Assembly (NCBI RefSeq): GCF_014701195.1
Contig: NZ_AP018712.1
Span: 1,940,501-2,004,500, forward strand
Source of the DNA: Tepiditoga spiralis
Lineage (GTDB): Bacteria > Thermotogota > Thermotogae > Petrotogales > Petrotogaceae
Reading direction: 5' to 3'
Length of the DNA: 64,000 nt
Shown here: piece after piece, positions 1 through 64,000 of the stretch
Layout: the number at the start of each line of letters is the position of its first letter
Numbering within the stretch: position 1 is the first letter of the stretch
The notes under the pieces: generated by a model
Told to the model about the DNA's origin: nothing
Databases searched by the model: none
The model's input: only the letters and a program-made list of their open reading frames with translations
Position numbers and translations under genes: made by a program

Positions 1-1134
1 GGGAAAGAAAAAAAAATAAAAAATGGATATCCATGGATATTTTCAGATGAAATAAAATCTATTGATGGAGAAAAAAAAGTAGGAGAAATTTGCAATATAT
101 TTTCAAATGATTATGAATTTATTGGTAAAGGTTTTTATTCAAATACAAATATTGCCGTTAGAGTTATTACATTAAAAGATGAAGAAATAAATTATGAATT
201 ATTTAAAAAGAAAATAGAAAAAGCTATTAAAAAGAGAGTTGACTTTAATGACTCTTATAGATTAATACATGGTGAAGCTGATGGGCTTCCTGGTTTAATT
301 GCAGATAAATATAATGACTTCATCGTAATACAATTTAGAAATGTTGGAATGGAAAATTATAAAAAAGAAATATTAGAGTCTATTATTGAACTTTTAAAAC
401 CATCTGGAATATATGAAAGAAGTGATTTTGAAACTTCTACTAAAGAACCTATTAAAAGAAATATTGGAGTTTTATATGGTATAGAACCTCCAGAAAAATT
501 AATAATAAAAGAACACGAAATAAAGTATTATGTTGATATAAAAAAGGGCCAAAAAACTGGTTTTTTCTTTGATCAAAGAGATTCAAGGCTATTTTTCCGT
601 TCTTTAATAAAAAAAGATAGTTTAGTTTTAGACGGTTATACATTTACAGGTGGTTTTGCTTTTAATGCAGCATTAACTGGAGCAAAAAAAGTAATAGCTT
701 TAGATAAAGATAAAGAATCAATTGAAATGGCAAGAAAAAATGCTGAATTAAATAACATAAAAAATATAGATTTTATTGAAACAAGATATGAAAATTATAT
801 AAAAAATTATACTGGTGAAAAGTTTGATGTAATTGTTTTAGATCCTCCTTCATTAATTAAGAAAAAACAAGAAAGAAGAAAAGGTGTTGAAATATTCAAA
901 AGTATAACAGAACTATCTATTGACCATTTAAAAACTGGGGGAATATTGGGAATTTGTAGTTGTGCATTTCAAGCTGATATAAGTTTATTAATTGAATCAA
1001 CAAGAAGAGCTTATTTTGCTCTTGGAAAAGATATACAGGTTGTAGGTTTAACCTTTCAATCTCTTGATCATCCTTGGATAATACAGATACCTGAAAGTAA
1101 TTATCTAAAATGTTTATGGTTTAAAATATATTAA
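1..1134 (+). CDS. RlmI-like class I SAM-dependent rRNA methyltransferase, 5' end missing
   Basis: The reading frame is open from base 1 to the TAA at 1132, giving 377 residues, so the first ATG at 349 is internal and the gene is cut by the window edge. The first visible residues carry the PUA-domain motif NGYPWIFSDEI, which lies about 10 residues from the start in this family, so little is missing. Residues ~80-100 contain HGEADGLPGLIADKY, the family signature between the PUA and methyltransferase parts. The catalytic half shows a SAM-binding segment (DGYTFTGGFAFNAALTGA), an acidic end of beta-2 (ALDKD) and the DPPS motif. Family members methylate cytosine C5 in 23S rRNA; the exact target base cannot be read from sequence. 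It lies 12 bases upstream of glgD in the same direction. Confidence 0.88.
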   Translation, partial: GKEKKIKNGYPWIFSDEIKSIDGEKKVGEICNIFSNDYEFIGKGFYSNTNIAVRVITLKDEEINYELFKKKIEKAIKKRVDFNDSYRLIHGEADGLPGLIADKYNDFIVIQFRNVGMENYKKEILESIIELLKPSGIYERSDFETSTKEPIKRNIGVLYGIEPPEKLIIKEHEIKYYVDIKKGQKTGFFFDQRDSRLFFRSLIKKDSLVLDGYTFTGGFAFNAALTGAKKVIALDKDKESIEMARKNAELNNIKNIDFIETRYENYIKNYTGEKFDVIVLDPPSLIKKKQERRKGVEIFKSITELSIDHLKTGGILGICSCAFQADISLLIESTRRAYFALGKDIQVVGLTFQSLDHPWIIQIPESNYLKCLWFKIY

Positions 1135-1146
1135 GGGGGAATATTT

Positions 1147-2259
1147 ATGAAAGTACTCGGTTTAATATTGAGTGGTTCAAAACATAATAATCTCGAAAAA
1201 TTAACAAAAAAAAGAACTAGTGCTGCTGTTCCTATCTTTGGTAAGTATAGAGCAATTGATTTTACTTTAAGTAATATGGTAAATTCTGGAATAAATAAAG
1301 TTGGAGTATTAACTCAATACAATCCAAGAAGTTTAATGGATCATCTTGGAAGTGGAAAAGAATGGAATTTAGATAAAAAAAGAGGCGGATTATTTATACT
1401 ACAACCTTTTTTAAGTGTAGAAGAACATATAATGCATTATAGAGGTACTGCTGATGCAATTCATCAAAATATGACGTTATTAAGAAGAGCTGATGAAGAC
1501 TTTGTTTTAATTGGTTCAGGAGATCACATATACAATATTGATTATAGAAAACTCTATAAGCATCATATAAGAAATGGTGCCGATATAACTCTATTGACTA
1601 AAAATAACGATGGAGAATATGATTTTAAAGATTATGGTCAACCAATAATTAAAGATAATAAAGTTATAGATTTTAAAGAAAAATCAGAAAATAAAGTTTC
1701 TGATAAGATTTTTCTTGGAGTTTATTTCATGAATAAAGCACTTCTTATGGATCTTTTATATTCTTCTGTCCCTAATGGAGAATATGATTTATTATCCATA
1801 ATATTACAAAATTTAAAAAAACTTAGAGTATTATCATACGATTTTCAAGGATATTGGAAAAATATAAAAAAATCTTTGACAGAGTATTATAATATAAATA
1901 TGGATATATTAAATCCTAAAATAAAAAAAGAATTATTTTTTAATCAAAGAAAAATTTATACTAAAATAAAAGATTATGCTCCTCCAAAAATAAATATAAA
2001 TGCAAATGTTTCTAATTCGTTTATTGCTGATGGTAGCATAATAAATGGTATAATAAAAAATTCAATAATTTCAAGAGGAGTTACAATTAAAGCTGGTACT
2101 ATTATTGAAAATTCAATTATCTTACAAGATAGTATAATTGAGGAAGGTTGTATAATAAAAAAAGTAATAATGGATAAAAACACAACTATAAGGGAAGGAA
2201 GAGTGTTAGAATCCCATAATAATGAAATAATTGTAGTTGAAAAAGGTTCTGTATTATAG
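1147..2259 (+). CDS. glgD: Glucose-1-phosphate adenylyltransferase, regulatory GlgD-type subunit
   Basis: 370-residue paralogue of the adjacent GlgC. It keeps the sugar-nucleotide fold (FGKYRAIDFTLSNMVNSGI, GSGDHIYNIDY) and the C-terminal left-handed beta-helix of hexapeptide-like repeats (residues ~285-360). The N-terminal nucleotide-binding loop, AGGQGTRL in GlgC, is replaced here by SGSKHNNL (residues 9-16), and the sugar-binding EKP motif is FKEKSEN. In Firmicutes and Thermotogota, GlgD subunits are catalytically weak and modify GlgC in a heterotetramer; the loss of the loop fits that role. Start is ATG after AAGGGGG. The stop is 15 bases before glgC. Confidence 0.88.
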   Translation: MKVLGLILSGSKHNNLEKLTKKRTSAAVPIFGKYRAIDFTLSNMVNSGINKVGVLTQYNPRSLMDHLGSGKEWNLDKKRGGLFILQPFLSVEEHIMHYRGTADAIHQNMTLLRRADEDFVLIGSGDHIYNIDYRKLYKHHIRNGADITLLTKNNDGEYDFKDYGQPIIKDNKVIDFKEKSENKVSDKIFLGVYFMNKALLMDLLYSSVPNGEYDLLSIILQNLKKLRVLSYDFQGYWKNIKKSLTEYYNINMDILNPKIKKELFFNQRKIYTKIKDYAPPKININANVSNSFIADGSIINGIIKNSIISRGVTIKAGTIIENSIILQDSIIEEGCIIKKVIMDKNTTIREGRVLESHNNEIIVVEKGSVL

Positions 2260-2274
2260 AAAGGGGGATGACTT

Positions 2275-3537
2275 ATGAAAGTACTTGCCTTAATTCTTGC
2301 TGGTGGACAAGGGACTCGTTTAGGAGTAATAACAAATAATCTCGCAAAGCCTGCTGTACCTTTTGGAGGAAAATATAGAATAATAGATTTTGCTCTAAGT
2401 AATTGTGTAAATTCAAATATAAATATGGTAGGAGTGGTAACTCAATACATGCCTCATCAACTTGTTGAACATTTAGGAATTGGTAAGCCTTGGGATTTAG
2501 ATATAAAGGATGGTGGTCTTTACATACTTTCTCCATTTTTAAGCAGGAGTGATAAATCATGGTTTAAAGGTACTGCCGATGCTGTTTATCAAAACATTGA
2601 ATTTATTGATAAATACAATCCAGATTTTATTTTAATTCTTTCTGGAGATCACGTATATAAAATGGATTATAATGATATAATAGATTATCATATAGAAAGA
2701 GCATCAGATTGTACAATTGCTTGTATGGAAGTGCCAAAAAGTGAAGCTAGTAGATTTGGTATAATGGTAACTGATCCATTTTATAAAATAACAGAATTTC
2801 AAGAAAAACCAAAAAATCCTAAAGGAACATTAGCTTCTCTCGGTATATATGTTTTTAATTGGAATTTTTTAAGAGAAAAATTAATTGAAGATGCTCAAGA
2901 TCCTAACTCTGAAAATGATTTTGGAAAGAATATAATACCTAAAATATTAAATGAAAACAAAAATATGTATGCTTACAATTATGAAGGATATTGGAGAGAT
3001 GTTGGAACTTTAACTTCTTATTTAGAATGTAATCAAGAAATACTTGGTCCACTTCCAGCATTAGATTTACATGATAAATATTGGAAAATATACACTCAAT
3101 CTTTAGAATTACCTCCAGCATATATTTCTAATAAAGCTAAAATAAACAAATCTATAGTTTGCGAAGGTTCTGAAGTATATGGAGAAGTTGAAAATTCAGT
3201 TATCTTTCAAGGAGTTTTAATAGAAGAAAATGTTAAAATAAAAAATTCAGTTATTATGAATAATGTTAAAATTTGTAAAAATTCAACATTAGAAAATGTT
3301 ATAATAGGAGAAAAAAGTATTATAGGAGAAAATGTTAAAATTGGAATTGGAGAATATAAAGAATCTAAGATAAATCCAAAAGTCTATAATTCAAATATTT
3401 CTGTTATTGGATTTGAAACTGAAATACCAAATAACTTTGTAATTGGAAAAAACTGTGTAATTGATAATTTCTTCAAAAAAGATGAATTTAAGACACTTAC
3501 TTTAGATTCAGGTGAAGGTCTTTTGAAAGAAGTTTAG
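2275..3537 (+). CDS. glgC: Glucose-1-phosphate adenylyltransferase, catalytic subunit
   Basis: 420 residues, full family length. It makes ADP-glucose from glucose-1-phosphate and ATP, the committed step of bacterial glycogen synthesis. Visible motifs are AGGQGTRL (residues 9-16, nucleotide loop), GGKYRIIDFALSN, SGDHVYKMDY (metal/substrate Asp), EFQEKPKNPKG (glucose-1-phosphate lysine region), YVFNW and YEGYWRDVGT, followed by a C-terminal beta-helix. Start is ATG after AAAGGGGGATGACTT. It is coupled to glgD upstream. No glycogen synthase or branching enzyme is in the window. Confidence 0.95.
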   Translation: MKVLALILAGGQGTRLGVITNNLAKPAVPFGGKYRIIDFALSNCVNSNINMVGVVTQYMPHQLVEHLGIGKPWDLDIKDGGLYILSPFLSRSDKSWFKGTADAVYQNIEFIDKYNPDFILILSGDHVYKMDYNDIIDYHIERASDCTIACMEVPKSEASRFGIMVTDPFYKITEFQEKPKNPKGTLASLGIYVFNWNFLREKLIEDAQDPNSENDFGKNIIPKILNENKNMYAYNYEGYWRDVGTLTSYLECNQEILGPLPALDLHDKYWKIYTQSLELPPAYISNKAKINKSIVCEGSEVYGEVENSVIFQGVLIEENVKIKNSVIMNNVKICKNSTLENVIIGEKSIIGENVKIGIGEYKESKINPKVYNSNISVIGFETEIPNNFVIGKNCVIDNFFKKDEFKTLTLDSGEGLLKEV

Positions 3538-3550
3538 GAGGAAAAAACAA

Positions 3551-4516
3551 ATGGATTTTTATGCTATAAAATTTATGGCTACATCAACATTAACTTCAGA
3601 AACTTTTGTAGGTTATTTGTTTGGAAAGAAAAAGCAAGAACCTACTTTTAATGTAGCTGTATTAACAAAAAATAAACTTTCGCAATATAAATTACCAGAT
3701 ATAAAAAAAGAATATATAAATTTTAAATCTGATATTGATTTATTATCATACAACTTATCAAAAGATAAAAAGGCTGCTACCTTAAACAGGCAGTTTAAAG
3801 CATATTTTTTTACCACATTAAAAAAATATGGGTTAGATATAATAAGTACAAAACTCTTTCTTGCAACTCAAGATGGAGATCCATTTGTTTTAAAAGCAAT
3901 AATTTCTGATATTTTACAAGATTGGGGTTCTGATACAAATATCAAATTAATTGCAGAAAAATTTAATTATGAAGATTTAACTTGGATATCTTCTGCAATA
4001 AGAAATGGTGATGAAGGTTCTTATGAATACTTAAAAAGAGCTGATGTTGTTGATGCTGTTGAAGTGTTTCCAGTAATAGATCCTCTTGATGGATATCCCA
4101 TTATAAAATTAGATGTAGGAGATCCAATTTATGTTTTAGAAATTTCAAATAAAGATACTAAAAAAGTCAAAACTTCCATTGAAGGTTCTTTAATATCAAA
4201 AGAATTAATTCCAGGAAGCGACTATATGTTTTTAAAGGTTGATTTAGGTGATGGATTAATCGGTAAAACTGTAATACAAAAAAATTTAAAAGTATCTATA
4301 GATAATTATAAATTAGAATATTCACGTAAAAAAAGAGAAGAAATGCTCGAAGAAGATCATGAAAAAATAATTGGTGATATAGCTGAAGAAATACTTGGAA
4401 GAAAACCTTTTAATAATACAAAAATGTCTTCTGCTGATATAATTTTAATTTTTAGTTTTTCAATAATAGGTATACTTTTTATAATTCTTCTAGGCTTATG
4501 GTTAGGAGCTTTTTAA
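3551..4516 (+). CDS. Conserved protein of unknown function with C-terminal membrane anchor
   Basis: 321 residues, start ATG after AGGAGG. The first ~285 residues look soluble and mixed alpha/beta, with no motif I recognise. Residues ~295-320 form one hydrophobic helix (IILIFSFSIIGILFIILLGL), so the protein is probably a tail-anchored membrane protein with most of its mass in the cytoplasm. I recall proteins of this kind at the same position between glgC and rnf genes in Thermotogae (possibly Pfam DUF4899), but cannot confirm it. Its TAA overlaps the ATG of the next gene (TAATG), so the two are likely translated together. Confidence 0.7.
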   Translation: MDFYAIKFMATSTLTSETFVGYLFGKKKQEPTFNVAVLTKNKLSQYKLPDIKKEYINFKSDIDLLSYNLSKDKKAATLNRQFKAYFFTTLKKYGLDIISTKLFLATQDGDPFVLKAIISDILQDWGSDTNIKLIAEKFNYEDLTWISSAIRNGDEGSYEYLKRADVVDAVEVFPVIDPLDGYPIIKLDVGDPIYVLEISNKDTKKVKTSIEGSLISKELIPGSDYMFLKVDLGDGLIGKTVIQKNLKVSIDNYKLEYSRKKREEMLEEDHEKIIGDIAEEILGRKPFNNTKMSSADIILIFSFSIIGILFIILLGLWLGAF

Positions 4517-4794
4517 TGAAAGTAATTTTTAATTCAATAGTTGCAATCATAATTTTTATTCTTTCATTATCAAGTTTATTTTTTACAAATGAAATTTTAA
4601 AGTTTTTATCATATAAAAAATCTATATATCAAAAATCACTCAATCATATAAATGAATTAGAAAGAATCCAAGGTTTATCTTTGGATTCTTTTTTAAAGCA
4701 AGAAAAAATAAAAAGAACTATAACGACAAAATCTGCTACACTGTATATATTTGAAAAATATGGCTATGAATTATTGTATGTTAAGGAGGATTAA
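4516..4794 (+). CDS. Small single-pass membrane protein, unknown function
   Basis: 92 residues from the ATG at 4516, which overlaps the upstream stop (TAATG) and has GGAG seven bases before it; an in-frame ATG at 4498 lacks such a site. Residues ~3-25 are a hydrophobic helix. The rest is a short charged, helix-prone region (residues ~35-65) and a tail. The layout resembles FtsB/DivIC-type bitopic proteins, but no specific signature supports that. Its neighbours are a membrane protein upstream and a radical SAM enzyme seven bases downstream. Confidence 0.65.
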   Translation: MKVIFNSIVAIIIFILSLSSLFFTNEILKFLSYKKSIYQKSLNHINELERIQGLSLDSFLKQEKIKRTITTKSATLYIFEKYGYELLYVKED

Positions 4795-4800
4795 AAAAGT

Positions 4801-5679
4801 ATGAAATTATCTTATGCAACAGCCGTAAAATTAGGATTAAAAAATGGGAAAATAAACTTTGAAATGCCTACTGCTTATATAATGATTGGTGAAAAATGTA
4901 TTTATAATTGCGCATTTTGTTCTCAAGCTCGTGAAGCTACTACTCCAAAAGATCATTTGTCAAGAGTTACTTGGCCTACATTTGAATTATCTCAAATAAA
5001 AGAAAAATTAAAAAATAATTCCTTTAAAAGAATATGTTTACAAGTTGTTTCTTCAAAAGGTTATGAAATTGAGCTAAAAGAAGCACTTGAATTTTTTAAA
5101 GATATAAAAATTCCAATTTCAATTTCAATAAGGCCTAAAAACATTGAAGAAGTAAAGGAGCTTTTCAATAAATATAATGTAGATAAAGTTGGAATTTCTA
5201 TAGATGCAGTTAACGAAAATTTATTCAATAAGATACGTAATGGAAACTATCAAAGGCAAATGAGTATTTTGCGAGATTGTGCTAACATTTTTTTACATAA
5301 AATTACCACACATGTAATAGTAGGGTTAGGAGAAACAGACAAAGATATAGTAAAATTTATGCTGGAAATGAAAAGACTAAATGTTACTACAAGTTTATTT
5401 GCATTTACACCTATACAAGGTACCCCTTTAGAAAATCTTTCTAGACCTTCTTTAGAAAGATATAGGTCTATACAGTATGTTAGAGAAATCATTAACAATT
5501 ATGAAGTTGATATTACAAAATTCGATTTTAATCCAGATGATTCTTTAAAATCAATGCCAAACTTATATATTGATAAAGAAGAAGCTAAAAAAACATCTGG
5601 TTGTCCTTGGTGTACAAGGCCATACTACAATGACACCCCAAAAAAAGTTTATAATATTCCAGAAGTTAGAAAAATTTAA
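4801..5679 (+). CDS. BioB-like radical SAM protein
   Basis: 292 residues with the radical SAM cluster motif C33-x3-C37-x2-C40 (CIYNCAFC) in a sequence resembling biotin synthase (CIYNCAFCSQAREA). GETD at ~170 fits the SAM-binding glycine region. The C-terminus has an extra cysteine motif, SGCPWCTRPYYND (residues ~270-282), which could hold a second iron-sulfur cluster. It lacks the biotin synthase residues for the [2Fe-2S] cluster as far as I can judge and is shorter than BioB (about 320-345), so true biotin synthase is unlikely. It sits 14 bases upstream of rnfC in the same operon, which suggests a link to redox or cofactor metabolism. The substrate is unknown. Confidence 0.75.
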   Translation: MKLSYATAVKLGLKNGKINFEMPTAYIMIGEKCIYNCAFCSQAREATTPKDHLSRVTWPTFELSQIKEKLKNNSFKRICLQVVSSKGYEIELKEALEFFKDIKIPISISIRPKNIEEVKELFNKYNVDKVGISIDAVNENLFNKIRNGNYQRQMSILRDCANIFLHKITTHVIVGLGETDKDIVKFMLEMKRLNVTTSLFAFTPIQGTPLENLSRPSLERYRSIQYVREIINNYEVDITKFDFNPDDSLKSMPNLYIDKEEAKKTSGCPWCTRPYYNDTPKKVYNIPEVRKI

Positions 5680-5692
5680 GGAGGTCTAAAAA

Positions 5693-7018
5693 ATGGGACT
5701 GCTTACATTCAAAGGTGGGGTTCATCCTCCTCACAAAAAGAAATTTTCTGAAAATGAAGCAATAAAAATTTTACCGCTTCCAGAAAAAGTATATGTTTAT
5801 ACTGCTCATAGTATAGGCGCACCAGCTAAACCTATCGTTGAAGTTGGAGATAAGGTTAAAACAGGGCAAAAAATTGCTGAAGCTGGAGGTTTTATTTCAG
5901 CAAATTTACATTCTCCTGTAACTGGTACAGTTGTTGAATTTACAAAACTTGTAAATGCTGCATCTGGTTTAAAAAGTGATGTTATTGTTATTGAAAGAGA
6001 AGGAGAAGATCAATGGGAACTTCTTGAAAAAACTGATGATCATACAAAACTAAAACCTGAAGAAATTGTAGCAAGAGTTAAAGAAGCAGGTATAGTTGGT
6101 CTTGGTGGAGCAATGTTTCCTTCACATGTTAAACTTTCAATACCAAAGGGTAAAAAAGCAGAAAGTCTTATTATTAATGCTGCTGAATGCGAACCATACA
6201 TAACCATAGATTATAGAATGATGTTAGAAAAAACATCAGAAGTATTAAAGGGTATTGAAATTATAATGCATACTATAGGCGTTGAAAAAGCTTATGTAGG
6301 AATTGAGGATAATAAATCAAAGGCTATTTCTCATATGAAAGAAGCTGTTAAAAATTCATCTATTGAAATTGTTCCTTTAAAAACAAAATATCCTCAAGGT
6401 GCTGAAAAACAATTAATAAATGCTGTTACTGGTAAAGAAGTTCCTTCAGGTGGTCTTCCTATAGATATTGGTGCTGTAGTATTTAATGTTTCAACAGCAT
6501 ATGCAATATACGATGCCATTTACAATGGAAAAGCTTTAGTAGAAAGTGGAATTTCATTAACTGGTGAAGGAGTTAAAAAACCAGGTAATTTTTGGTTTAG
6601 AGTAGGAACTAAGGTTTCTGAACTTTTAGATTATGTTGGAATAATTGAAGAAGATAAAATAGATAGAGTTCTTTATGGTGGACCAATGATGGGAATTTCA
6701 CTTCCAGATACAGAATTACCTACATTTAAAGGTAATAATGCTATAACTGTTATGACAAAAGATGTTGCACCAAATAAGGAAACAATGCCTTGTATAAGAT
6801 GTTCTTCTTGTGTTAGCGTTTGTCCAATTGGATTACAACCTTATCTAATGAAGAAACTTGCCGATACAAGAAAATATGATGATTTAACAAATAATAATTT
6901 AATGGATTGTATAGAATGTGGAGCTTGTTCATATACTTGTCCATCAGGTATTGACTTAACTAAATCTTTTAAAACAGCTAAAAAAGTTGTAAGAGCTATG
7001 AAACAGAGGAGGGGTTGA
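5693..7018 (+). CDS. rnfC: Rnf complex subunit C (NADH-side, Fe-S and FMN protein)
   Basis: 441 residues. RnfC is the peripheral subunit that reduces NAD+ (or oxidises NADH) in the ferredoxin:NAD+ oxidoreductase, which pumps Na+ or H+. The N-terminus has the lipoyl-like barrel typical of RnfC (FKGGVHPPHKK; HSPVTGTV). A nucleotide/FMN-binding segment GLGGAMFPSHVK follows at ~145, with EPYITIDYRMM after it. Two [4Fe-4S] motifs lie near the C-terminus: C367/C370/C373/C377 and C406/C409/C412/C416. Start is ATG after AAGGAGG. First gene of rnfCDGEAB. Confidence 0.95.
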   Translation: MGLLTFKGGVHPPHKKKFSENEAIKILPLPEKVYVYTAHSIGAPAKPIVEVGDKVKTGQKIAEAGGFISANLHSPVTGTVVEFTKLVNAASGLKSDVIVIEREGEDQWELLEKTDDHTKLKPEEIVARVKEAGIVGLGGAMFPSHVKLSIPKGKKAESLIINAAECEPYITIDYRMMLEKTSEVLKGIEIIMHTIGVEKAYVGIEDNKSKAISHMKEAVKNSSIEIVPLKTKYPQGAEKQLINAVTGKEVPSGGLPIDIGAVVFNVSTAYAIYDAIYNGKALVESGISLTGEGVKKPGNFWFRVGTKVSELLDYVGIIEEDKIDRVLYGGPMMGISLPDTELPTFKGNNAITVMTKDVAPNKETMPCIRCSSCVSVCPIGLQPYLMKKLADTRKYDDLTNNNLMDCIECGACSYTCPSGIDLTKSFKTAKKVVRAMKQRRG

Positions 7019-7019
7019 G

Positions 7020-8000
7020 ATGAAATTTAAAAATCTTTCTGCTCCACATTTAAGAACAAAAGACACTACAAGACAAGTTATGATTGATGTTTTAATATCA
7101 TTAACTCCAGCTATTGCAGTGTCTACTTGGGTTTTTGGATTAAGAGCATTGTATATAATGATGTTTTCTATGATTTCTGCAGAAGTTTTAGATTTTTTTA
7201 TAGTAAGAGTACTTAAAAAACAAAAAAATTATAAACCAGATTTTTCTGCTTCTGTAACTGGATTATTATTTGGGATGAATATGTCAATGGCTGTTCATTG
7301 GTGGCATATGTTAATTGGTATTGCTTTTGCAATAATTGTTGCAAAACACGCTTTTGGTGGATTGGGACAAAATATTTTCAATCCAGCTGAAATAGGAAGA
7401 GTTTTTATGTTAATATCTTTTCCAACTGTAATGACTACATGGTATAAACCTTTTGCAAATATGAGTGCTTCTGTTGATACAATAACAACGGCAACTCCAC
7501 TTGCATTGTTAAAAGAATATGGTGCAAATAAATCACTTTCAAATTTTTCTTATATGGACATGTTTTTAGGTAAGATACCAGGTTCAATAGGTGAAGTTAG
7601 TGCACTTGCATTATTAATAGGATTTGCTTATTTAGTTTACAAAAAAAGAATTAAATTAATGATACCTATTTCAATTTTTTCAACAGTTTTAATAATAAGT
7701 AGCATTTTTTATTTTGTAAACCCAACAAGATTTGGAACTCCTTTATTTCATTTACTAGCTGGTGGAATGATAATTGGTGCTTTATTCATGGCTACTGATA
7801 TGGTAACTTCACCAATGACTATAAAAGGACAAATAGTTTTTGGTATAGGAATTGGAGTTATAGCATTAACAATAAGATACTTTGGAGCTTATCCTGAAGG
7901 TGTATCTTTTTCAATTGTAATAATGAATGCACTAGTACCTTTAATTGATTTATGGATGAAACCAAGAGTTTTTGGAACCTCTAAAAAGGGGGCTAAGTAA
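7020..8000 (+). CDS. rnfD: Rnf complex subunit D (membrane flavoprotein)
   Basis: 326 residues, with about nine to ten hydrophobic helices. RnfD is an integral subunit with covalently bound FMN and takes part in cation translocation. The expected segments are present: GGLGQNIFNPAEIGRVFMLISFP and, for flavin attachment, DTITTATPLALLK, where Thr159 is the probable FMN site. The usual flavinylation motif is S/T-G-A-T; here the Gly is Thr. It starts two bases after rnfC, with the ribosome binding site (GAGGAGGGG) inside the end of rnfC. Confidence 0.93.
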   Translation: MKFKNLSAPHLRTKDTTRQVMIDVLISLTPAIAVSTWVFGLRALYIMMFSMISAEVLDFFIVRVLKKQKNYKPDFSASVTGLLFGMNMSMAVHWWHMLIGIAFAIIVAKHAFGGLGQNIFNPAEIGRVFMLISFPTVMTTWYKPFANMSASVDTITTATPLALLKEYGANKSLSNFSYMDMFLGKIPGSIGEVSALALLIGFAYLVYKKRIKLMIPISIFSTVLIISSIFYFVNPTRFGTPLFHLLAGGMIIGALFMATDMVTSPMTIKGQIVFGIGIGVIALTIRYFGAYPEGVSFSIVIMNALVPLIDLWMKPRVFGTSKKGAK

Positions 8001-8001
8001 T

Positions 8002-8694
8002 ATGAAAGATTATATAAAAACAGGACTTGTTTTAATGATATATATGGTAATAGCAGGATTTTTAGTTGCTTTTGTCTATAATGCAGTAACACCTGCAATA
8101 AATAATGCAGAATTCAATGCAAAATTAAAAGCTATAAAAACAGTACTTACTGATGCTAATACACAAAAATTATTAGTAGAAAAAATACCACAAAATGAAG
8201 AAGAATTAAATAAATTTATTTGGCAAAAAAATTCAGATTTATTGTACAAAGATGAAAAAAGCAATAAAATATATTCACCTGCATTTAAATTCATATCAGG
8301 AAATAAAGAAATCTATGTATTAACTATATCAGGTGTAGGATTTGGCGGAGATGTAACTTCTGTTGTTTCTTTTGTAAAAGAAAATGGAAAAACATCTTTA
8401 AATAAAATTGAAGTTATAAATTACTCTCAAGAAACACCTGGACTTGGTGCAAATATTGCTGAAGACTCTGTTAAAGAAAGATTTTATTCAATACCTTATT
8501 CTGGTTTAAAATCTGGTTTAAAAGTTGATAAAGATTCTGGAGTAAAAATAAATGCAAACGAAAAAGAAAAATTTTCAGCTCAAGGTATTGTAATAACAAG
8601 TGATATAATGACTGGTGCAACAATAACTCCAAGAGGAGTTGTTAGTTCTATAAACGCTGCCGTAAAATACCTTACAGAAAAAGGGGTGATGTAA
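8002..8694 (+). CDS. rnfG: Rnf complex subunit G (FMN-binding, exported domain)
   Basis: 230 residues from the ATG at 8002, just after the rnfD stop and preceded by AAAAAGGGGG; an upstream in-frame start would overlap rnfD without a site. One N-terminal transmembrane helix (residues ~5-30) is followed by an FMN-binding domain on the outer face. The flavin attachment motif is TGAT at residues 204-207 (DIMTGATITPRGV), with Thr207 as the FMN-linked residue. LGANIAED resembles the family motif near the substrate face (GLGxxI). Two bases separate it from rnfE. Confidence 0.93.
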   Translation: MKDYIKTGLVLMIYMVIAGFLVAFVYNAVTPAINNAEFNAKLKAIKTVLTDANTQKLLVEKIPQNEEELNKFIWQKNSDLLYKDEKSNKIYSPAFKFISGNKEIYVLTISGVGFGGDVTSVVSFVKENGKTSLNKIEVINYSQETPGLGANIAEDSVKERFYSIPYSGLKSGLKVDKDSGVKINANEKEKFSAQGIVITSDIMTGATITPRGVVSSINAAVKYLTEKGVM

Positions 8695-8695
8695 A

Positions 8696-9307
8696 ATGGC
8701 AGACATAAAAAACTTAACCAGTGGGCTTGCAAAAAATAATCCTATCTTCGTACAAGTTTTAGGAATGTGTCCAACTCTTGCAACAACAACAAATGCAAAA
8801 AATGGACTTGGAATGGGATTGGCTGCAGCTGCTGTTCTTGTTATGTCTAATATTGTAATATCTTTAATAAAAAAATTAGTTCCGGATAAGATTAGAATAC
8901 CTGTATATATAGTTGTAATTGCTTCTTTTGTTTCAATGATAGACTTATTAATGCATGGTTATACATATGATTTGTGGAAAACATTGGGATTATTTATACC
9001 TTTAATTGTTGTTAACTGTATAATTCTTGGAAGAGCCGAAGCTTTTGCTTCTAAAAATGGTGTTCTTGATTCTATCTACGATGCAATAGGAATGGGACTT
9101 GGATTTACCGCAGCCTTAGTTATACTTGGATCTGTTAGAGAACTTTTAGGTAATGGTACTATTTTCAATATCAATATTTGGGGAAGCGGTTTGAAAATGT
9201 ATGTTTTCATTCTTCCACCTGGAGCATTTATTGCACTTGGATTAATACTTGCAACCTTTAACTATATAGGAATTAAAAAAAGCAAAAAGGCGGGTGCTAA
9301 GAAATGA
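8696..9307 (+). CDS. rnfE: Rnf complex subunit E (integral membrane)
   Basis: 203 residues, six hydrophobic helices, homologous to RnfA and NqrD. The family motifs are present: NNPIFVQVLGMCPTLATTT near the N-terminus (with the conserved Cys) and VNCIILGRAEAFASKN mid-protein. RnfE and RnfA form the inverted membrane pair that carries a shared iron-sulfur cluster between their conserved cysteines, as known from Rnf/Nqr structures. Its last four bases overlap rnfA. Confidence 0.94.
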   Translation: MADIKNLTSGLAKNNPIFVQVLGMCPTLATTTNAKNGLGMGLAAAAVLVMSNIVISLIKKLVPDKIRIPVYIVVIASFVSMIDLLMHGYTYDLWKTLGLFIPLIVVNCIILGRAEAFASKNGVLDSIYDAIGMGLGFTAALVILGSVRELLGNGTIFNINIWGSGLKMYVFILPPGAFIALGLILATFNYIGIKKSKKAGAKK

Positions 9308-9882
9308 CAAAATTATTTTTAATATTCTTATCTGCTACACTCGTTAATAACTTTGTTTTATCAAGATTTTTAGGAATATGTCCTTTCATTGGTGTATCTA
9401 AAAAATTAGATTCAGCTGCTGGAATGTCTATGGCTGTTGTATTCGTTATGACTATGGCTGGAATAATAAGCTGGATTTTAAACTTATTGCTCGTAGCCAC
9501 TGGATTAGAATTTTTAAGAGTTATCGTATTTATACTTGTTATTGCTGTACTCGTTCAGTTTGTTGAATTCTTTATTAAAAAAACAAGTCCTTCTTTATAC
9601 GAAGCACTTGGAATATACCTTCCATTGATAACAACAAACTGTGCTGTTTTGGGTGTTGCTCTAATAAACATTCAAACAAATTACAATATAATTGAAACTA
9701 CAGTCAATTCATTTGCATCTGCACTTGGATTTGGTATGGCATTAATGATTTTTGCTGCTATACGTGAAAGACTTGATTTAAGCAGTATTCCAAAACCATT
9801 TCAAGGAACTGCAATTGCATTAATTACTGCCGGATTACTCTCATTATCATTTATGGGATTTTCTGGATTAGTAAGACTCTAA
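9304..9882 (+). CDS. rnfA: Rnf complex subunit A (integral membrane)
   Basis: 192 residues, six hydrophobic helices. Family motifs are FVLSRFLGICPFIGVSKK (conserved Cys in the first helix pair) and TTNCAVLGVAL in the second half, matching RnfE and giving the expected pseudo-symmetry. The start ATG at 9304 overlaps the rnfE stop, with a GGCGGG site inside the end of rnfE. rnfB follows after 18 bases with its own AAGGAGG. Confidence 0.95.
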   Translation: MTKLFLIFLSATLVNNFVLSRFLGICPFIGVSKKLDSAAGMSMAVVFVMTMAGIISWILNLLLVATGLEFLRVIVFILVIAVLVQFVEFFIKKTSPSLYEALGIYLPLITTNCAVLGVALINIQTNYNIIETTVNSFASALGFGMALMIFAAIRERLDLSSIPKPFQGTAIALITAGLLSLSFMGFSGLVRL

Positions 9883-9900
9883 TAAGGAGGTCTATTAATA

Positions 9901-10248
9901 ATGTCAACAATAATAAATGCAGTATTACTATTGGGAATACTTGGATTTGCTTCAGGAGCATTTTTAGCATTTGCTGCTAAAAAGTTTGAAGTTAAAGAAG
10001 ATGTTAGAAAGATATTGGCAGAAGCTGTTTTACCTGGTGCAAACTGTGGAGCATGTGGATTTCCTGGATGTTCTGGATTTGCAAGCGGTTTTGTAAAAGG
10101 AACAGCAACAGCTGATGGATGTTTGCCTGGAAAAAGAACTGGTGTTCCAGAAAAACTAAAAAAAATAAATGCTATGTCTGATGAAGAGTTAGAAAAATTA
10201 TTTGAAGAAAATAATAATGATATTGATGCAATAAAAAAGGCATTATAA
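9901..10248 (+). CDS. rnfB: Rnf complex subunit B, short form without ferredoxin domains
   Basis: 115 residues. An N-terminal membrane helix (residues ~5-25) is followed by the characteristic RnfB cluster motif C49-x2-C52-x4-C57-x16-C74 (NCGACGFPGCSGFA). Usual RnfB proteins continue with one or more bacterial-ferredoxin domains that receive electrons from ferredoxin and are about 190-330 residues long. Here the frame ends after a short acidic tail, and the terminator follows within three bases. No frameshifted ferredoxin motif is visible downstream, so the short form looks genuine rather than broken. Either a separate ferredoxin-like subunit or direct ferredoxin docking would have to replace the missing part. 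Confidence 0.9.
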   Translation: MSTIINAVLLLGILGFASGAFLAFAAKKFEVKEDVRKILAEAVLPGANCGACGFPGCSGFASGFVKGTATADGCLPGKRTGVPEKLKKINAMSDEELEKLFEENNNDIDAIKKAL

Positions 10249-10250
10249 AT

Positions 10251-10285
10251 AAAAGATAAGCTGTCTCAATGGCAGCTTATCTTTT
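10251..10285. terminator. Bidirectional terminator between rnfB and the GGDEF gene
   Basis: Perfect 13-base inverted repeat (AAAAGATAAGCTG, loop of nine bases, CAGCTTATCTTTT) with A runs on the left and T runs on the right, so it can act on both strands. The stop codon of the convergent diguanylate cyclase (10277-10279) lies inside the right arm. Confidence 0.9.
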
Positions 10286-11908
10286 ATAAATTATTCTATT
10301 TTTTCCTTTTTTCTTTGCAAAATATGCTCTTTTATCTGCTAATTCTATTAGATCTTTCATTTTTGCTTCGGATGAATCTGCTATTCCAACACTAAATGTT
10401 GCTCCTTCGTGCAATTTTGACAAATTTTCTTGTATTCTTTTGACTATATTTGTTGCTTTATACTTTGTTAAATTATTAAATATAACAACAAATTCATCAC
10501 CACCATATCTGTATACACTATCCGTACTTCTAATATGATTTTTTATGATTTTTACTATACTTTTTAAAATTTGATCTCCATACAAATGTCCATAACTATC
10601 ATTTATTTTTTTAAAATTATCCATATCAAAAAAAGCAATAGAAAAAATGTCTTTTTTATTACTTTTATTCATATCATCAACTATCTTTAAAAAGTTATAT
10701 GCTCCTGTTAGAGCATCTCTTTCACTCAATTTTTTAACATAATTATATTTTTTTCTATTAGATATTATTATAGATAGAATACCTCCTAAAACCGATAACA
10801 TTTCTAAGTCTTCTTTAGTTGGTCTCATACCATCTATTGGAGCATCACAAGACATATATCCCCACAATCTTCCAATATCATCATTTACTGTAATTAATAA
10901 TAAATCTTTATTATTCCATTTTATTTCTAATTCACTATCTATATCTTCAATTGATTCTTTTTCAAGATCAAATCCTTTAAACTCTGAATCATTATTTAAT
11001 TTTGGAATAAAATATGAATTTTCATATTTATTCTCTTTTTTTAAAATTTTTTTTAATTCTTGCAAAGTAACTTCTTTATTTTTTATATTTTCATACATTT
11101 CATTAGAAATTCCATAATTTGAAATTCTTTCAATTAAACCCGTTTCATAATTTAATTTAGAAAATAAAATATATTTATAACCAAAAACATCATTTACTAT
11201 TTTTAATGTTTCACAAATAATATGCTCAATACTTTTTGTAGATGTATTTAAAAGTTTAGAGTATTCTAGCAAAACTTTATTAAACTTTTTTATTTTTTTA
11301 TTTCTATAATTTTCAATTATTTTTTTATTTTTCAATCTTATTATAAAGTAATAAAAGGATAAATAAATTATATTTTGAAATATTATAAAAGATTTTAAAA
11401 TTAAATCATTATTTGAAATCTGAATATACATTGCAGGTAATAAACTTAAAAAATAAACATATTCTGTAATAAATATTTTTTTATCAAACTTCTTTAAATC
11501 AAAGAAGATTTGATTTATTAAAATCGAAAAACTTAAAAATAAAAATAATTCTAAATAAATATTTTTGGTAATCATCAATGCTAAATTTGCACTTAAATAA
11601 TACATTATAAAATAAACTAAAAATTTTTTTAAATTATTTTCATATGACTTTTTCTTAATTCTAAATATAATTACTAATGATGCTATTATTATATATTCTT
11701 TTCCAAAATAAAAAGCTATTAAAAAACCTATTGCATTAGTTATTAATCTTATTTTTTTATATTTTATTATTATATTATCTGTAAAATATGTAATTACTAA
11801 AACTATAATAGTTTGAAATAACTTTATATTTTTAAAATCAGGTTTAAATAAAAATAATAATAAAATAGAAAAAATAAGCAAAAAAGTTTTTTTACTTAAA
11901 TATTTCAT
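10277..11908 (-). CDS. Membrane diguanylate cyclase (GGDEF) with GAF-like region
   Basis: 543 residues. Residues ~1-195 hold about seven to eight hydrophobic helices (an integral sensor region), followed by a GAF-like region (~215-375) and a C-terminal GGDEF domain. The catalytic motif RYGGDEF is intact (GGDEF 469-473), and the product-inhibition site RxxD (RSTD, 460-463) lies exactly five residues before it. This predicts an active, c-di-GMP-feedback-inhibited enzyme; no EAL or HD-GYP domain is attached. Start is ATG after AAGGGGG. It converges on rnfB and is probably a single-gene transcript. The signal it senses is unknown. Confidence 0.9.
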   Translation of the reverse strand: MKYLSKKTFLLIFSILLLFLFKPDFKNIKLFQTIIVLVITYFTDNIIIKYKKIRLITNAIGFLIAFYFGKEYIIIASLVIIFRIKKKSYENNLKKFLVYFIMYYLSANLALMITKNIYLELFLFLSFSILINQIFFDLKKFDKKIFITEYVYFLSLLPAMYIQISNNDLILKSFIIFQNIIYLSFYYFIIRLKNKKIIENYRNKKIKKFNKVLLEYSKLLNTSTKSIEHIICETLKIVNDVFGYKYILFSKLNYETGLIERISNYGISNEMYENIKNKEVTLQELKKILKKENKYENSYFIPKLNNDSEFKGFDLEKESIEDIDSELEIKWNNKDLLLITVNDDIGRLWGYMSCDAPIDGMRPTKEDLEMLSVLGGILSIIISNRKKYNYVKKLSERDALTGAYNFLKIVDDMNKSNKKDIFSIAFFDMDNFKKINDSYGHLYGDQILKSIVKIIKNHIRSTDSVYRYGGDEFVVIFNNLTKYKATNIVKRIQENLSKLHEGATFSVGIADSSEAKMKDLIELADKRAYFAKKKGKNRIIYKR

Positions 11909-11969
11909 TATATCCCCCTTATTTTTAAATCAAATTTTTCAACTATTAAAATTATAACATAAAACAAAC

Positions 11970-12001
11970 AAAATCAATTAAATTTAACATTAATTGATTT
12001 T
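11970..12001 (-). terminator. Weak AT-only inverted repeat after the hydrolase gene
   Basis: A 12-base perfect inverted repeat (AAAATCAATTAA / TTAATTGATTTT) with an eight-base loop, downstream of the leftward hydrolase gene and upstream of the cyclase gene. It contains only two G-C pairs, so it is a weak terminator at best. Confidence 0.4.
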
Positions 12002-12038
12002 ATTTTTACATTTAAAGTATAAAAATAACATTTTTTTT

Positions 12039-13583
12039 TTAATTTAAATTATTTACCCAATTTAATATATTTTTTATTATTTCATCATTGAAATTCATGG
12101 TTATATTATTTAACATTTCGTGTGTAGTATTTTCTAAATATTCAATGGTTATATTTTTATTTTCCTTTAATGAAGACTCTTTACTTTCAAGAAGTTCTTT
12201 TGGTGTTTTTAAATCTTGAGTTCCATTTAAAATCAAAAGTGGAATATTTATAGAAAAAATATCTTTGTATGGATCTGGTTGAAACTTTACCCAATCTATA
12301 AAAACTTTAGCCTTTTGACCTAAAATAACATCATCATTTTTTAAAGAATCATCTTTAAATTTTTTGTTTGCGTCTTCTATTTCTTCAAGATATTTTTCTA
12401 TTAAATCTATTGTTTGTTTGTATTTTTCATCATTTTTTAAAGCTTTTATATAATCTAATTGATACTTTAATTGATACTCCATTTGATCAAAAATATTTAA
12501 AAGCCCTGGTGAAATAGCTATTGCTCCTTTAATATTTTTATTTTTTATAATCAATGGCAAAAATGATGCACCTTGACTATGACCTAAAATAAAAATATTA
12601 TTTTTATCTACTTCATCTAAAGTATTCAAAAAATCAATCCCTGCTCTTGCATCATCAACAAAATCTTTTACTGATAAGTTATCAAAATTTTTTAATTTTT
12701 TTTGTAAAATAGTATAACTTCTTTTATCATATCTTAAAACAATAAATCCATTTTTAGATAACTCTTTTGAAATTTCCAAAAAAGGTTTATAAATTTTTTT
12801 ATTAATCACTAAAGTTTCATCTCTATCATTTGGACCAGATCCATGAATTAATATTACTGCTGGATTTTTTTGTTTTAATTTCTGAGGATACATTAAACTT
12901 CCATATAGAGTAAAGTTATTACTTTTAAATGTAATTTCTTTTTCTAAAACATTCTTTTTCATATCTTTTCCATTTAAAAAAATTTTTACTTTTTTTATTG
13001 TATCAAATACAGATTCTAAAGTTTTATCATTAAATTTTATTTCTAAAACTGAATTTAAAGTTTTTAATTTATAAAAACTATCACTTTCTGTAAAATCAGA
13101 ATCAATGATTACATACTTTTCTGTTCTTGGAGATAACAATAAAGATGGAATAAACAACTTAATATTTTTATTTTTCAAATTATTCATTTTATTAAATATA
13201 AAAAAATGTCCAATAATGTTATTATCTAATATTATGGGATCTTTTATTTTTATGTTTTTCAATTTTGATCCATTAAAAGTACTAATAATCATACCATTAT
13301 CATACTTTGAAATTAATGTTCCTTGCTTATATCCATTAACAAATATATCAAGTTTATAATTTTTAAAGTACCATGATTCGTTATATTGTGTATATGATTC
13401 ATATTTAACAAAAGTTTTACCAATTTGAAGCTCCGTTAGTGTATTTTCATTAAATTTAAATTCATCAAAATTCACAGTAGATGTTCCTATTCTACTTTCA
13501 TTTGAAGTTATACTATATTCAAAACTTTCCGAAAATGCCATAAAACTAAAAATTAAAAAAATTATAACTAAAATTTTTTTCAT
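12039..13583 (-). CDS. Exported alpha/beta hydrolase
   Basis: 514 residues from the ATG at 13583, chosen because TTGGAGGTGATATT precedes it and the protein then begins with a clear signal peptide (KKILVIIFLIFSFMAFSES). An upstream in-frame start would put ~27 odd residues in front. Residues ~20-225 form a family-specific N-terminal domain. The hydrolase fold starts at ~250: oxyanion region ILIHGSGPNDRDE, nucleophile Ser336 in GHSQG, acid Asp in ILNGTQDLKTP, and His in TTHEML near the end. This is the layout of secreted esterases/acyl hydrolases of the DLH/BAAT type, acting in the periplasm or outside. Substrate unknown. Confidence 0.85.
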   Translation of the reverse strand: MKKILVIIFLIFSFMAFSESFEYSITSNESRIGTSTVNFDEFKFNENTLTELQIGKTFVKYESYTQYNESWYFKNYKLDIFVNGYKQGTLISKYDNGMIISTFNGSKLKNIKIKDPIILDNNIIGHFFIFNKMNNLKNKNIKLFIPSLLLSPRTEKYVIIDSDFTESDSFYKLKTLNSVLEIKFNDKTLESVFDTIKKVKIFLNGKDMKKNVLEKEITFKSNNFTLYGSLMYPQKLKQKNPAVILIHGSGPNDRDETLVINKKIYKPFLEISKELSKNGFIVLRYDKRSYTILQKKLKNFDNLSVKDFVDDARAGIDFLNTLDEVDKNNIFILGHSQGASFLPLIIKNKNIKGAIAISPGLLNIFDQMEYQLKYQLDYIKALKNDEKYKQTIDLIEKYLEEIEDANKKFKDDSLKNDDVILGQKAKVFIDWVKFQPDPYKDIFSINIPLLILNGTQDLKTPKELLESKESSLKENKNITIEYLENTTHEMLNNITMNFNDEIIKNILNWVNNLN

Positions 13584-13589
13584 AATATC

Positions 13590-13800
13590 ACCTCCAATTA
13601 GCATTATACCATAATGCTGTACTATATATGTAATACAGTAAAATTCGTAATAAATATTTAACATATATTTTCACAACATCTCCATTTTTGGAGTTTATAT
13701 CAATTATATTTTTATCATTAAAATTAACATTTTCTATTGTTTGAATAATTTAATCTACTTGTTCTTTTTGAATATTAGAGTTTTATTGTGAAAGTCCAAA
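13590..13800 (-). pseudogene. Possible decayed coding remnant
   Basis: Reading the minus strand in one frame from about 13800 down to 13590 gives a plausible, hydrophilic, protein-like stretch (NSNIQKEQVD, an in-frame TAA at 13750-13752, then IIQTIENVNFNDKNIIDINS and NGDVVKIYV). It has no start codon or ribosome site of its own and is broken by the stop. It may be the tail of a lost gene. The AT-rich composition makes chance open frames common, so confidence is low. Confidence 0.25.
13603..13611 (-). promoter_or_regulatory. Extended -10 promoter for the hydrolase gene
   Basis: On the minus strand TGGTATAAT forms an extended -10 element about 20 bases before the hydrolase start codon, with no good -35. 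The predicted leader is very short and contains the GGAGG site. Confidence 0.5.
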
Positions 13801-14045
13801 TATGATTATATTGTTCAATAATATACTTTTTATTTTTGTAAAAATTCTACATGTTTACCACTAAATAATATAAATTCATTAAATTTAAAAATTCTTTATA
13901 ACTTTAACAATTAAAACATTTTTAAACTTCAATGTTTATTTTCTAATTATAAATAAAATAAATAATTTTTTTAGAAATATAAAGTATTTTTATTATATTT
14001 GAATATAAATACATATGAAACATTTTTTTGAAACTAACCCATTTT

Positions 14046-14063
14046 GTTTCGGAAACATGTTTC
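14046..14063. promoter_or_regulatory. LacI-type operator upstream of the oligosaccharide transporter operon
   Basis: GAAACATGTTTC (14052-14063) is a perfect 12-base palindrome. It overlaps a second one, GTTTCGGAAAC (14046-14056). A further pair of GAAAC half-sites lies just upstream (~14017-14034). The palindrome sits ten bases before the -10, within the -35/-10 spacer, where binding would block RNA polymerase. The LacI-family gene at 21111 in the same locus is the obvious binder (inference). Confidence 0.65.
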
Positions 14064-14072
14064 AAGATATCC

Positions 14073-14078
14073 TATAAT
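14073..14078 (+). promoter_or_regulatory. -10 element of the oligosaccharide operon promoter
   Basis: Perfect TATAAT about 15 bases upstream of the ribosome site AAGGGGGGAG. No consensus -35 stands at the proper distance; the operator occupies that space. Confidence 0.55.
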
Positions 14079-14104
14079 AGAATTCAAAAAAAGGGGGGAG
14101 AAAG

Positions 14105-15790
14105 TTGAAAAAGATACTAACTATTGTAATAATAGTTTTATTATCTTCTGTTTTATTGTCACAAGAATTTGATAGGAAAACAACATTTGTTGCTGGGGGA
14201 GCTCTGTGGGATGTTCCTTCTAATTGGAATCCATTTGTTCCATGGGATGCTGTTTCTGGAACAGTAGGGCTTGTTTACGAAACACTATTTGAATATGATA
14301 CTCTTAATAATTCTATGAAACCATTTTTAGCCGAAGATGGAAAATGGATAAGTGATAATGAATATTTATTAAAGTTAAGAAAAGGTATAAAATGGACAGA
14401 TGGAGTTGATTTTACTTCAAAAGATGTTTATTTTACATTTGATGTTGGAAGAAAAAATGAAGAAGCTCCTATTTCTTATGTTTGGAAGTGGTTAAAAGAA
14501 ATAAAAGTTATAGATAATTATACTTTAAAATTTATTTTTAGTGAACCAAGATATAGTGAATGGAATACAATGCTTTATGATCAAGGTATAATTCCAGAAC
14601 ATATTTGGTCCAAAAAAACAGCTGAAGAAGTTATTAATACTGATAATAAAAACCCAATTGGAACTGGAAGTTATAAATATGAAGTTGCAACAAATGATAA
14701 AATGGTTTGGATTAGAAATGATAATTGGTGGGGAAAAGATGTTTTTGGAAAGTTGCCTGCTCCAAAAAGAATTGTAATACCATTAATTTATTCAAATAAT
14801 GTAGCTCTTGGTATGTTAATGAAAGGAGAATTAGATTTATCTAATTTCTTTTTACCAGGTATTCCAAAGGTTAAATCATTTTATAATTTAACAACTTGGT
14901 ATGAAGGTAAACCCTATATGTTACCTGGAGATTCTGCCACTTTATATTTAAATACACATAAAAAATATTTAAATAATACTGATTTTAGAAAAGCAATAGC
15001 TTATGCAATAAATAGAGATATGATTATAAAAAATGTTTTTGAATATCAATCACAAAAAGCTAATCCTTCAGGTCTTTTACCTATTGATTCGTGGATGAAA
15101 TATTATAACAAAGAAGTAAATAAAAAGTATGGTTTTGATTTTAATAAAGAAAAAGCTAAATCTTTATTAAAAAAATTAGGCTTTAAAGATATAAATCATG
15201 ATGGATTTTTAGAAGATAAAGATGGAAAAAAAGTTTCATTCGAAATAATAGTTCCAAGTGGATGGACAGATTGGATGGAAGCTATAAAAATAATTTCTAA
15301 AAATCTTCAAGATATAGGAATAAAAGCAGACGCAAAATTTCCAGATGAAGGTGTTTATTGGGATGATTTAACAAAAGGCGATTTTGATATGGCAATAAAC
15401 AATTATGGAAATGAAGCAAGTTCAACTCCTTGGACTTATTGGAATTCTGTTATGAATTATAGAATAAATCAAGATGTTGTTGAAGATGGAAATTTTGGAA
15501 GATACAATAATCCAAAATTATTTAAAATGATTAAAGATTTTAATACGAAAAAATTAGGATCTACAGAAAGCTATGAAATTGCTTCTTTAATTGAAGAAGA
15601 AATGTTAAAAAATATGCCAGTAATTCCTCTATGGTTTAATGGTTTATGGTATCAAGCAAGCAGTGATTATTGGACAAATTGGCCAACTGAAAAAAATCCT
15701 GTTGGTTATCCATGTTCTTGGAGTGGTTATTGGTCAAGAGGTGGAATTGATATGTTATTAAACTTAAAGCCTTCGAACCATGAAGAATAA
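14105..15790 (+). CDS. Family-5 ABC transporter substrate-binding protein, probably for beta-glucan oligosaccharides
   Basis: 561 residues from a TTG start preceded by AAGGGGGGAGAAAG. Residues 1-20 are a signal peptide (KKILTIVIIVLLSSVLLSQE) without a lipobox Cys. The body has the SBP_bac_5 features LRKGIKWTDGVDFTSKDVYF and FRKAIAYAINRDMI. In Thermotogae, proteins of this 'oligopeptide' family next to glycosidases bind cellobiose, laminaribiose or mannobiose, as shown for T. maritima; the GH1, GH8 and LacI neighbours point the same way here. It is exported to the periplasm. A stem-loop separates it from the permease genes. Confidence 0.88.
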   Translation: MKKILTIVIIVLLSSVLLSQEFDRKTTFVAGGALWDVPSNWNPFVPWDAVSGTVGLVYETLFEYDTLNNSMKPFLAEDGKWISDNEYLLKLRKGIKWTDGVDFTSKDVYFTFDVGRKNEEAPISYVWKWLKEIKVIDNYTLKFIFSEPRYSEWNTMLYDQGIIPEHIWSKKTAEEVINTDNKNPIGTGSYKYEVATNDKMVWIRNDNWWGKDVFGKLPAPKRIVIPLIYSNNVALGMLMKGELDLSNFFLPGIPKVKSFYNLTTWYEGKPYMLPGDSATLYLNTHKKYLNNTDFRKAIAYAINRDMIIKNVFEYQSQKANPSGLLPIDSWMKYYNKEVNKKYGFDFNKEKAKSLLKKLGFKDINHDGFLEDKDGKKVSFEIIVPSGWTDWMEAIKIISKNLQDIGIKADAKFPDEGVYWDDLTKGDFDMAINNYGNEASSTPWTYWNSVMNYRINQDVVEDGNFGRYNNPKLFKMIKDFNTKKLGSTESYEIASLIEEEMLKNMPVIPLWFNGLWYQASSDYWTNWPTEKNPVGYPCSWSGYWSRGGIDMLLNLKPSNHEE

Positions 15791-15810
15791 AATATAAAAA
15801 TTAAAAATAT

Positions 15811-15829
15811 GCAGGCCTTTTTGGCCTGC
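15811..15829 (+). other. Stem-loop between binding-protein and permease genes
   Basis: Perfect seven-base GC-rich stem (GCAGGCC, TTTTT loop, GGCCTGC) 20 bases after the binding-protein stop. No T run follows, so it is more likely an mRNA 3'-end stabiliser or processing site that gives excess binding protein than a full terminator. Confidence 0.65.
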
Positions 15830-15850
15830 GTGTATTATGGGGGAAAAAGT

Positions 15851-16843
15851 ATGCAAAATAAATACTTTAGAAAAAAGATAATTATTTATTTAATAACTTT
15901 CTTTTTTGCTGTTACTTTGAATTGGTTAATTCCTCGTTTTATGCCAGGAGACCCCATGAGTCTTTTAATGGCTAAATTACATGGATTAAATGAAGGTAAA
16001 GCAGCATTAAAAAGTTTTTTTCTGGATTCTTTTGGTTTAAACAAATCTTTTTTTGAACAGTACTTAGATTTTTGGAAAGCATTGTTTACAGGAGATTTTG
16101 GAGTTAGTATTTATCTTTATCCAAAGCCAGTTATTGAAATAATAAGCAAGGCTGCAATTTATGACATAGTTTTATTATTACCAGCTGTAATACTTAGTTG
16201 GATATTTGGAAATAAACTTGGAGCTATTTCAGGTGTAAATAAAAAAATAGATAATATATTAATGCCAATATTTTATTTTTTAACTTCTTCACCATATTTT
16301 TGGTTTGCAGTTATTTTAGTTTATGTATTAGGTGTTGTTATGGGGCTTTTTCCTATAAATGGTGCTTATAGTTCTACTATGCTACCTTCTTTTTCATTTT
16401 CCTTTATAATAGATTTTTTTAAACATTGGATACTTCCATTTTTATCTTTATTTAGTGTAATGCTTGGAGGATGGGCAATAGGCATGCGAAATATGATTAT
16501 ATATGAAATGGGATCAAATTATTCAAAATATATGGAAGCTTTGGGTAGCTCAAAAAAATTAATTCGTAAATATGCATTTAGAAATGCTGAACTACCACAA
16601 GTAACAGGATTAGCTTTAAGTCTTGGAACAATAATAGCAGGAAACTTAACTACACAAATAGTTTTTTCTTATCCTGGTCTTGGTTATACTTTATTAAAAG
16701 CAATTTTAAATCAAGATTATTTTTTAGTACAAGGTTGTTTCTTATTCATAATAATTGGTGTTTTATTGGCTAATTTTTTAGTAGATATCCTTTATATGTT
16801 TATAGACCCTAGAGTACGTTATTCTTATTCGGGGGAGGTATGA
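15851..16843 (+). CDS. ABC transporter permease, OppB/DppB type
   Basis: 330 residues from the ATG at 15851, with GGGGG eight bases before; an in-frame ATG at 15809 would lie inside the stem-loop. Six hydrophobic helices, with the first followed by the typical RFMPGDPMSLLMAK segment. The binding-protein-dependent transport motif is YMEALGSSKKLIRKYAFRNA (residues ~230-250), which contacts the ATPases. The TGA overlaps the next gene region. It works with the following permease and two ATPases. Confidence 0.92.
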   Translation: MQNKYFRKKIIIYLITFFFAVTLNWLIPRFMPGDPMSLLMAKLHGLNEGKAALKSFFLDSFGLNKSFFEQYLDFWKALFTGDFGVSIYLYPKPVIEIISKAAIYDIVLLLPAVILSWIFGNKLGAISGVNKKIDNILMPIFYFLTSSPYFWFAVILVYVLGVVMGLFPINGAYSSTMLPSFSFSFIIDFFKHWILPFLSLFSVMLGGWAIGMRNMIIYEMGSNYSKYMEALGSSKKLIRKYAFRNAELPQVTGLALSLGTIIAGNLTTQIVFSYPGLGYTLLKAILNQDYFLVQGCFLFIIIGVLLANFLVDILYMFIDPRVRYSYSGEV

Positions 16844-16845
16844 TT

Positions 16846-17712
16846 ATGAATTTAAAAGAAAAATTAAAAAATCATGATAATTGGTACTATGCTTTAAAAA
16901 ACAAAAAAGTTATTATAGGTTTTTCCATATTTTTATTTTTTTTAATTTTAGCACTTTTAGCTCCTATTTTAACAAAATTTGATTATGAAGAAATAGCTGG
17001 AGCCCCTTATTCTTCCCCAAGTTTAGAACATTTAATGGGAACAACTATATTTGGAAGAGATGTTTTTACACAAGTCTTATATGGATTAAGATCTACATTT
17101 TTTGTTGGATTAGTTGGTGGAACTATTGCTTTAGTAATAGGGGTTCTTTTAGGATTTATCTCTGGATACAAAAGTGGTACTTTGCTAGATGAAGGATTAA
17201 TGATGTTAACTAATATATTACTTGTAATACCAGTTATAGCTATATTAATAATTCTTTCTGCTTATTTACCTTACAGAGGTATATTAGTTCAAAGCATAAT
17301 AATAGGAATAACTAGTTGGCCTTGGTCTGCAAGAGCCGTTAGAGCTCAAACTCTTGCAATAAAAAATAAAGAATTTGTAAATCTTTCAAGGATTTCATCA
17401 GTTCCTACATTAAAAATAATAATAGAGGATATAGCTTCAAATATGTTTTCTTATGTATTTATGGTTTATATTTTACAATTCGCTGGAGCAATCTTAACTG
17501 CTGTTGGACTTGATTTTATAGGTCTTGGACCAACAAGAGGTATATCACTTGGTTTAATTATGCAAAACGCAGTAAATTGGAATGCACTTCCCTTAGGCTT
17601 ATGGTGGTGGGCAATATTACCTGGATTAATCCTTACAGTTTTAGTTACATCACTTTACTTTATAAATACTGGTTTGGATGAAGTATTTAATCCAAAATTA
17701 AGGGAGATGTGA
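16846..17712 (+). CDS. ABC transporter permease, OppC/DppC type
   Basis: 288 residues. The ATG at 16846 is preferred because GGGGGAGG lies seven bases upstream; the in-frame ATG at 16840 would be one base from it. The N-terminus carries the OppC pattern, an N-terminal helix then HLMGTTIFGRDVFTQVLYGLR. The EAA-type loop is FVNLSRISSVPTLKIIIED (residues ~175-195). It pairs with the OppB-like permease. Confidence 0.92.
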   Translation: MNLKEKLKNHDNWYYALKNKKVIIGFSIFLFFLILALLAPILTKFDYEEIAGAPYSSPSLEHLMGTTIFGRDVFTQVLYGLRSTFFVGLVGGTIALVIGVLLGFISGYKSGTLLDEGLMMLTNILLVIPVIAILIILSAYLPYRGILVQSIIIGITSWPWSARAVRAQTLAIKNKEFVNLSRISSVPTLKIIIEDIASNMFSYVFMVYILQFAGAILTAVGLDFIGLGPTRGISLGLIMQNAVNWNALPLGLWWWAILPGLILTVLVTSLYFINTGLDEVFNPKLREM

Positions 17713-17714
17713 TT

Positions 17715-18695
17715 ATGTCAAAAAATATTTTAAATGTAAATGATTTAAAGGTTTATTATAAAACCTTAAAAGGTTATGTTAAAGCATTAGATGGTATATC
17801 TTTTAAAGTAAATGAAAAAGAAATTCTTGGTGTAGCAGGAGAATCTGGATGTGGTAAAACAACTCTTGGCCATAGCTTGATCTTACTAAAAAAACCTATG
17901 AAATATATCTCTGGAGAAGCAAATCTCTTGAATAAAGATTTAATGAAATTAAATGCAAAAGAAATGAACAAAACTCGGTTTAAAGATATTTCAATAATAC
18001 CTCAAGCGGCTATGGATTCTTTTTCGCCAACAAAAAAGATAAAAGATTTTATAAAAGATTTAGTAGAAGAGCATGGCATAAAAGCTGATGAAAATTTTTT
18101 TGAAAAAGTCAAAAAAAGATTTAAAATGGTTAATTTGTCTTTAGATGTTTTAAATAGATATTCAATAGAACTTTCAGGAGGAATGAAACAAAGAGTAATT
18201 TTAGTAATTTCAACTCTTTTAGATCCAAAGTTATTAATAGCAGATGAAATAACTTCTGCTTTAGATGTTAGTTCACAAAAATTTGTGGCAAAAATGCTTT
18301 CTAATTTCAGAGATGAAAAAATAGTAGATTCAATAATTTTTATAACTCATGATCTTTCAATATTATATCAAATTGCAGACAAAATAATGATCATGTATGC
18401 AGGACACATTGCCGAAATAGCTTCAAGTGAAGATATAATTTTCAATCCTAAACATCCATATACCAAAGCTCTAATTTCATCTCTTCCAAAAATTGGAACA
18501 AGATTTGAAAATGAAAAGCTTGATGGAATTGAAGGTACTCCACCTAATTTATTAAATTTTGGTAATGGTTGTAGATTTAGATTTAGATGTCCTTATGCTT
18601 TTGATAAATGCGAAAAAGAAGCACCACCAAAAACAATAATTTCAAATGATCATGAAGTATATTGTTGGTTAAATGTAGGTGATAAAAATGAATGA
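17715..18695 (+). CDS. ABC transporter ATPase, OppD type
   Basis: 326 residues from the ATG at 17715, nine bases after the GGAG site; the GTG six bases earlier is less well placed. Walker A is GESGCGKTT, signature LSGGMKQR, Walker B LLIADEITSALD, with switch His in FITHDLS. The C-terminus has the oligopeptide/dipeptide-specific extension with four cysteines (CRFRFRCPYAFDKCEKEAP and YC), thought to bind an Fe-S cluster in this family. It forms a heterodimer with the next ATPase. Confidence 0.92.
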   Translation: MSKNILNVNDLKVYYKTLKGYVKALDGISFKVNEKEILGVAGESGCGKTTLGHSLILLKKPMKYISGEANLLNKDLMKLNAKEMNKTRFKDISIIPQAAMDSFSPTKKIKDFIKDLVEEHGIKADENFFEKVKKRFKMVNLSLDVLNRYSIELSGGMKQRVILVISTLLDPKLLIADEITSALDVSSQKFVAKMLSNFRDEKIVDSIIFITHDLSILYQIADKIMIMYAGHIAEIASSEDIIFNPKHPYTKALISSLPKIGTRFENEKLDGIEGTPPNLLNFGNGCRFRFRCPYAFDKCEKEAPPKTIISNDHEVYCWLNVGDKNE

Positions 18696-19605
18696 AGTAA
18701 TTTTAGAGGTCAAAAATTTATGCAAAGATTTTACATTGGGAGTATTTTCAAAAGAAGTAAAATCAGCTGTAAAAAATGTTTCTTTTGAAGTAAAAAAAGG
18801 CGAAATCATTTCTTTAATTGGAGAAAGTGGTAGTGGAAAAACAACAATAGGAAGAATGATATTAAAGTTATTAAAACCTTCAAAAGGGAAAATAATATTT
18901 AAAGATAAAGATATAACCGAAATAAAATCAAAAAAAGAAAAGAAAGATTATTATTTAAAGGTTCAAGGAATATTTCAAGATCCATTTTCTTCATTCAATT
19001 CTTTGTACAAAGTAGATAGAATCTTTAATATGATTTTTAATAGTTACTTTCCACATGAAGAAAAAAAAGATGGAAAAATAAAAAAAGCTCTAAACGATGT
19101 TGGTTTAAAACCAGAATCAGTTTTAAATAAGTATCCTCATCAATTGAGTGGAGGACAGTTACAAAGACTTTTAATAGCAAGAGCATTATTAATGAATGTA
19201 GATCTATTAATAGCAGATGAATTAATAAGTATGTTAGATGCTTCAACAAGAATAGGGGTTTTAAATTTATTAGGCAAGTTATCAAAAGAAAATGGTATGT
19301 CTGTTATCTTTATAACCCATGATTTATCTCTTGGATATTATTTGAGTGATACTACACTTATAATGTACAAGGGAAAATTAGTAGAAAAAGGTAGTACAGA
19401 AAAAATTTACAAAAATCCGGTTCATCCTTATACAAAGATGCTATTAAATTCAATACCAGATATAGGATTTAAATGGAAAAAAGAAGAAAAATTTTTACCA
19501 GAAAAAATAGAAATAGAAGTAAATAATTTTTATAAAAAGAATATTAATAAAGATACTGAATTAGAAGTTGAAAAAAATCATAAAGTGATAGTAAATGGGA
19601 GGTAG
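18688..19605 (+). CDS. ABC transporter ATPase, OppF type
   Basis: 305 residues from the ATG at 18688 (AGGTGAT just upstream), overlapping the OppD-like gene by eight bases. Walker A GESGSGKTT, signature LSGGQLQRL, Walker B LLIADELISMLD, switch FITHDLS. Unlike the partner it lacks the cysteine-rich C-terminal segment and ends in a charged tail (~275-305). It drives import through the two permeases. Confidence 0.9.
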   Translation: MNEVILEVKNLCKDFTLGVFSKEVKSAVKNVSFEVKKGEIISLIGESGSGKTTIGRMILKLLKPSKGKIIFKDKDITEIKSKKEKKDYYLKVQGIFQDPFSSFNSLYKVDRIFNMIFNSYFPHEEKKDGKIKKALNDVGLKPESVLNKYPHQLSGGQLQRLLIARALLMNVDLLIADELISMLDASTRIGVLNLLGKLSKENGMSVIFITHDLSLGYYLSDTTLIMYKGKLVEKGSTEKIYKNPVHPYTKMLLNSIPDIGFKWKKEEKFLPEKIEIEVNNFYKKNINKDTELEVEKNHKVIVNGR

Positions 19606-19609
19606 TATA

Positions 19610-21100
19610 ATGAATTTTAACAAAGATTTTTTATTTGGAGCATCAATGTCTGGTTTTCAATTTGAAATGGGTAGTGAAAAAGATATAGATAATAAAAGTG
19701 ATTGGTATGTTTGGACTCATAATGCCGCAAATATGAATGCTGGATTTGTTAGTGGTGATTATCCTGAATATGGAACAAATTATTGGAATCAATATGAAGA
19801 AGATCATATTTTAATGAAAGAATTAGGCTTAAAAATAATAAGAATTGGTATTGAATGGTCAAGAATATTTCCAAAAAACACTTTTGATGTTAAAGCGGAA
19901 GTTAAGTATGATAACAATGATATAATAGATATAAATGTGAATGATAAAACTTTAGAAGAAATGGATAAAATAGCAAATCATGACAATTTAAACCATTATA
20001 TAAAAATATTAAAAAATGCAAAAGAAAATGGTTTAAAAGTTATGATTGATTATTCTCACTTTACATTACCCATATGGATTCATGACTGTATAAATATAAA
20101 TAGAAATAGAAAAGGTATAATGGGATGGGCTTCAAAAGAGTTTGTAATTGAATTTTCCAAATATGCAGCATATATAACAAAAAAATTAGATGAATATGTT
20201 GATTATTATGCAACAATGAATGAACCTCAAATAATTGCTTCTGGTGGATATTTAATACCTTCTACTGGTTTTATACCTGCAATATATAGTTTAGATGTAT
20301 ACTTAGAGGCTATTAAAAGGCAAAGCGAAGCTCACGCAAGAGCTTATGATAATGCAAAAAAATATACTGAAAAACCTATTGGTATGATTTATTCTTTCTC
20401 TTGGGCAACACCTTACAAAAAAGAAGATGAAGAAATAATAGAAAATGCCAGATACTTTTATAATTATCATTTTATGGATACAATAACAAAAGGTCTTGTA
20501 GATGACGAATTAACTGGAAAACAAAGATTTAGAAAAGATTTAGAAAAAAGAATTGATTTTATAGGAGTGAATTACTATACAAGAACTATGGTCAGAAAAT
20601 CAGAACCAATATTTGAAAAAGAAATATTAAACTTTGAAGAAATGAGTGGGTATGGATACGATTGTGAAAAATCTGGGTTTACAGCAAATCACACACCATC
20701 AACAGATATGGGATGGGAAATATATCCAGAAGGATTAAAAGGAAATTTATTATTATTAAAAGATAGATATAATTTACCAATGATAATAACTGAAAATGGT
20801 ATAGCAGATAAATTTGATAAATTAAGATCTGCATTTTTAATATCTCATTTAATAAAAATAAATGAAGCAATACAAGATGGTGCAAATATTTTTGGTTATA
20901 TGCATTGGTCTATTACAGATAATTATGAATGGTCAAGTGGCTTTGAAAAAAGATTTGGCTTAATCCAAGTAGATTTTAAAACCAAATTAAGATCTCCAAG
21001 ACCAAGTTATTATGTATACAAAGAAATAATAGAAAAAAGAGAAATCACAGAAGCAATGAAGGGATTAACTATTTTACCATATAATTACTTAAAAAAATGA
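19610..21100 (+). CDS. GH1 beta-glycosidase of the archaeal LacS-like type, cytoplasmic
   Basis: 496 residues from the ATG at 19610 (GGGAGG seven bases upstream). The acid/base is Glu205 in TMNEP and the nucleophile Glu395 in ITENG, close to the Glu206/Glu387 spacing of the Sulfolobus enzyme. The N-terminus (FLFGASMSGFQFEMGS, then DWYVWTHN and GDYPEYG) also follows the archaeal branch rather than the common BglA branch. There is no signal peptide, so it cleaves imported beta-linked di- and oligosaccharides in the cytoplasm. It directly follows the transporter genes and precedes the LacI gene. Confidence 0.92.
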   Translation: MNFNKDFLFGASMSGFQFEMGSEKDIDNKSDWYVWTHNAANMNAGFVSGDYPEYGTNYWNQYEEDHILMKELGLKIIRIGIEWSRIFPKNTFDVKAEVKYDNNDIIDINVNDKTLEEMDKIANHDNLNHYIKILKNAKENGLKVMIDYSHFTLPIWIHDCININRNRKGIMGWASKEFVIEFSKYAAYITKKLDEYVDYYATMNEPQIIASGGYLIPSTGFIPAIYSLDVYLEAIKRQSEAHARAYDNAKKYTEKPIGMIYSFSWATPYKKEDEEIIENARYFYNYHFMDTITKGLVDDELTGKQRFRKDLEKRIDFIGVNYYTRTMVRKSEPIFEKEILNFEEMSGYGYDCEKSGFTANHTPSTDMGWEIYPEGLKGNLLLLKDRYNLPMIITENGIADKFDKLRSAFLISHLIKINEAIQDGANIFGYMHWSITDNYEWSSGFEKRFGLIQVDFKTKLRSPRPSYYVYKEIIEKREITEAMKGLTILPYNYLKK

Positions 21101-21110
21101 GGTTGATAAA

Positions 21111-22112
21111 ATGCCTACACTTAGAGAAATATCAAGATTAACTGGGTTGTCTATTTCTACTATGTCAAGAGTATTAAATGGAAGTATAAATGTCTCTGAA
21201 AAAACAAGAACTAAAGTTTTAAAAGCTTTAAAAAAATATAATTATACACAAAGCGATACTATAAAAAAAGGACTAAAAAAAGCAATTGGTGTCTTAGTAC
21301 CTGATTTACAAGGAGATCATTATAGTTTAATTGCTGAAGGAATAGAAAGCATTTTAATAAAAAATAATTATGAAATGCTTTTAACTACAATGAATCAAAT
21401 TATATCTCGTGAAGCTCAAGCTTTTAAAGAAATGTCAACAAGACGTGTTGATGGAATAATACTCTGTACATCATCTGATGATGATAATTTAATAAAAAGA
21501 TATATAGATAAGATTTTGCCAATAGTTACTGTAGATAGAGGTAAATCAGATATAAAAATTGATACTGTTGGAATAGATAATTATAATTCTGCAAAAGAAG
21601 CAGCAAAATATTTGTATAAAAAAGGTCATAGAAAAATATTATTTATAGAAGGACCAGAAGAAATTTATTCTTGTATACTAAGAAAAAAGGCATTTGAAGA
21701 TTTTTTTATAAGAAAAAATAATGTTGAAATACATTTTAAAAAAAGCAATTTTGGAATACAAAATGGCTATAATTCTGTAAAAAATTTTATAAAAGAAAAT
21801 GGAATAAACTTTACAGCTATATTTTTTATAGATGATTGGACAGCTTTAGGAGGTTTAAAAGTTTTAAAAGAATTAAATATAAAATGTCCAAAAGAAGTAA
21901 GTATAATGGGATTTGATGATTCTGAGTTTTCTCCTTATTTAGATCCTGCTTTAACAACTGTAAAACAACCAACAAAAGAAATAGGAATACAAGCTGCACA
22001 ATTACTATTAGAAAGAGTAGAAGGAAAAAGCACAAGTAAGGTTAAACGAAAAATATTTTTACCAACTGAAATAATTGAAAGAGACTCTGTAATAGATATA
22101 TCAAAAAAATAA
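21111..22112 (+). CDS. LacI-family transcriptional regulator of the beta-glucan locus
   Basis: 333 residues. The N-terminal helix-turn-helix and hinge are typical (LREISRLTGLSISTMSRVLN, residues 3-22), followed by a periplasmic-binding-like sensor domain (IGVLVPDLQGDHYSLIAEGI; GFDDSEFSPYLDPALTTV). It lies within the operon it probably controls. The candidate operator is the palindrome at 14052-14063. The inducer is likely an imported beta-glucoside (inference). Start is ATG after GAGGTTGAT. Confidence 0.92.
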   Translation: MPTLREISRLTGLSISTMSRVLNGSINVSEKTRTKVLKALKKYNYTQSDTIKKGLKKAIGVLVPDLQGDHYSLIAEGIESILIKNNYEMLLTTMNQIISREAQAFKEMSTRRVDGIILCTSSDDDNLIKRYIDKILPIVTVDRGKSDIKIDTVGIDNYNSAKEAAKYLYKKGHRKILFIEGPEEIYSCILRKKAFEDFFIRKNNVEIHFKKSNFGIQNGYNSVKNFIKENGINFTAIFFIDDWTALGGLKVLKELNIKCPKEVSIMGFDDSEFSPYLDPALTTVKQPTKEIGIQAAQLLLERVEGKSTSKVKRKIFLPTEIIERDSVIDISKK

Positions 22113-22131
22113 TGTTATGGGGGGCTTCAAA

Positions 22132-23391
22132 TTGAAAAAATTTTTTATTTTAATAGTTTTAACTATGGAGATGATTTCATTGTCAATACCTTTTCCAAAT
22201 CATACAAAATATAGTGAAAATATAATAAAACCATCTATTTATACACAAAACCAATTAGATGATCAAGTTTATAAGTATTATCAAAAATGGAAAAATAGAT
22301 ACTTAACTAAAGTTTCTAAAAAAGATCAAATGTATATTAATTGGAATTATTTAAAAAGAGATTGGGTCGAACCCCAAAATGCTGTAACTGTATCAGAAGC
22401 TCATGGATATGGTATGCTTATTTTTTCAATAATTGGAGATAAAGATAAACAAGCTCATCAAATTTATGATGCAATGTTTAATTTTTTTAAAGCTCATCCA
22501 AGTTCAATAAATCCAAATTTAATGGCTTGGCAACAAATAAACAATAATGGGAAAATAGTCGATACTGAAGATAATGATAGTGCAATTGATGGAGATTTAG
22601 ATATAGCTTTATCTTTAATAATAGCAGATAAACAATGGGGAAGTAATGGCAAAATAAACTATAAAAAAGAAGCATTAAATATGATAAATGCAATCATGGA
22701 AAGTGAAGTAAATCATGAAGATTGGATACTTCAACTTGGTGATTGGGCTCATAATGATAAAGATTATATGTATTCAACAAGAAGTTCTGATTTTATATTG
22801 AACACTATATCTACATTTATAAAGTATGATGACAAAAATTCTAAAAAATGGGAAAAAGTGTACAATAAAATTATAAAAATCAGCAATTTTATCTTTAATA
22901 ATTATTCTAAAGAAACTGGGCTATTACCAGATTTTCTAGTAAAAAATAGTAATGGAGATTATATTCCTTCTCAATCTAATTTTTTAGAAGATGAAAATGA
23001 TGGTAATTATAATTGGAATGCTTGTAGAGATCCTTGGAGACTTTCATTAGACATAATCTTAGGTAATAAAAATAACGAATTATATACACAACTTCAAACT
23101 ATGAATACATGGATAGAAAAAAAGACAAATTTAAATCCATCAAAAATAAATCCCGGATATTACTTAAATGGTAATAAAATAATAAGAGATTGGGAAGGTA
23201 CGGATATTAGTTTTGTTGCACCATTCGCAGTTAGTGCAATGATAAATAAAAATAATCAAAAATGGTTAAATAAATTATGGGATTTCATGCTTTATGACGA
23301 CGAAACATCCTTTGAAGATATAGAATATTTTCCAAATACAATAAGAATGTTAGTAATGTTAATAATTTCTGGAAATTGGCCTAAATTATAA
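22132..23391 (+). CDS. Exported GH8 glycanase (beta-glucanase or chitosanase)
   Basis: 419 residues from a TTG at 22132, chosen because GGGGGG lies seven bases upstream and the signal peptide then starts with KKFFILIVL; an ATG at 22117 lies inside that site. GH8 signatures are VSEAHGYGM (Glu89, general acid), DGDLDIA (153-159) and WNACRDPWRLSLD. There is no carbohydrate-binding module or dockerin. It would cut polysaccharide outside the cell and supply oligosaccharides to the neighbouring transporter. GH8 includes cellulases, lichenases, xylan-active enzymes and chitosanases. The beta-glucoside context favours a glucanase, but chitosanase is possible. Confidence 0.85.
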   Translation: MKKFFILIVLTMEMISLSIPFPNHTKYSENIIKPSIYTQNQLDDQVYKYYQKWKNRYLTKVSKKDQMYINWNYLKRDWVEPQNAVTVSEAHGYGMLIFSIIGDKDKQAHQIYDAMFNFFKAHPSSINPNLMAWQQINNNGKIVDTEDNDSAIDGDLDIALSLIIADKQWGSNGKINYKKEALNMINAIMESEVNHEDWILQLGDWAHNDKDYMYSTRSSDFILNTISTFIKYDDKNSKKWEKVYNKIIKISNFIFNNYSKETGLLPDFLVKNSNGDYIPSQSNFLEDENDGNYNWNACRDPWRLSLDIILGNKNNELYTQLQTMNTWIEKKTNLNPSKINPGYYLNGNKIIRDWEGTDISFVAPFAVSAMINKNNQKWLNKLWDFMLYDDETSFEDIEYFPNTIRMLVMLIISGNWPKL

Positions 23392-23429
23392 AAAAAAATG
23401 GAATAATCTTCTGATTATTCCATTTTTTT
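23392..23429 (+). terminator. Terminator of the beta-glucan operon
   Basis: Inverted repeat with ATGGAATAATC / GATTATTCCAT arms, four-base loop, extended by A and T runs, directly after the GH8 stop and ending in seven Ts. Confidence 0.88.
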
Positions 23430-23455
23430 AGTTTTTATTACTAAATATTTTATAG

Positions 23456-23461
23456 TATAAT
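23456..23461 (+). promoter_or_regulatory. Possible -10 for the aminopeptidase operon
   Basis: TATAAT 23 bases before the start codon of the Xaa-Pro aminopeptidase and after the preceding terminator. No clear -35 is visible. Confidence 0.4.
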
Positions 23462-23484
23462 TCATTAAAAAAGGAGGGGATCTT

Positions 23485-25269
23485 ATGATAAATGAAAGAA
23501 TAAAAAAGTTAAGAATGTTGATGAAAAAAAATAATATACAAGCTTATATAATACCAACTTCTGATTATCATCAAAGTGAATACGTTGCTGATTTTTTTAA
23601 ATCAAGAGCTTGGATTTCTGGATTTACTGGATCTGCTGGAATTGTTGTAATTACAAAAGAAAGTTCTGGTCTTTGGACAGATGGAAGATACTTTATACAA
23701 GCTGAAAAACAATTAAAAAATTCAGAAATAAAGTTATTTAAAATGAATGAACCAGAAGTTCCTACTTATGAAGAATGGCTCTTAAAAGAATTAAAAGAAG
23801 GAGATACAATAGGCTTTGATGCCAAATGTTTTTCCATTGAACAAGTAAAAAAATTAAAGGATAAAATTAAATACAAGAAATTAAAAGTGTATGCAGAAAA
23901 AGATTTAATAAATGAAATTTGGATAAACAGACCAAAATTACCTCAAGAAAATATTTTTATTCATAACATAAAATATGCCGGAAAAAGTTTTAAAGAAAAA
24001 TTAATTGAAGTAAAAAGAAATATGAAAGATTTTGATTACTATATTTTATCTTCACTCGATGATATTGCATGGCTATTTAATTTACGGGGAAATGATGTTA
24101 AAAATAATCCTGTATTTTTAGCCTATTCAATAATTTCAAAAGAAGAAACTTACTTATTTATTGATAAAAATAAATTAGACAATACTGTTTATAATTATTT
24201 AAATGAAAATAAAATAATTATAAAAAAATACGATGAAATATATACTTTTATTAACTCATTAGAAAAAAATAAAAGATACATATTTGATCTTCAAAAAACA
24301 AATTATAAAATATACTTAAGTTTAAATAAACCCGAAAAAATTTTAGAAGAAAAAAACATCACAACATACTTAAAAGCCATAAAAAATAATATCGAAATAA
24401 AAAATATAAAAAAATGCCATATTAAAGATGGAGTAGCAATGGTAAAATTTTTATATTGGATTGAAAAAAATATAAATAAAGAGAAAATAACAGAAATTTC
24501 AGCAACAGAAAAATTAGAAAGTTTTAGAAAAGAACAAGAAGATTTTTTTGAAATTAGTTTTGATACAATAGCAGCTTACAAAGATCATGCAGCTATGATG
24601 CATTATAAAGCTGAAGAAAATACACAATATGAACTAAAAAATGAAGGATTCTTTTTAGTTGATTCTGGTGGACAGTATTTTGATGGAACAACAGATATAA
24701 CAAGAACTATTTCTTTAGGTAATTTAACAAATGAAGAAATGTATGACTACACATTAACTTTAAAAGGAAATTTATCACTATCAAAAATAAAATTTCTTTA
24801 TGGAACAACAGGTTCAAATTTAGATATACTAGCAAGGCAACCTCTTTGGAATGAAGGTATTGATTATAAGTGTGGAACAGGACATGGAGTTGGATACTTT
24901 TTAAATGTACATGAAGGACCTCAACAATTTAGACCAATTCCAAATACAATAGTTCTTGAACCTGGAATGATAATAACAAATGAACCTGGAGTTTATAAAG
25001 AAGGAAAACATGGAATAAGAATAGAAAATGAACTTTTAGTCGTTGAAGATAAAGAAACAGAATTTGGAAAATTTCTAAAATTTGAAATAATTACATATTG
25101 TCCAATTGATTTAAAAGGTGTAAAAACAAGTATGCTTTCTTCAGAAGAAATAAACTACTTAAATGACTATCATGAAGAGGTTTATAAAAAATTATCTCCA
25201 TTTTTAAATGAAGAAGAAAAAAAATGGTTAAAAGAAAAAACAGAACCTATAGGTGAAAAAAATGAATAA
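23485..25269 (+). CDS. Xaa-Pro aminopeptidase (M24B)
   Basis: 594 residues, the long three-domain aminopeptidase P form. The N-terminus (IPTSDYHQSEYVADFFKSR, WISGFTGSAG, LWTDGRYF) and middle domain are creatinase-like, and residues ~315-540 are the catalytic pita-bread fold. Metal ligands are visible in DSGGQYFDGTTDITRT (two Asp), GTGHGVGY (His), NEPGVY (Glu) and RIENELLV (Glu). It removes N-terminal residues before proline, in the cytoplasm (no signal peptide). Start is ATG after AAAGGAGGGG. It overlaps the next gene by eight bases. Confidence 0.93.
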   Translation: MINERIKKLRMLMKKNNIQAYIIPTSDYHQSEYVADFFKSRAWISGFTGSAGIVVITKESSGLWTDGRYFIQAEKQLKNSEIKLFKMNEPEVPTYEEWLLKELKEGDTIGFDAKCFSIEQVKKLKDKIKYKKLKVYAEKDLINEIWINRPKLPQENIFIHNIKYAGKSFKEKLIEVKRNMKDFDYYILSSLDDIAWLFNLRGNDVKNNPVFLAYSIISKEETYLFIDKNKLDNTVYNYLNENKIIIKKYDEIYTFINSLEKNKRYIFDLQKTNYKIYLSLNKPEKILEEKNITTYLKAIKNNIEIKNIKKCHIKDGVAMVKFLYWIEKNINKEKITEISATEKLESFRKEQEDFFEISFDTIAAYKDHAAMMHYKAEENTQYELKNEGFFLVDSGGQYFDGTTDITRTISLGNLTNEEMYDYTLTLKGNLSLSKIKFLYGTTGSNLDILARQPLWNEGIDYKCGTGHGVGYFLNVHEGPQQFRPIPNTIVLEPGMIITNEPGVYKEGKHGIRIENELLVVEDKETEFGKFLKFEIITYCPIDLKGVKTSMLSSEEINYLNDYHEEVYKKLSPFLNEEEKKWLKEKTEPIGEKNE

Positions 25270-25909
25270 AAAAATTGTTTGCTCTTGGAGTGGAGGCAAA
25301 GATTCCTGTTTTGCTTTATACAAAATGAAACAAAATGGTTGGATTCCTTATAAATTATTTACAATGTTTAAAGAAGATGGTGAACGTTCAAGATCTCATG
25401 CGCTTCCAATTTCTGTTTTATCTGAACAAGCAAAATCAATGAATATTGAATTAGAAAAAGAAAATGCAACTTGGGACAATTATGAAAAAATATTTATAAA
25501 AAAATTAATAAATTACAAAAAGGAAGGTATTGAAAATATAGTTTTTGGAGATATTGATTTAGAACAACACAAAGAATGGGAAAAAATGGTATGTAAAAAA
25601 GCAAATTTAAACGCGCATTTACCTTTATGGAAGTTAAATAGAAAAAGTTTACCTATTGATTTCATAAAATCAGGATTTAAAGCAACAATAATAGCTGTTA
25701 AAGATTCTATTTTAGATAAAAGTTTTTTGGGTAAAGAATTAAATGAACAATTAATAAATAAATTAATTGATAATAATATAGATCCTAGTGCAGAAGGTGG
25801 TGAATTTCATACTATAGTTACTGATGGACCTCTTTTTAATTATAAAATAAAATTAGATTTTAAAGAAATAGTATCATTTTCTGGTTATAGTTTTTTAAAA
25901 ACAAATTAA
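25262..25909 (+). CDS. Diphthine-ammonia-ligase-like ATP-pyrophosphatase (COG2102)
   Basis: 215 residues from the ATG at 25262 (AGGTGA just upstream), inside the end of the aminopeptidase gene. The PP-loop SWSGGKDSCFALYK (residues ~7-20) binds ATP. The family motifs FGDIDLEQHKEW and DPSAEGGEFHTIVTDGPLF are present. In eukaryotes and archaea such proteins amidate diphthamide; bacteria lack that modification, so the bacterial substrate is unknown. It is the last gene before a strong terminator. Confidence 0.85.
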   Translation: MNKKIVCSWSGGKDSCFALYKMKQNGWIPYKLFTMFKEDGERSRSHALPISVLSEQAKSMNIELEKENATWDNYEKIFIKKLINYKKEGIENIVFGDIDLEQHKEWEKMVCKKANLNAHLPLWKLNRKSLPIDFIKSGFKATIIAVKDSILDKSFLGKELNEQLINKLIDNNIDPSAEGGEFHTIVTDGPLFNYKIKLDFKEIVSFSGYSFLKTN

Positions 25910-25910
25910 T

Positions 25911-25946
25911 AAAATATCAGCACTTATTAATAAGTGCTGATATTTT
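25911..25946. terminator. Perfect 36-base palindromic bidirectional terminator
   Basis: AAAATATCAGCACTTATT followed immediately by its exact reverse complement. A tight hairpin with T runs on both strands ends both the rightward aminopeptidase operon and the leftward nagA operon; the nagA stop codon (25927) lies inside it. Confidence 0.9.
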
Positions 25947-27006
25947 GATCTATACCATTAAAAATAGTTTTTAATATATTTAAGTTTTTATCCAAAACAA
26001 CTATATTTGCATAAAACTCTTCTTTTATTCTACCAATTTTTTCAAGCTTTAAATCTTTTGCAGCATTATAAGATGAAACTTTTGATAGTTCTTGTAGAGT
26101 ACAATTTGTAAACTTTTTAAAATTTTTTACTGCATCTATAAACTTTAAAGTACTTCCCGCAATAGTACCATTTTTTAATGTTGCTTTATTATCTTTTACA
26201 AATACATTCAAATCTCCAAGTGTATAAGTACCATCATTTAAATTTGTTGCAGATATTGAATCAGTAATTAAAAATAATTTATCTGCCCCCTTTATTTTAT
26301 AGACCATATCTATAAATTCCGGAGAAGTATGATAACCATCACAAATTAATTCTAAATTAAAATCAAAATATAATCCACTTCCCATTCCACCAATTTCTCT
26401 ATGATGTAAAGGTCTTAATGCATTTGGAAAATGTGTTATTCTATTTATCCCTTTTTTAAAAGCATTTTTAAAATCTTCATACTTTCCATTAGAATGTCCA
26501 ATTGAAAGTTTAACATCATTAAAAGCTGATATATCATTTAATTCTGGAGAAATAGTCATTATTTTTACTATGGGTCTCATTAATTCATTTAACTCTTCAT
26601 TAGTAAATATTCTAATATAATCAGGATTTTGAGCTCCCATTTTTTCTTTATTTATAAAAGGTCCTTCAAGGTGGACTCCTTTTATTGATGTATCATTTAT
26701 TTTTTCAACAGTATCCAAAACTTTCAATAAATTCTTATTAGAAGCTGTTACTGTTGTAGGGAAAAATGTAGTAACTCCATTTTTGAAATTTAATAAGCTC
26801 CATTTTTTAAACTCTTCTTTTGTAGCATTCATCGTATCAATTCCATTGTAACCATGAGTATGCGTATCTATAAAACCTGGCATTAATATCTTGTCATAAG
26901 ATAAAGTTTTTTGAGTTATTTTTTTTATAATGTTTTTTTCAATTAAAACTTCTCCAGTATATTCACCATCCAATGGATCAACAATAAGACAATTTTTTAA
27001 TATCAT
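25927..27006 (-). CDS. nagA: N-acetylglucosamine-6-phosphate deacetylase
   Basis: 359 residues, amidohydrolase fold. It removes acetate from GlcNAc-6-phosphate to give GlcN-6-phosphate. Metal and catalytic motifs are in order: MPGFIDTHTHG (HxH), HLEGPFI (Glu), SIGHSNG (His), ITHFPNALRPLHHRE (His) and LITDSIS (catalytic Asp). The start overlaps the stop of the upstream SIS gene (ATGA), so translation is coupled. Last gene of nagR-kinase-nagB-nagA. Confidence 0.95.
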   Translation of the reverse strand: MILKNCLIVDPLDGEYTGEVLIEKNIIKKITQKTLSYDKILMPGFIDTHTHGYNGIDTMNATKEEFKKWSLLNFKNGVTTFFPTTVTASNKNLLKVLDTVEKINDTSIKGVHLEGPFINKEKMGAQNPDYIRIFTNEELNELMRPIVKIMTISPELNDISAFNDVKLSIGHSNGKYEDFKNAFKKGINRITHFPNALRPLHHREIGGMGSGLYFDFNLELICDGYHTSPEFIDMVYKIKGADKLFLITDSISATNLNDGTYTLGDLNVFVKDNKATLKNGTIAGSTLKFIDAVKNFKKFTNCTLQELSKVSSYNAAKDLKLEKIGRIKEEFYANIVVLDKNLNILKTIFNGIDQNISTY

Positions 27007-27911
27007 AATATCACTGATTTAGAAAGATTTTTAGGATTATCTGGATTTAGTCCTTTTAAAATTGCTAACTTATAACCTAAATATTGAATAGGTATAATTC
27101 TTAATGGTGTTTCAAAACCACTTAAATTTTTTATATTTATTTCTTTCTTTTCACCAATTGTAAGAACACGAGCTCCCATTTTTATTAATTCTTCCTCCAA
27201 AGATTTCTCCATTTCAGTTCCAGTAGTATTAAAAATTACTAAAGTTTTATTTGTTAACGTAGATTTTGGACCATGTCTATATTCTAATGGTTCATGAAAT
27301 TCACATCTTGCAAGAGCCATTTCTTGTAGTTTTAAAGCTCCTTCCTTTGAAATCCCATAATTTTCATTGAATCCTAAAAAAACAAAATGATCATAATTTT
27401 TTAAGTTTAATTTATCTATTTTTTTTATAGATTCATCTAATACTTTTTTTGAATCTTCTGATAAATCAAATTCTTTTATTCCATTTAACAAAAAATTCAA
27501 TATATAAACAAAGGATCCCGTCATAACAACACTTTCTTCATTTGCAAAATCAAAAACAAAACTTTCATCTGTATTTTTTACTATATCTGTATCCTTTCCA
27601 CAGGTTATTCCTATTGTATGTATATTTTTCTTTTTTAAATTTTTTGCTGAATTTACCGTTTCTGTTGATGTTCCTGTCCTTGTTATTAGTATTGCTTCAT
27701 CGTAATTTTCATTATCAAATAATACAATATTTCCACCTGTTTTCACATTAGCACTATACCCATTTTTTTTCATTACTTCAGAAACAGTTAATCCAATATT
27801 ATAAGAAGAACCGCATCCAACAAATAAATATTTTTTTTCTTTATTTAATTCAAAAGATATTTTTTTATTTAATAATTTAGGTATTTTTAAAATTTCTTCT
27901 AAAGTTTTCAT
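27003..27911 (-). CDS. SIS-domain glucosamine-6-phosphate deaminase, NagB-II type
   Basis: 302 residues from the ATG at 27911, with AGGAGG upstream. Two SIS (sugar isomerase) domains make up the protein (KKYLFVGCGSSYNIGLTVS at ~27; LVIFNTTGTEMEKSLEEELI in the second). ITRTGTSTETVNSAKNL resembles the phosphosugar-binding loop and EPLEYRHGPKST is the GlmS-type catalytic glutamate/histidine segment. It lacks the glutaminase domain of GlmS, so it should run the catabolic direction, GlcN-6-P to Fru-6-P plus ammonia. I recall that T. maritima has such a NagB-II beside nagA. It overlaps both neighbours by four bases. Confidence 0.88.
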   Translation of the reverse strand: MKTLEEILKIPKLLNKKISFELNKEKKYLFVGCGSSYNIGLTVSEVMKKNGYSANVKTGGNIVLFDNENYDEAILITRTGTSTETVNSAKNLKKKNIHTIGITCGKDTDIVKNTDESFVFDFANEESVVMTGSFVYILNFLLNGIKEFDLSEDSKKVLDESIKKIDKLNLKNYDHFVFLGFNENYGISKEGALKLQEMALARCEFHEPLEYRHGPKSTLTNKTLVIFNTTGTEMEKSLEEELIKMGARVLTIGEKKEINIKNLSGFETPLRIIPIQYLGYKLAILKGLNPDNPKNLSKSVIL

Positions 27912-28738
27912 AACATTCCTCCTGCTAATAAGCACTCTAAATTTTTAGTTGTAAATTTAAAAATAATATCTTCTTCAAATTTATCTACAAAAGTATCATA
28001 AAAGTATTTTGACTTAAATGTACCTCCATGTAGATAAAGTATATTTGAATTTATTCTTTTCAAAACAATTTTACAACGATTAGCTAAAATATTTGTTCCT
28101 TCATTTACCAAATCATCAATTAATTTACTTTTTTCATTTAAGAGAACTGGAGTAAAAGATGCAATTTTAGTTTTAAAATTATCTTCAGATAATAAATTTA
28201 ATATATCTGAAGTTTTACTTAATTTAAAATATTTTTCTAAACTTTCAAATATTTCATCATAGTTTCTAAGATTATCTTTATACTTTAAATATTCCTGTAT
28301 ACTTCTTAATGAAAGCCAAAAACCACTTCCTATATCTCCAAATAAATATCCCCATCCTCCATTCTGATATCTTTTATTATTAATTTTATCAATACCCATA
28401 ACATTTATGCCTGTTCCACAAATTATTACAGCAAATTTTTTTTCATTTGTAACTTCAACAAGTGCTTCTATATCATTTTTTAAAATGATATTATTTATTT
28501 CAAAAACATTTTTTAATATATTGTATGTTTTCTCTTTTATTTTTTCATTTTCAACTCCAGAAAGAGATGCAACTATTTTATCAACTTTACCAGTAATTTT
28601 TTTTAATTCAGAAAATTTTTTAGTTAAAAATTCTGAAGTTTCAGCAGTTAAATTAACTCCAAACTTTAAAACTGCTTTTTTATTATTTATACAATATCTT
28701 AAATTACTTCCACCACCATCAATTCCCAATATTTTCAA
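27908..28738 (-). CDS. N-acetylglucosamine kinase, BadF/BadG ATPase family
   Basis: 276 residues. The phosphate-1 motif is IDGGGSNLRYCI (residues ~5-16), the central glycine motifs VICGTGINVMG and NGGWGYLFGDIGSGFWLS match GlcNAc kinases of this family, and LYLHGGTF is the adenosine motif region. It phosphorylates GlcNAc, after intracellular release, to GlcNAc-6-phosphate, the substrate of the nagA product. The start overlaps the nagR stop by four bases, and its own stop overlaps the SIS gene. Glucosamine kinase activity cannot be excluded. Confidence 0.87.
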   Translation of the reverse strand: MKILGIDGGGSNLRYCINNKKAVLKFGVNLTAETSEFLTKKFSELKKITGKVDKIVASLSGVENEKIKEKTYNILKNVFEINNIILKNDIEALVEVTNEKKFAVIICGTGINVMGIDKINNKRYQNGGWGYLFGDIGSGFWLSLRSIQEYLKYKDNLRNYDEIFESLEKYFKLSKTSDILNLLSEDNFKTKIASFTPVLLNEKSKLIDDLVNEGTNILANRCKIVLKRINSNILYLHGGTFKSKYFYDTFVDKFEEDIIFKFTTKNLECLLAGGML

Positions 28739-29457
28739 AAATTTTTCACCACCTTAAATTTATATTTGTCGGCTCTGTAAACTGCTACTACGTACTCTAT
28801 ACAAATTCCATTATCTAATTTTGTTATTTGCCTCCTCAAAGCTGCTGGTGAATTTTTCTTTTGCTCTAAATATTTTGATTCTTCTAAAGAAAGTTGCGTT
28901 ACTTCAATTGTTTCTTCTGCATACTTTAAACTTAATTTATATTCATTAATTAATATTGAGTATAACGATTTTTTATTCATATCTTCATCTAATATATTTA
29001 ATAATCTTATATCTGCCGCAAGATTTAAATAAGCAGTCTCTATCGCATATGGTTCTTCATTTCTATATCTAATTCTTTTTAATTTAAGTATTTTTGAATT
29101 TATAGGAAGATTAAATACAGGAATTAACTCTTCTGGAATTGTAATTAAAGTATTTTCTAAAACAATAGATTTACTACTAAATCCATTTTTTATAGATTCA
29201 TCAGTAAAACTAGAAAGCCTTGTTAAAACTTCTTCAGTCTTAAAACCATTAAAAAAAGTTCCAGTTCCTTTTACTCTTTTTAAAAGACCTTCTCTTACAA
29301 GTTCGTCCAACGCTCTTCTTACAGTTAATCTACTTACATTATATGTTTCACACAATTCTAATTCTTTTGGAATTTTATCTCCTTTTTTATATTTATTATT
29401 AATAAGATCAGATTTTATTTTTTTATATACAGATAAATATAGTGGATCTTTCGTCAT
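28735..29457 (-). CDS. nagR: GntR/HutC-family regulator, NagR-like
   Basis: 240 residues. N-terminal winged helix (PLYLSVYKKIKSDLINNKYK; GDKIPKELELCETYNVSRLT; VRRALDELVREGLLKRVKGT) and C-terminal UTRA ligand domain (residues ~80-240). NagR/DasR/YvoA regulators of this layout bind GlcN-6-P or GlcNAc-6-P. Being first in the nag operon and facing the ROK gene, it probably represses the divergent transcripts. Candidate sites lie at 29491-29504 and 29591-29616. Start is ATG after GAGGTGATATT. Confidence 0.87.
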   Translation of the reverse strand: MTKDPLYLSVYKKIKSDLINNKYKKGDKIPKELELCETYNVSRLTVRRALDELVREGLLKRVKGTGTFFNGFKTEEVLTRLSSFTDESIKNGFSSKSIVLENTLITIPEELIPVFNLPINSKILKLKRIRYRNEEPYAIETAYLNLAADIRLLNILDEDMNKKSLYSILINEYKLSLKYAEETIEVTQLSLEESKYLEQKKNSPAALRRQITKLDNGICIEYVVAVYRADKYKFKVVKNF

Positions 29458-29490
29458 AATATCACCTCTAAAAAACTATACATTATTATA

Positions 29491-29504
29491 TATGTAATAA
29501 CATA
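29491..29504. promoter_or_regulatory. Possible NagR operator over the nag promoter
   Basis: TATGT-AATA-ACATA inverted repeat 34 bases upstream of the nagR start, overlapping the likely -10 of that transcript (TATAAT on the minus strand, ~29486-29491). This position suits autorepression. Confidence 0.45.
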
Positions 29505-29590
29505 CATAATTTATTTTACAATATTTTTTTTTATTTGTCAAATATAAAAAATTAAAATTACTTATAAAAGCATTATTTGATATATTTTTT

Positions 29591-29616
29591 CAAATATAAG
29601 TAATTACATATATTTG
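29591..29616. repeat. 26-base near-perfect palindrome, candidate operator
   Basis: CAAATATA-A-GTAATTAC-A-TATATTTG; all 26 positions pair except one symmetric A/A pair. The outer half CAAATATA recurs at 29539-29546. It lies midway between the two divergent start codons and could be a shared binding site for NagR or the ROK regulator. Confidence 0.5.
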
Positions 29617-29707
29617 AATTTATCTTTCTTATAATAAAAAATTAACATAATTAATCTTAATAAGTTTTAATTACTATTTATAATCTAAAATTGTAAAATT
29701 TAGCATT

Positions 29708-29735
29708 TTGAAAAATATGTTAAATGTAGTATTAT
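29708..29735 (+). promoter_or_regulatory. Promoter for the ROK/ABC/GH84 operon
   Basis: TTGAAA (29708-29713), 16-base spacer, TATTAT (29730-29735), 43 bases upstream of the ROK start codon. Confidence 0.5.
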
Positions 29736-29739
29736 TAAG

Positions 29740-29764
29740 TTAGTTGCATGATGCACACAACTAA
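29740..29764. promoter_or_regulatory. Nested inverted repeat at the ROK transcription start
   Basis: TTAGTTG ... CAACTAA encloses TGCATGATGCA, itself a palindrome around one base. It sits just after the -10 and before the AAGGCGG ribosome site, where a bound regulator would block transcription. Autoregulation by the ROK protein is the simplest reading (inference). Confidence 0.5.
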
Positions 29765-29778
29765 AAAGGCGGTGAAAT

Positions 29779-30846
29779 ATGCTTAAAATAAAAAACAAAA
29801 CACAACATTCAATACTAAAATATATATGGTTAAAAGATACTTTTACAAGACAAGAATTAAGTGAAAAATTAAATGTTGATCGTTCTACAATATCAAGAAA
29901 TTTAGAAGTTTTAATGAAACAAAATTTAGTTTTAAAAAATGGTGAAACTAGTTCAAGTAAAAAAGGTGGAAGAAAGACAAATTTATTATCTTTAAATAAA
30001 AATAGTTTTTATATTATTGGAATTTCAATAACTGGAAAAGAAGTATATTCTATATTAACAAATATAAAAGGAGAAATTATTGATTCATTTTCTATTTCAG
30101 GTCATATTAACAATAGAAATATTGATAAAAATATTTATAAAATTATTGATCAATATTTAAATAATTATGAAAATATTGTTGGTATTTGCTTAGCAATGCC
30201 TGGAATAGTTGATTCTCAAAAAGGAATAATTATTTTATCTGATGAATTAAATTTAAAAAATTATAGTTTAAAAAGTATTTTAGAAGAAAAATATAATATT
30301 TTTGTTTATATAGAAAATGATGCAAATGCTGGTGCTGCTGCTTATTTATTACATTCTAAACTAAAAATTTCAAATCTAATTTATTTTATATTCTTTTTTC
30401 CTAATAACTTAATTAATTTAGAAGGATTAGGTGCAGGAATTATTATTAATAAAAAACTTTATAATGGATCAAATAGTGCTGCTGGAGAAATAAAATTTAA
30501 TAAATATGAATTAAATTTTTCTATTACTTTAGATGATATTAAAAATTATGAAAATTCAAAGAAAAAAGAACTTGTAGATAGTTTTTTAAATATAATTTCA
30601 GAAAAAATAGTTCAAATGAGTAGTTTTTTAGATCCAGAAAAAATAATTTTAGGTGGAGACATAACTTTATTTTCTAAAAAAATGAAAAATTACTTTATTT
30701 CAAACATATGTTCTAAACTAAATAAAAAAAATAAGTTCATAGTTATTGATACCGGTGAAATAAAAACTGTTGCTGTCGGCACTGTAACTGCTTTTTTAAA
30801 TGAAGTTATGAATAACTTTGAATTTATTTCAAAAATACAAAATTAA
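29779..30846 (+). CDS. ROK-family transcriptional regulator lacking the zinc motif
   Basis: 355 residues. N-terminal winged helix (QELSEKLNVDRSTISRNLEV, residues ~26-45), then a ROK sugar-binding domain (CLAMPGIVDSQKG; ENDANAGAAAYLL; EGLGAGIIINKKLYNGSNSAAGEI). ROK proteins normally continue after the GEI segment with a zinc site, CxCGxxGCxE; here the sequence runs GEIKFNKYELNFSITLDD with no cysteines, so the effector site is altered. Two regulators, this one and NagR, face each other across the control region. It probably controls import and cleavage of GlcNAc oligosaccharides. Confidence 0.88.
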   Translation: MLKIKNKTQHSILKYIWLKDTFTRQELSEKLNVDRSTISRNLEVLMKQNLVLKNGETSSSKKGGRKTNLLSLNKNSFYIIGISITGKEVYSILTNIKGEIIDSFSISGHINNRNIDKNIYKIIDQYLNNYENIVGICLAMPGIVDSQKGIIILSDELNLKNYSLKSILEEKYNIFVYIENDANAGAAAYLLHSKLKISNLIYFIFFFPNNLINLEGLGAGIIINKKLYNGSNSAAGEIKFNKYELNFSITLDDIKNYENSKKKELVDSFLNIISEKIVQMSSFLDPEKIILGGDITLFSKKMKNYFISNICSKLNKKNKFIVIDTGEIKTVAVGTVTAFLNEVMNNFEFISKIQN

Positions 30847-30862
30847 AGTGGAGGTGGATGGT

Positions 30863-32074
30863 GTGAAAACCAAGTTACTTATTTTTGTTCTAGTTATTTT
30901 TTCTGTTTTATCATTTTCAAAAACTAAAATTGTTTTATGGCAATTCATGATGGGGGATGATGTATCTAAAAATATTTTAGCTGGATTTGAAAAAGAAAAC
31001 CCAGATATAGATGTTGAAGTAGTTCAATTATCTTGGGCAAATGGTTTCGATAAAATAGTAACAGCTTTTGCAGCAAATGCTGCTCCAGATGTTTTAGAAC
31101 TCGGAAACACCTGGGTTGCAAACTTTGCAAAACAAGGCGTTTTATTTGATATGTCTAACACAATGAAAAACAATCCAGAAATTGTAGGATGGAATCAATC
31201 AGAATTTAATGGTAAATATTGGGGAGTTCCTTGGTTATTAGGAACACGTGCAATGTACTATAACATAGATTTATTCACAAAAGCTGGATTAGATCCAACA
31301 AACCCACCAAAAACTTGGGATGAAATGTTAGAAGCTGCAAAGAAAATAGATGCTTTAGGTTCAGATATTCATGGTGTCGCAATGGCTTCTGGCGAACCTT
31401 ATTCTCCTTGGCAAGAATGGTTTTTACCAGCAGTTTGGGGTAATAGAGGAAGAGTTATTTCAAAAGACTTAAAAAAGGCTACATTTAATTCAATTGAAGT
31501 ACAAGAAGCTGCTAAATTTTATAAAGATTTATCAAAATATGCCTTAAAAACAAAGATTTCAGATTTACAAGCAGCTTTTGGAGAAGGAAAAATCGGAATG
31601 TGGATTACTGGTAGTGGTGCAATTTCTCAATTATCTTCTACATATCCAAATACAAATTTCTATGTTAGTTATGTACCAAAACCTTCAAATTATAGAGGAT
31701 TTAGTGCATCATTTGCAGGTGGAGAAATTTTAACTATTTCAAATCAATCAAAAAAGAAATATGCAGCAGTTAAATTAATAAACTATTTAACAAGACCAGA
31801 AGTTGCTATGAAAATAACAAAAAGAGTACCTGCAATATTCCCATCTAATTCAAAAGCTTCAAATGATCCATGGTTTGAGGATAATCCAATGTCTTTAATT
31901 TTCTTTAAACAAAATGCAACTGCAGTACCTGTTCCACCACATCCAAAGTGGGGAGATATTCAAACTGAAGTAACAAGTGCAATAGAAGAAATAATCTTAA
32001 ATAATGAAGATATTAATAAAACTTTAGATAAATACAACAAAAAAATACAAGAAATTTTAGATAATTCAAAATAA
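30863..32074 (+). CDS. Family-1 ABC sugar-binding protein (amino-sugar importer)
   Basis: 403 residues from a GTG at 30863 with GGAGGTGG upstream. An ATG at 30818 would overlap the ROK gene and add residues before the signal peptide (KTKLLIFVLVIFSVLSFS). The mature protein shows the SBP_bac_1 pattern (KIVLWQFMMGDDVSKNILAG; FEKENPDIDVEVVQLSW; GKIGMWITGSGA). Its place between the ROK gene and the permeases, in a locus with GH84 and nagA, suggests GlcNAc or N,N'-diacetylchitobiose as ligand (inference). A stem-loop follows the stop. Confidence 0.88.
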   Translation: MKTKLLIFVLVIFSVLSFSKTKIVLWQFMMGDDVSKNILAGFEKENPDIDVEVVQLSWANGFDKIVTAFAANAAPDVLELGNTWVANFAKQGVLFDMSNTMKNNPEIVGWNQSEFNGKYWGVPWLLGTRAMYYNIDLFTKAGLDPTNPPKTWDEMLEAAKKIDALGSDIHGVAMASGEPYSPWQEWFLPAVWGNRGRVISKDLKKATFNSIEVQEAAKFYKDLSKYALKTKISDLQAAFGEGKIGMWITGSGAISQLSSTYPNTNFYVSYVPKPSNYRGFSASFAGGEILTISNQSKKKYAAVKLINYLTRPEVAMKITKRVPAIFPSNSKASNDPWFEDNPMSLIFFKQNATAVPVPPHPKWGDIQTEVTSAIEEIILNNEDINKTLDKYNKKIQEILDNSK

Positions 32075-32082
32075 AAGTTTTT

Positions 32083-32108
32083 TCCGGAGGTTCCTTTGAA
32101 TCTCCGGA
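32083..32108 (+). other. Stem-loop between binding-protein and permease genes
   Basis: TCCGGAG / CTCCGGA, seven-base stem with a 12-base loop, nine bases after the binding-protein stop and followed by only a short ATTTTA. The position matches the stem-loop at 15811 in the other transporter operon. Confidence 0.6.
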
Positions 32109-32126
32109 TTTTAGGAGGTATGATTT

Positions 32127-32999
32127 GTGAAATCAAAAACCAAACAAAGATTAACTATATTATTTTTTCTTTCACCATGGTTAATATCATTTTTAATCTT
32201 TGGTTTATATCCCATACTTTTTTCTATTTATGTTAGTTTTACAAAATATTCTGGAATAAATCCAACTATGGAGTTTGTAGGATTAAAAAATTATATTCAT
32301 GCATTTCAAGATGAAACATTTTTAATAGCATTAAAAAACACATTTATATTTGTAATAGGAACAATACCTTTTACAATAGGAATTGCTGTATTAATAGCTA
32401 TTTTATTAAATACCTATAAAAAAGGAAGTGGAATTTTTAAAGCAGGCTTTTTTTTACCTTCAGTAATATCAATGGTTGTAATATCAATGATATGGATTTA
32501 TTTATATAGTTCAAATGGTTTTTTTAATACCATTATATCTTTTTTAGGCATGCATGTAGATCAAAGAAGTTTTCTTGCTAATCAAAAAACTGCTTTAATT
32601 TCAATAATGATTATGGATGTTTGGGCTGCCTTTGGATACTATGTTATATTAGTTTTTGCTGGACTTCAAAATATTCCAGATTCGGTTTATGAAGCTGCTA
32701 AAATAGATGGTGCAAATCCAAGACAAGTTGCTTTTAAAATTACACTTCCAATGTTAAAACCTACTTTGTTTTTTGTTATTTCAATAAATACAATTCGTTC
32801 ATTTCAAATATTTAGTGAAATTTATACAATGACTGGTGGTGGCCCACAAAATGCCACTCAAACTGTAGTTCATTATCTTTATCAAGTTTCATTTAATAAA
32901 TTTCAAATGGGTTATGGTTCAGCAATTTCATATATACTATTCATAATAATAATGACAATTACACTTGTTCAAAAAAGAGTTTTGAGGAGTGACTATTAA
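32127..32999 (+). CDS. ABC sugar transporter permease, MalF/UgpA type
   Basis: 290 residues from a GTG nine bases after AGGAGG. Six hydrophobic helices; the EAA loop is VYEAAKIDGANPRQVAFKIT (residues ~188-207), which docks with the ATPase. It overlaps the next permease by one base (TAATG). No ATPase gene is present in the locus, so a shared MsmK/MalK-type ATPase encoded elsewhere is expected, as is common for this family. Confidence 0.92.
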   Translation: MKSKTKQRLTILFFLSPWLISFLIFGLYPILFSIYVSFTKYSGINPTMEFVGLKNYIHAFQDETFLIALKNTFIFVIGTIPFTIGIAVLIAILLNTYKKGSGIFKAGFFLPSVISMVVISMIWIYLYSSNGFFNTIISFLGMHVDQRSFLANQKTALISIMIMDVWAAFGYYVILVFAGLQNIPDSVYEAAKIDGANPRQVAFKITLPMLKPTLFFVISINTIRSFQIFSEIYTMTGGGPQNATQTVVHYLYQVSFNKFQMGYGSAISYILFIIIMTITLVQKRVLRSDY

Positions 33000-34213
33000 T
33001 GACAGTAAAAAAAATAAATTTAATATTATTAAGCATATTATTAATTTTTTCTATGATACCTTTATTCATGATGATAATGACATCTTTAATATCTCAAGGA
33101 GATCTTTTTCATATAGTAAAAGAAAAAACTTTATTGGATTTTGAATTAAATCCAATGTTTTTAAGAAATAAAATGAGTGTAATTGGAAAGTATAAAATAA
33201 TAAATTCTCCATATAGCAAAGGTATTGAAATATCAAGCAACAATACTTCGGGTTTAATTTTAAAAGTAAGAGATAAAGATATGAATACAATTAATAGTAT
33301 TGATTTTTATATTAATGCTAAAGATATAAAATCTTTTGATATTCTTTTAAAGGATATAGATGATAATCAACAAAAAATATCTTATAATTTAATGAATAAT
33401 TATAAATGGGAAAAAATTTCTCTAAAATTAAATTTAAAAAAATACAATAACATAGATATTAAACATATATCTAAAATAGAATTATTATTTAATTCAAATA
33501 ATCCTATTCAAATTGATGAAGTAAAAATGAGTTATAAATTTCCAACTTTATATAATTTTATAAAGGTATGGAAGGAAAATGACTTTGCAAGATATATATT
33601 AAATAGTTCTCTAGTATCTATACTTTCAGTTGCAGGAAATTTATTATTTTGTACTATGGTAGCTTATGTTTTTGCTAGAAAAAACTTTAAAGGAAAAGAA
33701 ATATTATTTGCTATAGTTCTTGGAACAATGATGATTCCACCACAAATTACAATTATTCCAATATTTATTTTAATGAGTAAATTACACTGGATAAATACTT
33801 ATCAGGCTTTAATATTACCCTCAATAGTTACACCTTTTGGAATCTTTTTAATGAGACAGTATATAGAACAATTACCAAAAGAACTTGATCAAGCAGCATA
33901 TGTTGACGGCGCAAATGATTTTCAAATATTTACAAAAATAATATTACCTTTAAGTGGTCCTGCATTAGCAGTTCTTGGTATTAATTCTTTTATTAGCAGT
34001 TGGAATGACTTATATTATCCATTAGTATTAACAAACACACCAGAAATGAGAACTGTCCAAGTAGGACTTGCTATGTTTCAAAAATTAAATCAAGTTAGTT
34101 GGCCAATATTAATGGCAGCTTCTACTATTGCAGCAGTTCCAGTTATTATAATTTTTTTAATTTTTCAAAAAAAGATAATATCAGGACTTGTAGATGGCGC
34201 AGTAAAATCATAA
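32999..34213 (+). CDS. ABC sugar transporter permease, MalG type, with a large extracytoplasmic insert
   Basis: 404 residues, versus about 270-290 for normal MalG-type subunits. Helix 1 (residues ~5-30) is followed by an insert of roughly 140 residues (~38-180) before the family resumes (FARYILNSSLVSILSVAG). The ATPase-docking loop is intact: LDQAAYVDGANDFQIFTKI. The insert is beta-rich and ends WEKISLKLNLKKYNNIDIKH ... IELLFN ... IDEVKM, a pattern like jelly-roll carbohydrate-binding domains; by topology it faces the outside. It may contact the binding protein or its sugar (inference). Confidence 0.85.
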   Translation: MTVKKINLILLSILLIFSMIPLFMMIMTSLISQGDLFHIVKEKTLLDFELNPMFLRNKMSVIGKYKIINSPYSKGIEISSNNTSGLILKVRDKDMNTINSIDFYINAKDIKSFDILLKDIDDNQQKISYNLMNNYKWEKISLKLNLKKYNNIDIKHISKIELLFNSNNPIQIDEVKMSYKFPTLYNFIKVWKENDFARYILNSSLVSILSVAGNLLFCTMVAYVFARKNFKGKEILFAIVLGTMMIPPQITIIPIFILMSKLHWINTYQALILPSIVTPFGIFLMRQYIEQLPKELDQAAYVDGANDFQIFTKIILPLSGPALAVLGINSFISSWNDLYYPLVLTNTPEMRTVQVGLAMFQKLNQVSWPILMAASTIAAVPVIIIFLIFQKKIISGLVDGAVKS

Positions 34214-34231
34214 GAAATGGAGTGATAAAAT

Positions 34232-35584
34232 ATGTACTTTGATATAAGAGGAATTGTAGAAGGGTTTTATGGAAAACCTTGGACTCATCAAGAAAGAAAA
34301 GATCTAATAAAATTTATGGAAAAAAATAATTATAATCTATATATTTATGCGCCAAAAGCAGATACATATCATAGATTTAATTGGGGAAAAAAATATCCAA
34401 GCTCATTTATGGAAGAATTTAAAGACTTAATAATAGAAGGTAAAAAAAGTAACATTGATGTTTCAATCGCAATAAGCCCTGGACTTTCATTAAAATATTC
34501 AAACAATGATCAATTATTAAAACTAAAGGAAAAATTTGAAACTTTTATAAATATAGGAGTTAAAACAATTTGTTTGTTTTTGGATGATATTCCTACAAAC
34601 TTACAGTATGAAGAAGACAAAAATAAATATAATGATTTAGCTGATGCACAACAAGATTTTACTAATAAATTATATAATGAACTTTCAAACAAAATAGAAA
34701 AATTTATATTTTGTCCAACACATTATCATGGTGAAGTTGGAGATTATCAAAAAAAATTAGGAAAAACTTTAAATAGTGAAATAGAAATAATTTGGACAGG
34801 ACCTGAAGTTTGTTCAGAAAAAATCCCTTTAAATGATTCAGAAAAAATTAGTAAAGCTTTTAAAAGAAAAGTATTGTATTGGGATAATTATCCTGTTAAT
34901 GATTCAACAATGGTTTCAGAAATGCACTTAGGACCTTATATTGGAAGAGATAAAAATTTATTTAAAAATTCAAAAGGTTTTTTAATAAATCCAATGAATC
35001 AAGCATATGCTTCAATGATAACTTTAGGAGCAATATCTGAATACTTAAATAATCCAGAATCATACGATCCAGATATTTCATTAAGAAACTCAATTTCAAG
35101 ATTAACTAATTTAAAAAATGAATTATACGAATTTTCAAAAGTAAATGTACAAAGTCCTTTAAATAAAGAAAACACATATACTAAAAATTTTATAAATACT
35201 TTTAATAAATTATATGAAAATTCATCTTCAAAAGGTATAGAATATTTAAAAAATGAATCAAAAAAAATTTTTAAAATTTATTCTAAATTAATGAGCCTTC
35301 AAAAAAAATTAAAGGAAAATTTAATTCCATGGTTAAAAAATTATAAAAATTCTGGTTTTTTAATTGAAAAAATATCAGAGTTAATTGAATTATCTCAACC
35401 ATTAATACATGAAAAATTTAATAATGAGGATATAAATAAATTAAGAAAAAAAATTTTAGAAGTAGAAAATTTACTAAAATTATGTATAGAATTAGATACA
35501 AAAGTTTATGGTGAAGACTTAATAAAATTTGCATTAATACACTTGAAAAACGCTAAAGGATTTATAAAATTGAATATATTTTAG
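34232..35584 (+). CDS. Cytoplasmic GH84 beta-N-acetylglucosaminidase
   Basis: 450 residues, no signal peptide. The GH84 hallmarks are RGIVEGFYGKPWT at the start and the catalytic aspartate pair D118-D119 in CLFLDDIPT, which act by substrate assistance from the N-acetyl group. Also conserved are PKADTYHRFNW and FCPTHYHG. The C-terminal ~150 residues are helical. Related proteins are O-GlcNAcase and bacterial NagJ-type enzymes, mostly exported; here it is intracellular and last in the importer operon, so it should split imported GlcNAc oligosaccharides for the GlcNAc kinase. Start is ATG after GGAGTGAT. Confidence 0.9.
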   Translation: MYFDIRGIVEGFYGKPWTHQERKDLIKFMEKNNYNLYIYAPKADTYHRFNWGKKYPSSFMEEFKDLIIEGKKSNIDVSIAISPGLSLKYSNNDQLLKLKEKFETFINIGVKTICLFLDDIPTNLQYEEDKNKYNDLADAQQDFTNKLYNELSNKIEKFIFCPTHYHGEVGDYQKKLGKTLNSEIEIIWTGPEVCSEKIPLNDSEKISKAFKRKVLYWDNYPVNDSTMVSEMHLGPYIGRDKNLFKNSKGFLINPMNQAYASMITLGAISEYLNNPESYDPDISLRNSISRLTNLKNELYEFSKVNVQSPLNKENTYTKNFINTFNKLYENSSSKGIEYLKNESKKIFKIYSKLMSLQKKLKENLIPWLKNYKNSGFLIEKISELIELSQPLIHEKFNNEDINKLRKKILEVENLLKLCIELDTKVYGEDLIKFALIHLKNAKGFIKLNIF

Positions 35585-35588
35585 TACT

Positions 35589-35624
35589 AAAAAAAGCATT
35601 TTGAAATTTTCAAAATGCTTTTTT
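35589..35624 (+). terminator. Terminator of the amino-sugar import operon
   Basis: GCATTTTGAAA / TTTCAAAATGC with flanking A and T runs, four bases after the GH84 stop and ending in six Ts. Confidence 0.85.
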
Positions 35625-35719
35625 ATTTTTAACATATTGAATTTTGAAGTTTAACTATAAAATATGAGAAAAATTTCATTTTATTGACTGTAAGTTTTTT
35701 TAATTGCTTAAAATTATAT

Positions 35720-35748
35720 TTGAAAAATTTTTTATTATAGTTTATAAT
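35720..35748 (+). promoter_or_regulatory. Promoter of the arginine deiminase operon
   Basis: TTGAAA (35720-35725), 17-base spacer, TATAAT (35743-35748). It lies 89 bases before the arcA start, leaving a leader of about 80 bases in which I see no recognisable riboswitch. Confidence 0.6.
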
Positions 35749-35837
35749 GATTTTGGTTTTTAAATTTATGAAAAAAAAGTAAAAAAAGGAAAAATAAGAT
35801 TTTCTTTTTGTAAAAAACAGTCTAAGGAGGAGTCAAT

Positions 35838-37052
35838 ATGAAAATAAATGTATATAGTGAAATAGGTAAATTACGGAGAGTGTTATTACATCGGCCAGGA
35901 AAAGAGTTAGAAAACTTAGCCCCACGCTACTTAGCAGATCTTCTATTTGATGATATACCCTACCTAAAAAAGGCACAAGAGGAACACGATGCATTTGCCA
36001 ACCTTCTAAGAGAAAATGGCGTAGAAGTAAAGTATGTAACAGATCTATTCGTAGAAGCCATGGACTCACAAAATAACAAACTTGACTTTGTAAAAGAATT
36101 TTTAGACCTATCTGAAATAAACAATCAATATATAAGAGAAGCCTTAATAGAGATGTTAACTTCAATGAGTACAAGAGAAATGGTAGACAAGTTAATAGCA
36201 GGAGTAAGAACAAATGAATTGAAGTTAAAACAAGATATATTTTCAGTAAAGGTAAGAAAAGCCAAGTTAGGAATACCCTTCTTTTTAAATCCAATGCCAA
36301 ACTTATACTTTCAAAGAGATCCAGCAGCAACAATAGGAAAAGGAATAACAATAAATAAAATGAGAACACCAGCAAGAAGAAGAGAAGCAATGTTAATGGA
36401 ATATGTAATAAATAATCATCCAGAATACAAAGGAACACCAAAGTATTATGAAAAAGATTGTCCATACGCATTAGAAGGTGGAGATGTATTAGTATTAAAC
36501 AAAAAGACATTGGCAGTTGGAATATCTCAAAGAACAGATCCAGAAGCACTAGAAGCATTAGCAAACAACATATTTCATAAATATGGAGATTCATTTGAAA
36601 GCATATTGGGATTTTTAATACCAGAATCAAGAGCATACATGCACTTAGATACAGTATTTACAATGTTGGATTATGATAAGTTTGTAGTACATCCAAAGTT
36701 AGAAGGAATAATAAAAATATTTGTATTGAGAAAAGAAGATAAAGGATATTCAGTATCAGAAGAAAGTGGAGAACTATCTGAAATATTGAAAAGACACTTA
36801 GAATTAGAAAAAGCAACGGTAATAAGATGTGGAGACTCAGATGAAATAGCAGCAGAAAGAGAACAATGGAATGATGGATCAAATGCATTGGCAATAGCTC
36901 CAGGTAAGATAATAGTTTATGATAGAAATTATGTAACCAACAGATTATTTAAAGAAGCAGGAATAGAAATACTCGAAATCCCATCAAGCGAACTCTCAAG
37001 AGGACGTGGAGGTCCAAGATGTATGAGTATGCCACTATTTAGAGAAGAATAA
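35838..37052 (+). CDS. arcA: Arginine deiminase
   Basis: 404 residues. It hydrolyses arginine to citrulline and ammonia, the first step of the energy-yielding ADI pathway. Motifs include VLLHRPGKELENL at the N-terminus, PNLYFQRDPAA, ALEGGDVLVLN, HLDTVFTMLD and the C-terminal nucleophile Cys395 in GGPRCMSMP. Start is ATG after AAGGAGGAGTCAAT. Codon use is unusual: sense codons end almost only in A (GTA, ACA, GCA, GGA), and the first ~150 bases carry CGG, CGC and GCC codons rare elsewhere in the window. The bias creates a long, spurious antisense open frame. Transfer from another lineage is possible. Confidence 0.95.
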   Translation: MKINVYSEIGKLRRVLLHRPGKELENLAPRYLADLLFDDIPYLKKAQEEHDAFANLLRENGVEVKYVTDLFVEAMDSQNNKLDFVKEFLDLSEINNQYIREALIEMLTSMSTREMVDKLIAGVRTNELKLKQDIFSVKVRKAKLGIPFFLNPMPNLYFQRDPAATIGKGITINKMRTPARRREAMLMEYVINNHPEYKGTPKYYEKDCPYALEGGDVLVLNKKTLAVGISQRTDPEALEALANNIFHKYGDSFESILGFLIPESRAYMHLDTVFTMLDYDKFVVHPKLEGIIKIFVLRKEDKGYSVSEESGELSEILKRHLELEKATVIRCGDSDEIAAEREQWNDGSNALAIAPGKIIVYDRNYVTNRLFKEAGIEILEIPSSELSRGRGGPRCMSMPLFREE

Positions 37053-37141
37053 TATAGTTCTCAAACATTAAAAACTCAAAAATTAAAATAAAAAATATTG
37101 AAAATAAAACACAACAAAAAAAGTGAAGGAGGAAGGATACA

Positions 37142-38134
37142 ATGTCAGTAAACTTAAGAGGAAGACACTTTTTAACATTAAAAGAATATACACCAGAGGA
37201 AATAAGATACTTATTGGATTTATCAATGGACTTAAAAGCAAAAAAAAGAGCAGGAATAAAAGGAAACTTATTAGAAGGAAAAAATATAGTATTAATATTT
37301 GAAAAGTCATCAACAAGAACAAGATGTGCATTTGAAGTAGGAGCATATGATGAAGGAGCAAATGTAACTTACTTAACAAATAGTCAAATGGGAAAGAAAG
37401 AAACAATAGAAGATACAGCAAAAGTATTAGGAAGATTCTATGATGGAATAGAATTTAGAGGATTCAAACAAGAAACAGTAGAAACATTGGCAAAATATGC
37501 AGGAGTACCAGTATGGAATGGGTTAACAGATTTATACCACCCAACACAAATCTTAGCAGACTTTTTAACAGTAAAAGAACATGTAGCAAAACCATTAAAT
37601 AAAGTAAAATTTGTATTCGTAGGAGATGCAAGAAACAATATGGGAAACTCATTAATGATAGGAGCAGCAAAAACAGGAATGGACTTTGTTGCATTGGCAC
37701 CAAAATCATTATGGCCAAGTGAAGAACTTGTAAATGAAATGAAAGAAGTAGCAAAGGAAACAGGAGCAACAATAACATTAACAGAAAATGTAGATGATGT
37801 AAAAGGAGCAGATGTTATCTATACAGATGTATGGGTTTCAATGGGAGAAGAAGACAAATTTGAAGAAAGAATTAATTTATTAAAAGATTATCAAGTTAAT
37901 ATGGAAATGATAAAGAAAACAGAAAATGATGATGTTATCTTCTTACACTGTTTACCTTCATTCCATGATAAAAATACAGTTGTAGGTAAAGATATATTCG
38001 AAAAATTTGGTCTTGAATCAATGGAAGTTACTGATGAAGTATTTAGAAGTAGACATTCTAAGGTTTTTGATGAAGCTGAAAATAGAATGCATACCATTAA
38101 AGCTGTTATGGTTGCTACTATTGGAAATCTATAA
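37142..38134 (+). CDS. arcB: Ornithine carbamoyltransferase, catabolic
   Basis: 330 residues. It converts citrulline and phosphate to ornithine and carbamoyl phosphate in the ADI pathway. Motifs are [10 protein letters not shown] (carbamoyl phosphate), [31 protein letters not shown] and HCLPSFHD (catalytic Cys). Start is ATG after AAGGAGGAAGGATACA. The first ~660 bases share the A-ending codon bias of arcA, then codon use changes to the mixed T/A-ending pattern of the rest of the window from about 37800. Carbamate kinase, which would make ATP from the product, is not in the window. Confidence 0.95.
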
Positions 38135-38145
38135 GGAGTTCCCAA

Positions 38146-39477
38146 ATGAATATAAATACAGATATTTATAAAGATAAATTAATTGATTCACTAAAAAAAC
38201 TAATCAGTATTCCAAGTGTTTTAGATGAAAATGATTCAAATTATCCATTTGGAAAGAATATAAATGATGCTTTAAATGAAACTTTAAAATTATGTACTAC
38301 TTTAGGCTTTAAAACATATAGAGATGAAAACGGATATTATGGATATGCTGAAATTGGTCAAGGTGAAGAATTAATAGGTATTTTAGGACATTTAGATGTT
38401 GTTCCTGCAGGAGAATTAAGTAATTGGAAGTTTCCACCATTCGAATGTACTGTTCACAATGAAAAACTTTATGGAAGAGGAACACAAGATGATAAGGGTC
38501 CTTTATTATCTGCTATTTATGGTACAAAAGCTTTAATGGATTCTGGTTTTAATTTTAAAAAAAGAGTTAGATTTATATTTGGAGTAGATGAGGAAAATCT
38601 ATGGCGAGGAATAAATAAGTATTTAGAAAAAGAAGAAACTCCATCAGTAGGATTTACTCCAGATTCTGTTTTCCCTTTAATTTATGCCGAAAAAGGATTA
38701 TTACAAGCAACTTTAAGTAGTAAAACTAATACGAATATATTTCTTGATGGTGGAAAAGCTTTAAATGCTGTTCCTGATAAAATAATTTACTCATCAGAAA
38801 AAATAGATGAACTTGAAAAAGAGTTAAAAATTTTAAATTACAATTATTCAAGAAAAAATGATGAAATAATAATTCATGGAAAAAGCGCTCATGCTTCTAC
38901 TCCACAACATGGTATAAATGCAATTTCAAGATTATGTATTGCTTTAAAAAATATTGGTATAGAATCAAATACAATTAATTTTATTGCTAATGAAATTAAA
39001 GAAACATATAATGGAGAATTAATAATTCCTAATTGTGAAGATGATGTTTCTGGAAAACTCACTATAAATATAGGTAGAATCTTTATAAATTCAGAAAAAG
39101 AAGAATTAGGTATGGATATTAGAATCCCAGTAACTATAAAAAAAGAAACTGTTGTAAATAAAATTAAGGAAAAAGCTTCATTATATGGATTAGATTATAA
39201 TGAATATGATTATTTAGATTCTATATATATCCCTAAAGATCATTTTTTAATAAAAACTTTAAGAAAAGTATATGAAGAAGAAACCGGTTTGGATTCAACC
39301 CCACTTACCTCTGGCGGTGCCACTTATGCAAGAGCAATTAAAAATTGTGTTGCTTTTGGAGCAATTTTTCCAGATAGTGCTGAAACAGAACATCAACCAA
39401 ATGAATACATTGAAATAAAAGATTTAGTAAAATGTATGAACATATATTCTAAAGCAATTTTTGAGTTAGCAAAATAA
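38146..39477 (+). CDS. M20 metallopeptidase, PepV/Sapep-like dipeptidase
   Basis: 443 residues. The metal-binding motifs of the M20 family are visible: GILGHLDVVPAG (His-x-Asp), GRGTQDDKGP (Asp), GVDEENLWRG (Glu-Glu, base) and TPDSVFP (Asp), with the C-terminal His in ETEHQPNEYI. An inserted dimerisation/lid domain (residues ~180-340) includes HGKSAHASTPQHGINAI. It has no signal peptide. It sits between arcB and the transporter gene, as M20 peptidases often do in ADI clusters, so it may release arginine from dipeptides. Start is ATG after AAGGAG. Confidence 0.9.
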   Translation: MNINTDIYKDKLIDSLKKLISIPSVLDENDSNYPFGKNINDALNETLKLCTTLGFKTYRDENGYYGYAEIGQGEELIGILGHLDVVPAGELSNWKFPPFECTVHNEKLYGRGTQDDKGPLLSAIYGTKALMDSGFNFKKRVRFIFGVDEENLWRGINKYLEKEETPSVGFTPDSVFPLIYAEKGLLQATLSSKTNTNIFLDGGKALNAVPDKIIYSSEKIDELEKELKILNYNYSRKNDEIIIHGKSAHASTPQHGINAISRLCIALKNIGIESNTINFIANEIKETYNGELIIPNCEDDVSGKLTINIGRIFINSEKEELGMDIRIPVTIKKETVVNKIKEKASLYGLDYNEYDYLDSIYIPKDHFLIKTLRKVYEEETGLDSTPLTSGGATYARAIKNCVAFGAIFPDSAETEHQPNEYIEIKDLVKCMNIYSKAIFELAK

Positions 39478-39498
39478 ATTTATGGAGGTATTGTATTT

Positions 39499-40914
39499 AT
39501 GAAAAAGTTTAAGATGCCAACAGCTTATACAATTCTAATGATAATAATTGCAATAGTTGCAATTATGACATGGGTTGTTCCAACTGGAAACTATGATTAT
39601 GTTGATCCAAATGCATCAAAGTTACAACCTATTCCAGGAACTTATCATAGCGTTCCAAAAAATCCACAAGGTATAGGTGCAATTATTAAGGCTCCAATCG
39701 ATGGTTTTTATGATGCTGTAGATGTAGCTTTATTTGTAATTGTTATTGGTGGATTTTTAGGTGTAGTTATGAAAACAGGAGCAGTAGATGCTGGTATTGC
39801 TTCTGTAACTAAGAAATTAAAAGGTAGAGAAAAGTTAATGATTCCAATTCTAATGATTTTATTTGGTCTTGGTGGAACTACCTTTGGAATGTGTGAAGAA
39901 ACAATTGCCTTTTATCCATTAATAATTCCGGTTTTTATTGCAGCTGGTTACGATGCTATTACTGCTGTTGCTGTAATAATGCTTGGAGCTGGTGTTGGTG
40001 TTTTAGCTTCAACAGTTAATCCTTTTGCAACTGGAATTGCTTCTGGATTTGCAAATATTTCTCTTGGTGAAGGTATTGGTTTAAGACTTTTTATGCTTAT
40101 AGTTGGTGAAGCTATTACTATTTTTTATGTTATGAAGTATGCAAAAAAAGTAAAACAAGATCCAAGTAAATCTTTAGTTGCAGATATGTTTGATAAAAAC
40201 AAAGAACATTTTTTACATGCAAAATCAGAAAATGATTTTCCAGAGTTAAATGGAAGAAGAAAAGCTGTTCTTTGGATTTTTGCAGCAACGTTTATTGTTA
40301 TGGTTTATGGTGTAATTCCATTTTCTGATATAGGTATTACAGCAATTCCAACTCTTTACTGGTGGTTTGGGGAATTAACAACATTATTCTTTGTATCAGC
40401 TGTAATAATAGGTATCGTTTATGGAATGAAAGAAGAAGAATTAGTTGGAGCATTTATAAATGGTGCAAGAGATTTATTGGGTGTTGCAATAATAATTGGT
40501 GTTGCAAGAGGTATAACTATAGTAATGAATAATGGTAATATAACAGATACCATTCTTCATTTAGGTGAAGGATCATTGGCAAAATTAAGTTCTTCTGTTT
40601 TTGCAATAGTAACTTATTTATTCTATTTACCTTTATCTTTCTTAATCCCTTCAACATCAGGATTGGCAACTTTATCTATGCCTATTATGGCTCCACTTGG
40701 AGACTTTGCACATGTATCAAGAGATATAATTATAACTGCTTATCAATCAGCAAATGGTATACTTAATTTATTTACACCAACGAGTGCAGTTGTTATGGGT
40801 GGTCTTGCTATTGCAAGAGTTCCTTACGGAACATGGCTAAAATTTTTATGGAAATTATTAGCAATATTATTCGTATTCTCTATCTTATCTTTAGTAATAG
40901 GTGTTGCTTTATAA
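39499..40914 (+). CDS. YfcC-family transporter, probable arginine/ornithine exchanger
   Basis: 471 residues, about 12 hydrophobic helices. The N-terminus (MPTAYTILMIIIAIVAIMTW; VPTGNYDYV) and the conserved GLGGTTFGMCEETIAFYPLI, GAGVGVLASTVNPFATGIAS and FLIPSTSGLATLSMPIMAPL segments are typical of the YfcC/DcuC family. Members in ADI clusters act as ArcD-type antiporters or uptake systems; the position after arcAB and a dipeptidase supports arginine, ornithine or small peptides as cargo (inference). A terminator follows at once. Confidence 0.85.
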   Translation: MKKFKMPTAYTILMIIIAIVAIMTWVVPTGNYDYVDPNASKLQPIPGTYHSVPKNPQGIGAIIKAPIDGFYDAVDVALFVIVIGGFLGVVMKTGAVDAGIASVTKKLKGREKLMIPILMILFGLGGTTFGMCEETIAFYPLIIPVFIAAGYDAITAVAVIMLGAGVGVLASTVNPFATGIASGFANISLGEGIGLRLFMLIVGEAITIFYVMKYAKKVKQDPSKSLVADMFDKNKEHFLHAKSENDFPELNGRRKAVLWIFAATFIVMVYGVIPFSDIGITAIPTLYWWFGELTTLFFVSAVIIGIVYGMKEEELVGAFINGARDLLGVAIIIGVARGITIVMNNGNITDTILHLGEGSLAKLSSSVFAIVTYLFYLPLSFLIPSTSGLATLSMPIMAPLGDFAHVSRDIIITAYQSANGILNLFTPTSAVVMGGLAIARVPYGTWLKFLWKLLAILFVFSILSLVIGVAL

Positions 40915-40953
40915 AAAAAATAACCCAAGTAAAATACTTGGGTTATTTTTTTT
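40913..40953. terminator. Bidirectional terminator between the ADI operon and bamA
   Basis: AATAACCCAAGT / ACTTGGGTTATT, five-base loop, flanked by eight As and eight Ts; it serves both the rightward transporter and the leftward bamA array. Confidence 0.9.
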
Positions 40954-40958
40954 GTTTA

Positions 40959-43205
40959 TTAAAAAACTTGTCCAAAACCAAATGTATACTTTCCAACTAA
41001 GTTTTTATCCCATGAATATTCAAATCTTACTTGTCCTAACATAGGTATTGTTAACTTCAATCCAGTACCAAATGACCATATTGAATCTTCTAATAACTTT
41101 GATGGATCATCTTTTGCATTTCCATAATCTCCAAATATAAATAAATCAATTGGAATAGTTTGTGTAGATAGTTCATATGAAAGTTCAGCATTCATCAATA
41201 ATTGAGAATCTGCATTTAATGTTCCAAAATCATATCCTCTAACTGTATACATACCACCAATTGAATAAAATGATTTTAAATTAGATGGATCATTTACATA
41301 TCCAACCTTAACTCTCGTTCCAAGTGTGAATTTTTGAAATGTTGTAAAGTATTTTGTTTCTATATTTCCACCCAGATATTTTTTTGATGGTTCAATTACA
41401 TTTATTCCTCCCATAACATCTAAAGATAAATATTCACCATTGTATACTCTATATAAACCATCTAATTTATTATATAAAAATCCAGTACTTGCTGTAAAAT
41501 CAGAGTACTTTGAATTATCTTCTTTTGTATAATCATTATAAGCCATTGACGTTGTAATATAAGAAAAATCTGAAATTTTAAATCTTGGGCTAATACCTAC
41601 TGATATTTGATTAGTAATTGTAGAACCAAATGTACTTTCATACTTTCCTGATGGTAAATACATATATTTAGAGTTAAATCCCATATCTACATTTGAACTA
41701 AATAATTTAATTACATTGTAATCAAATCCAGCTTCATACTGATTTGATACTGGATTTAATTTAACATTTAACCCAAAAGTTTGTCCATATCCAAATGGAT
41801 TTGGCATTTTTAAGTCCGTTGTAAAACTAAAACCTTCATACCATTGTTTATTTTCTAATGGTGTCCATGTTCCACCAAACATAAATTTTCTAAGTTTTGT
41901 TGATTCTTTTGGTTTTAAAATTATATCTATTTTATCCCCATCTTCTTTTGGTAATATATCTAATTTACTGTAAAAACCTGATCCAGTAAAAGATGTATAT
42001 GTATTTCTTAAATCTTTTTGATTCAAGACATTTCCTTCTTTTATTTTTACAAAAGAATTTATTATATAGTCTTGTGTTTTAGCAGTTGCTTCTTTACTAA
42101 TTTCTACTTTTCCTACTTTCATTTCATCAAATTTAAAAGTTATAATGTTATTTTCTATAATAGGAGTTATATTAACATATAAGTACCCATTATCTAAATA
42201 CACTTTTTTTAAGTTATCCAAAGCATTTAATAAATCAATATTTGAAATAGTTTCTTTTTTCATAAATAATGATATACTTTCTTTTAATTTAAAGTTATCT
42301 ATACTATTATTTCCTTTAAATACTACATTTTTTATTTTTATATCTTTATCAATTATTTGTTTTGGTTTACCACTAAATACTAATAATAATTCTCCACCTT
42401 TATTTTCTTTTATGTTTATTTCTTTAAATCCCATTTTTGTATTTTCATCAAAGTATTCAAGTTGTTTTAATTTATTCATTATTTGATAGTATTTTTGTAT
42501 ACTTAAATATGTTTCTTTTACATCTGGTCTAAATAAGAAAAATTTATTATTATATTCTTTTCTAAATTCAAAGCCAAGTTCATTTTTTATTTTTTCTTTA
42601 TTTAATTTTTTCATATCTCCTTGAAGTTCTATATCCCATAAAGAATATTCTTTAATTTCAAAAACAAGTGTTCCGTTTTTATATTCTTTATTATTTACTT
42701 TAGTAGCTTCAATAGTTAATTTATTAGAATTGAGTTTTATATTAGAATTTATTGAAATATAAACATAACCTTTTGAATTATAAAGTCTTTGTATATTTTT
42801 ACCACTATTTTTATAATCTGTTATATTTAATGGAATGTCTTTTTTTAAAGTTATATTAGATAATATATCCTTTTTATCTACTAAACCGTCTCCTAATATT
42901 TCTACTTTTATATCTTTTACAATAGGATTTGGGGTTATTTCTATATTTAATACTCCAGTTTTTTCATCTAATTTATAGTTTAACGATGTAAAATAACCAA
43001 GTTCATTTATTTGTTTTAAAGCTAATTGTATATCAATATCACCAACAAGATGATCTTTTTGTATTTCATAATCTTTTAAAATTTTATCTACTTTAGTTGC
43101 AGCATAACTAATATCATTACTAAATTTTATATCTGTTAGTTTAGTTATAGAAAAAGATGTAATAAATATAAAGGTTAAAAATACTATCAATAAAAATTTT
43201 TTCAT
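40959..43205 (-). CDS. bamA: Outer-membrane assembly factor, Omp85/BamA family
   Basis: 748 residues from the ATG at 43205 (AGGAGG upstream), overlapping the preceding stop (TGATG). A signal peptide (KKFLLIVFLTFIFITSFS) is followed by several POTRA-type repeats (to ~residue 430) and a beta-barrel. The barrel has the substrate-loop motif TVRGYDFG and ends in an aromatic residue (FGFGQVF), the outer-membrane sorting signal. BamA inserts beta-barrel proteins in the outer membrane; in Thermotogota this is the toga. It is the last gene of the leftward array. No lipoprotein partners or Skp are nearby. Confidence 0.92.
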   Translation of the reverse strand: MKKFLLIVFLTFIFITSFSITKLTDIKFSNDISYAATKVDKILKDYEIQKDHLVGDIDIQLALKQINELGYFTSLNYKLDEKTGVLNIEITPNPIVKDIKVEILGDGLVDKKDILSNITLKKDIPLNITDYKNSGKNIQRLYNSKGYVYISINSNIKLNSNKLTIEATKVNNKEYKNGTLVFEIKEYSLWDIELQGDMKKLNKEKIKNELGFEFRKEYNNKFFLFRPDVKETYLSIQKYYQIMNKLKQLEYFDENTKMGFKEINIKENKGGELLLVFSGKPKQIIDKDIKIKNVVFKGNNSIDNFKLKESISLFMKKETISNIDLLNALDNLKKVYLDNGYLYVNITPIIENNIITFKFDEMKVGKVEISKEATAKTQDYIINSFVKIKEGNVLNQKDLRNTYTSFTGSGFYSKLDILPKEDGDKIDIILKPKESTKLRKFMFGGTWTPLENKQWYEGFSFTTDLKMPNPFGYGQTFGLNVKLNPVSNQYEAGFDYNVIKLFSSNVDMGFNSKYMYLPSGKYESTFGSTITNQISVGISPRFKISDFSYITTSMAYNDYTKEDNSKYSDFTASTGFLYNKLDGLYRVYNGEYLSLDVMGGINVIEPSKKYLGGNIETKYFTTFQKFTLGTRVKVGYVNDPSNLKSFYSIGGMYTVRGYDFGTLNADSQLLMNAELSYELSTQTIPIDLFIFGDYGNAKDDPSKLLEDSIWSFGTGLKLTIPMLGQVRFEYSWDKNLVGKYTFGFGQVF

Positions 43206-43759
43206 CAATTTTCCTCCTTGATTTCTGTTTCTAATGTTTTTAGCATTTGTTTTATTTCATTCATAAAAGTTGGTTTAAAATATATATCTTCATATAATTC
43301 TTTTAATTTTTCTGTGTTTAAATCATATGACTCATTGTTAAATGTACGTTTTATATACCAATCAACATTTGGATCTATATATATCACAGAAAAAATACAC
43401 ATTGAAATATCTCCAACTGGTTGACAATCAATGTTAGTTTTATTAAATAATGCTTCTACTATAGTTCCCTCATCTTTTTTAGATTGTAATTTTAAATATC
43501 CACCAGTTAATTCTGTGGAAAATTTTAAAAATGGCAGTCCAACTCCAAACTTTTTTTTTCTTTCTTTTTTTGTTGTAAAAAATGGATCTAATGCCTTTTT
43601 TATGTCATCCTCATCCATTCCTTTTCCATAATCTTTAATAATAAATTTAATATTTGTTTTATCTTCTTCAATATATAATTCACATTTTTTAGAATGTGAA
43701 GCAACTGCATTTTCACATATATCTGAAATATGGTCTGCAATAGTTTTTAACGTTGCCAT
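43205..43759 (-). CDS. Stand-alone HATPase_c protein (histidine-kinase-type ATPase)
   Basis: 184 residues. The GHKL ATPase motifs are present: N box (HISDICENAVASHS, residues ~10-23), G1 (DYGKGMDED) and G2 (FGVGLPFLK), followed by ~80 residues of unassigned sequence. There is no dimerisation/phosphoacceptor domain, so it is not a normal sensor kinase. It overlaps the PHP gene by 13 bases and bamA by one to three. Proteins of this type occur with PHP, DRTGG and CBS-HATPase proteins near [FeFe]-hydrogenase genes in Clostridia and Thermotogae (recalled, not checked). Confidence 0.8.
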   Translation of the reverse strand: MATLKTIADHISDICENAVASHSKKCELYIEEDKTNIKFIIKDYGKGMDEDDIKKALDPFFTTKKERKKKFGVGLPFLKFSTELTGGYLKLQSKKDEGTIVEALFNKTNIDCQPVGDISMCIFSVIYIDPNVDWYIKRTFNNESYDLNTEKLKELYEDIYFKPTFMNEIKQMLKTLETEIKEEN

Positions 43760-44472
43760 ATTGGAATCACCTTATTATTATATATAGATTTTTTTAATTC
43801 TTCAAACGTTCTTGATGAAGCGTCTACATTACATGCTATCATGTTTAATTCTTGTGGGAAATGTGCATCATTTCCAAAAATAAATCTTTTAAAACCTAAC
43901 TTTTTTGCTTTCATCATTTCTTTTTCTGATTTTACTTCAACTGCATCAAATTCTAATTTTGGCGGTATTCCAAGTTGTTTAATTAATCCAAATGATCTAA
44001 AAATATGTGCTGGAACTATTAAAGTTTCATATTTTCTTGCCATTATATATATATTATCTATACTATACTTAGAAGAACTTCCATAATAAGGCGTTTCTAT
44101 AATTTTTTTAAATTCTCCATTTTCATTTAATAATATTTGATATCCAAGTTTTTCTGGATCATATTTTTTTATTATTAAACTTTCTTCGATTTTTTTTGAA
44201 AATTCTAATAATTCATTAATATTTTTAAAATATACCAATATATGAACTTCTTCAATTGTTTGTACTTCTATTCCAAAAATAACTTTTATTCCATTTTTAG
44301 ATAATATATCCGAAAAAACTAAAACATTTTTGGCAGAATTATGGTCGGTTATTGATATCCAATCTATTCCTATTTTTTGTAAAACATCTAAATATACTTC
44401 TGGTGTCATAGTTATTTCTCCACAAGGAGATAAAACTGTATGATTATGAAAACTACATTTAAAAATTGCCAT
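43747..44472 (-). CDS. PHP-domain metal-dependent phosphoesterase
   Basis: 241 residues. The PHP metal motifs are in order: SFHNHTVLSPCGE (HxH), ITDHNSA (Asp-His), GIEVQT (Glu), EVHIL (His), PAHIFR (His) and FGNDAHFP (Asp-x-His). Such proteins hydrolyse phosphoesters or nucleotides; related small PHP enzymes act on 3',5'-bisphosphonucleotides or RNA 5' ends. The substrate here is unknown. Its ATG overlaps the DRTGG stop (TAATG), and its 3' end overlaps the HATPase gene, so the whole set is translationally coupled. Confidence 0.85.
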   Translation of the reverse strand: MAIFKCSFHNHTVLSPCGEITMTPEVYLDVLQKIGIDWISITDHNSAKNVLVFSDILSKNGIKVIFGIEVQTIEEVHILVYFKNINELLEFSKKIEESLIIKKYDPEKLGYQILLNENGEFKKIIETPYYGSSSKYSIDNIYIMARKYETLIVPAHIFRSFGLIKQLGIPPKLEFDAVEVKSEKEMMKAKKLGFKRFIFGNDAHFPQELNMIACNVDASSRTFEELKKSIYNNKVIPIWQR

Positions 44473-44801
44473 TATTCCCTCAATAAATTATAAAGACTTC
44501 CAGCCAATTCAAATGCTGATTTTTTAGATTTTAATAATACAATATTTTTTTCTTTTGCTATTTTTATAGTTTCTTCCATATATTCTTCATTTTCTGGTAA
44601 AATAATTGCCCTTGCACCTACAACTTCAGCTACTGCTATTATATTTTGATGTGATTGATGTGTTATCCATATTGAATCTTCTGGAGCATTTCCCATTACT
44701 TCACTTAATAAATCTCCAACATGTCCTGAATTTATATCTTCATCATTAAAATTAGTTATTGATTCTAAATTTAATTCATCAATTATCTTTTTTAATTTCA
44801 T
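44472..44801 (-). CDS. DRTGG-domain protein (first copy)
   Basis: 109 residues, a single DRTGG-type domain. It aligns with the second copy at 45733: KKIIDELNL against [21 protein letters not shown] against [12 protein letters not shown], and ENIVLL-like ends. The fold is known in regulatory parts of phosphotransacetylase and pyrophosphatases, where it is linked to CBS domains and adenine-nucleotide sensing. Overlaps the CBS-HATPase gene by four bases (ATGA). Confidence 0.8.
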   Translation of the reverse strand: MKLKKIIDELNLESITNFNDEDINSGHVGDLLSEVMGNAPEDSIWITHQSHQNIIAVAEVVGARAIILPENEEYMEETIKIAKEKNIVLLKSKKSAFELAGSLYNLLRE

Positions 44802-45736
44802 TTTTTATCCCCCCTAAAAAATATCATTTCTACTTTAAGTCCCTTATCAGGACTAGAAACTACTGTCATTTTATTTGAAAATCTTTTCATATTAGGTAAT
44901 CCCATTCCGGCTCCAAAACCTTTTTCTCTTATAGTCTCTGATGCTGTTGAATAGCCTTCTTTCATAGCTTTATCTATACATTCTATACCTTTTCCAAAAT
45001 CTTCAACATAAATTTTTATAAAATCTTCTTTTATATAACAATATATATGTCCTGTAGATCCACTATGTATCACTACATTAGCTTCGGCTTCATATGTAGC
45101 TATTGATATTTTCCTTGTTAATTTTGAATCTATTTCTTTACTTAATAAAAATTTTTTTAATTTTGTAGCTGCCATTCCAATACTTTCTATTGAATTATAA
45201 TTTATTTCATATGAAAAATCTGCCCCAGATTTTTTTTCATTGATAATTATTGATTTAAATTCATTTTCTAAAACTCTTTTTCTTCTTTCATCATGTATAT
45301 ATATATGCCCAAGTTTTTTAAATAACCATTCCATTATATCTAATTTTGTTACAACACCAACAACTTTTTTATCTCTATTCAAAACTGGATAACGACCAAA
45401 TTTTTTTTCTTGATTAAAATCCAAAAAATCTCTTATTGTATCTTCTTCACTTAAATAAAATGGTTCTTTTGTCATCCAATTTAAAACTCTACTTTCTATA
45501 CCACCATTTTCAAATACTTTTATTAAATCTTCTATACTTAATATTCCAATTAATTCTAATTTTTTATTTACAACAGGCATTCCTGAAATACCTTTAATTC
45601 TCATTATTTCTTTTGCATACTTTATTTTCGTTTCTTCTGTAACTACTATTGGTGGTGTACTCATTATTTCTTTTATCTTTGTATTTGAAAAAACATTTGA
45701 AAGTAATTCAACTAACTTATCAACTGTTTTGTTCAT
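44798..45736 (-). CDS. CBS-domain pair fused to an anti-sigma-type HATPase
   Basis: 312 residues. Residues ~20-75 and ~85-140 are two CBS domains (MSTPPIVVTEETKIKYAKEI; MTKEPFYLSEEDTIRDFLDF), which usually bind adenosine nucleotides or SAM. Residues ~180-308 are a GHKL ATPase related to RsbW/SpoIIAB (YEAEANVVIHSGSTG as N box, DFGKGI, KGFGAGMGLPNMKR). The fusion suggests a kinase or protein switch controlled by cellular energy charge (inference). It lies between two DRTGG genes with ATGA overlaps on both sides. Confidence 0.85.
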   Translation of the reverse strand: MNKTVDKLVELLSNVFSNTKIKEIMSTPPIVVTEETKIKYAKEIMRIKGISGMPVVNKKLELIGILSIEDLIKVFENGGIESRVLNWMTKEPFYLSEEDTIRDFLDFNQEKKFGRYPVLNRDKKVVGVVTKLDIMEWLFKKLGHIYIHDERRKRVLENEFKSIIINEKKSGADFSYEINYNSIESIGMAATKLKKFLLSKEIDSKLTRKISIATYEAEANVVIHSGSTGHIYCYIKEDFIKIYVEDFGKGIECIDKAMKEGYSTASETIREKGFGAGMGLPNMKRFSNKMTVVSSPDKGLKVEMIFFRGDKK

Positions 45737-46113
45737 ATTTCTATCCCCAAATCTGTTCCCATTGCATCTTTTATTCCATTATTAAATAACATAGAACATG
45801 CAACATACATTGATAAATCTGTCTTCAATATAGAAATATCTAAATCTTTTGCCATTTCAATAACTTTATCAGAAATTTTCTTTCCCCTCACAAATAAAAT
45901 TACTTTAGCTCCAATTACCGCTGCCGTTGTAATTGTTTGTGGACTAACAAGTCCTGTAATTAAAAGCATGTCTTCTTTGGAAAATGCTAAAACATCACTC
46001 ATTAAATCTCCAGCCCCAGCATATTTTATTTTAAAATTTTCTACATTTGGAGTTAAATAAATTTTTTTTGCTTTTAGAAGTTTTGATATTTCAATTATTT
46101 TCAATGCTATCAT
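45733..46113 (-). CDS. DRTGG-domain protein (second copy)
   Basis: 126 residues from the ATG at 46113, chosen because the protein then aligns residue by residue with the N-terminus of the first DRTGG protein; a GTG at 46128 and a TTG at 46104 are alternatives. It has the same fold ([30 protein letters not shown]) and a longer tail. Its start lies inside thyX (overlap of 23 bases), so it depends on thyX translation. Confidence 0.75.
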
Positions 46114-46804
46114 TCCCAAGTAAATCACCAGTATAATTGTACTTTAAAAATGCTTCATATGTCCATGGACATTTTTCTTTAAATATCTTTGCCATAGCCA
46201 ATGCATATTCTTGAATTTCAAGTTGAGCATGAGAATCAGCTCTTAAATTTAAAAAGTGCATAAGTGCTCTAACATTTGTTGTCATATAAAATTGCGTATA
46301 CTGTCCTACTGGTAAAACCATTCTTGCCATTTCTCTTGCAATTCCCATTTCTAATAATTTTTTATAATTTTTATATGCTAATTCATATGATTTTTTAAAA
46401 ATTTTTATTGCTTCTTCTGTAATTTCTTTATCTTTTATAATATCAGAAGATTGTTTGTTTTGTGTATTTTGAGTTCTAACTTGTTCTGGTATATAAAATT
46501 CTTCTGCATACTTTGAAGTATATCTTCTACTTATTTCATTGTAAGACATTCCTATTCTGTGTCTAAACCATTGTCTTGCAACAAATATAGGAGTTTTTAT
46601 ATGAAATGTAAAAGTAATATGTTCAAAAGGTGAATGATGTCCATGTTCCATTAAATAAAATAATAATTTTTTATCTCTTTCATCATTTTTCATTTCACCA
46701 GCGTATGAAACACGTGCAGCTCTTATTGCAGCATTATCATCTCCCATAAAATCAATTAATTTCACAAATCCAGAATCGAGTAAGTTTATTTCTTCACTCT
46801 TCAT
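46091..46804 (-). CDS. thyX: FAD-dependent thymidylate synthase
   Basis: 237 residues from the ATG at 46804 (GAGGAGTGA upstream). The ThyX signature [15 protein letters not shown] begins at residue 81 and matches RHRxxSxNExSxRY with one extra residue, as in other ThyX proteins. It makes dTMP from dUMP using methylene-tetrahydrofolate, FAD and [13 protein letters not shown] and [19 protein letters not shown] are further conserved segments. It overlaps the TPR gene upstream and the DRTGG gene downstream. Confidence 0.95.
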
Positions 46805-47984
46805 TTTTTTCACTCCTCATAATTTCGTTTTTTACATTTATTTTTTCTCCAATTTTTTCAACAATTATTTCTTTTTCATTTTTTTTATGTATTAAAATAA
46901 AAATTAATAACACGCTTATTAAAAATAAAGGTAATACATAAGAAAAAAAAGCATATATTCTATACTTTTTCTGAATTGATATTAACATTTTATAAGTTTT
47001 TTCTTGATTTGGATCAAAGGTTAATGATTTACTTAAATATATTCTTGCAAGATTTAAATTTTTTTCATTTCCAGTATAATATGTTCTACCCAATTTTTCA
47101 AGAACAGTTGGATTTTTAGGATCATTTTTTAATGAAAGTCTATAATAATTTATCTTTTGTGATGTTGTACTGGCCATATCTCCCAATATTTCATATGAAG
47201 AGGCTAATACATTGTTTTTATTTGTATTATTGATTATATTTTGAATTAAATCTCTTGATTTTTTATAATTTTTATTTTTTTGATACGTTTTAGCTATTAA
47301 TAATAGTATTTTATTATCTTTCTTTGAAAAATTTTTGTATAACTCACTATAAGAGATTATTTCATCTAATTTATTTAATGAATAACAAAATTTTATTAGT
47401 AATTCTAAAATTTTTTGATTATCCTTATGATTAATATACATTGCTTTTAATTCATTGTATGCTTCATTTTTGTTTTGATATATTTTAGAGTTCCAAAGAA
47501 TAAGTGAATGATAATAAGAAGTAAATGGTGTTTTTCCTTTAAGCTGTTCTATTTTAGAAATTGCTCCATTTATTTTTTTTAATTTTATTAAATTTCTAGA
47601 TTTTTCCCAATCTGTATATGCAAAATAAATATACATAGAATTTAAAATTATTGAATTATTATAAATATTCAATGCTTCTTCTAAATCTTTTTGTGGTTTA
47701 AAATAATCAAATGGAATCGTTTCAGATAATATATTTAAAAGTACAGATTCATCTGCCGAAAAATTTTTATATAATTCAGATCTCATTATATTTGCAGTTG
47801 TTTTATAATCTTCATACCCTGTTTTCCAATATTTTAAATATAAACCTAATATATTCATTTCTTTATTTTCAGAATTAATAATAATTTCTTCATCAAAATT
47901 ATTTAAAAAATCATTTAAATTTGAAAAATTAGAAATTGAAATCATTATAATTAAAAACAAAAGTAAAAATTTTAGAGATTTGAT
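46794..47984 (-). CDS. Membrane-anchored TPR protein, apparent ATC start
   Basis: About 396 residues. In-frame start options are limited by a TAA at 47990. A TTG at 47960 has no ribosome site and would give an uncharged N-terminus. An ATC at 47984 lies eight bases after AAGGGGG and gives a textbook signal peptide (M)[20 protein letters not shown], so ATC initiation is proposed. The body is TPR-like helices (~residues 60-340; e.g. [20 protein letters not shown] and [20 protein letters not shown]), with a C-terminal membrane helix (~350-372) and a charged tail. Function unknown. The 3' end overlaps thyX by 11 bases. Confidence 0.75.
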
Positions 47985-49345
47985 TCGTTATACCCCCTTA
48001 TCATTATTTGATTATCACTCAAATAAAATACTGTTTTAGTTAATGCTTTAGATGGAAAAAATGTTCTTTTATGTATATATATTTCAACACCAGGATATAC
48101 AATTTGTCTAACATTTATTAAACCTTTATTTTCAGAATTATCTATTATTTCTTGTAATTCATTTAATTTTTTCTCATTTTCTTCTAAATTATTTTTTAAA
48201 TTTTTTGCAGTTTGAAGTGTTTTTTTATATTGTTCAAGTTTATTTTTATCCATTTTTCCTTCTTCTTTTAATTTCATTATACCTTTTAATATTAAACTCA
48301 ATTTTTTTAAATTTTCAAGATCTATAGCTATTTGAGATTTCACTATAGTTATTTCTTCATTTATATGAGGATCCACACCAACTTCTAGATGTGTTTTTAC
48401 AGTTCTTTCACTTCCCATTATATCTGCCTCTATCTTTATCATTGCATTTAATACTCCACCTAATATTCTACTGTTTTTTCCTGTAACTATTATTGAATTT
48501 CCTGATTTTAAATTAGAGTTTATTATTGATTGTTTAACTTCAATATTATTATTTGTTTCTATATTTGCATTTTCTATATAATTTGCAATTACATTTTTAG
48601 CTTTTATAATTCCTTTTCCTGCACCCTTTATTCCTGACACTGTTATAGTTTCTTCAGAAATTAAAGTTGCAGATTCAACAACACCTTTTATTTCTATATC
48701 TCCTTCTGCTTCAATTGTAAATCCAGGTTTAACATTTCCATTCACCGTTACTTTTCCAGGAAATCTTATATTTCCAGTAGAATAATCAACATCACCATCA
48801 ACAGTATAAACTCTCGAAACATCTATAAAAATACTTCCATCTATTTCTTTTTTATAGATTAACTCTCCAGCATACTGTGCAATTATTTTTCCTTCTTTAT
48901 TAATCACATTTTTTCCAAGTTTAAATTTTAATTCTTTGCCAAACAATCCTTCAATTTCATTTCCATAAACATCCATACCAACTTCGCCTTGAGTTGGTGA
49001 AATTATTTCAGCTATTATTTCATCTTTTTCTATACTTATTATATTTGTTCTTTCTCTTAAATCTATATATTTTTTTTCCATATTCTGTCTTTTCTTTTTT
49101 GCTAATAGTTTTATTCCACCATTTTCACCAACTTTTGGTGCATGACCATAAGCAATTGGTAAATCTACTGAATATTTAGGTTCAGCTATAATTTCTGAAA
49201 TAATATCATATCTTATACCAGATACTATATTGTTTTCTTTTAATGCGTTTTCTATATCTGACATATCTAATTTTTTTGCATCATCTATTAAGTTTATAGA
49301 GGCTACCATATTATCTGAAGATACCTTAACATTTATTATCGCCAT
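47972..49345 (-). CDS. FapA/DUF342 family protein
   Basis: 457 residues. An N-terminal region (~1-180) with DLPIAYGHAPKVGENGGIKL and ISPTQGEVGMDVYGNEI typical of the family is followed by a right-handed beta-helix built from repeated GNV/GDI-like units (VNGNVKPGFTIEAEGDIEIK; residues ~180-320), then a coiled coil (~325-400). FapA-like proteins are linked to flagellar assembly and cell polarity in Vibrio; the function elsewhere is open. It is preceded 14 bases upstream by the RsbW-like gene. Start is ATG after GGAGGGAGATT. Confidence 0.85.
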   Translation of the reverse strand: MAIINVKVSSDNMVASINLIDDAKKLDMSDIENALKENNIVSGIRYDIISEIIAEPKYSVDLPIAYGHAPKVGENGGIKLLAKKKRQNMEKKYIDLRERTNIISIEKDEIIAEIISPTQGEVGMDVYGNEIEGLFGKELKFKLGKNVINKEGKIIAQYAGELIYKKEIDGSIFIDVSRVYTVDGDVDYSTGNIRFPGKVTVNGNVKPGFTIEAEGDIEIKGVVESATLISEETITVSGIKGAGKGIIKAKNVIANYIENANIETNNNIEVKQSIINSNLKSGNSIIVTGKNSRILGGVLNAMIKIEADIMGSERTVKTHLEVGVDPHINEEITIVKSQIAIDLENLKKLSLILKGIMKLKEEGKMDKNKLEQYKKTLQTAKNLKNNLEENEKKLNELQEIIDNSENKGLINVRQIVYPGVEIYIHKRTFFPSKALTKTVFYLSDNQIMIRGYNESNL

Positions 49346-49359
49346 AATCTCCCTCCAAA

Positions 49360-49764
49360 TTAAAATATATCTTTCTTTAATATCATTAAGTTACCAATTT
49401 CTATATCTTCCCAAATTGGTTTTCCAAATACTTGTTCTATTATATAAACGCCCAATCCACCATCTCTATATTCTTCTAATGGTCTATGTTTTACCTTAGA
49501 CACATCTATCTTTTTTCCATAGTCTCTTATTTTTATTATTAGTTCTTTTCCATCAAATAAAAATTCTATGTCTATTAATTTTTCTTCATTATAACTATAA
49601 GTATGTTCTATAACATTAGCAACTGATTCATTTAAAGCTAGTTCCATCATAAAAATTTCTTCATCATTTTTAAAATTACATAAATATAAAAAATTTTTTA
49701 AAGCATGTCTTAATAATTTTATATATATATTTTTACTTGGAATAGTAATTTTAAAAAAATCCAT
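49360..49764 (-). CDS. RsbW/SpoIIAB-like anti-sigma kinase
   Basis: 134 residues, a single GHKL ATPase. N box is MELALNESVANVIEHTYSYN, G1 is DYGKKID (second Gly replaced by Lys) and G2 is GGLGVYIIEQVF. Such proteins phosphorylate a STAS antagonist and hold a sigma factor or other partner. A STAS protein is encoded 4.5 kb away (54245). No sigma factor or PP2C phosphatase is seen in the window. Start is ATG after AAGGGGG. Confidence 0.85.
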   Translation of the reverse strand: MDFFKITIPSKNIYIKLLRHALKNFLYLCNFKNDEEIFMMELALNESVANVIEHTYSYNEEKLIDIEFLFDGKELIIKIRDYGKKIDVSKVKHRPLEEYRDGGLGVYIIEQVFGKPIWEDIEIGNLMILKKDIF

Positions 49765-49777
49765 AAATTAACCCCCT

Positions 49778-50572
49778 TCACCATATTATAAACTTTCCCC
49801 TCCATCCATTTACCTTCTTTCTTCCACTTTTATTTATATTAAGCTCATTAGCAATTTCTTTCTTCATCAATATAATTCTTGGTTTTAATAGTTTTATTAA
49901 CTTTAATCCATACTTTTTTAAGTATATGTATGATAAATCTTCAGGAACTTTTAAAATATCTTTTTTAAATAAATAAAATAATTGTTTTGCTTTTTCTTCA
50001 CCAATCAAATGTTTTAATTCATTAAATTTTTGTTCTTTTGATTTTTTAGTTATTTGTTTAGCTTCAAAAATAGAATAAGAACATCCACAATAATTTTGTC
50101 TATATATATTTAAAGTCCTACACATTTTTGCTGCTTTTGAAATACCTGAATTTTCTCTAAAATTAAAGTATTTAAATTCAATGTTATAAAGTTTTTCTGC
50201 TTTTTTACCACACTTTATAATCATCTCATGTGATTTTCTTGGTGAAGCTAATAACGTAGTAGTAAATTGTTTAAACCCATTTTTTTGTGCAATTTTAGCA
50301 GTTTGTATTATTCTATGTTCAATACAACTTTCACATCTTTTATTTAAGTCTAAATTATCAAAAAATTTTTTTATATTGTATTCAGCTTTTATCTCTTTAA
50401 AGTTCCATATTTCTTTTAATTGATAGTAAGCATTTAATCTTTTTTCATATTCAGATTTTGGATGTATGTTAGGATTATAAAAGTATGTTGTTGGAGTGTA
50501 TCCAAGTTCTATTAAACGTTTATAAGATATTGTTAAATCTGGTGCACAACATACATGTAAAAAAATTTTCAA
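49778..50572 (-). CDS. queH: Epoxyqueuosine reductase QueH
   Basis: 264 residues. The N-terminal HVCCAPD holds the vicinal Cys8-Cys9, and further cysteines are in RCESCIEH and in MCRTL/YCGCSYS, as expected for the two metal sites of QueH (DUF208). It makes queuosine in tRNA from epoxyqueuosine without cobalamin, unlike QueG. The T. maritima homologue has been structurally studied. The start is TTG, overlapping the comEA-like stop (TTGA). Confidence 0.92.
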   Translation of the reverse strand: MKIFLHVCCAPDLTISYKRLIELGYTPTTYFYNPNIHPKSEYEKRLNAYYQLKEIWNFKEIKAEYNIKKFFDNLDLNKRCESCIEHRIIQTAKIAQKNGFKQFTTTLLASPRKSHEMIIKCGKKAEKLYNIEFKYFNFRENSGISKAAKMCRTLNIYRQNYCGCSYSIFEAKQITKKSKEQKFNELKHLIGEEKAKQLFYLFKKDILKVPEDLSYIYLKKYGLKLIKLLKPRIILMKKEIANELNINKSGRKKVNGWRGKFIIW

Positions 50573-51066
50573 AACTCTATCAGTCCTTTCAATTTAATCG
50601 TTTCTTTTTCTGATAAACCAACTTTTTTTAAATCTTCAAAATTTTTGAATTTTTTTATATTTCTATAATTTATAATTTTTTTAGCTGTTTTTTCTCCTAC
50701 CCCTGGTAATAACTTTAATTTATCAATTGAATCATTATTTATGTTTATTTTTTGTTTTTCAAATATATATTCTTTTTTTTCTAAATAAAAATACTTTTTT
50801 ATTTTTTCAAATGTTTTTTCTCCTATTCCACTTACATTTTTTAAGTCTTCTAATGCATGAAATCCAATTTTTTCTCTATATAAAATTATATCATTAGCTT
50901 TAGAATATCCTATTCCTGGAACTTTAATAAGTTCATGAATAGAACTTGTTTGAATATTTATTTTATTTTCCGTATCTTCCATGTTTTTAGGAATATTTAT
51001 TTTAAAGTTTACATATCCAATTAATAAAACTAACAAAACAATTATAACATAAAAAAATTTTTTCAA
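50569..51066 (-). CDS. ComEA-like protein with two helix-hairpin-helix units
   Basis: 165 residues from a TTG start seven bases after AGGAGA. One N-terminal membrane helix (residues ~3-20) is followed by two ComEA-type HhH modules: IQTSSIHELIKVPGIGYSKA with KNVSGIGEKTF (~38-92), and DSIDKLKLLPGVGEKTAKKI with KKVGLSEKE (~108-163). The usual ComEA has one module. It would bind DNA on the outer face of the membrane, as in competence-related uptake. No other competence gene is adjacent. Confidence 0.85.
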   Translation of the reverse strand: MKKFFYVIIVLLVLLIGYVNFKINIPKNMEDTENKINIQTSSIHELIKVPGIGYSKANDIILYREKIGFHALEDLKNVSGIGEKTFEKIKKYFYLEKKEYIFEKQKININNDSIDKLKLLPGVGEKTAKKIINYRNIKKFKNFEDLKKVGLSEKETIKLKGLIEF

Positions 51067-51815
51067 TTTTTTTCTCCTGAAAAATAAATCCCTCTTATAA
51101 ATCTATCCTTAACGCTGAGACCTATTAAATCTTTTATTTCAGTTTCGTTTATATTATTCATATAATCTTCTGCTTCTTTTTTTTCAAAAAACAATCCACT
51201 TAATAGTGTAAAGTTTTTTTCTGTACTATTAGCATAATTTCTCGTCATTATAAAAGCTGGAAACCCTGCTTTTTTTAAGGTTGTTGCAGTAACAAAAGCT
51301 TGAGCTTGATCTGAAGCAAAATATCTTAATTGTACAGTATATATATATTGTTTTTCATCAACAATTTTATAATCATCACTATTAATTAATTTATAATCTC
51401 TTCTATATAAATAATACTTATCTTTATACATAAAGATATAATAATTAATATTTTTTTCATAAGCTTCTACTGCTTTTGAAAAAGCTTTAATTTTATCATT
51501 AAATACTTTTACTGCACCAAGATTATAGAGCTTTAAAGATCCAGAAGACCCATTTAAAAGATTTTCAAAATTTAATTCTTTTATTTCATATTTTAAGTTT
51601 GTTTTTTTAGGATTAATTTCTGGTAATGTTATATTTTCTTTTAAGTTTGAAGTTATTTCTTCTTTTATTACATTAGTTTTTAAATCATTTATTGAAATAC
51701 TTAAATCTTTAATTTGAACTTTTAAGTATATAGTATAAACTGTAAGAAGAAGTGTAATTAGAGGCAAAATAAAGACTAAAACAATTGTTATTTTTAAAAA
51801 TGAATTTTTATCCAA
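51063..51815 (-). CDS. Bitopic membrane protein with SPOR-like domain
   Basis: About 250 residues; TTG at 51815 is preferred (AGAGGTGA five bases before), with GTG at 51824 as an alternative. A membrane helix (~residues 8-32) is followed by a linker and, at ~170-245, a segment like the SPOR peptidoglycan-binding fold (YTVQLRYFASDQAQAFVTAT ... KKAGFPAFIM ... LLSGLFFEKKEAEDYM). This would place it at denuded glycan strands, often at the division site (inference). It overlaps both neighbours. Confidence 0.6.
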   Translation of the reverse strand: MDKNSFLKITIVLVFILPLITLLLTVYTIYLKVQIKDLSISINDLKTNVIKEEITSNLKENITLPEINPKKTNLKYEIKELNFENLLNGSSGSLKLYNLGAVKVFNDKIKAFSKAVEAYEKNINYYIFMYKDKYYLYRRDYKLINSDDYKIVDEKQYIYTVQLRYFASDQAQAFVTATTLKKAGFPAFIMTRNYANSTEKNFTLLSGLFFEKKEAEDYMNNINETEIKDLIGLSVKDRFIRGIYFSGEKN

Positions 51816-52806
51816 CTTTTTCACCTCTTATAAAATTAATAAAATCATCTATGTAAATATTTATTTCATTTACTGAAAAATATTTTAAAGTATTTTTATT
51901 TTTTCCTGGAATTATATCTGTAACATAATCATTTATATAATTATTTTTCATATTTAAAATTATTTTTTTATTAAAAACACCAAACTCATTAGTGTCATTT
52001 AAAATCATCTTAAATTCTTCTAAAGAAATTAATCCTTCAATATAAGAAATATACGATAATAATAAGAAAATTGAAGAGTATATTTCAAAAAATTTATTGT
52101 TTATCTCTATTGGATTTTTAATAAAATACTTTATTAGGTTATATCCCGGAATTTCATAATTATCTTTATAAAATTTCATTGAATTTTTTATTGAATTAAT
52201 TAAAAATTCCTCTAAATCTGTATTATCAAAATTTTTAGAATAATGTAATGATAATTTAGAAAGATTACTATCAAAATAAGTTCCAAGAATATAACTACAA
52301 AAAAATTGCTTTTTTAAAGATTGTTTTGATAATAAACTTAAAAAACTTTGATCAATATAAACTTCATTTACATAGCCAAAAACTTTTAAATAATCTCTCT
52401 TAAAATTCATATCTATTCCAAAAAAACCTGAAATTGGTGGAAATATCATAGAGGTTAAAGTTGTTGGTATTAAAATAATTTTTTTTATATTGTGATTTAA
52501 TGTGTTTAAGGTATAACCAATTAAATCCATTAAAGATCCTCCACCAATGCCTATAACAATATTAAATTTATTTTTTTCTATAGTTTGGCAAAGATCTAAA
52601 TACTTATCTAAATATTTAGCCTCTTCTCCACCTTTTATAAATTTTATATTATTTTTTATCTTTAAAAAATTTCTTAATTTAGTATCAACAATAAATAAAA
52701 CGTCTTCTTTTTCATCATAGTTATCAATTATTTTTTCATGAAAATTTTCTTTTATAAATACATTTATATCACTTTTTATATTTTTAGATAAAATTAAATT
52801 TTTCAA
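51808..52806 (-). CDS. Degenerate 3-dehydroquinate-synthase-like protein
   Basis: About 332 residues; TTG at 52806 follows AAGGTGA at proper distance, while a GTG at 52815 sits on that site. The NAD-binding loop IGIGGGSLMDLIGYT and the IPTTLTSM segment match the AroB/glycerol-dehydrogenase superfamily. In the second half I cannot find the zinc-binding Glu and two His of true AroB, and the active-site Lys of the GGKTGIN loop is not conserved (GFFGIDMNFKRDY). It is therefore probably not a shikimate enzyme. No other aromatic-pathway gene lies nearby. Confidence 0.65.
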   Translation of the reverse strand: MKNLILSKNIKSDINVFIKENFHEKIIDNYDEKEDVLFIVDTKLRNFLKIKNNIKFIKGGEEAKYLDKYLDLCQTIEKNKFNIVIGIGGGSLMDLIGYTLNTLNHNIKKIILIPTTLTSMIFPPISGFFGIDMNFKRDYLKVFGYVNEVYIDQSFLSLLSKQSLKKQFFCSYILGTYFDSNLSKLSLHYSKNFDNTDLEEFLINSIKNSMKFYKDNYEIPGYNLIKYFIKNPIEINNKFFEIYSSIFLLLSYISYIEGLISLEEFKMILNDTNEFGVFNKKIILNMKNNYINDYVTDIIPGKNKNTLKYFSVNEINIYIDDFINFIRGEKVG

Positions 52807-52819
52807 AAATTTCACCTTT

Positions 52820-53791
52820 TCATCTTAACAATCCAGACAACAAAGAATTAACAGCTTCAGCATTTGCTATTGGATTATATCCACCTTCTTGTAGTATTAA
52901 TTTAGGAATTGTAATTTGATTTATCATTCTTCCAATTTCTTCATAATCTCTTTTATTTAAATTAAACGTCCCCAAAGGATCATCTTTGTGTGTGTCACTA
53001 CCAAAAGATATTAAAAGATAATCTGGGTCGAAACTTTCAATTTCCAATAATGATTTTTCTAAAACTCTTTGATAAATTGTTCCTCCTATACCATCTTCAA
53101 GTGGAAAATTAAAGTTATACCCCTTTCCTTCATTTTCTCCTATTTCCCATTCATATCCAGAAATGTATGGATAATTATTTGATGGATTACCATGTATACT
53201 TATAAACAATGTACTAACATCTTGATAAAAAATTTCTTGTGTTCCATTCCCATGATGAAAATCCAAATCAAGTATTGCAACAAATCCATTTGTTTTAGTT
53301 TGTAAGTACTTAGCAGCAACGGCAGTATTATTAAAATAACAATAGCCTCCACCCATGCTCAACCCAGCATGATGTCCTGGAGGTCTTGTTCCTACATATA
53401 CTATATCGTCACTATTTTCATATATTATTTGTGCACCAGTTAATGCATTTTTAATAGAAATCCAAGCCATTTCAAATGAATTATTTAAAATCGGTGTACC
53501 ATTATCAAATATCCTATCATATCCAAATACTTTAGGAAAATATTCTTCTCCATCCTTTAAAGTTTTAGATTTTGCTTTTAACCATGTTATATAATCTGGA
53601 TCGTGTGCTAAATATAAATATGATCTTGGGAAATCTCTTGATTTTACAAAACTATCCTCATATTTTAATTTTAAAACTTTTATTATTTCTTCTACTCTTA
53701 TTGGTGTTTCTGGATTTTCTACCATTTTAATTCTATCAAATTCAGATTTTGGATTATAAAACATATGTCTGGGATCATATACTATTTTCAT
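52820..53791 (-). CDS. Histone-deacetylase-family amidohydrolase (acetylpolyamine amidohydrolase-like)
   Basis: 323 residues from the ATG at 53791 (GAGGAG ten bases upstream); a GTG nine bases earlier overlaps rpiB. Catalytic motifs are TRPPGHHAG (His-His), DLDFHHGNGTQEIF (zinc Asp and His) and SFGSDTHKDDPLG (zinc Asp). PHMFYNP-type start (YDPRHMFYNPKSEF) resembles bacterial acetylpolyamine amidohydrolases. It probably deacetylates acetylated polyamines or lysines in the cytoplasm. Confidence 0.9.
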   Translation of the reverse strand: MKIVYDPRHMFYNPKSEFDRIKMVENPETPIRVEEIIKVLKLKYEDSFVKSRDFPRSYLYLAHDPDYITWLKAKSKTLKDGEEYFPKVFGYDRIFDNGTPILNNSFEMAWISIKNALTGAQIIYENSDDIVYVGTRPPGHHAGLSMGGGYCYFNNTAVAAKYLQTKTNGFVAILDLDFHHGNGTQEIFYQDVSTLFISIHGNPSNNYPYISGYEWEIGENEGKGYNFNFPLEDGIGGTIYQRVLEKSLLEIESFDPDYLLISFGSDTHKDDPLGTFNLNKRDYEEIGRMINQITIPKLILQEGGYNPIANAEAVNSLLSGLLR

Positions 53792-53796
53792 AGAAA

Positions 53797-54234
53797 TCAC
53801 TCCTCAATCTTTGAAATTTTATCAATCCTTCTTTGATGTCTTCCTCCTTCAAATTCAGTACTTAAAAATTTATCAACCGTCCATTTTGCTACATCATATC
53901 CCATTAACCTACCAGCCATAACCAATACATTTGCATTATTATGTTTTCTTGAAAGTTCTGCCATAGTAGGATAAAAACAAAGTGCAGCTCTAACTCCTTT
54001 AACCTTATTTGCAGCAATTGAAATTCCTATTCCAGTTCCACACATTAAAATACCATAATCAACTTCTTTATTAACAACAGCTTTCCCAACCTTTTCTGCA
54101 AAGTCTGGATAATCAACACTTTCTGTTGAATATGCACCCATGTCTACAACTTCATGATTATTTTCTTTCAAGTAATTTATTATAATCTCTTTCATATCAA
54201 AACCAGCATGATCAGATCCAATAGCTATTTTCAT
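53797..54234 (-). CDS. rpiB: Ribose-5-phosphate isomerase B
   Basis: 145 residues. Interconverts ribose-5-phosphate and ribulose-5-phosphate. The signature IGSDHAGFDMKE opens the protein, the active-site Cys and anion hole are in MCGTGIGISIAANK, and AELSRKHNNANVLVMAGRL is the conserved C-terminal part. Start is ATG after AAGGAGG. In T. maritima I recall rpiB next to the STAS and lexA genes, as here. Confidence 0.95.
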   Translation of the reverse strand: MKIAIGSDHAGFDMKEIIINYLKENNHEVVDMGAYSTESVDYPDFAEKVGKAVVNKEVDYGILMCGTGIGISIAANKVKGVRAALCFYPTMAELSRKHNNANVLVMAGRLMGYDVAKWTVDKFLSTEFEGGRHQRRIDKISKIEE

Positions 54235-54244
54235 AAAATCCTCC

Positions 54245-54538
54245 TTATTTTATATTTAATATTTTATCCAAGCCAACCATTTCAAATAATTTTCTTATTT
54301 TTTCTTCAATATTTATTATTTCAAGAGAACCACTTTTTAATTGTGCTGTTTTATGTAAACTTATAAGCATTCCTATTCCTGAGCTGTCTAAATAAGAAAC
54401 ATCTTTAAAATCTAAAATCATTTCAGATAATTTAAGATCTAAAATTTTTTCTTTTACTTCTTTTATATTAGACATATCTATTTCACCAGAAATCTTTATT
54501 ATTTTTTTACCTTCAACTTCATTTAAAACTATTTCCAT
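54245..54538 (-). CDS. Anti-sigma factor antagonist (STAS domain)
   Basis: 97 residues, one STAS domain with the phosphorylation motif YLDSSGIGML (residues ~48-57). In partner switching, the dephosphorylated form binds an RsbW-type kinase and frees its target. The RsbW-like protein at 49360 is the nearest candidate partner; CBS-HATPase at 44798 is another. Start is ATG after AAGGAGGTATATT. Confidence 0.92.
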   Translation of the reverse strand: MEIVLNEVEGKKIIKISGEIDMSNIKEVKEKILDLKLSEMILDFKDVSYLDSSGIGMLISLHKTAQLKSGSLEIINIEEKIRKLFEMVGLDKILNIK

Positions 54539-54565
54539 AATATACCTCCTTGTTCTTGTTTATTT

Positions 54566-55183
54566 TTATTCAAACATTCTTATTAATCCAACCATAACCC
54601 CTTGTATTTGTAACCTATCTGGTTCTACTTTAATAATATTCATATTTTTATTTTCTGGAATTAAATGTATAATATCATCTTTCTTTCTAAATTTTTTTAA
54701 AGTTGCATAATTTCCATCTATTAATGCAACAACTATATCATTATTTTTTGCAAAATCTTGTTTTTTTATTATAACATAATCTCCACTCATTATATGAGCT
54801 TCTATCATTGAAGTTCCTTCTACCAATAATGCAAAGTACTCATTATTCTTTGAAAAATAATTAGAAGAAAGAGGAACAGTATCTATTATATTTTCAATAG
54901 CTTCTATAGCAGCTCCAGCAGCTATCTTACCAACCACTGGAACTACTTTTTCACTAGTGAAAATTTCTCCTGATTTAGAAGTCAATTTTATTCCCCTTGA
55001 AACATTATTTCTCTCTATATATCCTTTTTCTTCTAATGTAATTAAATGTTTATGTGCTGCTCTTGGACTTTTAAAATTAAAATGTTTCATAACATCTCTA
55101 ACACTTGGGGCATAACTGTTTTTTGATATATAATCTTTAATAAATTCAAGGACTAAAGATTGTTTAGAAGTTAATTTTTTCAT
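54566..55183 (-). CDS. lexA: SOS repressor LexA
   Basis: 205 residues. The winged helix occupies ~1-65 (SVRDVMKHFNFKSPRAAHKH). The autocleavage bond is Ala89-Gly90 (KIAAGAA), and the catalytic dyad is Ser125 (EGTSM) and Lys163 (ATLKK). The start codon overlaps the gyrA stop (TAATG), and its GAGGAGGAA ribosome site is made by the acidic codons at the end of gyrA. This ties LexA synthesis to translation of gyrA unless an internal promoter exists. Confidence 0.95.
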   Translation of the reverse strand: MKKLTSKQSLVLEFIKDYISKNSYAPSVRDVMKHFNFKSPRAAHKHLITLEEKGYIERNNVSRGIKLTSKSGEIFTSEKVVPVVGKIAAGAAIEAIENIIDTVPLSSNYFSKNNEYFALLVEGTSMIEAHIMSGDYVIIKKQDFAKNNDIVVALIDGNYATLKKFRKKDDIIHLIPENKNMNIIKVEPDRLQIQGVMVGLIRMFE

Positions 55184-57654
55184 TAAATTTCCTCCTCTTC
55201 TTCAGCATTTACGATTATAACACTTGAAATTAAATCTCCTTTATCCAATCTAACAGTTATTACACCTTGCGTCACCCTTCCCAAAGTGTTTATCGAAGAA
55301 ATAGGTACTCTTATTGCTTTTCCATTTTTAGAAAATGATAAAAGATTTTGATTTTCTTCTACACTTAAAGCAGCAACAATATTTCCTATTTTATTAATAT
55401 CTTTTATTGTTTTTAAACCTATTCCACCTCTCGATTGAAGTCTATAAGAAGAAAACTTTGCTCTTTTTGCATATCCATTTTCAGTAACTATTAAAAGTTT
55501 TTTGTTATTATCAATCTTAACTGCATTTACAACTTCATCTTTTGATTTTAATTTTATTGCAATAACGCCACCTGCAGTTCTTCCCATTGCTCTTGCATCT
55601 GATGAAGAAAATTTTAATGCCATACCTCTTTTAGTTACTATTAAAACTTCTTCTGAATCATTTGAAATTATTAATGCATCTACAACTTCGTCATCTTCTT
55701 TAAGATTTAAGGCTTTTATTCCACTTTTCCTTGCATTTGCAAATTCTCTCAATGATGTTTTCTTTACCTTTCCCTTTTTAGTAAAGAACATAACAAATTT
55801 ATCATAATCTCCATCTAAACCTATTGGAACAACTGTCTTTATTTTTTCTCCATCAGAAAGAGATACATAATTTGCAACATGTTTACCTTTTCTATTTTTA
55901 GCAGCAAGTTCTATTTCATATGCTGGTAATTGATAAGCCTTTCCAGCAGAAGTTATTATCATTAATTTAGATTTTCTTCTTGCAAAAATAACATCTAAAA
56001 CATTATCATTATCTGATATTTTAAGACCTTTTACTCCCTTTCCACCTCTACCTTGAACTTTATATTCTGTACTTGGTACAGCCATTATATATCCATATTG
56101 ACTTAAAACAATAACTATATCTTCATCTTCTATTAATTCTTCATTAGACTTCAAATTAGATAAATTAAATGTTATTTCTGTTCTTCTGTCATCTCCAAAT
56201 TTTTTATCAATCTCATCTAATTCTGATTTTATTATTTCCATCTTTTTATCTGTGTTTTCAAGAACTTCATTTGCCCATTTTATCTTTTCATTTAAATCTT
56301 TTAATTCATCTGTAAGTTTATTTATTTCTAATTTTGATAAGCTAATTAATCTCATTTCAGAAATAGCTTTTGCTTGTTCTGCAGAAACACCTATTGTTTC
56401 TTGTAAATTTTTTAATGCATCTTGTGGATTATCTGAATTTCTTATTATTTCAATTACTGTATCTATTCCTTGTACAGCTTTTATTAATCCTTCAACTATA
56501 TGTGCTCTTTTTTCTGCTTTTTTTAATTCATAGTTTGTTCTTCTTGTTACAACTTCTACTCTATGATTTATAAAAGCGTTCATAAGCCCTTTTAAATTCA
56601 TTAAACTTGGTTTTTTATTATCTATAACATTCATTTGTATAGAAAATGTTGATTGAAGAGATGTATGCTTTAATAAATCATTTATTATTCTATTTTGATT
56701 TGCATTTCTCTTTAATTCTATTACAAGTCTCATACCTCTCCTGTCTGATTCGTCTCTTAAATCGCTTATTCCTGAATCTTTTTTCATATCTCTCATTCTT
56801 TTTACATAAGCAACAATTTGTTCTATTATATCAATCTTAGAAACATTGTAAGGTATTTCTGTAACTACTATTGCACTTTTATTTTTGTTTTCAACTATTT
56901 CATACTTTGCACGAGTTGTAAACTTTCCTCTTCCGGTTTCATAAAAGTCTCTTATTCTTTCACCATCTACAATAATACCTCCAGTTGGTAAATCTGGACC
57001 TTTTATATATTGCATTAAATCCGGAACTGTTGCTTCTGGATTGTCTATTAAATATTTGAATCCACCTACAAGCTCTCTTAAATTATGTGGTGGAATACTT
57101 GTAGCCATTCCAACTGCTATACCACTAACTCCATTCATTAATAAATTTGGTAATCTTGTTGGTAAAACTTCGGGCTCTCTCAAAGAGCCATCAAAATTAT
57201 CATTAAAAGCAACCGTATCTTTTTCTATATCTTGAAGCATATATTCTGAGATAGTTTGCATTTTTGCTTCTGTATATCTCATAGCAGCTGGTGGATCTCT
57301 ATCTATTGACCCAAAGTTTCCTTGACCATTTACAAGTTGATATCTCATTGAAAAATCTTGAGCCATTCTAACAAGAGCATCATAAATGGAAGCATCTCCA
57401 TGTGGGTGATACTTACCCATTACTTCTCCAATTATTCTAGCAGATTTTTTATATGCAGATGTATGTTTCAAGCCAAGTTCATCCATTGAATAAAGAATTC
57501 TTCTTTGAACTGGTTTTAATCCATCTCTAGCATCTGGAATAGCTCTACTAACTATAACACTTAAAGAATACAAAAGGTACGATTCTTTCATTTCATCGGT
57601 AAATCTTCTATCAACTAAATGTTTTTCCAACATTTCTTCATTATTTTCAGACAC
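55183..57654 (-). CDS. gyrA: DNA gyrase subunit A
   Basis: 823 residues from a GTG start. The catalytic Tyr is Tyr127 (AAMRYTEAK). The GyrA box QGRGGKG is present in the C-terminal beta-pinwheel, so it is gyrase rather than topoisomerase IV. The position equivalent to E. coli Ser83 is Ala88 ([10 protein letters not shown]). The C-terminus is acidic (EEEEEI), as often in gyrases. It lies 15 bases downstream of metG. gyrB is not in the window. Confidence 0.96.
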
Positions 57655-57669
57655 TCCCTATACCTCCAT

Positions 57670-59592
57670 TTAAGATATTATCGATCCTGGTTCTATATTT
57701 TTATCAGTTGTTAGAATCGTTAAATCATCTCCATTTTTTGCAGCAAGCAGCATACCATTTGATATCTGTCCCATTAATTTTGCTGGTTTTAAATTAGCTA
57801 CTATTATTATATTTTTTCCTATAAGATCTTCAGGTTTATAAAACTTAGAAATTCCAGCAAGAATCTGTCTATTCTCTTTACTTCCATCATTTAACATTAA
57901 TTTTAATAATTTTTTTGATTTTGGGATTGGTTCAGCAGTTATTACCTTTGCAACTTTTAATTGAACTTTTTTAAAATCATTTATTTCAATCAATTCTATT
58001 ACATTTTCATTATTTTTTTCTTCTTTTATTTCATTATTTGTTTTTATTACCTTTTCCCATTTTTCCATATCCAATCTTTGGAAAACAGGTTCACCTCTAC
58101 TTATTTTTACTCCCGTGTGCAATCCACCATTTTTTATATTTTCAAAGTTTATATGATCTTTATTATAATTTAATTTTTTTAATATTTTTTCAGATGTTTC
58201 AGGCATTATTGGTGAAACTAATATACTTATATTTCTAATTGAATCTGCTAAATTATACATAACCGTAGAAAGTCTATCTTTTTTACTTTCATCTTTTCCA
58301 AGTTTCCATGGTTCTGTTAAATCAATATATTTATTTGAGAACCTTATAATTTCCCACAAAGCTTCAAGAGCATGGGTAAATTGATATTTATCCATAAATT
58401 CAAAGTATTTTTTTGAATTTTTTTCTATTAAAGTATGAAGTTCATCATCTACTTTTTCTATTTTATCAGGTTCTAATATAATACCATCAAAATATTTATC
58501 TAACATTGAAAGAGTTCTGTGCACAAGATTGCTCAAATCATTTGCAAGATCTGCATTATATCTTGTTATTAAATTATCTTCAGAAAAATCACCATCTCTT
58601 CCAAACGTTATATCCCTTAACAAATAATACCTTATTGCATCTTTTCCATAAGCATTCATTAAGATTCTTGGATCAACTGCATTACCTTTAGATTTTGAAA
58701 TTTTTTCTCCATTTACTGTTAACCATCCATGTGCAAATATTTTTTTAGGTAATTCAATATTTGCAGCCATTAAAATAGCTGGCCATATTAATGAATGAAA
58801 TCTGTTTATTTCCTTTCCAATAAAATGAACATCGGCTGGCCAATATTTTTTAAACTTTTCACTTTCCTCATAACCAATAGCACTTATATAATTAATTAAA
58901 GCATCTACCCAAACATAAACAACGTGCTTTGGATCATCTGGGACAGGAATTCCCCAATTAAAAGTTGTTCTTGTAATACTTATATCATTTAAACCTTTCT
59001 TTAATAAAGAAAGCATTTCATTTTTTCTAAATTCAGGTTCTACAAATTCCGGATTTTCTTCATAAAGTTTTAATAAAGCATCATTGTATTTTGAAAGTTT
59101 AAAAAAATAATTTTCTTCTTCAACCCATTTTAATTCTTTTCCACAGTCTGGACAAAGTTTTTTTCCATCTTTTAAAATAACTTCATCATCATTAAAAAAA
59201 GATTCACAGGAAATACAATAATTCCCTTCATATTTTCCCTTATAAATATCTCCGTTATCCTTTAATTTTTTTACTATTTTTTGAACAGTTTTTTCATGCT
59301 GTTCATCAGTAGTTCTAACAAAATAATCGTTAGTTATTCCCATTTCTTCCCACAATACTCTAAATTTATTTGAAAGTTCATCAGCAAATTCTTTTGGAGA
59401 AATGCCTTTTAATTCTGCAGATTGCATTACTTTCTGACCATGTTCATCTGTTCCAGTTAAAAAGAAAACATCATAGCCCATCATCCTTTTGTATCTTGCC
59501 ACTATATCAGCCACTATTGTAGTATAAGCAGAACCTATATGCGGTTCTGAATTAACATAATAAATAGGAGTAGTTACATAAAATTTTTTCAT
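57670..59592 (-). CDS. metG: Methionyl-tRNA synthetase
   Basis: 640 residues. Class I motifs are PHIGS (18-21 region) and KISKS (~298). The zinc knuckle has two Cys pairs (CISCESFF ... CPDCGKEL). The C-terminal ~100 residues are the tRNA-binding OB-fold domain (KVAKVITAEPIPKSKKLLKL, ILAGISKFY). Start is ATG after TTGGAGGTGCC. It begins the metG-gyrA-lexA series. Confidence 0.96.
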   Translation of the reverse strand: MKKFYVTTPIYYVNSEPHIGSAYTTIVADIVARYKRMMGYDVFFLTGTDEHGQKVMQSAELKGISPKEFADELSNKFRVLWEEMGITNDYFVRTTDEQHEKTVQKIVKKLKDNGDIYKGKYEGNYCISCESFFNDDEVILKDGKKLCPDCGKELKWVEEENYFFKLSKYNDALLKLYEENPEFVEPEFRKNEMLSLLKKGLNDISITRTTFNWGIPVPDDPKHVVYVWVDALINYISAIGYEESEKFKKYWPADVHFIGKEINRFHSLIWPAILMAANIELPKKIFAHGWLTVNGEKISKSKGNAVDPRILMNAYGKDAIRYYLLRDITFGRDGDFSEDNLITRYNADLANDLSNLVHRTLSMLDKYFDGIILEPDKIEKVDDELHTLIEKNSKKYFEFMDKYQFTHALEALWEIIRFSNKYIDLTEPWKLGKDESKKDRLSTVMYNLADSIRNISILVSPIMPETSEKILKKLNYNKDHINFENIKNGGLHTGVKISRGEPVFQRLDMEKWEKVIKTNNEIKEEKNNENVIELIEINDFKKVQLKVAKVITAEPIPKSKKLLKLMLNDGSKENRQILAGISKFYKPEDLIGKNIIIVANLKPAKLMGQISNGMLLAAKNGDDLTILTTDKNIEPGSIIS

Positions 59593-59630
59593 AAAAAGGC
59601 ACCTCCAATATTTTTTTTATTTATACCTCT

Positions 59631-59639
59631 ATTATATCA
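59631..59639 (-). promoter_or_regulatory. Extended -10 promoter before metG
   Basis: On the minus strand TGATATAAT (extended -10) stands ~39 bases upstream of the metG start; a second TATAAT lies just before it. No consensus -35. It may drive metG-gyrA-lexA. Confidence 0.45.
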
Positions 59640-59691
59640 TATATTATAAATTAATACAGTTTTTTTAATACAAGCATATAATTTTTTACAA

Positions 59692-60198
59692 TTATTTATC
59701 TATTCCTTTTCTTGATAAAATTCCTTTATTATAATAGTGTTTAACTTCTTTTATATCACTAACTAAGTCTGCATACTCAATTAATTCTTTTGGTGCATAA
59801 CGACCAGTTAATATTACTTCTATATTTTTATTTCTTTCTTTTAACACCTTTAATACTTCCTCTACTGATATTAATTTAAAATACATAGCTATATTGATTT
59901 CATCTAAAACAACTATATCATATTCATTTGTACTTAAAATTTCTTTAATTCTTTTCAAACCATTTTTTGCTGCTTCATAGTCTTTTTTTTCTGGATTTCT
60001 ATCAATAAAACAAGAAACGCCATACTTTTCAATTTTATTATTTGGAAGTAGCTTTAAAGAGTTTATTTCTGAATAATCCATATTTTTTACAAATTGACCA
60101 ATAAAAACTTTTTTACCAGCACCTATTGCTCTTAAAGCTAACCCTAAAGCAGCTGTTGTTTTTCCTTTTCCATTTCCAGTATATACATGCACAAACAT
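59692..60198 (-). CDS. Corrinoid adenosyltransferase, CobA/BtuR type
   Basis: 168 residues from the ATG at 60198 (GAGGAG just upstream); an earlier TTG would add eight residues over that site. The P-loop is TGNGKGKTTAALG (residues ~6-18) and the Walker B-like segment is VLDEINIAM. GRYAPKELIEYADLVSDI is typical of the family. It transfers the adenosyl group from ATP to cob(I)alamin or cobinamide, for salvage or synthesis of adenosylcobalamin. No other cobalamin gene is nearby. Confidence 0.92.
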   Translation of the reverse strand: MFVHVYTGNGKGKTTAALGLALRAIGAGKKVFIGQFVKNMDYSEINSLKLLPNNKIEKYGVSCFIDRNPEKKDYEAAKNGLKRIKEILSTNEYDIVVLDEINIAMYFKLISVEEVLKVLKERNKNIEVILTGRYAPKELIEYADLVSDIKEVKHYYNKGILSRKGIDK

Positions 60199-60208
60199 TT
60201 TTCTCTCC

Positions 60209-60769
60209 TCATTTATAAACAAAATTTATTTTAGCTTCATTCAATCTTTTATAAATTTTATATTCTGATATTATATCATTTCTTGTCCAAAAAAAATCTG
60301 TAAAAGCTTCCCATAAAAAAACCCATCCACCTATAGAAAATCCCTCTCTAACCAGTTTAAAAAACATATTATTTACATCTTTTAAAATAAACATAGACAT
60401 TATTAATAAAAATATTGAAAAGAAAAATGAATAAAATATCTTCCTATATAATTTCAAAAGTTTATCTTTTATTCTTTCATTTATATAATTATAAAAGTTT
60501 AAATAAGCTGTTTTTAAAGTTTTTTCTTTTTTATCATCTTTTTTTGATTCAGGAAGATATAAAACAATTGTTAATCCATATTTTAATGGTATATCTTTTG
60601 ATGAATTCATTATAAAATAATTAAATTCTTCTTCAATATCTCTTTTTTTAAATGGTGAAGGATCCCAATCATCATATACTTCTTCATAATTATTTAATGA
60701 AACTTCTATTATATAATTATTATTTTCATCATCGTATTTATACAATCTTTGAAAATATTTTTTCTTCAT
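60209..60769 (-). CDS. Membrane protein of unknown function
   Basis: 186 residues from the ATG at 60769 (AAAGGGTGAT upstream). The first ~110 residues are soluble and include KRDIEEEFNYFIMNSSKDI and LTIVLYLPESKKDDKKEK. Two hydrophobic segments follow: SFFFSIFLLIMSMFIL (~113-128) and a weaker one (GGWVFLWEAFTDFFW, ~145-160). I do not recognise the family. Confidence 0.65.
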   Translation of the reverse strand: MKKKYFQRLYKYDDENNNYIIEVSLNNYEEVYDDWDPSPFKKRDIEEEFNYFIMNSSKDIPLKYGLTIVLYLPESKKDDKKEKTLKTAYLNFYNYINERIKDKLLKLYRKIFYSFFFSIFLLIMSMFILKDVNNMFFKLVREGFSIGGWVFLWEAFTDFFWTRNDIISEYKIYKRLNEAKINFVYK

Positions 60770-60773
60770 AATA

Positions 60774-61169
60774 TCACCCTTTAAAAGCCATATAAGTTCC
60801 ATAAGATTCTGCTAATATTTTTCCATTTGTATCTACAATCTTTCCATAAGTTTTAAAAACTCTTTTTTTATTTTCTATTATTTCACCAAAAGCTTTATAC
60901 TCTGTATTACTATACAAAGGTTTTTTATACTTTATGTTCATTTCAGCAGTTACAACTCTTTTATCAAGCGAAATTACAGACCAAGCCATTACCTCATCTA
61001 AAATAGTAGCTATTATTCCACCATGAATAACATCGGCCCAACCACAAAAACTTTTATTTAAAGAAAATTTAGTATTAGACTTTCCTTCTTTAAAATCAAT
61101 ATCCAACTTTAATCCTTTTTCATTTTCTTTTCCCCATGCAAAACTCATTGAATTGTTATTTAATTCCAT
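60774..61169 (-). CDS. PaaI/YdiI-like hotdog thioesterase
   Basis: 131 residues, one hotdog domain. The active-site segment VIHGGIIATILDEVM (residues ~47-61) has the HGG motif and the catalytic acidic residue of PaaI-type acyl-CoA thioesterases. The acyl substrate is unknown. Start is ATG after ATGGAGGTATAGAT. Confidence 0.85.
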   Translation of the reverse strand: MELNNNSMSFAWGKENEKGLKLDIDFKEGKSNTKFSLNKSFCGWADVIHGGIIATILDEVMAWSVISLDKRVVTAEMNIKYKKPLYSNTEYKAFGEIIENKKRVFKTYGKIVDTNGKILAESYGTYMAFKG

Positions 61170-61182
61170 ATCTATACCTCCA

Positions 61183-61410
61183 TCATATTCTCTGTAAAGA
61201 TAAAATATCTTCTATTATATCTTGCATTAAACTATGTGCATCATCTATTGCCTTATTATAAATAACATCACCAAGTTCTTTTAGAAAAAAGTCCAAAACG
61301 ATTTCAGCAGATAAATCACCTAACTCTTCATCTCTTTCTTCTAAGAAAAATACTTTTATTTTATCTAATAATTCTCGCTTTTGATCTTTATTTAATTTTA
61401 TTTCTTTCAT
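61183..61410 (-). CDS. DUF2164-family small protein
   Basis: 75 residues. The pattern IKVFFLEERDEELGDLSAEI followed by LDFFLKELGDVIYNKAIDDA is that of DUF2164, a small helical family without known function. It starts inside the end of the GDPD gene (23-base overlap), with AAGGAG seven bases before the ATG. Confidence 0.8.
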   Translation of the reverse strand: MKEIKLNKDQKRELLDKIKVFFLEERDEELGDLSAEIVLDFFLKELGDVIYNKAIDDAHSLMQDIIEDILSLQRI

Positions 61411-63208
61411 CTTTATGCTCCTTATATTCTTTTATTTTTTTTACTAATAAATCTGTATAATCCGTTATTATACCATCAACACCTAAATTTATAAATAAAT
61501 CCATAGACTCTTCATCGTTTACAGTCCAAACAAAGATTTTTTTATTATATTTATGTATTGTTTCAATTACTCTTTTATCTATTTGTGATTCTTCCATACT
61601 AAATACATCTATATTTTTATTTTTTAAAATAGGCTCCATTTTTCCTAATTTAACATACATTATCAAACCAGTTTTTAATACAGGATACAATACTTTTACT
61701 CTTTTCAAAGCATTATAATCGAGTGAAGTTATTATACATTCATGTTCAAACTTATATTTTTTTATTAATTTTATAACTTCATCTACAAGTTTATAATCAT
61801 GATTTTTTATTTTTATTTCTATATTTAATTTAATTTTATTTTTTGCATATTCAATCACCTCTTCAAGTGTTGGTATTTTTTCATCAAATTCATAATCTTC
61901 GCCAACATTTATATCTTTTAAATCTTTATAAAAACTATTTTCAACAGTTATATTTTTATCTGCAACTCTTTTCAAAGAGCTATCATGTGATAATACAACA
62001 ATGTTATCTTTAGTTAATCTAACATCTATTTCTGCAAAATCAGCTTTGTTTTTTACCGCAACTTTAATTGCAGAAATAGTATTTTCTGGAGCACTTAAAT
62101 AATCTCCACGATGAGCATTAACGTATACTTTTGAATTAAAATTTACTTTTTCCATAGAAAATGTATAATTACCCATAAAAAATATTGTTAAAATAAGAAT
62201 AAACACTACTATTTTTATATGTTTTTTTATGAATTTATCTAACTCAAACTTAGAATTATATACTTTAAATTTTTTTATTTCAAATTCACTATTTTTAATA
62301 CTTTTTAACCTTTTAAAATACAAATCCGTTATAACTATCATATTTAAAGGAACTGTAAATATTGAAATTAAAAATGTAGAACTTATACTTAAAGATGTAA
62401 ATATATATTCAATACCTTCAAAAACAATAGAATTTTCTCCAAAGAAACCAGAAATCAATGTTATTAATAAAACACCTAAAATAATTATTAGAATAATTAT
62501 AAATAAAATAACAAATTGCCAAAATAGCATAACACCCAAAATTTTCCAAAATGAACCTTTTACTAATTCTTTACTTCTTTTCAAAGAGTTTGAAAAATTT
62601 TTATCTTCTAAAACAACAACATGTATAGCAAAAATCCATTTTATTAAATAATTTATAGAAAACAAAAAAACAAATATGTAAATTAATGTAGTTATACCAT
62701 TATTGAAAATATAATCTTCTATAAAGGTTGGCAATTCATACTCATCTATTAAAGTTGGTACCATTCCAAAGCCTAAAAAAGGCACTATTAACAAAAAATA
62801 AAGTAAAAGCTGTAAAATACCCAAACTCATTGTATTTTTTAATTTTTTTAAAGAATTTATAATAGCTGATTTTATATTTATTAATTCGTTTAATTTTTTT
62901 TGATATGTAATTATTATTAAACCTGCATTTTCAACATATATAAAAATAAAAGCTATTATACCTAAAATTATAGTTGTAATTATTCCTTGAAAACTTATAA
63001 AAAATTTAAAAGTATCATTATTAAAAAATAATTTACTTGAAGTCTTTGAAATAACATAATTTGTAATCCCATTAAAAATTGGAAGTATTATAAAAAAACT
63101 CATTATTTTAAAAATTATTTCGTATGAAATATATAAATATATGTTTTTAAAAAATATATTTAATACTTTTTTGATTTCTAAATATTTTTCTTTTTTATTA
63201 TTTTTCAT
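61388..63208 (-). CDS. Glycerophosphodiester phosphodiesterase with N-terminal membrane domain
   Basis: 606 residues from the ATG at 63208 (AGAGG upstream); a TTG 18 bases earlier is less likely. Residues ~1-320 are the GDPD-associated membrane domain with about six to eight helices. Residues ~355-600 are the catalytic domain, with VNAHRGDYLSAPENTISAI (catalytic His-Arg and Glu-Asn), AEIDVRLTKDNIVVLSHD (metal Glu/Asp and second His) and VFVWTVNDEE near the end. It hydrolyses glycerophosphodiesters to glycerol-3-phosphate and alcohol. By analogy the catalytic part is outside the membrane. Confidence 0.92.
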   Translation of the reverse strand: MKNNKKEKYLEIKKVLNIFFKNIYLYISYEIIFKIMSFFIILPIFNGITNYVISKTSSKLFFNNDTFKFFISFQGIITTIILGIIAFIFIYVENAGLIIITYQKKLNELINIKSAIINSLKKLKNTMSLGILQLLLYFLLIVPFLGFGMVPTLIDEYELPTFIEDYIFNNGITTLIYIFVFLFSINYLIKWIFAIHVVVLEDKNFSNSLKRSKELVKGSFWKILGVMLFWQFVILFIIILIIILGVLLITLISGFFGENSIVFEGIEYIFTSLSISSTFLISIFTVPLNMIVITDLYFKRLKSIKNSEFEIKKFKVYNSKFELDKFIKKHIKIVVFILILTIFFMGNYTFSMEKVNFNSKVYVNAHRGDYLSAPENTISAIKVAVKNKADFAEIDVRLTKDNIVVLSHDSSLKRVADKNITVENSFYKDLKDINVGEDYEFDEKIPTLEEVIEYAKNKIKLNIEIKIKNHDYKLVDEVIKLIKKYKFEHECIITSLDYNALKRVKVLYPVLKTGLIMYVKLGKMEPILKNKNIDVFSMEESQIDKRVIETIHKYNKKIFVWTVNDEESMDLFINLGVDGIITDYTDLLVKKIKEYKEHKDERNKIK

Positions 63209-63244
63209 TAGAAAACCTCTATTCAAGATGTATTATAAAAGATC

Positions 63245-63283
63245 TTTAAAATAAAAGATGCCATTGGCATCTTTTATTTTAAA
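63245..63283 (-). terminator. Terminator after the SecD-like gene
   Basis: Perfect 18-base inverted repeat (TTTAAAATAAAAGATGCC / GGCATCTTTTATTTTAAA) with a three-base loop, directly after the stop of the partial gene. It is followed leftward by the GDPD gene 37 bases later. Confidence 0.85.
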
Positions 63284-63284
63284 T

Positions 63285-64000
63285 TCAGTTATAAATTACC
63301 TTTTTTATTTTTAAATCATTCAATTGATACAAAAATCTAAGAATTAATTCTTTTTCTTCATTTAAGTTATTTATTCTTGCGGTTCTTTTTACTGGTTCTA
63401 TAATTCTTATTTTTGAAATAATTTTATTATTCAACAATATGAAAAAATAATTTCCTATATTTTTAGAGGTTAATTTACTAACTATATTTTCACCAAATTT
63501 ATTAAAAGTAATCAAAACAAAATTTTTATTAGTATTTTTATCCTTTTCTATATTAATCTTATCAATTAATCTAAAATCCAATTTAATAATTTTATTTTGA
63601 ATTTTAAAATTTGCTCTATATTGGGGTTTCCCATTTATCATCTTTCCAATAGCAAAAGATATTTTTGGTTTTATTTCCAATATTTTTACTGTATTTTTCA
63701 AATCTTTTAATTCAATATTCTCGTTATAGTTTATTTTTACATCAATAAATGTATTTTTATACTCTGGTTTTAAATATACACTTTTACCATATTTACTAAT
63801 TAAAAGTTTCTGAAAAGTCCTCATCACTTTTTGAAAACTTTCAAAAGAATTATCTTCTAAAAATACTTTCATATTAAATGTTTTATACTTATATTTTTTT
63901 TCTTTATTATTTGTTTTAGCCTCATTTTGAATATTGTTTTTATCATTAACTTTTATAATATTATTACTTTCAAAAGTGAAATTATGAAAACTTTTAATTC
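63285..64000 (-). CDS. Protein with C-terminal SecD P1-head-like domain, 5' end outside the window
   Basis: The frame stays open from the stop at 63285 to the window edge, so the ATG at 63872 may be internal and the gene continues beyond base 64000; 238 residues are visible. The first ~40 visible residues are charged linker (NEAKTNNKEKKYKYKT). Near the C-terminus, VLITFNKFGENIVSKLTSKN and IGNYFFILLNNKIISKIRII resemble the P1-head of SecD (SLTFNEEGAKKFAEIT-type followed by a 'LDGKVISAP'-type strand). The membrane domain of SecD is absent after it, so it is a separate protein, perhaps periplasmic. The assignment is tentative. Confidence 0.55.
   Translation of the reverse strand, partial: IKSFHNFTFESNNIIKVNDKNNIQNEAKTNNKEKKYKYKTFNMKVFLEDNSFESFQKVMRTFQKLLISKYGKSVYLKPEYKNTFIDVKINYNENIELKDLKNTVKILEIKPKISFAIGKMINGKPQYRANFKIQNKIIKLDFRLIDKINIEKDKNTNKNFVLITFNKFGENIVSKLTSKNIGNYFFILLNNKIISKIRIIEPVKRTARINNLNEEKELILRFLYQLNDLKIKKVIYN

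Follow-up and report, generated by a model that had tools for sequence, protein, structure and literature searches.

Bifurcating-hydrogenase operons with regulatory genes of several families have been described in anaerobes. In Halanaerobium, the operon Halsa_1862-1871 combines genes for an anti-sigma kinase, a PHP protein and a histidine kinase with those for NuoE, an NADH dehydrogenase and an iron hydrogenase (PMC4237134), and the TamHydS locus is a further example of such an operon, carrying a group D sensory hydrogenase termed HydS (PMC8163306). CBS and DRTGG modules are found together in the family II pyrophosphatase of C. perfringens, whose CBS-DRTGG regulatory region was solved with AMP and with Ap4A (PDB 3L2B/3L31). 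Our literature search on DRTGG in connection with hydrogenase and either PHP proteins or histidine kinases returned nothing useful. Here we analyze a five-gene locus of Tepiditoga spiralis lying in a stretch of 64,000 nucleotides, hereafter the window, and compare it with its relatives in Thermotogota and Clostridia.

A five-gene set between thyX and bamA

The five genes, encoding predicted soluble proteins termed D1, CBSK, D2, PHP and HAT, are listed with their flanking genes in Table 1. An earlier note on this DNA had described them as a chain with overlaps of 1-13 bases that starts inside thyX and runs into bamA, and all reading frames were recovered on the minus strand where it had placed them. 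The overlaps are 4, 4, 1 and 13 bases for D1/CBSK, CBSK/D2, D2/PHP and PHP/HAT, respectively, while D1 shares 23 bases with the 3′ end of thyX and HAT shares 4 with bamA; an alternative start of D1 is possible at GTG 46128. Also in agreement with that note, no redox gene adjoins the set, NuoE/NuoF/HydA or Rnf neighbors being absent at the window locus.

Table 1. Features of the T. spiralis locus, in window coordinates.
Feature	Description	Position	Strand	Remarks
thyX	upstream flank; context, outside the module	46091-46813	-	
D1	DRTGG/HprK-N-fold protein, 126 aa from ATG	45733-46113	-	invariant Ser39, codon 45997-45999
CBSK	CBS pair joined to a HATPase kinase of the SpoIIAB/RsbW type, 312 aa	44798-45736	-	
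CBSK kinase domain	HATPase, residues ~180-308	44813-45199	-	conserved E216, N220, D246, G248, G250, G273-G279
D2	second DRTGG-like protein, 109 aa	44472-44801	-	invariant Ser33, codon 44703-44705
PHP	predicted PHP-domain phosphoesterase, 241 aa	43747-44472	-	intact metal-site residues H9, H11, D43, H44, E69, H77, H156, D202, H204
HAT	stand-alone GHKL ATPase, 184 aa, C-terminal extension, without DHp domain	43205-43759	-	
bamA	downstream flank; context, outside the module	40959-43208	-	

Domain searches detected two CBS domains (5.7e-27) plus a HATPase domain in CBSK, the latter matching the anti-sigma F kinase SpoIIAB (1.1e-14), and gave calls for the PHP domain (4.8e-9) and for the HATPase of HAT (9.6e-13). 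Both small proteins fall slightly under their Pfam cut-offs, D1 for DRTGG (1.8e-4, score 21.7 vs. gathering 25.2) and D2 for Hpr_kinase_N instead of DRTGG (1.6e-4, score 22.1 vs. 24). The DRTGG fold of D1 is nevertheless backed by its family, 40 of 40 members matching PF07085 (DRTGG) at E<=0.01, and by its model, which matches the solved DRTGG structures 2ioj and 3l31 with TM-scores of 0.72 and 0.68; within the D2 family, most proteins hit the pyrophosphatase model. Because the D1 and D2 profiles cross-match each other in whole-genome searches, it is fair to call the two proteins paralogous, as had been proposed. A sequence search of the PDB gave no match for D2 and only weak matches for PHP, namely endonuclease Q and further PHP enzymes, and a scan of viral contigs for relatives of the module found none.

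In the alignments, the site residues of the kinase, HAT and PHP are near-invariant; Ser39 of D1 is kept in all 142 sequences, sitting in a lower-confidence part of the model (~70 pLDDT), and Ser33 of D2 in all 136. The GxxS/TxxD nucleotide signature is intact in both CBS domains, making the nucleotide sensing suggested earlier plausible, and the His/Asp/Glu metal ligand set of PHP is complete. These intact sites, along with the match of D1 to the CBS-DRTGG region of the C. perfringens pyrophosphatase, would suit a version of the module along the lines of the earlier note, where a nucleotide messenger, for instance Ap4A, is bound by the CBS and DRTGG proteins and hydrolysed by PHP, and the HATPases serve as ATP-driven effectors and not as protein kinases. 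We hold this version to be improbable, since the kinase domain of CBSK matches SpoIIAB and clostridial versions have these PHP and DRTGG proteins without any CBS pair; PHP may equally be a phosphoprotein phosphatase as an enzyme that destroys a nucleotide signal.

The domains called in CBSK and HAT are HATPase and, in CBSK, CBS only; the operon encodes no DHp domain with a phospho-accepting His and no receiver domain, and it holds neither a STAS anti-anti-sigma partner nor a sigma factor. The genome has five STAS genes outside the operon, including one at 54248-54532 of the window.

Distribution in Thermotogota and hydrogenase genes elsewhere

Of 82 good Thermotogota genomes, 66 have all five proteins and the other 16 have none of them, with no partial set even where the operon is split, and the set has been lost in at least three lineages of the phylum. 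The gene order thyX-D1-CBSK-D2-PHP-HAT-bamA recurs in four families (f1, f2, f4, f8), whereas family f9 has thyX-D1, CBSK and D2-PHP-HAT-bamA apart and family f11 has thyX-D1-CBSK apart from D2-PHP-HAT-bamA. Given the recurrence of the gene order in many loci and the identical phylogenetic profile of the five proteins, the module is well beyond chance. Its stable place in the four families might hint that the function is tied to thyX or bamA, i.e., to dTMP supply or outer-membrane assembly, leaving the redox link as a relic; we find this hardly credible, because the segments separate in f9 and f11 with no part lost and the neighbors in Clostridia are other genes.

The sharing of the thyX-module-bamA arrangement by these families also leads us to reject a rearrangement of a hydrogenase operon confined to this genome. 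Had the set always been hydrogenase-adjacent in close relatives, the locus would have to be read differently; these relatives in fact carry it between thyX and bamA, which indicates that the arrangement is old and did not arise by a rearrangement here. In the basal family f7, which the kinase tree places as sister to the remaining Thermotogota, the set adjoins NuoE-2Fe2S-NuoF. A 471-aa reading frame 3′ of PHP in family f10 was considered as a candidate HydS and discarded, as its sequence reads as glutamyl-tRNA synthetase.

The T. spiralis genome encodes only two [FeFe]-hydrogenases, at 1.85 and 2.32 Mb, both carrying the L1-L3 motifs of catalytic enzymes, while the module lies at 1.98 Mb. The earlier claim of a switch independent of the hydrogenase is thus not borne out as it was worded, because these two enzymes leave room for regulation in trans. 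In this sense, the module could still be devoted to regulating the bifurcating hydrogenase, Rnf or both, its function unchanged by the lost adjacency, consistent with the ancestral linkage to NuoE/NuoF/HydA or Rnf and with an rnf cluster in the window itself, more than 30 kb from the module. We consider this unlikely, though worth keeping in mind, as three genera of the same family (g2, g3, g7) have two to three [FeFe]-hydrogenase matches and rnfC without any of the five proteins, and one genome with the module (G024; 99% complete, fragmented) gave no detectable hydrogenase. Inside the phylum, we looked for loss of hydrogenase or Rnf along with the module and saw none; Thermotogota without the module mostly retain [FeFe]-hydrogenases and rnfC, so that co-loss implicates no target.

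Clostridial versions and the CBS/HydS alternation

The same D1, SpoIIAB-like kinase, D2, PHP and HAT families occur in fixed order in clostridial hydrogenase operons, where they adjoin NuoE/NuoF/HydA genes. The association with [FeFe]-hydrogenase and NuoE/NuoF given in the earlier note was recovered in Clostridia and in one Thermotogota family, and our survey of neighboring genes in both groups recorded hydrogenase-adjacent, Rnf-adjacent and stand-alone sets. Three features of the clostridial sets had no place in the earlier note: HydS is usually encoded in them beside a kinase without CBS, some CBS versions adjoin rnfCDGEAB, and hydrogenase-free stand-alone copies like that of the window exist there too. 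Clostridial HydS has a median length of 439 aa, with PAS presence judged by length only, and fits the group D (M2e) [FeFe]-hydrogenase motif criteria, taken from PMC8163306: a C-terminal Cx2Cx4Cx16C is present in 107 of 108 sequences and TSCCP, with the proton-transfer Cys, in none of the 108.

Throughout this survey HydS is nearly always encoded between the SpoIIAB-like kinase and a DRTGG protein, a position in which the window locus has no HydS gene, CBSK and D2 being overlapped. A kinase without CBS had a HydS neighbor in 109/109 cases and a kinase without HydS had CBS in 47/47, with none carrying neither, although this association lacks phylogenetic independence and some of the surveyed clostridial loci were chosen by reading-frame length. 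A strict swap of sensors was rejected as an absolute rule, since four loci (L191, L192, L202, L205) carry both; CBS may hence be an added input and not a replacement.

A D1-kinase gene fusion was found in eight clostridial genomes of one clade, which supports the kinase-DRTGG pairing put forward earlier; no fusion joining D2 to HAT was seen. In a Foldseek search, HAT had MutL among its best matches and also matched BCKDK/PDK serine kinases and histidine-kinase catalytic domains. Together with the clostridial linkage to complex Fe-S enzymes, the MutL match would be expected if the proteins helped to assemble or repair redox or iron-sulfur enzymes, HAT being a MutL/Hsp90-like clamp, and no signalling switch existed. 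This seems to us quite improbable in view of the serine- and histidine-kinase matches of HAT, the SpoIIAB-like kinase domain with CBS or D1 fused to it, and the many Thermotogota that kept hydrogenase genes without the set.

A putative kinase/DRTGG switch compared with known systems

The five-protein unit, the complete kinase, CBS and PHP signatures, the D1-kinase fusion and the CBS/HydS alternation are all evident at the level of sequence, and the link to the hydrogenase is real but ancestral. The reading we favor, tentatively and at somewhat less than even confidence, is that the five genes form one signalling unit that derives from the regulatory portion of bifurcating-hydrogenase operons, or has a common ancestor with it, and that works as a kinase/DRTGG switch in which adenylates have taken the place of H2/redox as input. 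As the Thermotogota sets lack HydS and their kinase has a fused CBS pair, they most likely respond to the adenylate state (AMP/ADP/ATP or Ap4A). The CBS domains with bound nucleotide would set the activity of the SpoIIAB/RsbW-like kinase, which would act on its direct partner D1, probably at the invariant serine; D2 would be the paralogous partner of HAT, PHP would reverse the modification as a phosphatase, and the output may adjust ferredoxin/NAD(H) energy metabolism. Ser39 of D1 and Ser33 of D2 are the candidate acceptors of such phosphorylation.

More speculatively, a phospho-switch of this kind could be widespread in anaerobes, built on one SpoIIAB-like kinase core that takes its input interchangeably from H2, through a group D [FeFe]-hydrogenase, or from adenylates, through a CBS pair; DRTGG proteins would form a new partner class replacing STAS, and PHP would be the phosphatase. 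If true, it would supply the signalling route that is missing for group D sensory hydrogenases. Our survey names the likely next components after HydS, the kinase and then D1. The CBS version offers a natural control for the HydS version, and the window module is a hydrogenase-free form that is directly testable.

With the bifurcating-hydrogenase operons that carry HydS, the window operon has all five families in common, yet it lacks HydS and NuoE/NuoF/HydA and its kinase has a CBS pair. CBSK shares the kinase family of the SpoIIAB/RsbW partner switch, including the N-box Glu and Asn and the G1 and G2 boxes, whereas the operon has DRTGG proteins and a PHP enzyme in lieu of the STAS protein, sigma factor and PP2C. 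CBS and DRTGG modules come together as in the family II pyrophosphatase (TM-score 0.68 for the D1 model), but on separate proteins and with a kinase-like ATPase as effector. HAT resembles the PDK/BCKDK GHKL serine kinases (32% identity to BCKDK in a structure-search alignment of 79 columns) in the ATP-binding domain only, being too short for their N-terminal helical domain and having a C-terminal extension of its own, and the operon differs from two-component histidine kinase systems in having no DHp domain or response regulator.

The module in the window and its proteins

The earlier note had described five overlapping genes between thyX and bamA, and this was confirmed by open reading frames, overlaps and domain calls. 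The genome is a single contig of 2.50 Mb, of which the window covers 1940501-2004500; in the window, thyX overlaps D1 on the upstream side and bamA overlaps HAT on the downstream side.

Features in and around the module (window positions unless stated)
Feature	Position	Strand	Remarks
Module	43205-46113	-	five ORFs; successive overlaps of 4, 4, 1 and 13 bases; order D1 (DRTGG-like), CBSK (CBS-CBS-HATPase), D2 (DRTGG/HprK-N-like), PHP, HAT (stand-alone HATPase)
rnfCDGEA-like cluster	5693-9882	+	lies >30 kb away from the module; rnfB not seen immediately behind it
Second RsbW-like HATPase	49360-49764	-	adjoins fapA; kept upstream of thyX in family f1
STAS protein	54248-54532	-	~4.5 kb further upstream than the second RsbW-like HATPase
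Own hydrogenase locus (L075)	genome 1.845-1.860 Mb		short NuoF-like subunit (407 aa), NuoE (139 aa)
DRTGG-like matches	G039:C1:2309187-2309483; G041:C7:94633-94932		within longer ORFs, ~2 kb or less from an [FeFe]-hydrogenase gene

The kinase domain of CBSK matches the anti-sigma F kinase SpoIIAB, and in the alignment E216, N220, D246, G248, G250 and G273-G279 are conserved. Its CBS signatures, GxxS67xxD70 and GxxT130xxD133, are of a type that binds adenosine nucleotides and are retained across 40 Thermotogota and 11 Clostridia, apart from S/T exchanges and a single change of D to E. The AlphaFold model of D1 (pLDDT 86.5) is closest to a DRTGG protein, the CBS-DRTGG part of the C. perfringens pyrophosphatase and the HprK/P N-domain, and that of HAT (pLDDT 89.8) to MutL, BCKDK/PDK kinases and histidine-kinase catalytic domains. 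Ser39 of D1 is invariant in 142 sequences and Ser33 of D2 in 136, both in a D-x-[LM]-S motif, and PHP retains all metal ligands. The RsbW-like HATPase and STAS protein of the table are possibly a conventional partner-switch pair.

Joint inheritance in Thermotogota

The kinase was searched first in 103 genomes of the phylum, followed by D2, HAT, D1 and PHP. Among the 82 good genomes (>=90% complete, <=5% contaminated), D1, D2, PHP and HAT each occur in 66, and the 16 that lack them are identical for all four; the same 16 have no match to full-length CBSK, as read off the kinase search. These belong to genera g2, g3, g7 (the window's own family), g16, g32, g33 and g36, which amounts to at least three joint losses with no partial set among the 82. 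Families f6, f9, f10 and f11 have a split operon (in f9 as thyX-D1 / CBSK / D2-PHP-HAT-bamA), with every part still present. This shared presence and absence, together with the retention of all parts where the operon is broken, is good evidence from genome content that the five proteins form one functional unit, rather than reflecting gene-order inertia.

The order thyX-D1-CBSK-D2-PHP-HAT-bamA is kept in f1, f2, f4 and f8, the f4 contig stopping inside thyX, and in f7 NuoE-like, 2Fe-2S and NuoF genes come after the module. In the kinase-domain tree, which was built on few columns and leaves many forks open, all Thermotogota form one group (100/100) and f7 is sister to the rest (98/78); hydrogenase linkage therefore looks ancestral, lost before the families other than f7 diverged. 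The window genome has two [FeFe]-hydrogenase loci, at 1.85 and 2.32 Mb, and no module genes were found near either. One of them carries the short NuoF-like subunit of the table, whereas NuoF of the other has 607 aa. The tabulated ORFs with DRTGG-like matches near hydrogenase genes (G039, G041) are possibly CBS-DRTGG pyrophosphatases.

Relatives and possible alternative inputs

Outside the phylum, a tblastn search of plasmid records first yielded a Parabacteroides set (D1, a CBS-less HATPase, an [FeFe]-hydrogenase-like protein, DRTGG, PHP and HATPase), and a scan of GTDB contigs turned up over 570 relatives. Of these, the 80 best are mostly clostridial and nearly all D1-K-HydS-D2-PHP, where K is the SpoIIAB-like kinase and HydS a group D, putatively sensory [FeFe]-hydrogenase; many have NuoE-HAT-2Fe2S-NuoF-HydA downstream or divergent. 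Together with f7, these bear out the earlier note's statement that such sets occur beside [FeFe]-hydrogenase and NuoE/NuoF genes in Clostridia and Thermotogota. A second sample, drawn from the phylum of one genome among these relatives, contributed fusions of D1 to the kinase, loci with both CBS and HydS, rnf-linked sets and stand-alone sets.

Across all loci with enough downstream sequence, 109 pair a CBS-less kinase with HydS, 47 have CBS without HydS, four have both (L191, L192, L202, L205) and none has neither (Fisher p = 3e-36; outside Thermotogota 5.5e-10), a tally that shows the rule and not its prevalence, as many loci from L191 on were picked for long reading frames, and whose p-values ignore shared ancestry. 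Five loci (L195, L198, L200, L204, L206) hold a stand-alone D1-CBSK-D2-PHP-HAT set without HydS, thus the hydrogenase-free form also exists outside Thermotogota; two genomes with stand-alone sets (G409, G492) have a kinase-HydS set as well. The CBS-kinase set lies directly upstream of an rnfCDGEAB-like cluster, named from gene sequences, in L194, L203 and L205, and rnf-like genes lie ~4 kb away in L206. CBS-bearing clostridial sets (L194, L200, L203, L205, L206) often follow a folC-like gene, from which a small membrane protein usually separates them; maf/radC/mreBCD-like or rnf-like genes lie beyond.

Putative switch and published sets

In its simplest reading the module would be a kinase switch, in which the CBS state of CBSK would set its kinase activity on D1, HAT may act on D2, and PHP would reverse the modification. 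Fusion of D1 to the kinase in 8 genomes of the second sample, all of one clade, supports a contact between the two; phosphorylation, its acceptor site, the role of PHP and the D2-HAT pair are what we infer. The linkage of such sets to HydABC and Rnf points to ferredoxin/NAD(H) energy metabolism as a candidate target, and no consistent co-loss of hydrogenase or rnfC with the module was found in this phylum.

In three loci (L221, L223, L225) a kinase-HydS pair occurs without D1, D2 or PHP; response-regulator-like and sensor-kinase-like genes either side of the pair in L225 suggest that group D HydS also has a different route of output.

In the literature searched, the clostridial set is partly listed, without a function given; no mention was found there of the CBS-bearing form free of hydrogenase, of the alternation between CBS and HydS, or of the co-loss of all five proteins. 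By sequence, clostridial HydS carries the group D marks (criteria of Land et al., 2020; PMC8163306), with Cx2Cx4Cx16C in 107/108, TSCCP in 0/108 and a median length of 439 aa. Since HydS is flanked by the SpoIIAB-like kinase and D2 in the loci examined, the "AraC" gene of the published HydS locus is probably a misnamed D2. The gene list of a published Halanaerobium operon (PMC4237134) looks like the same set.
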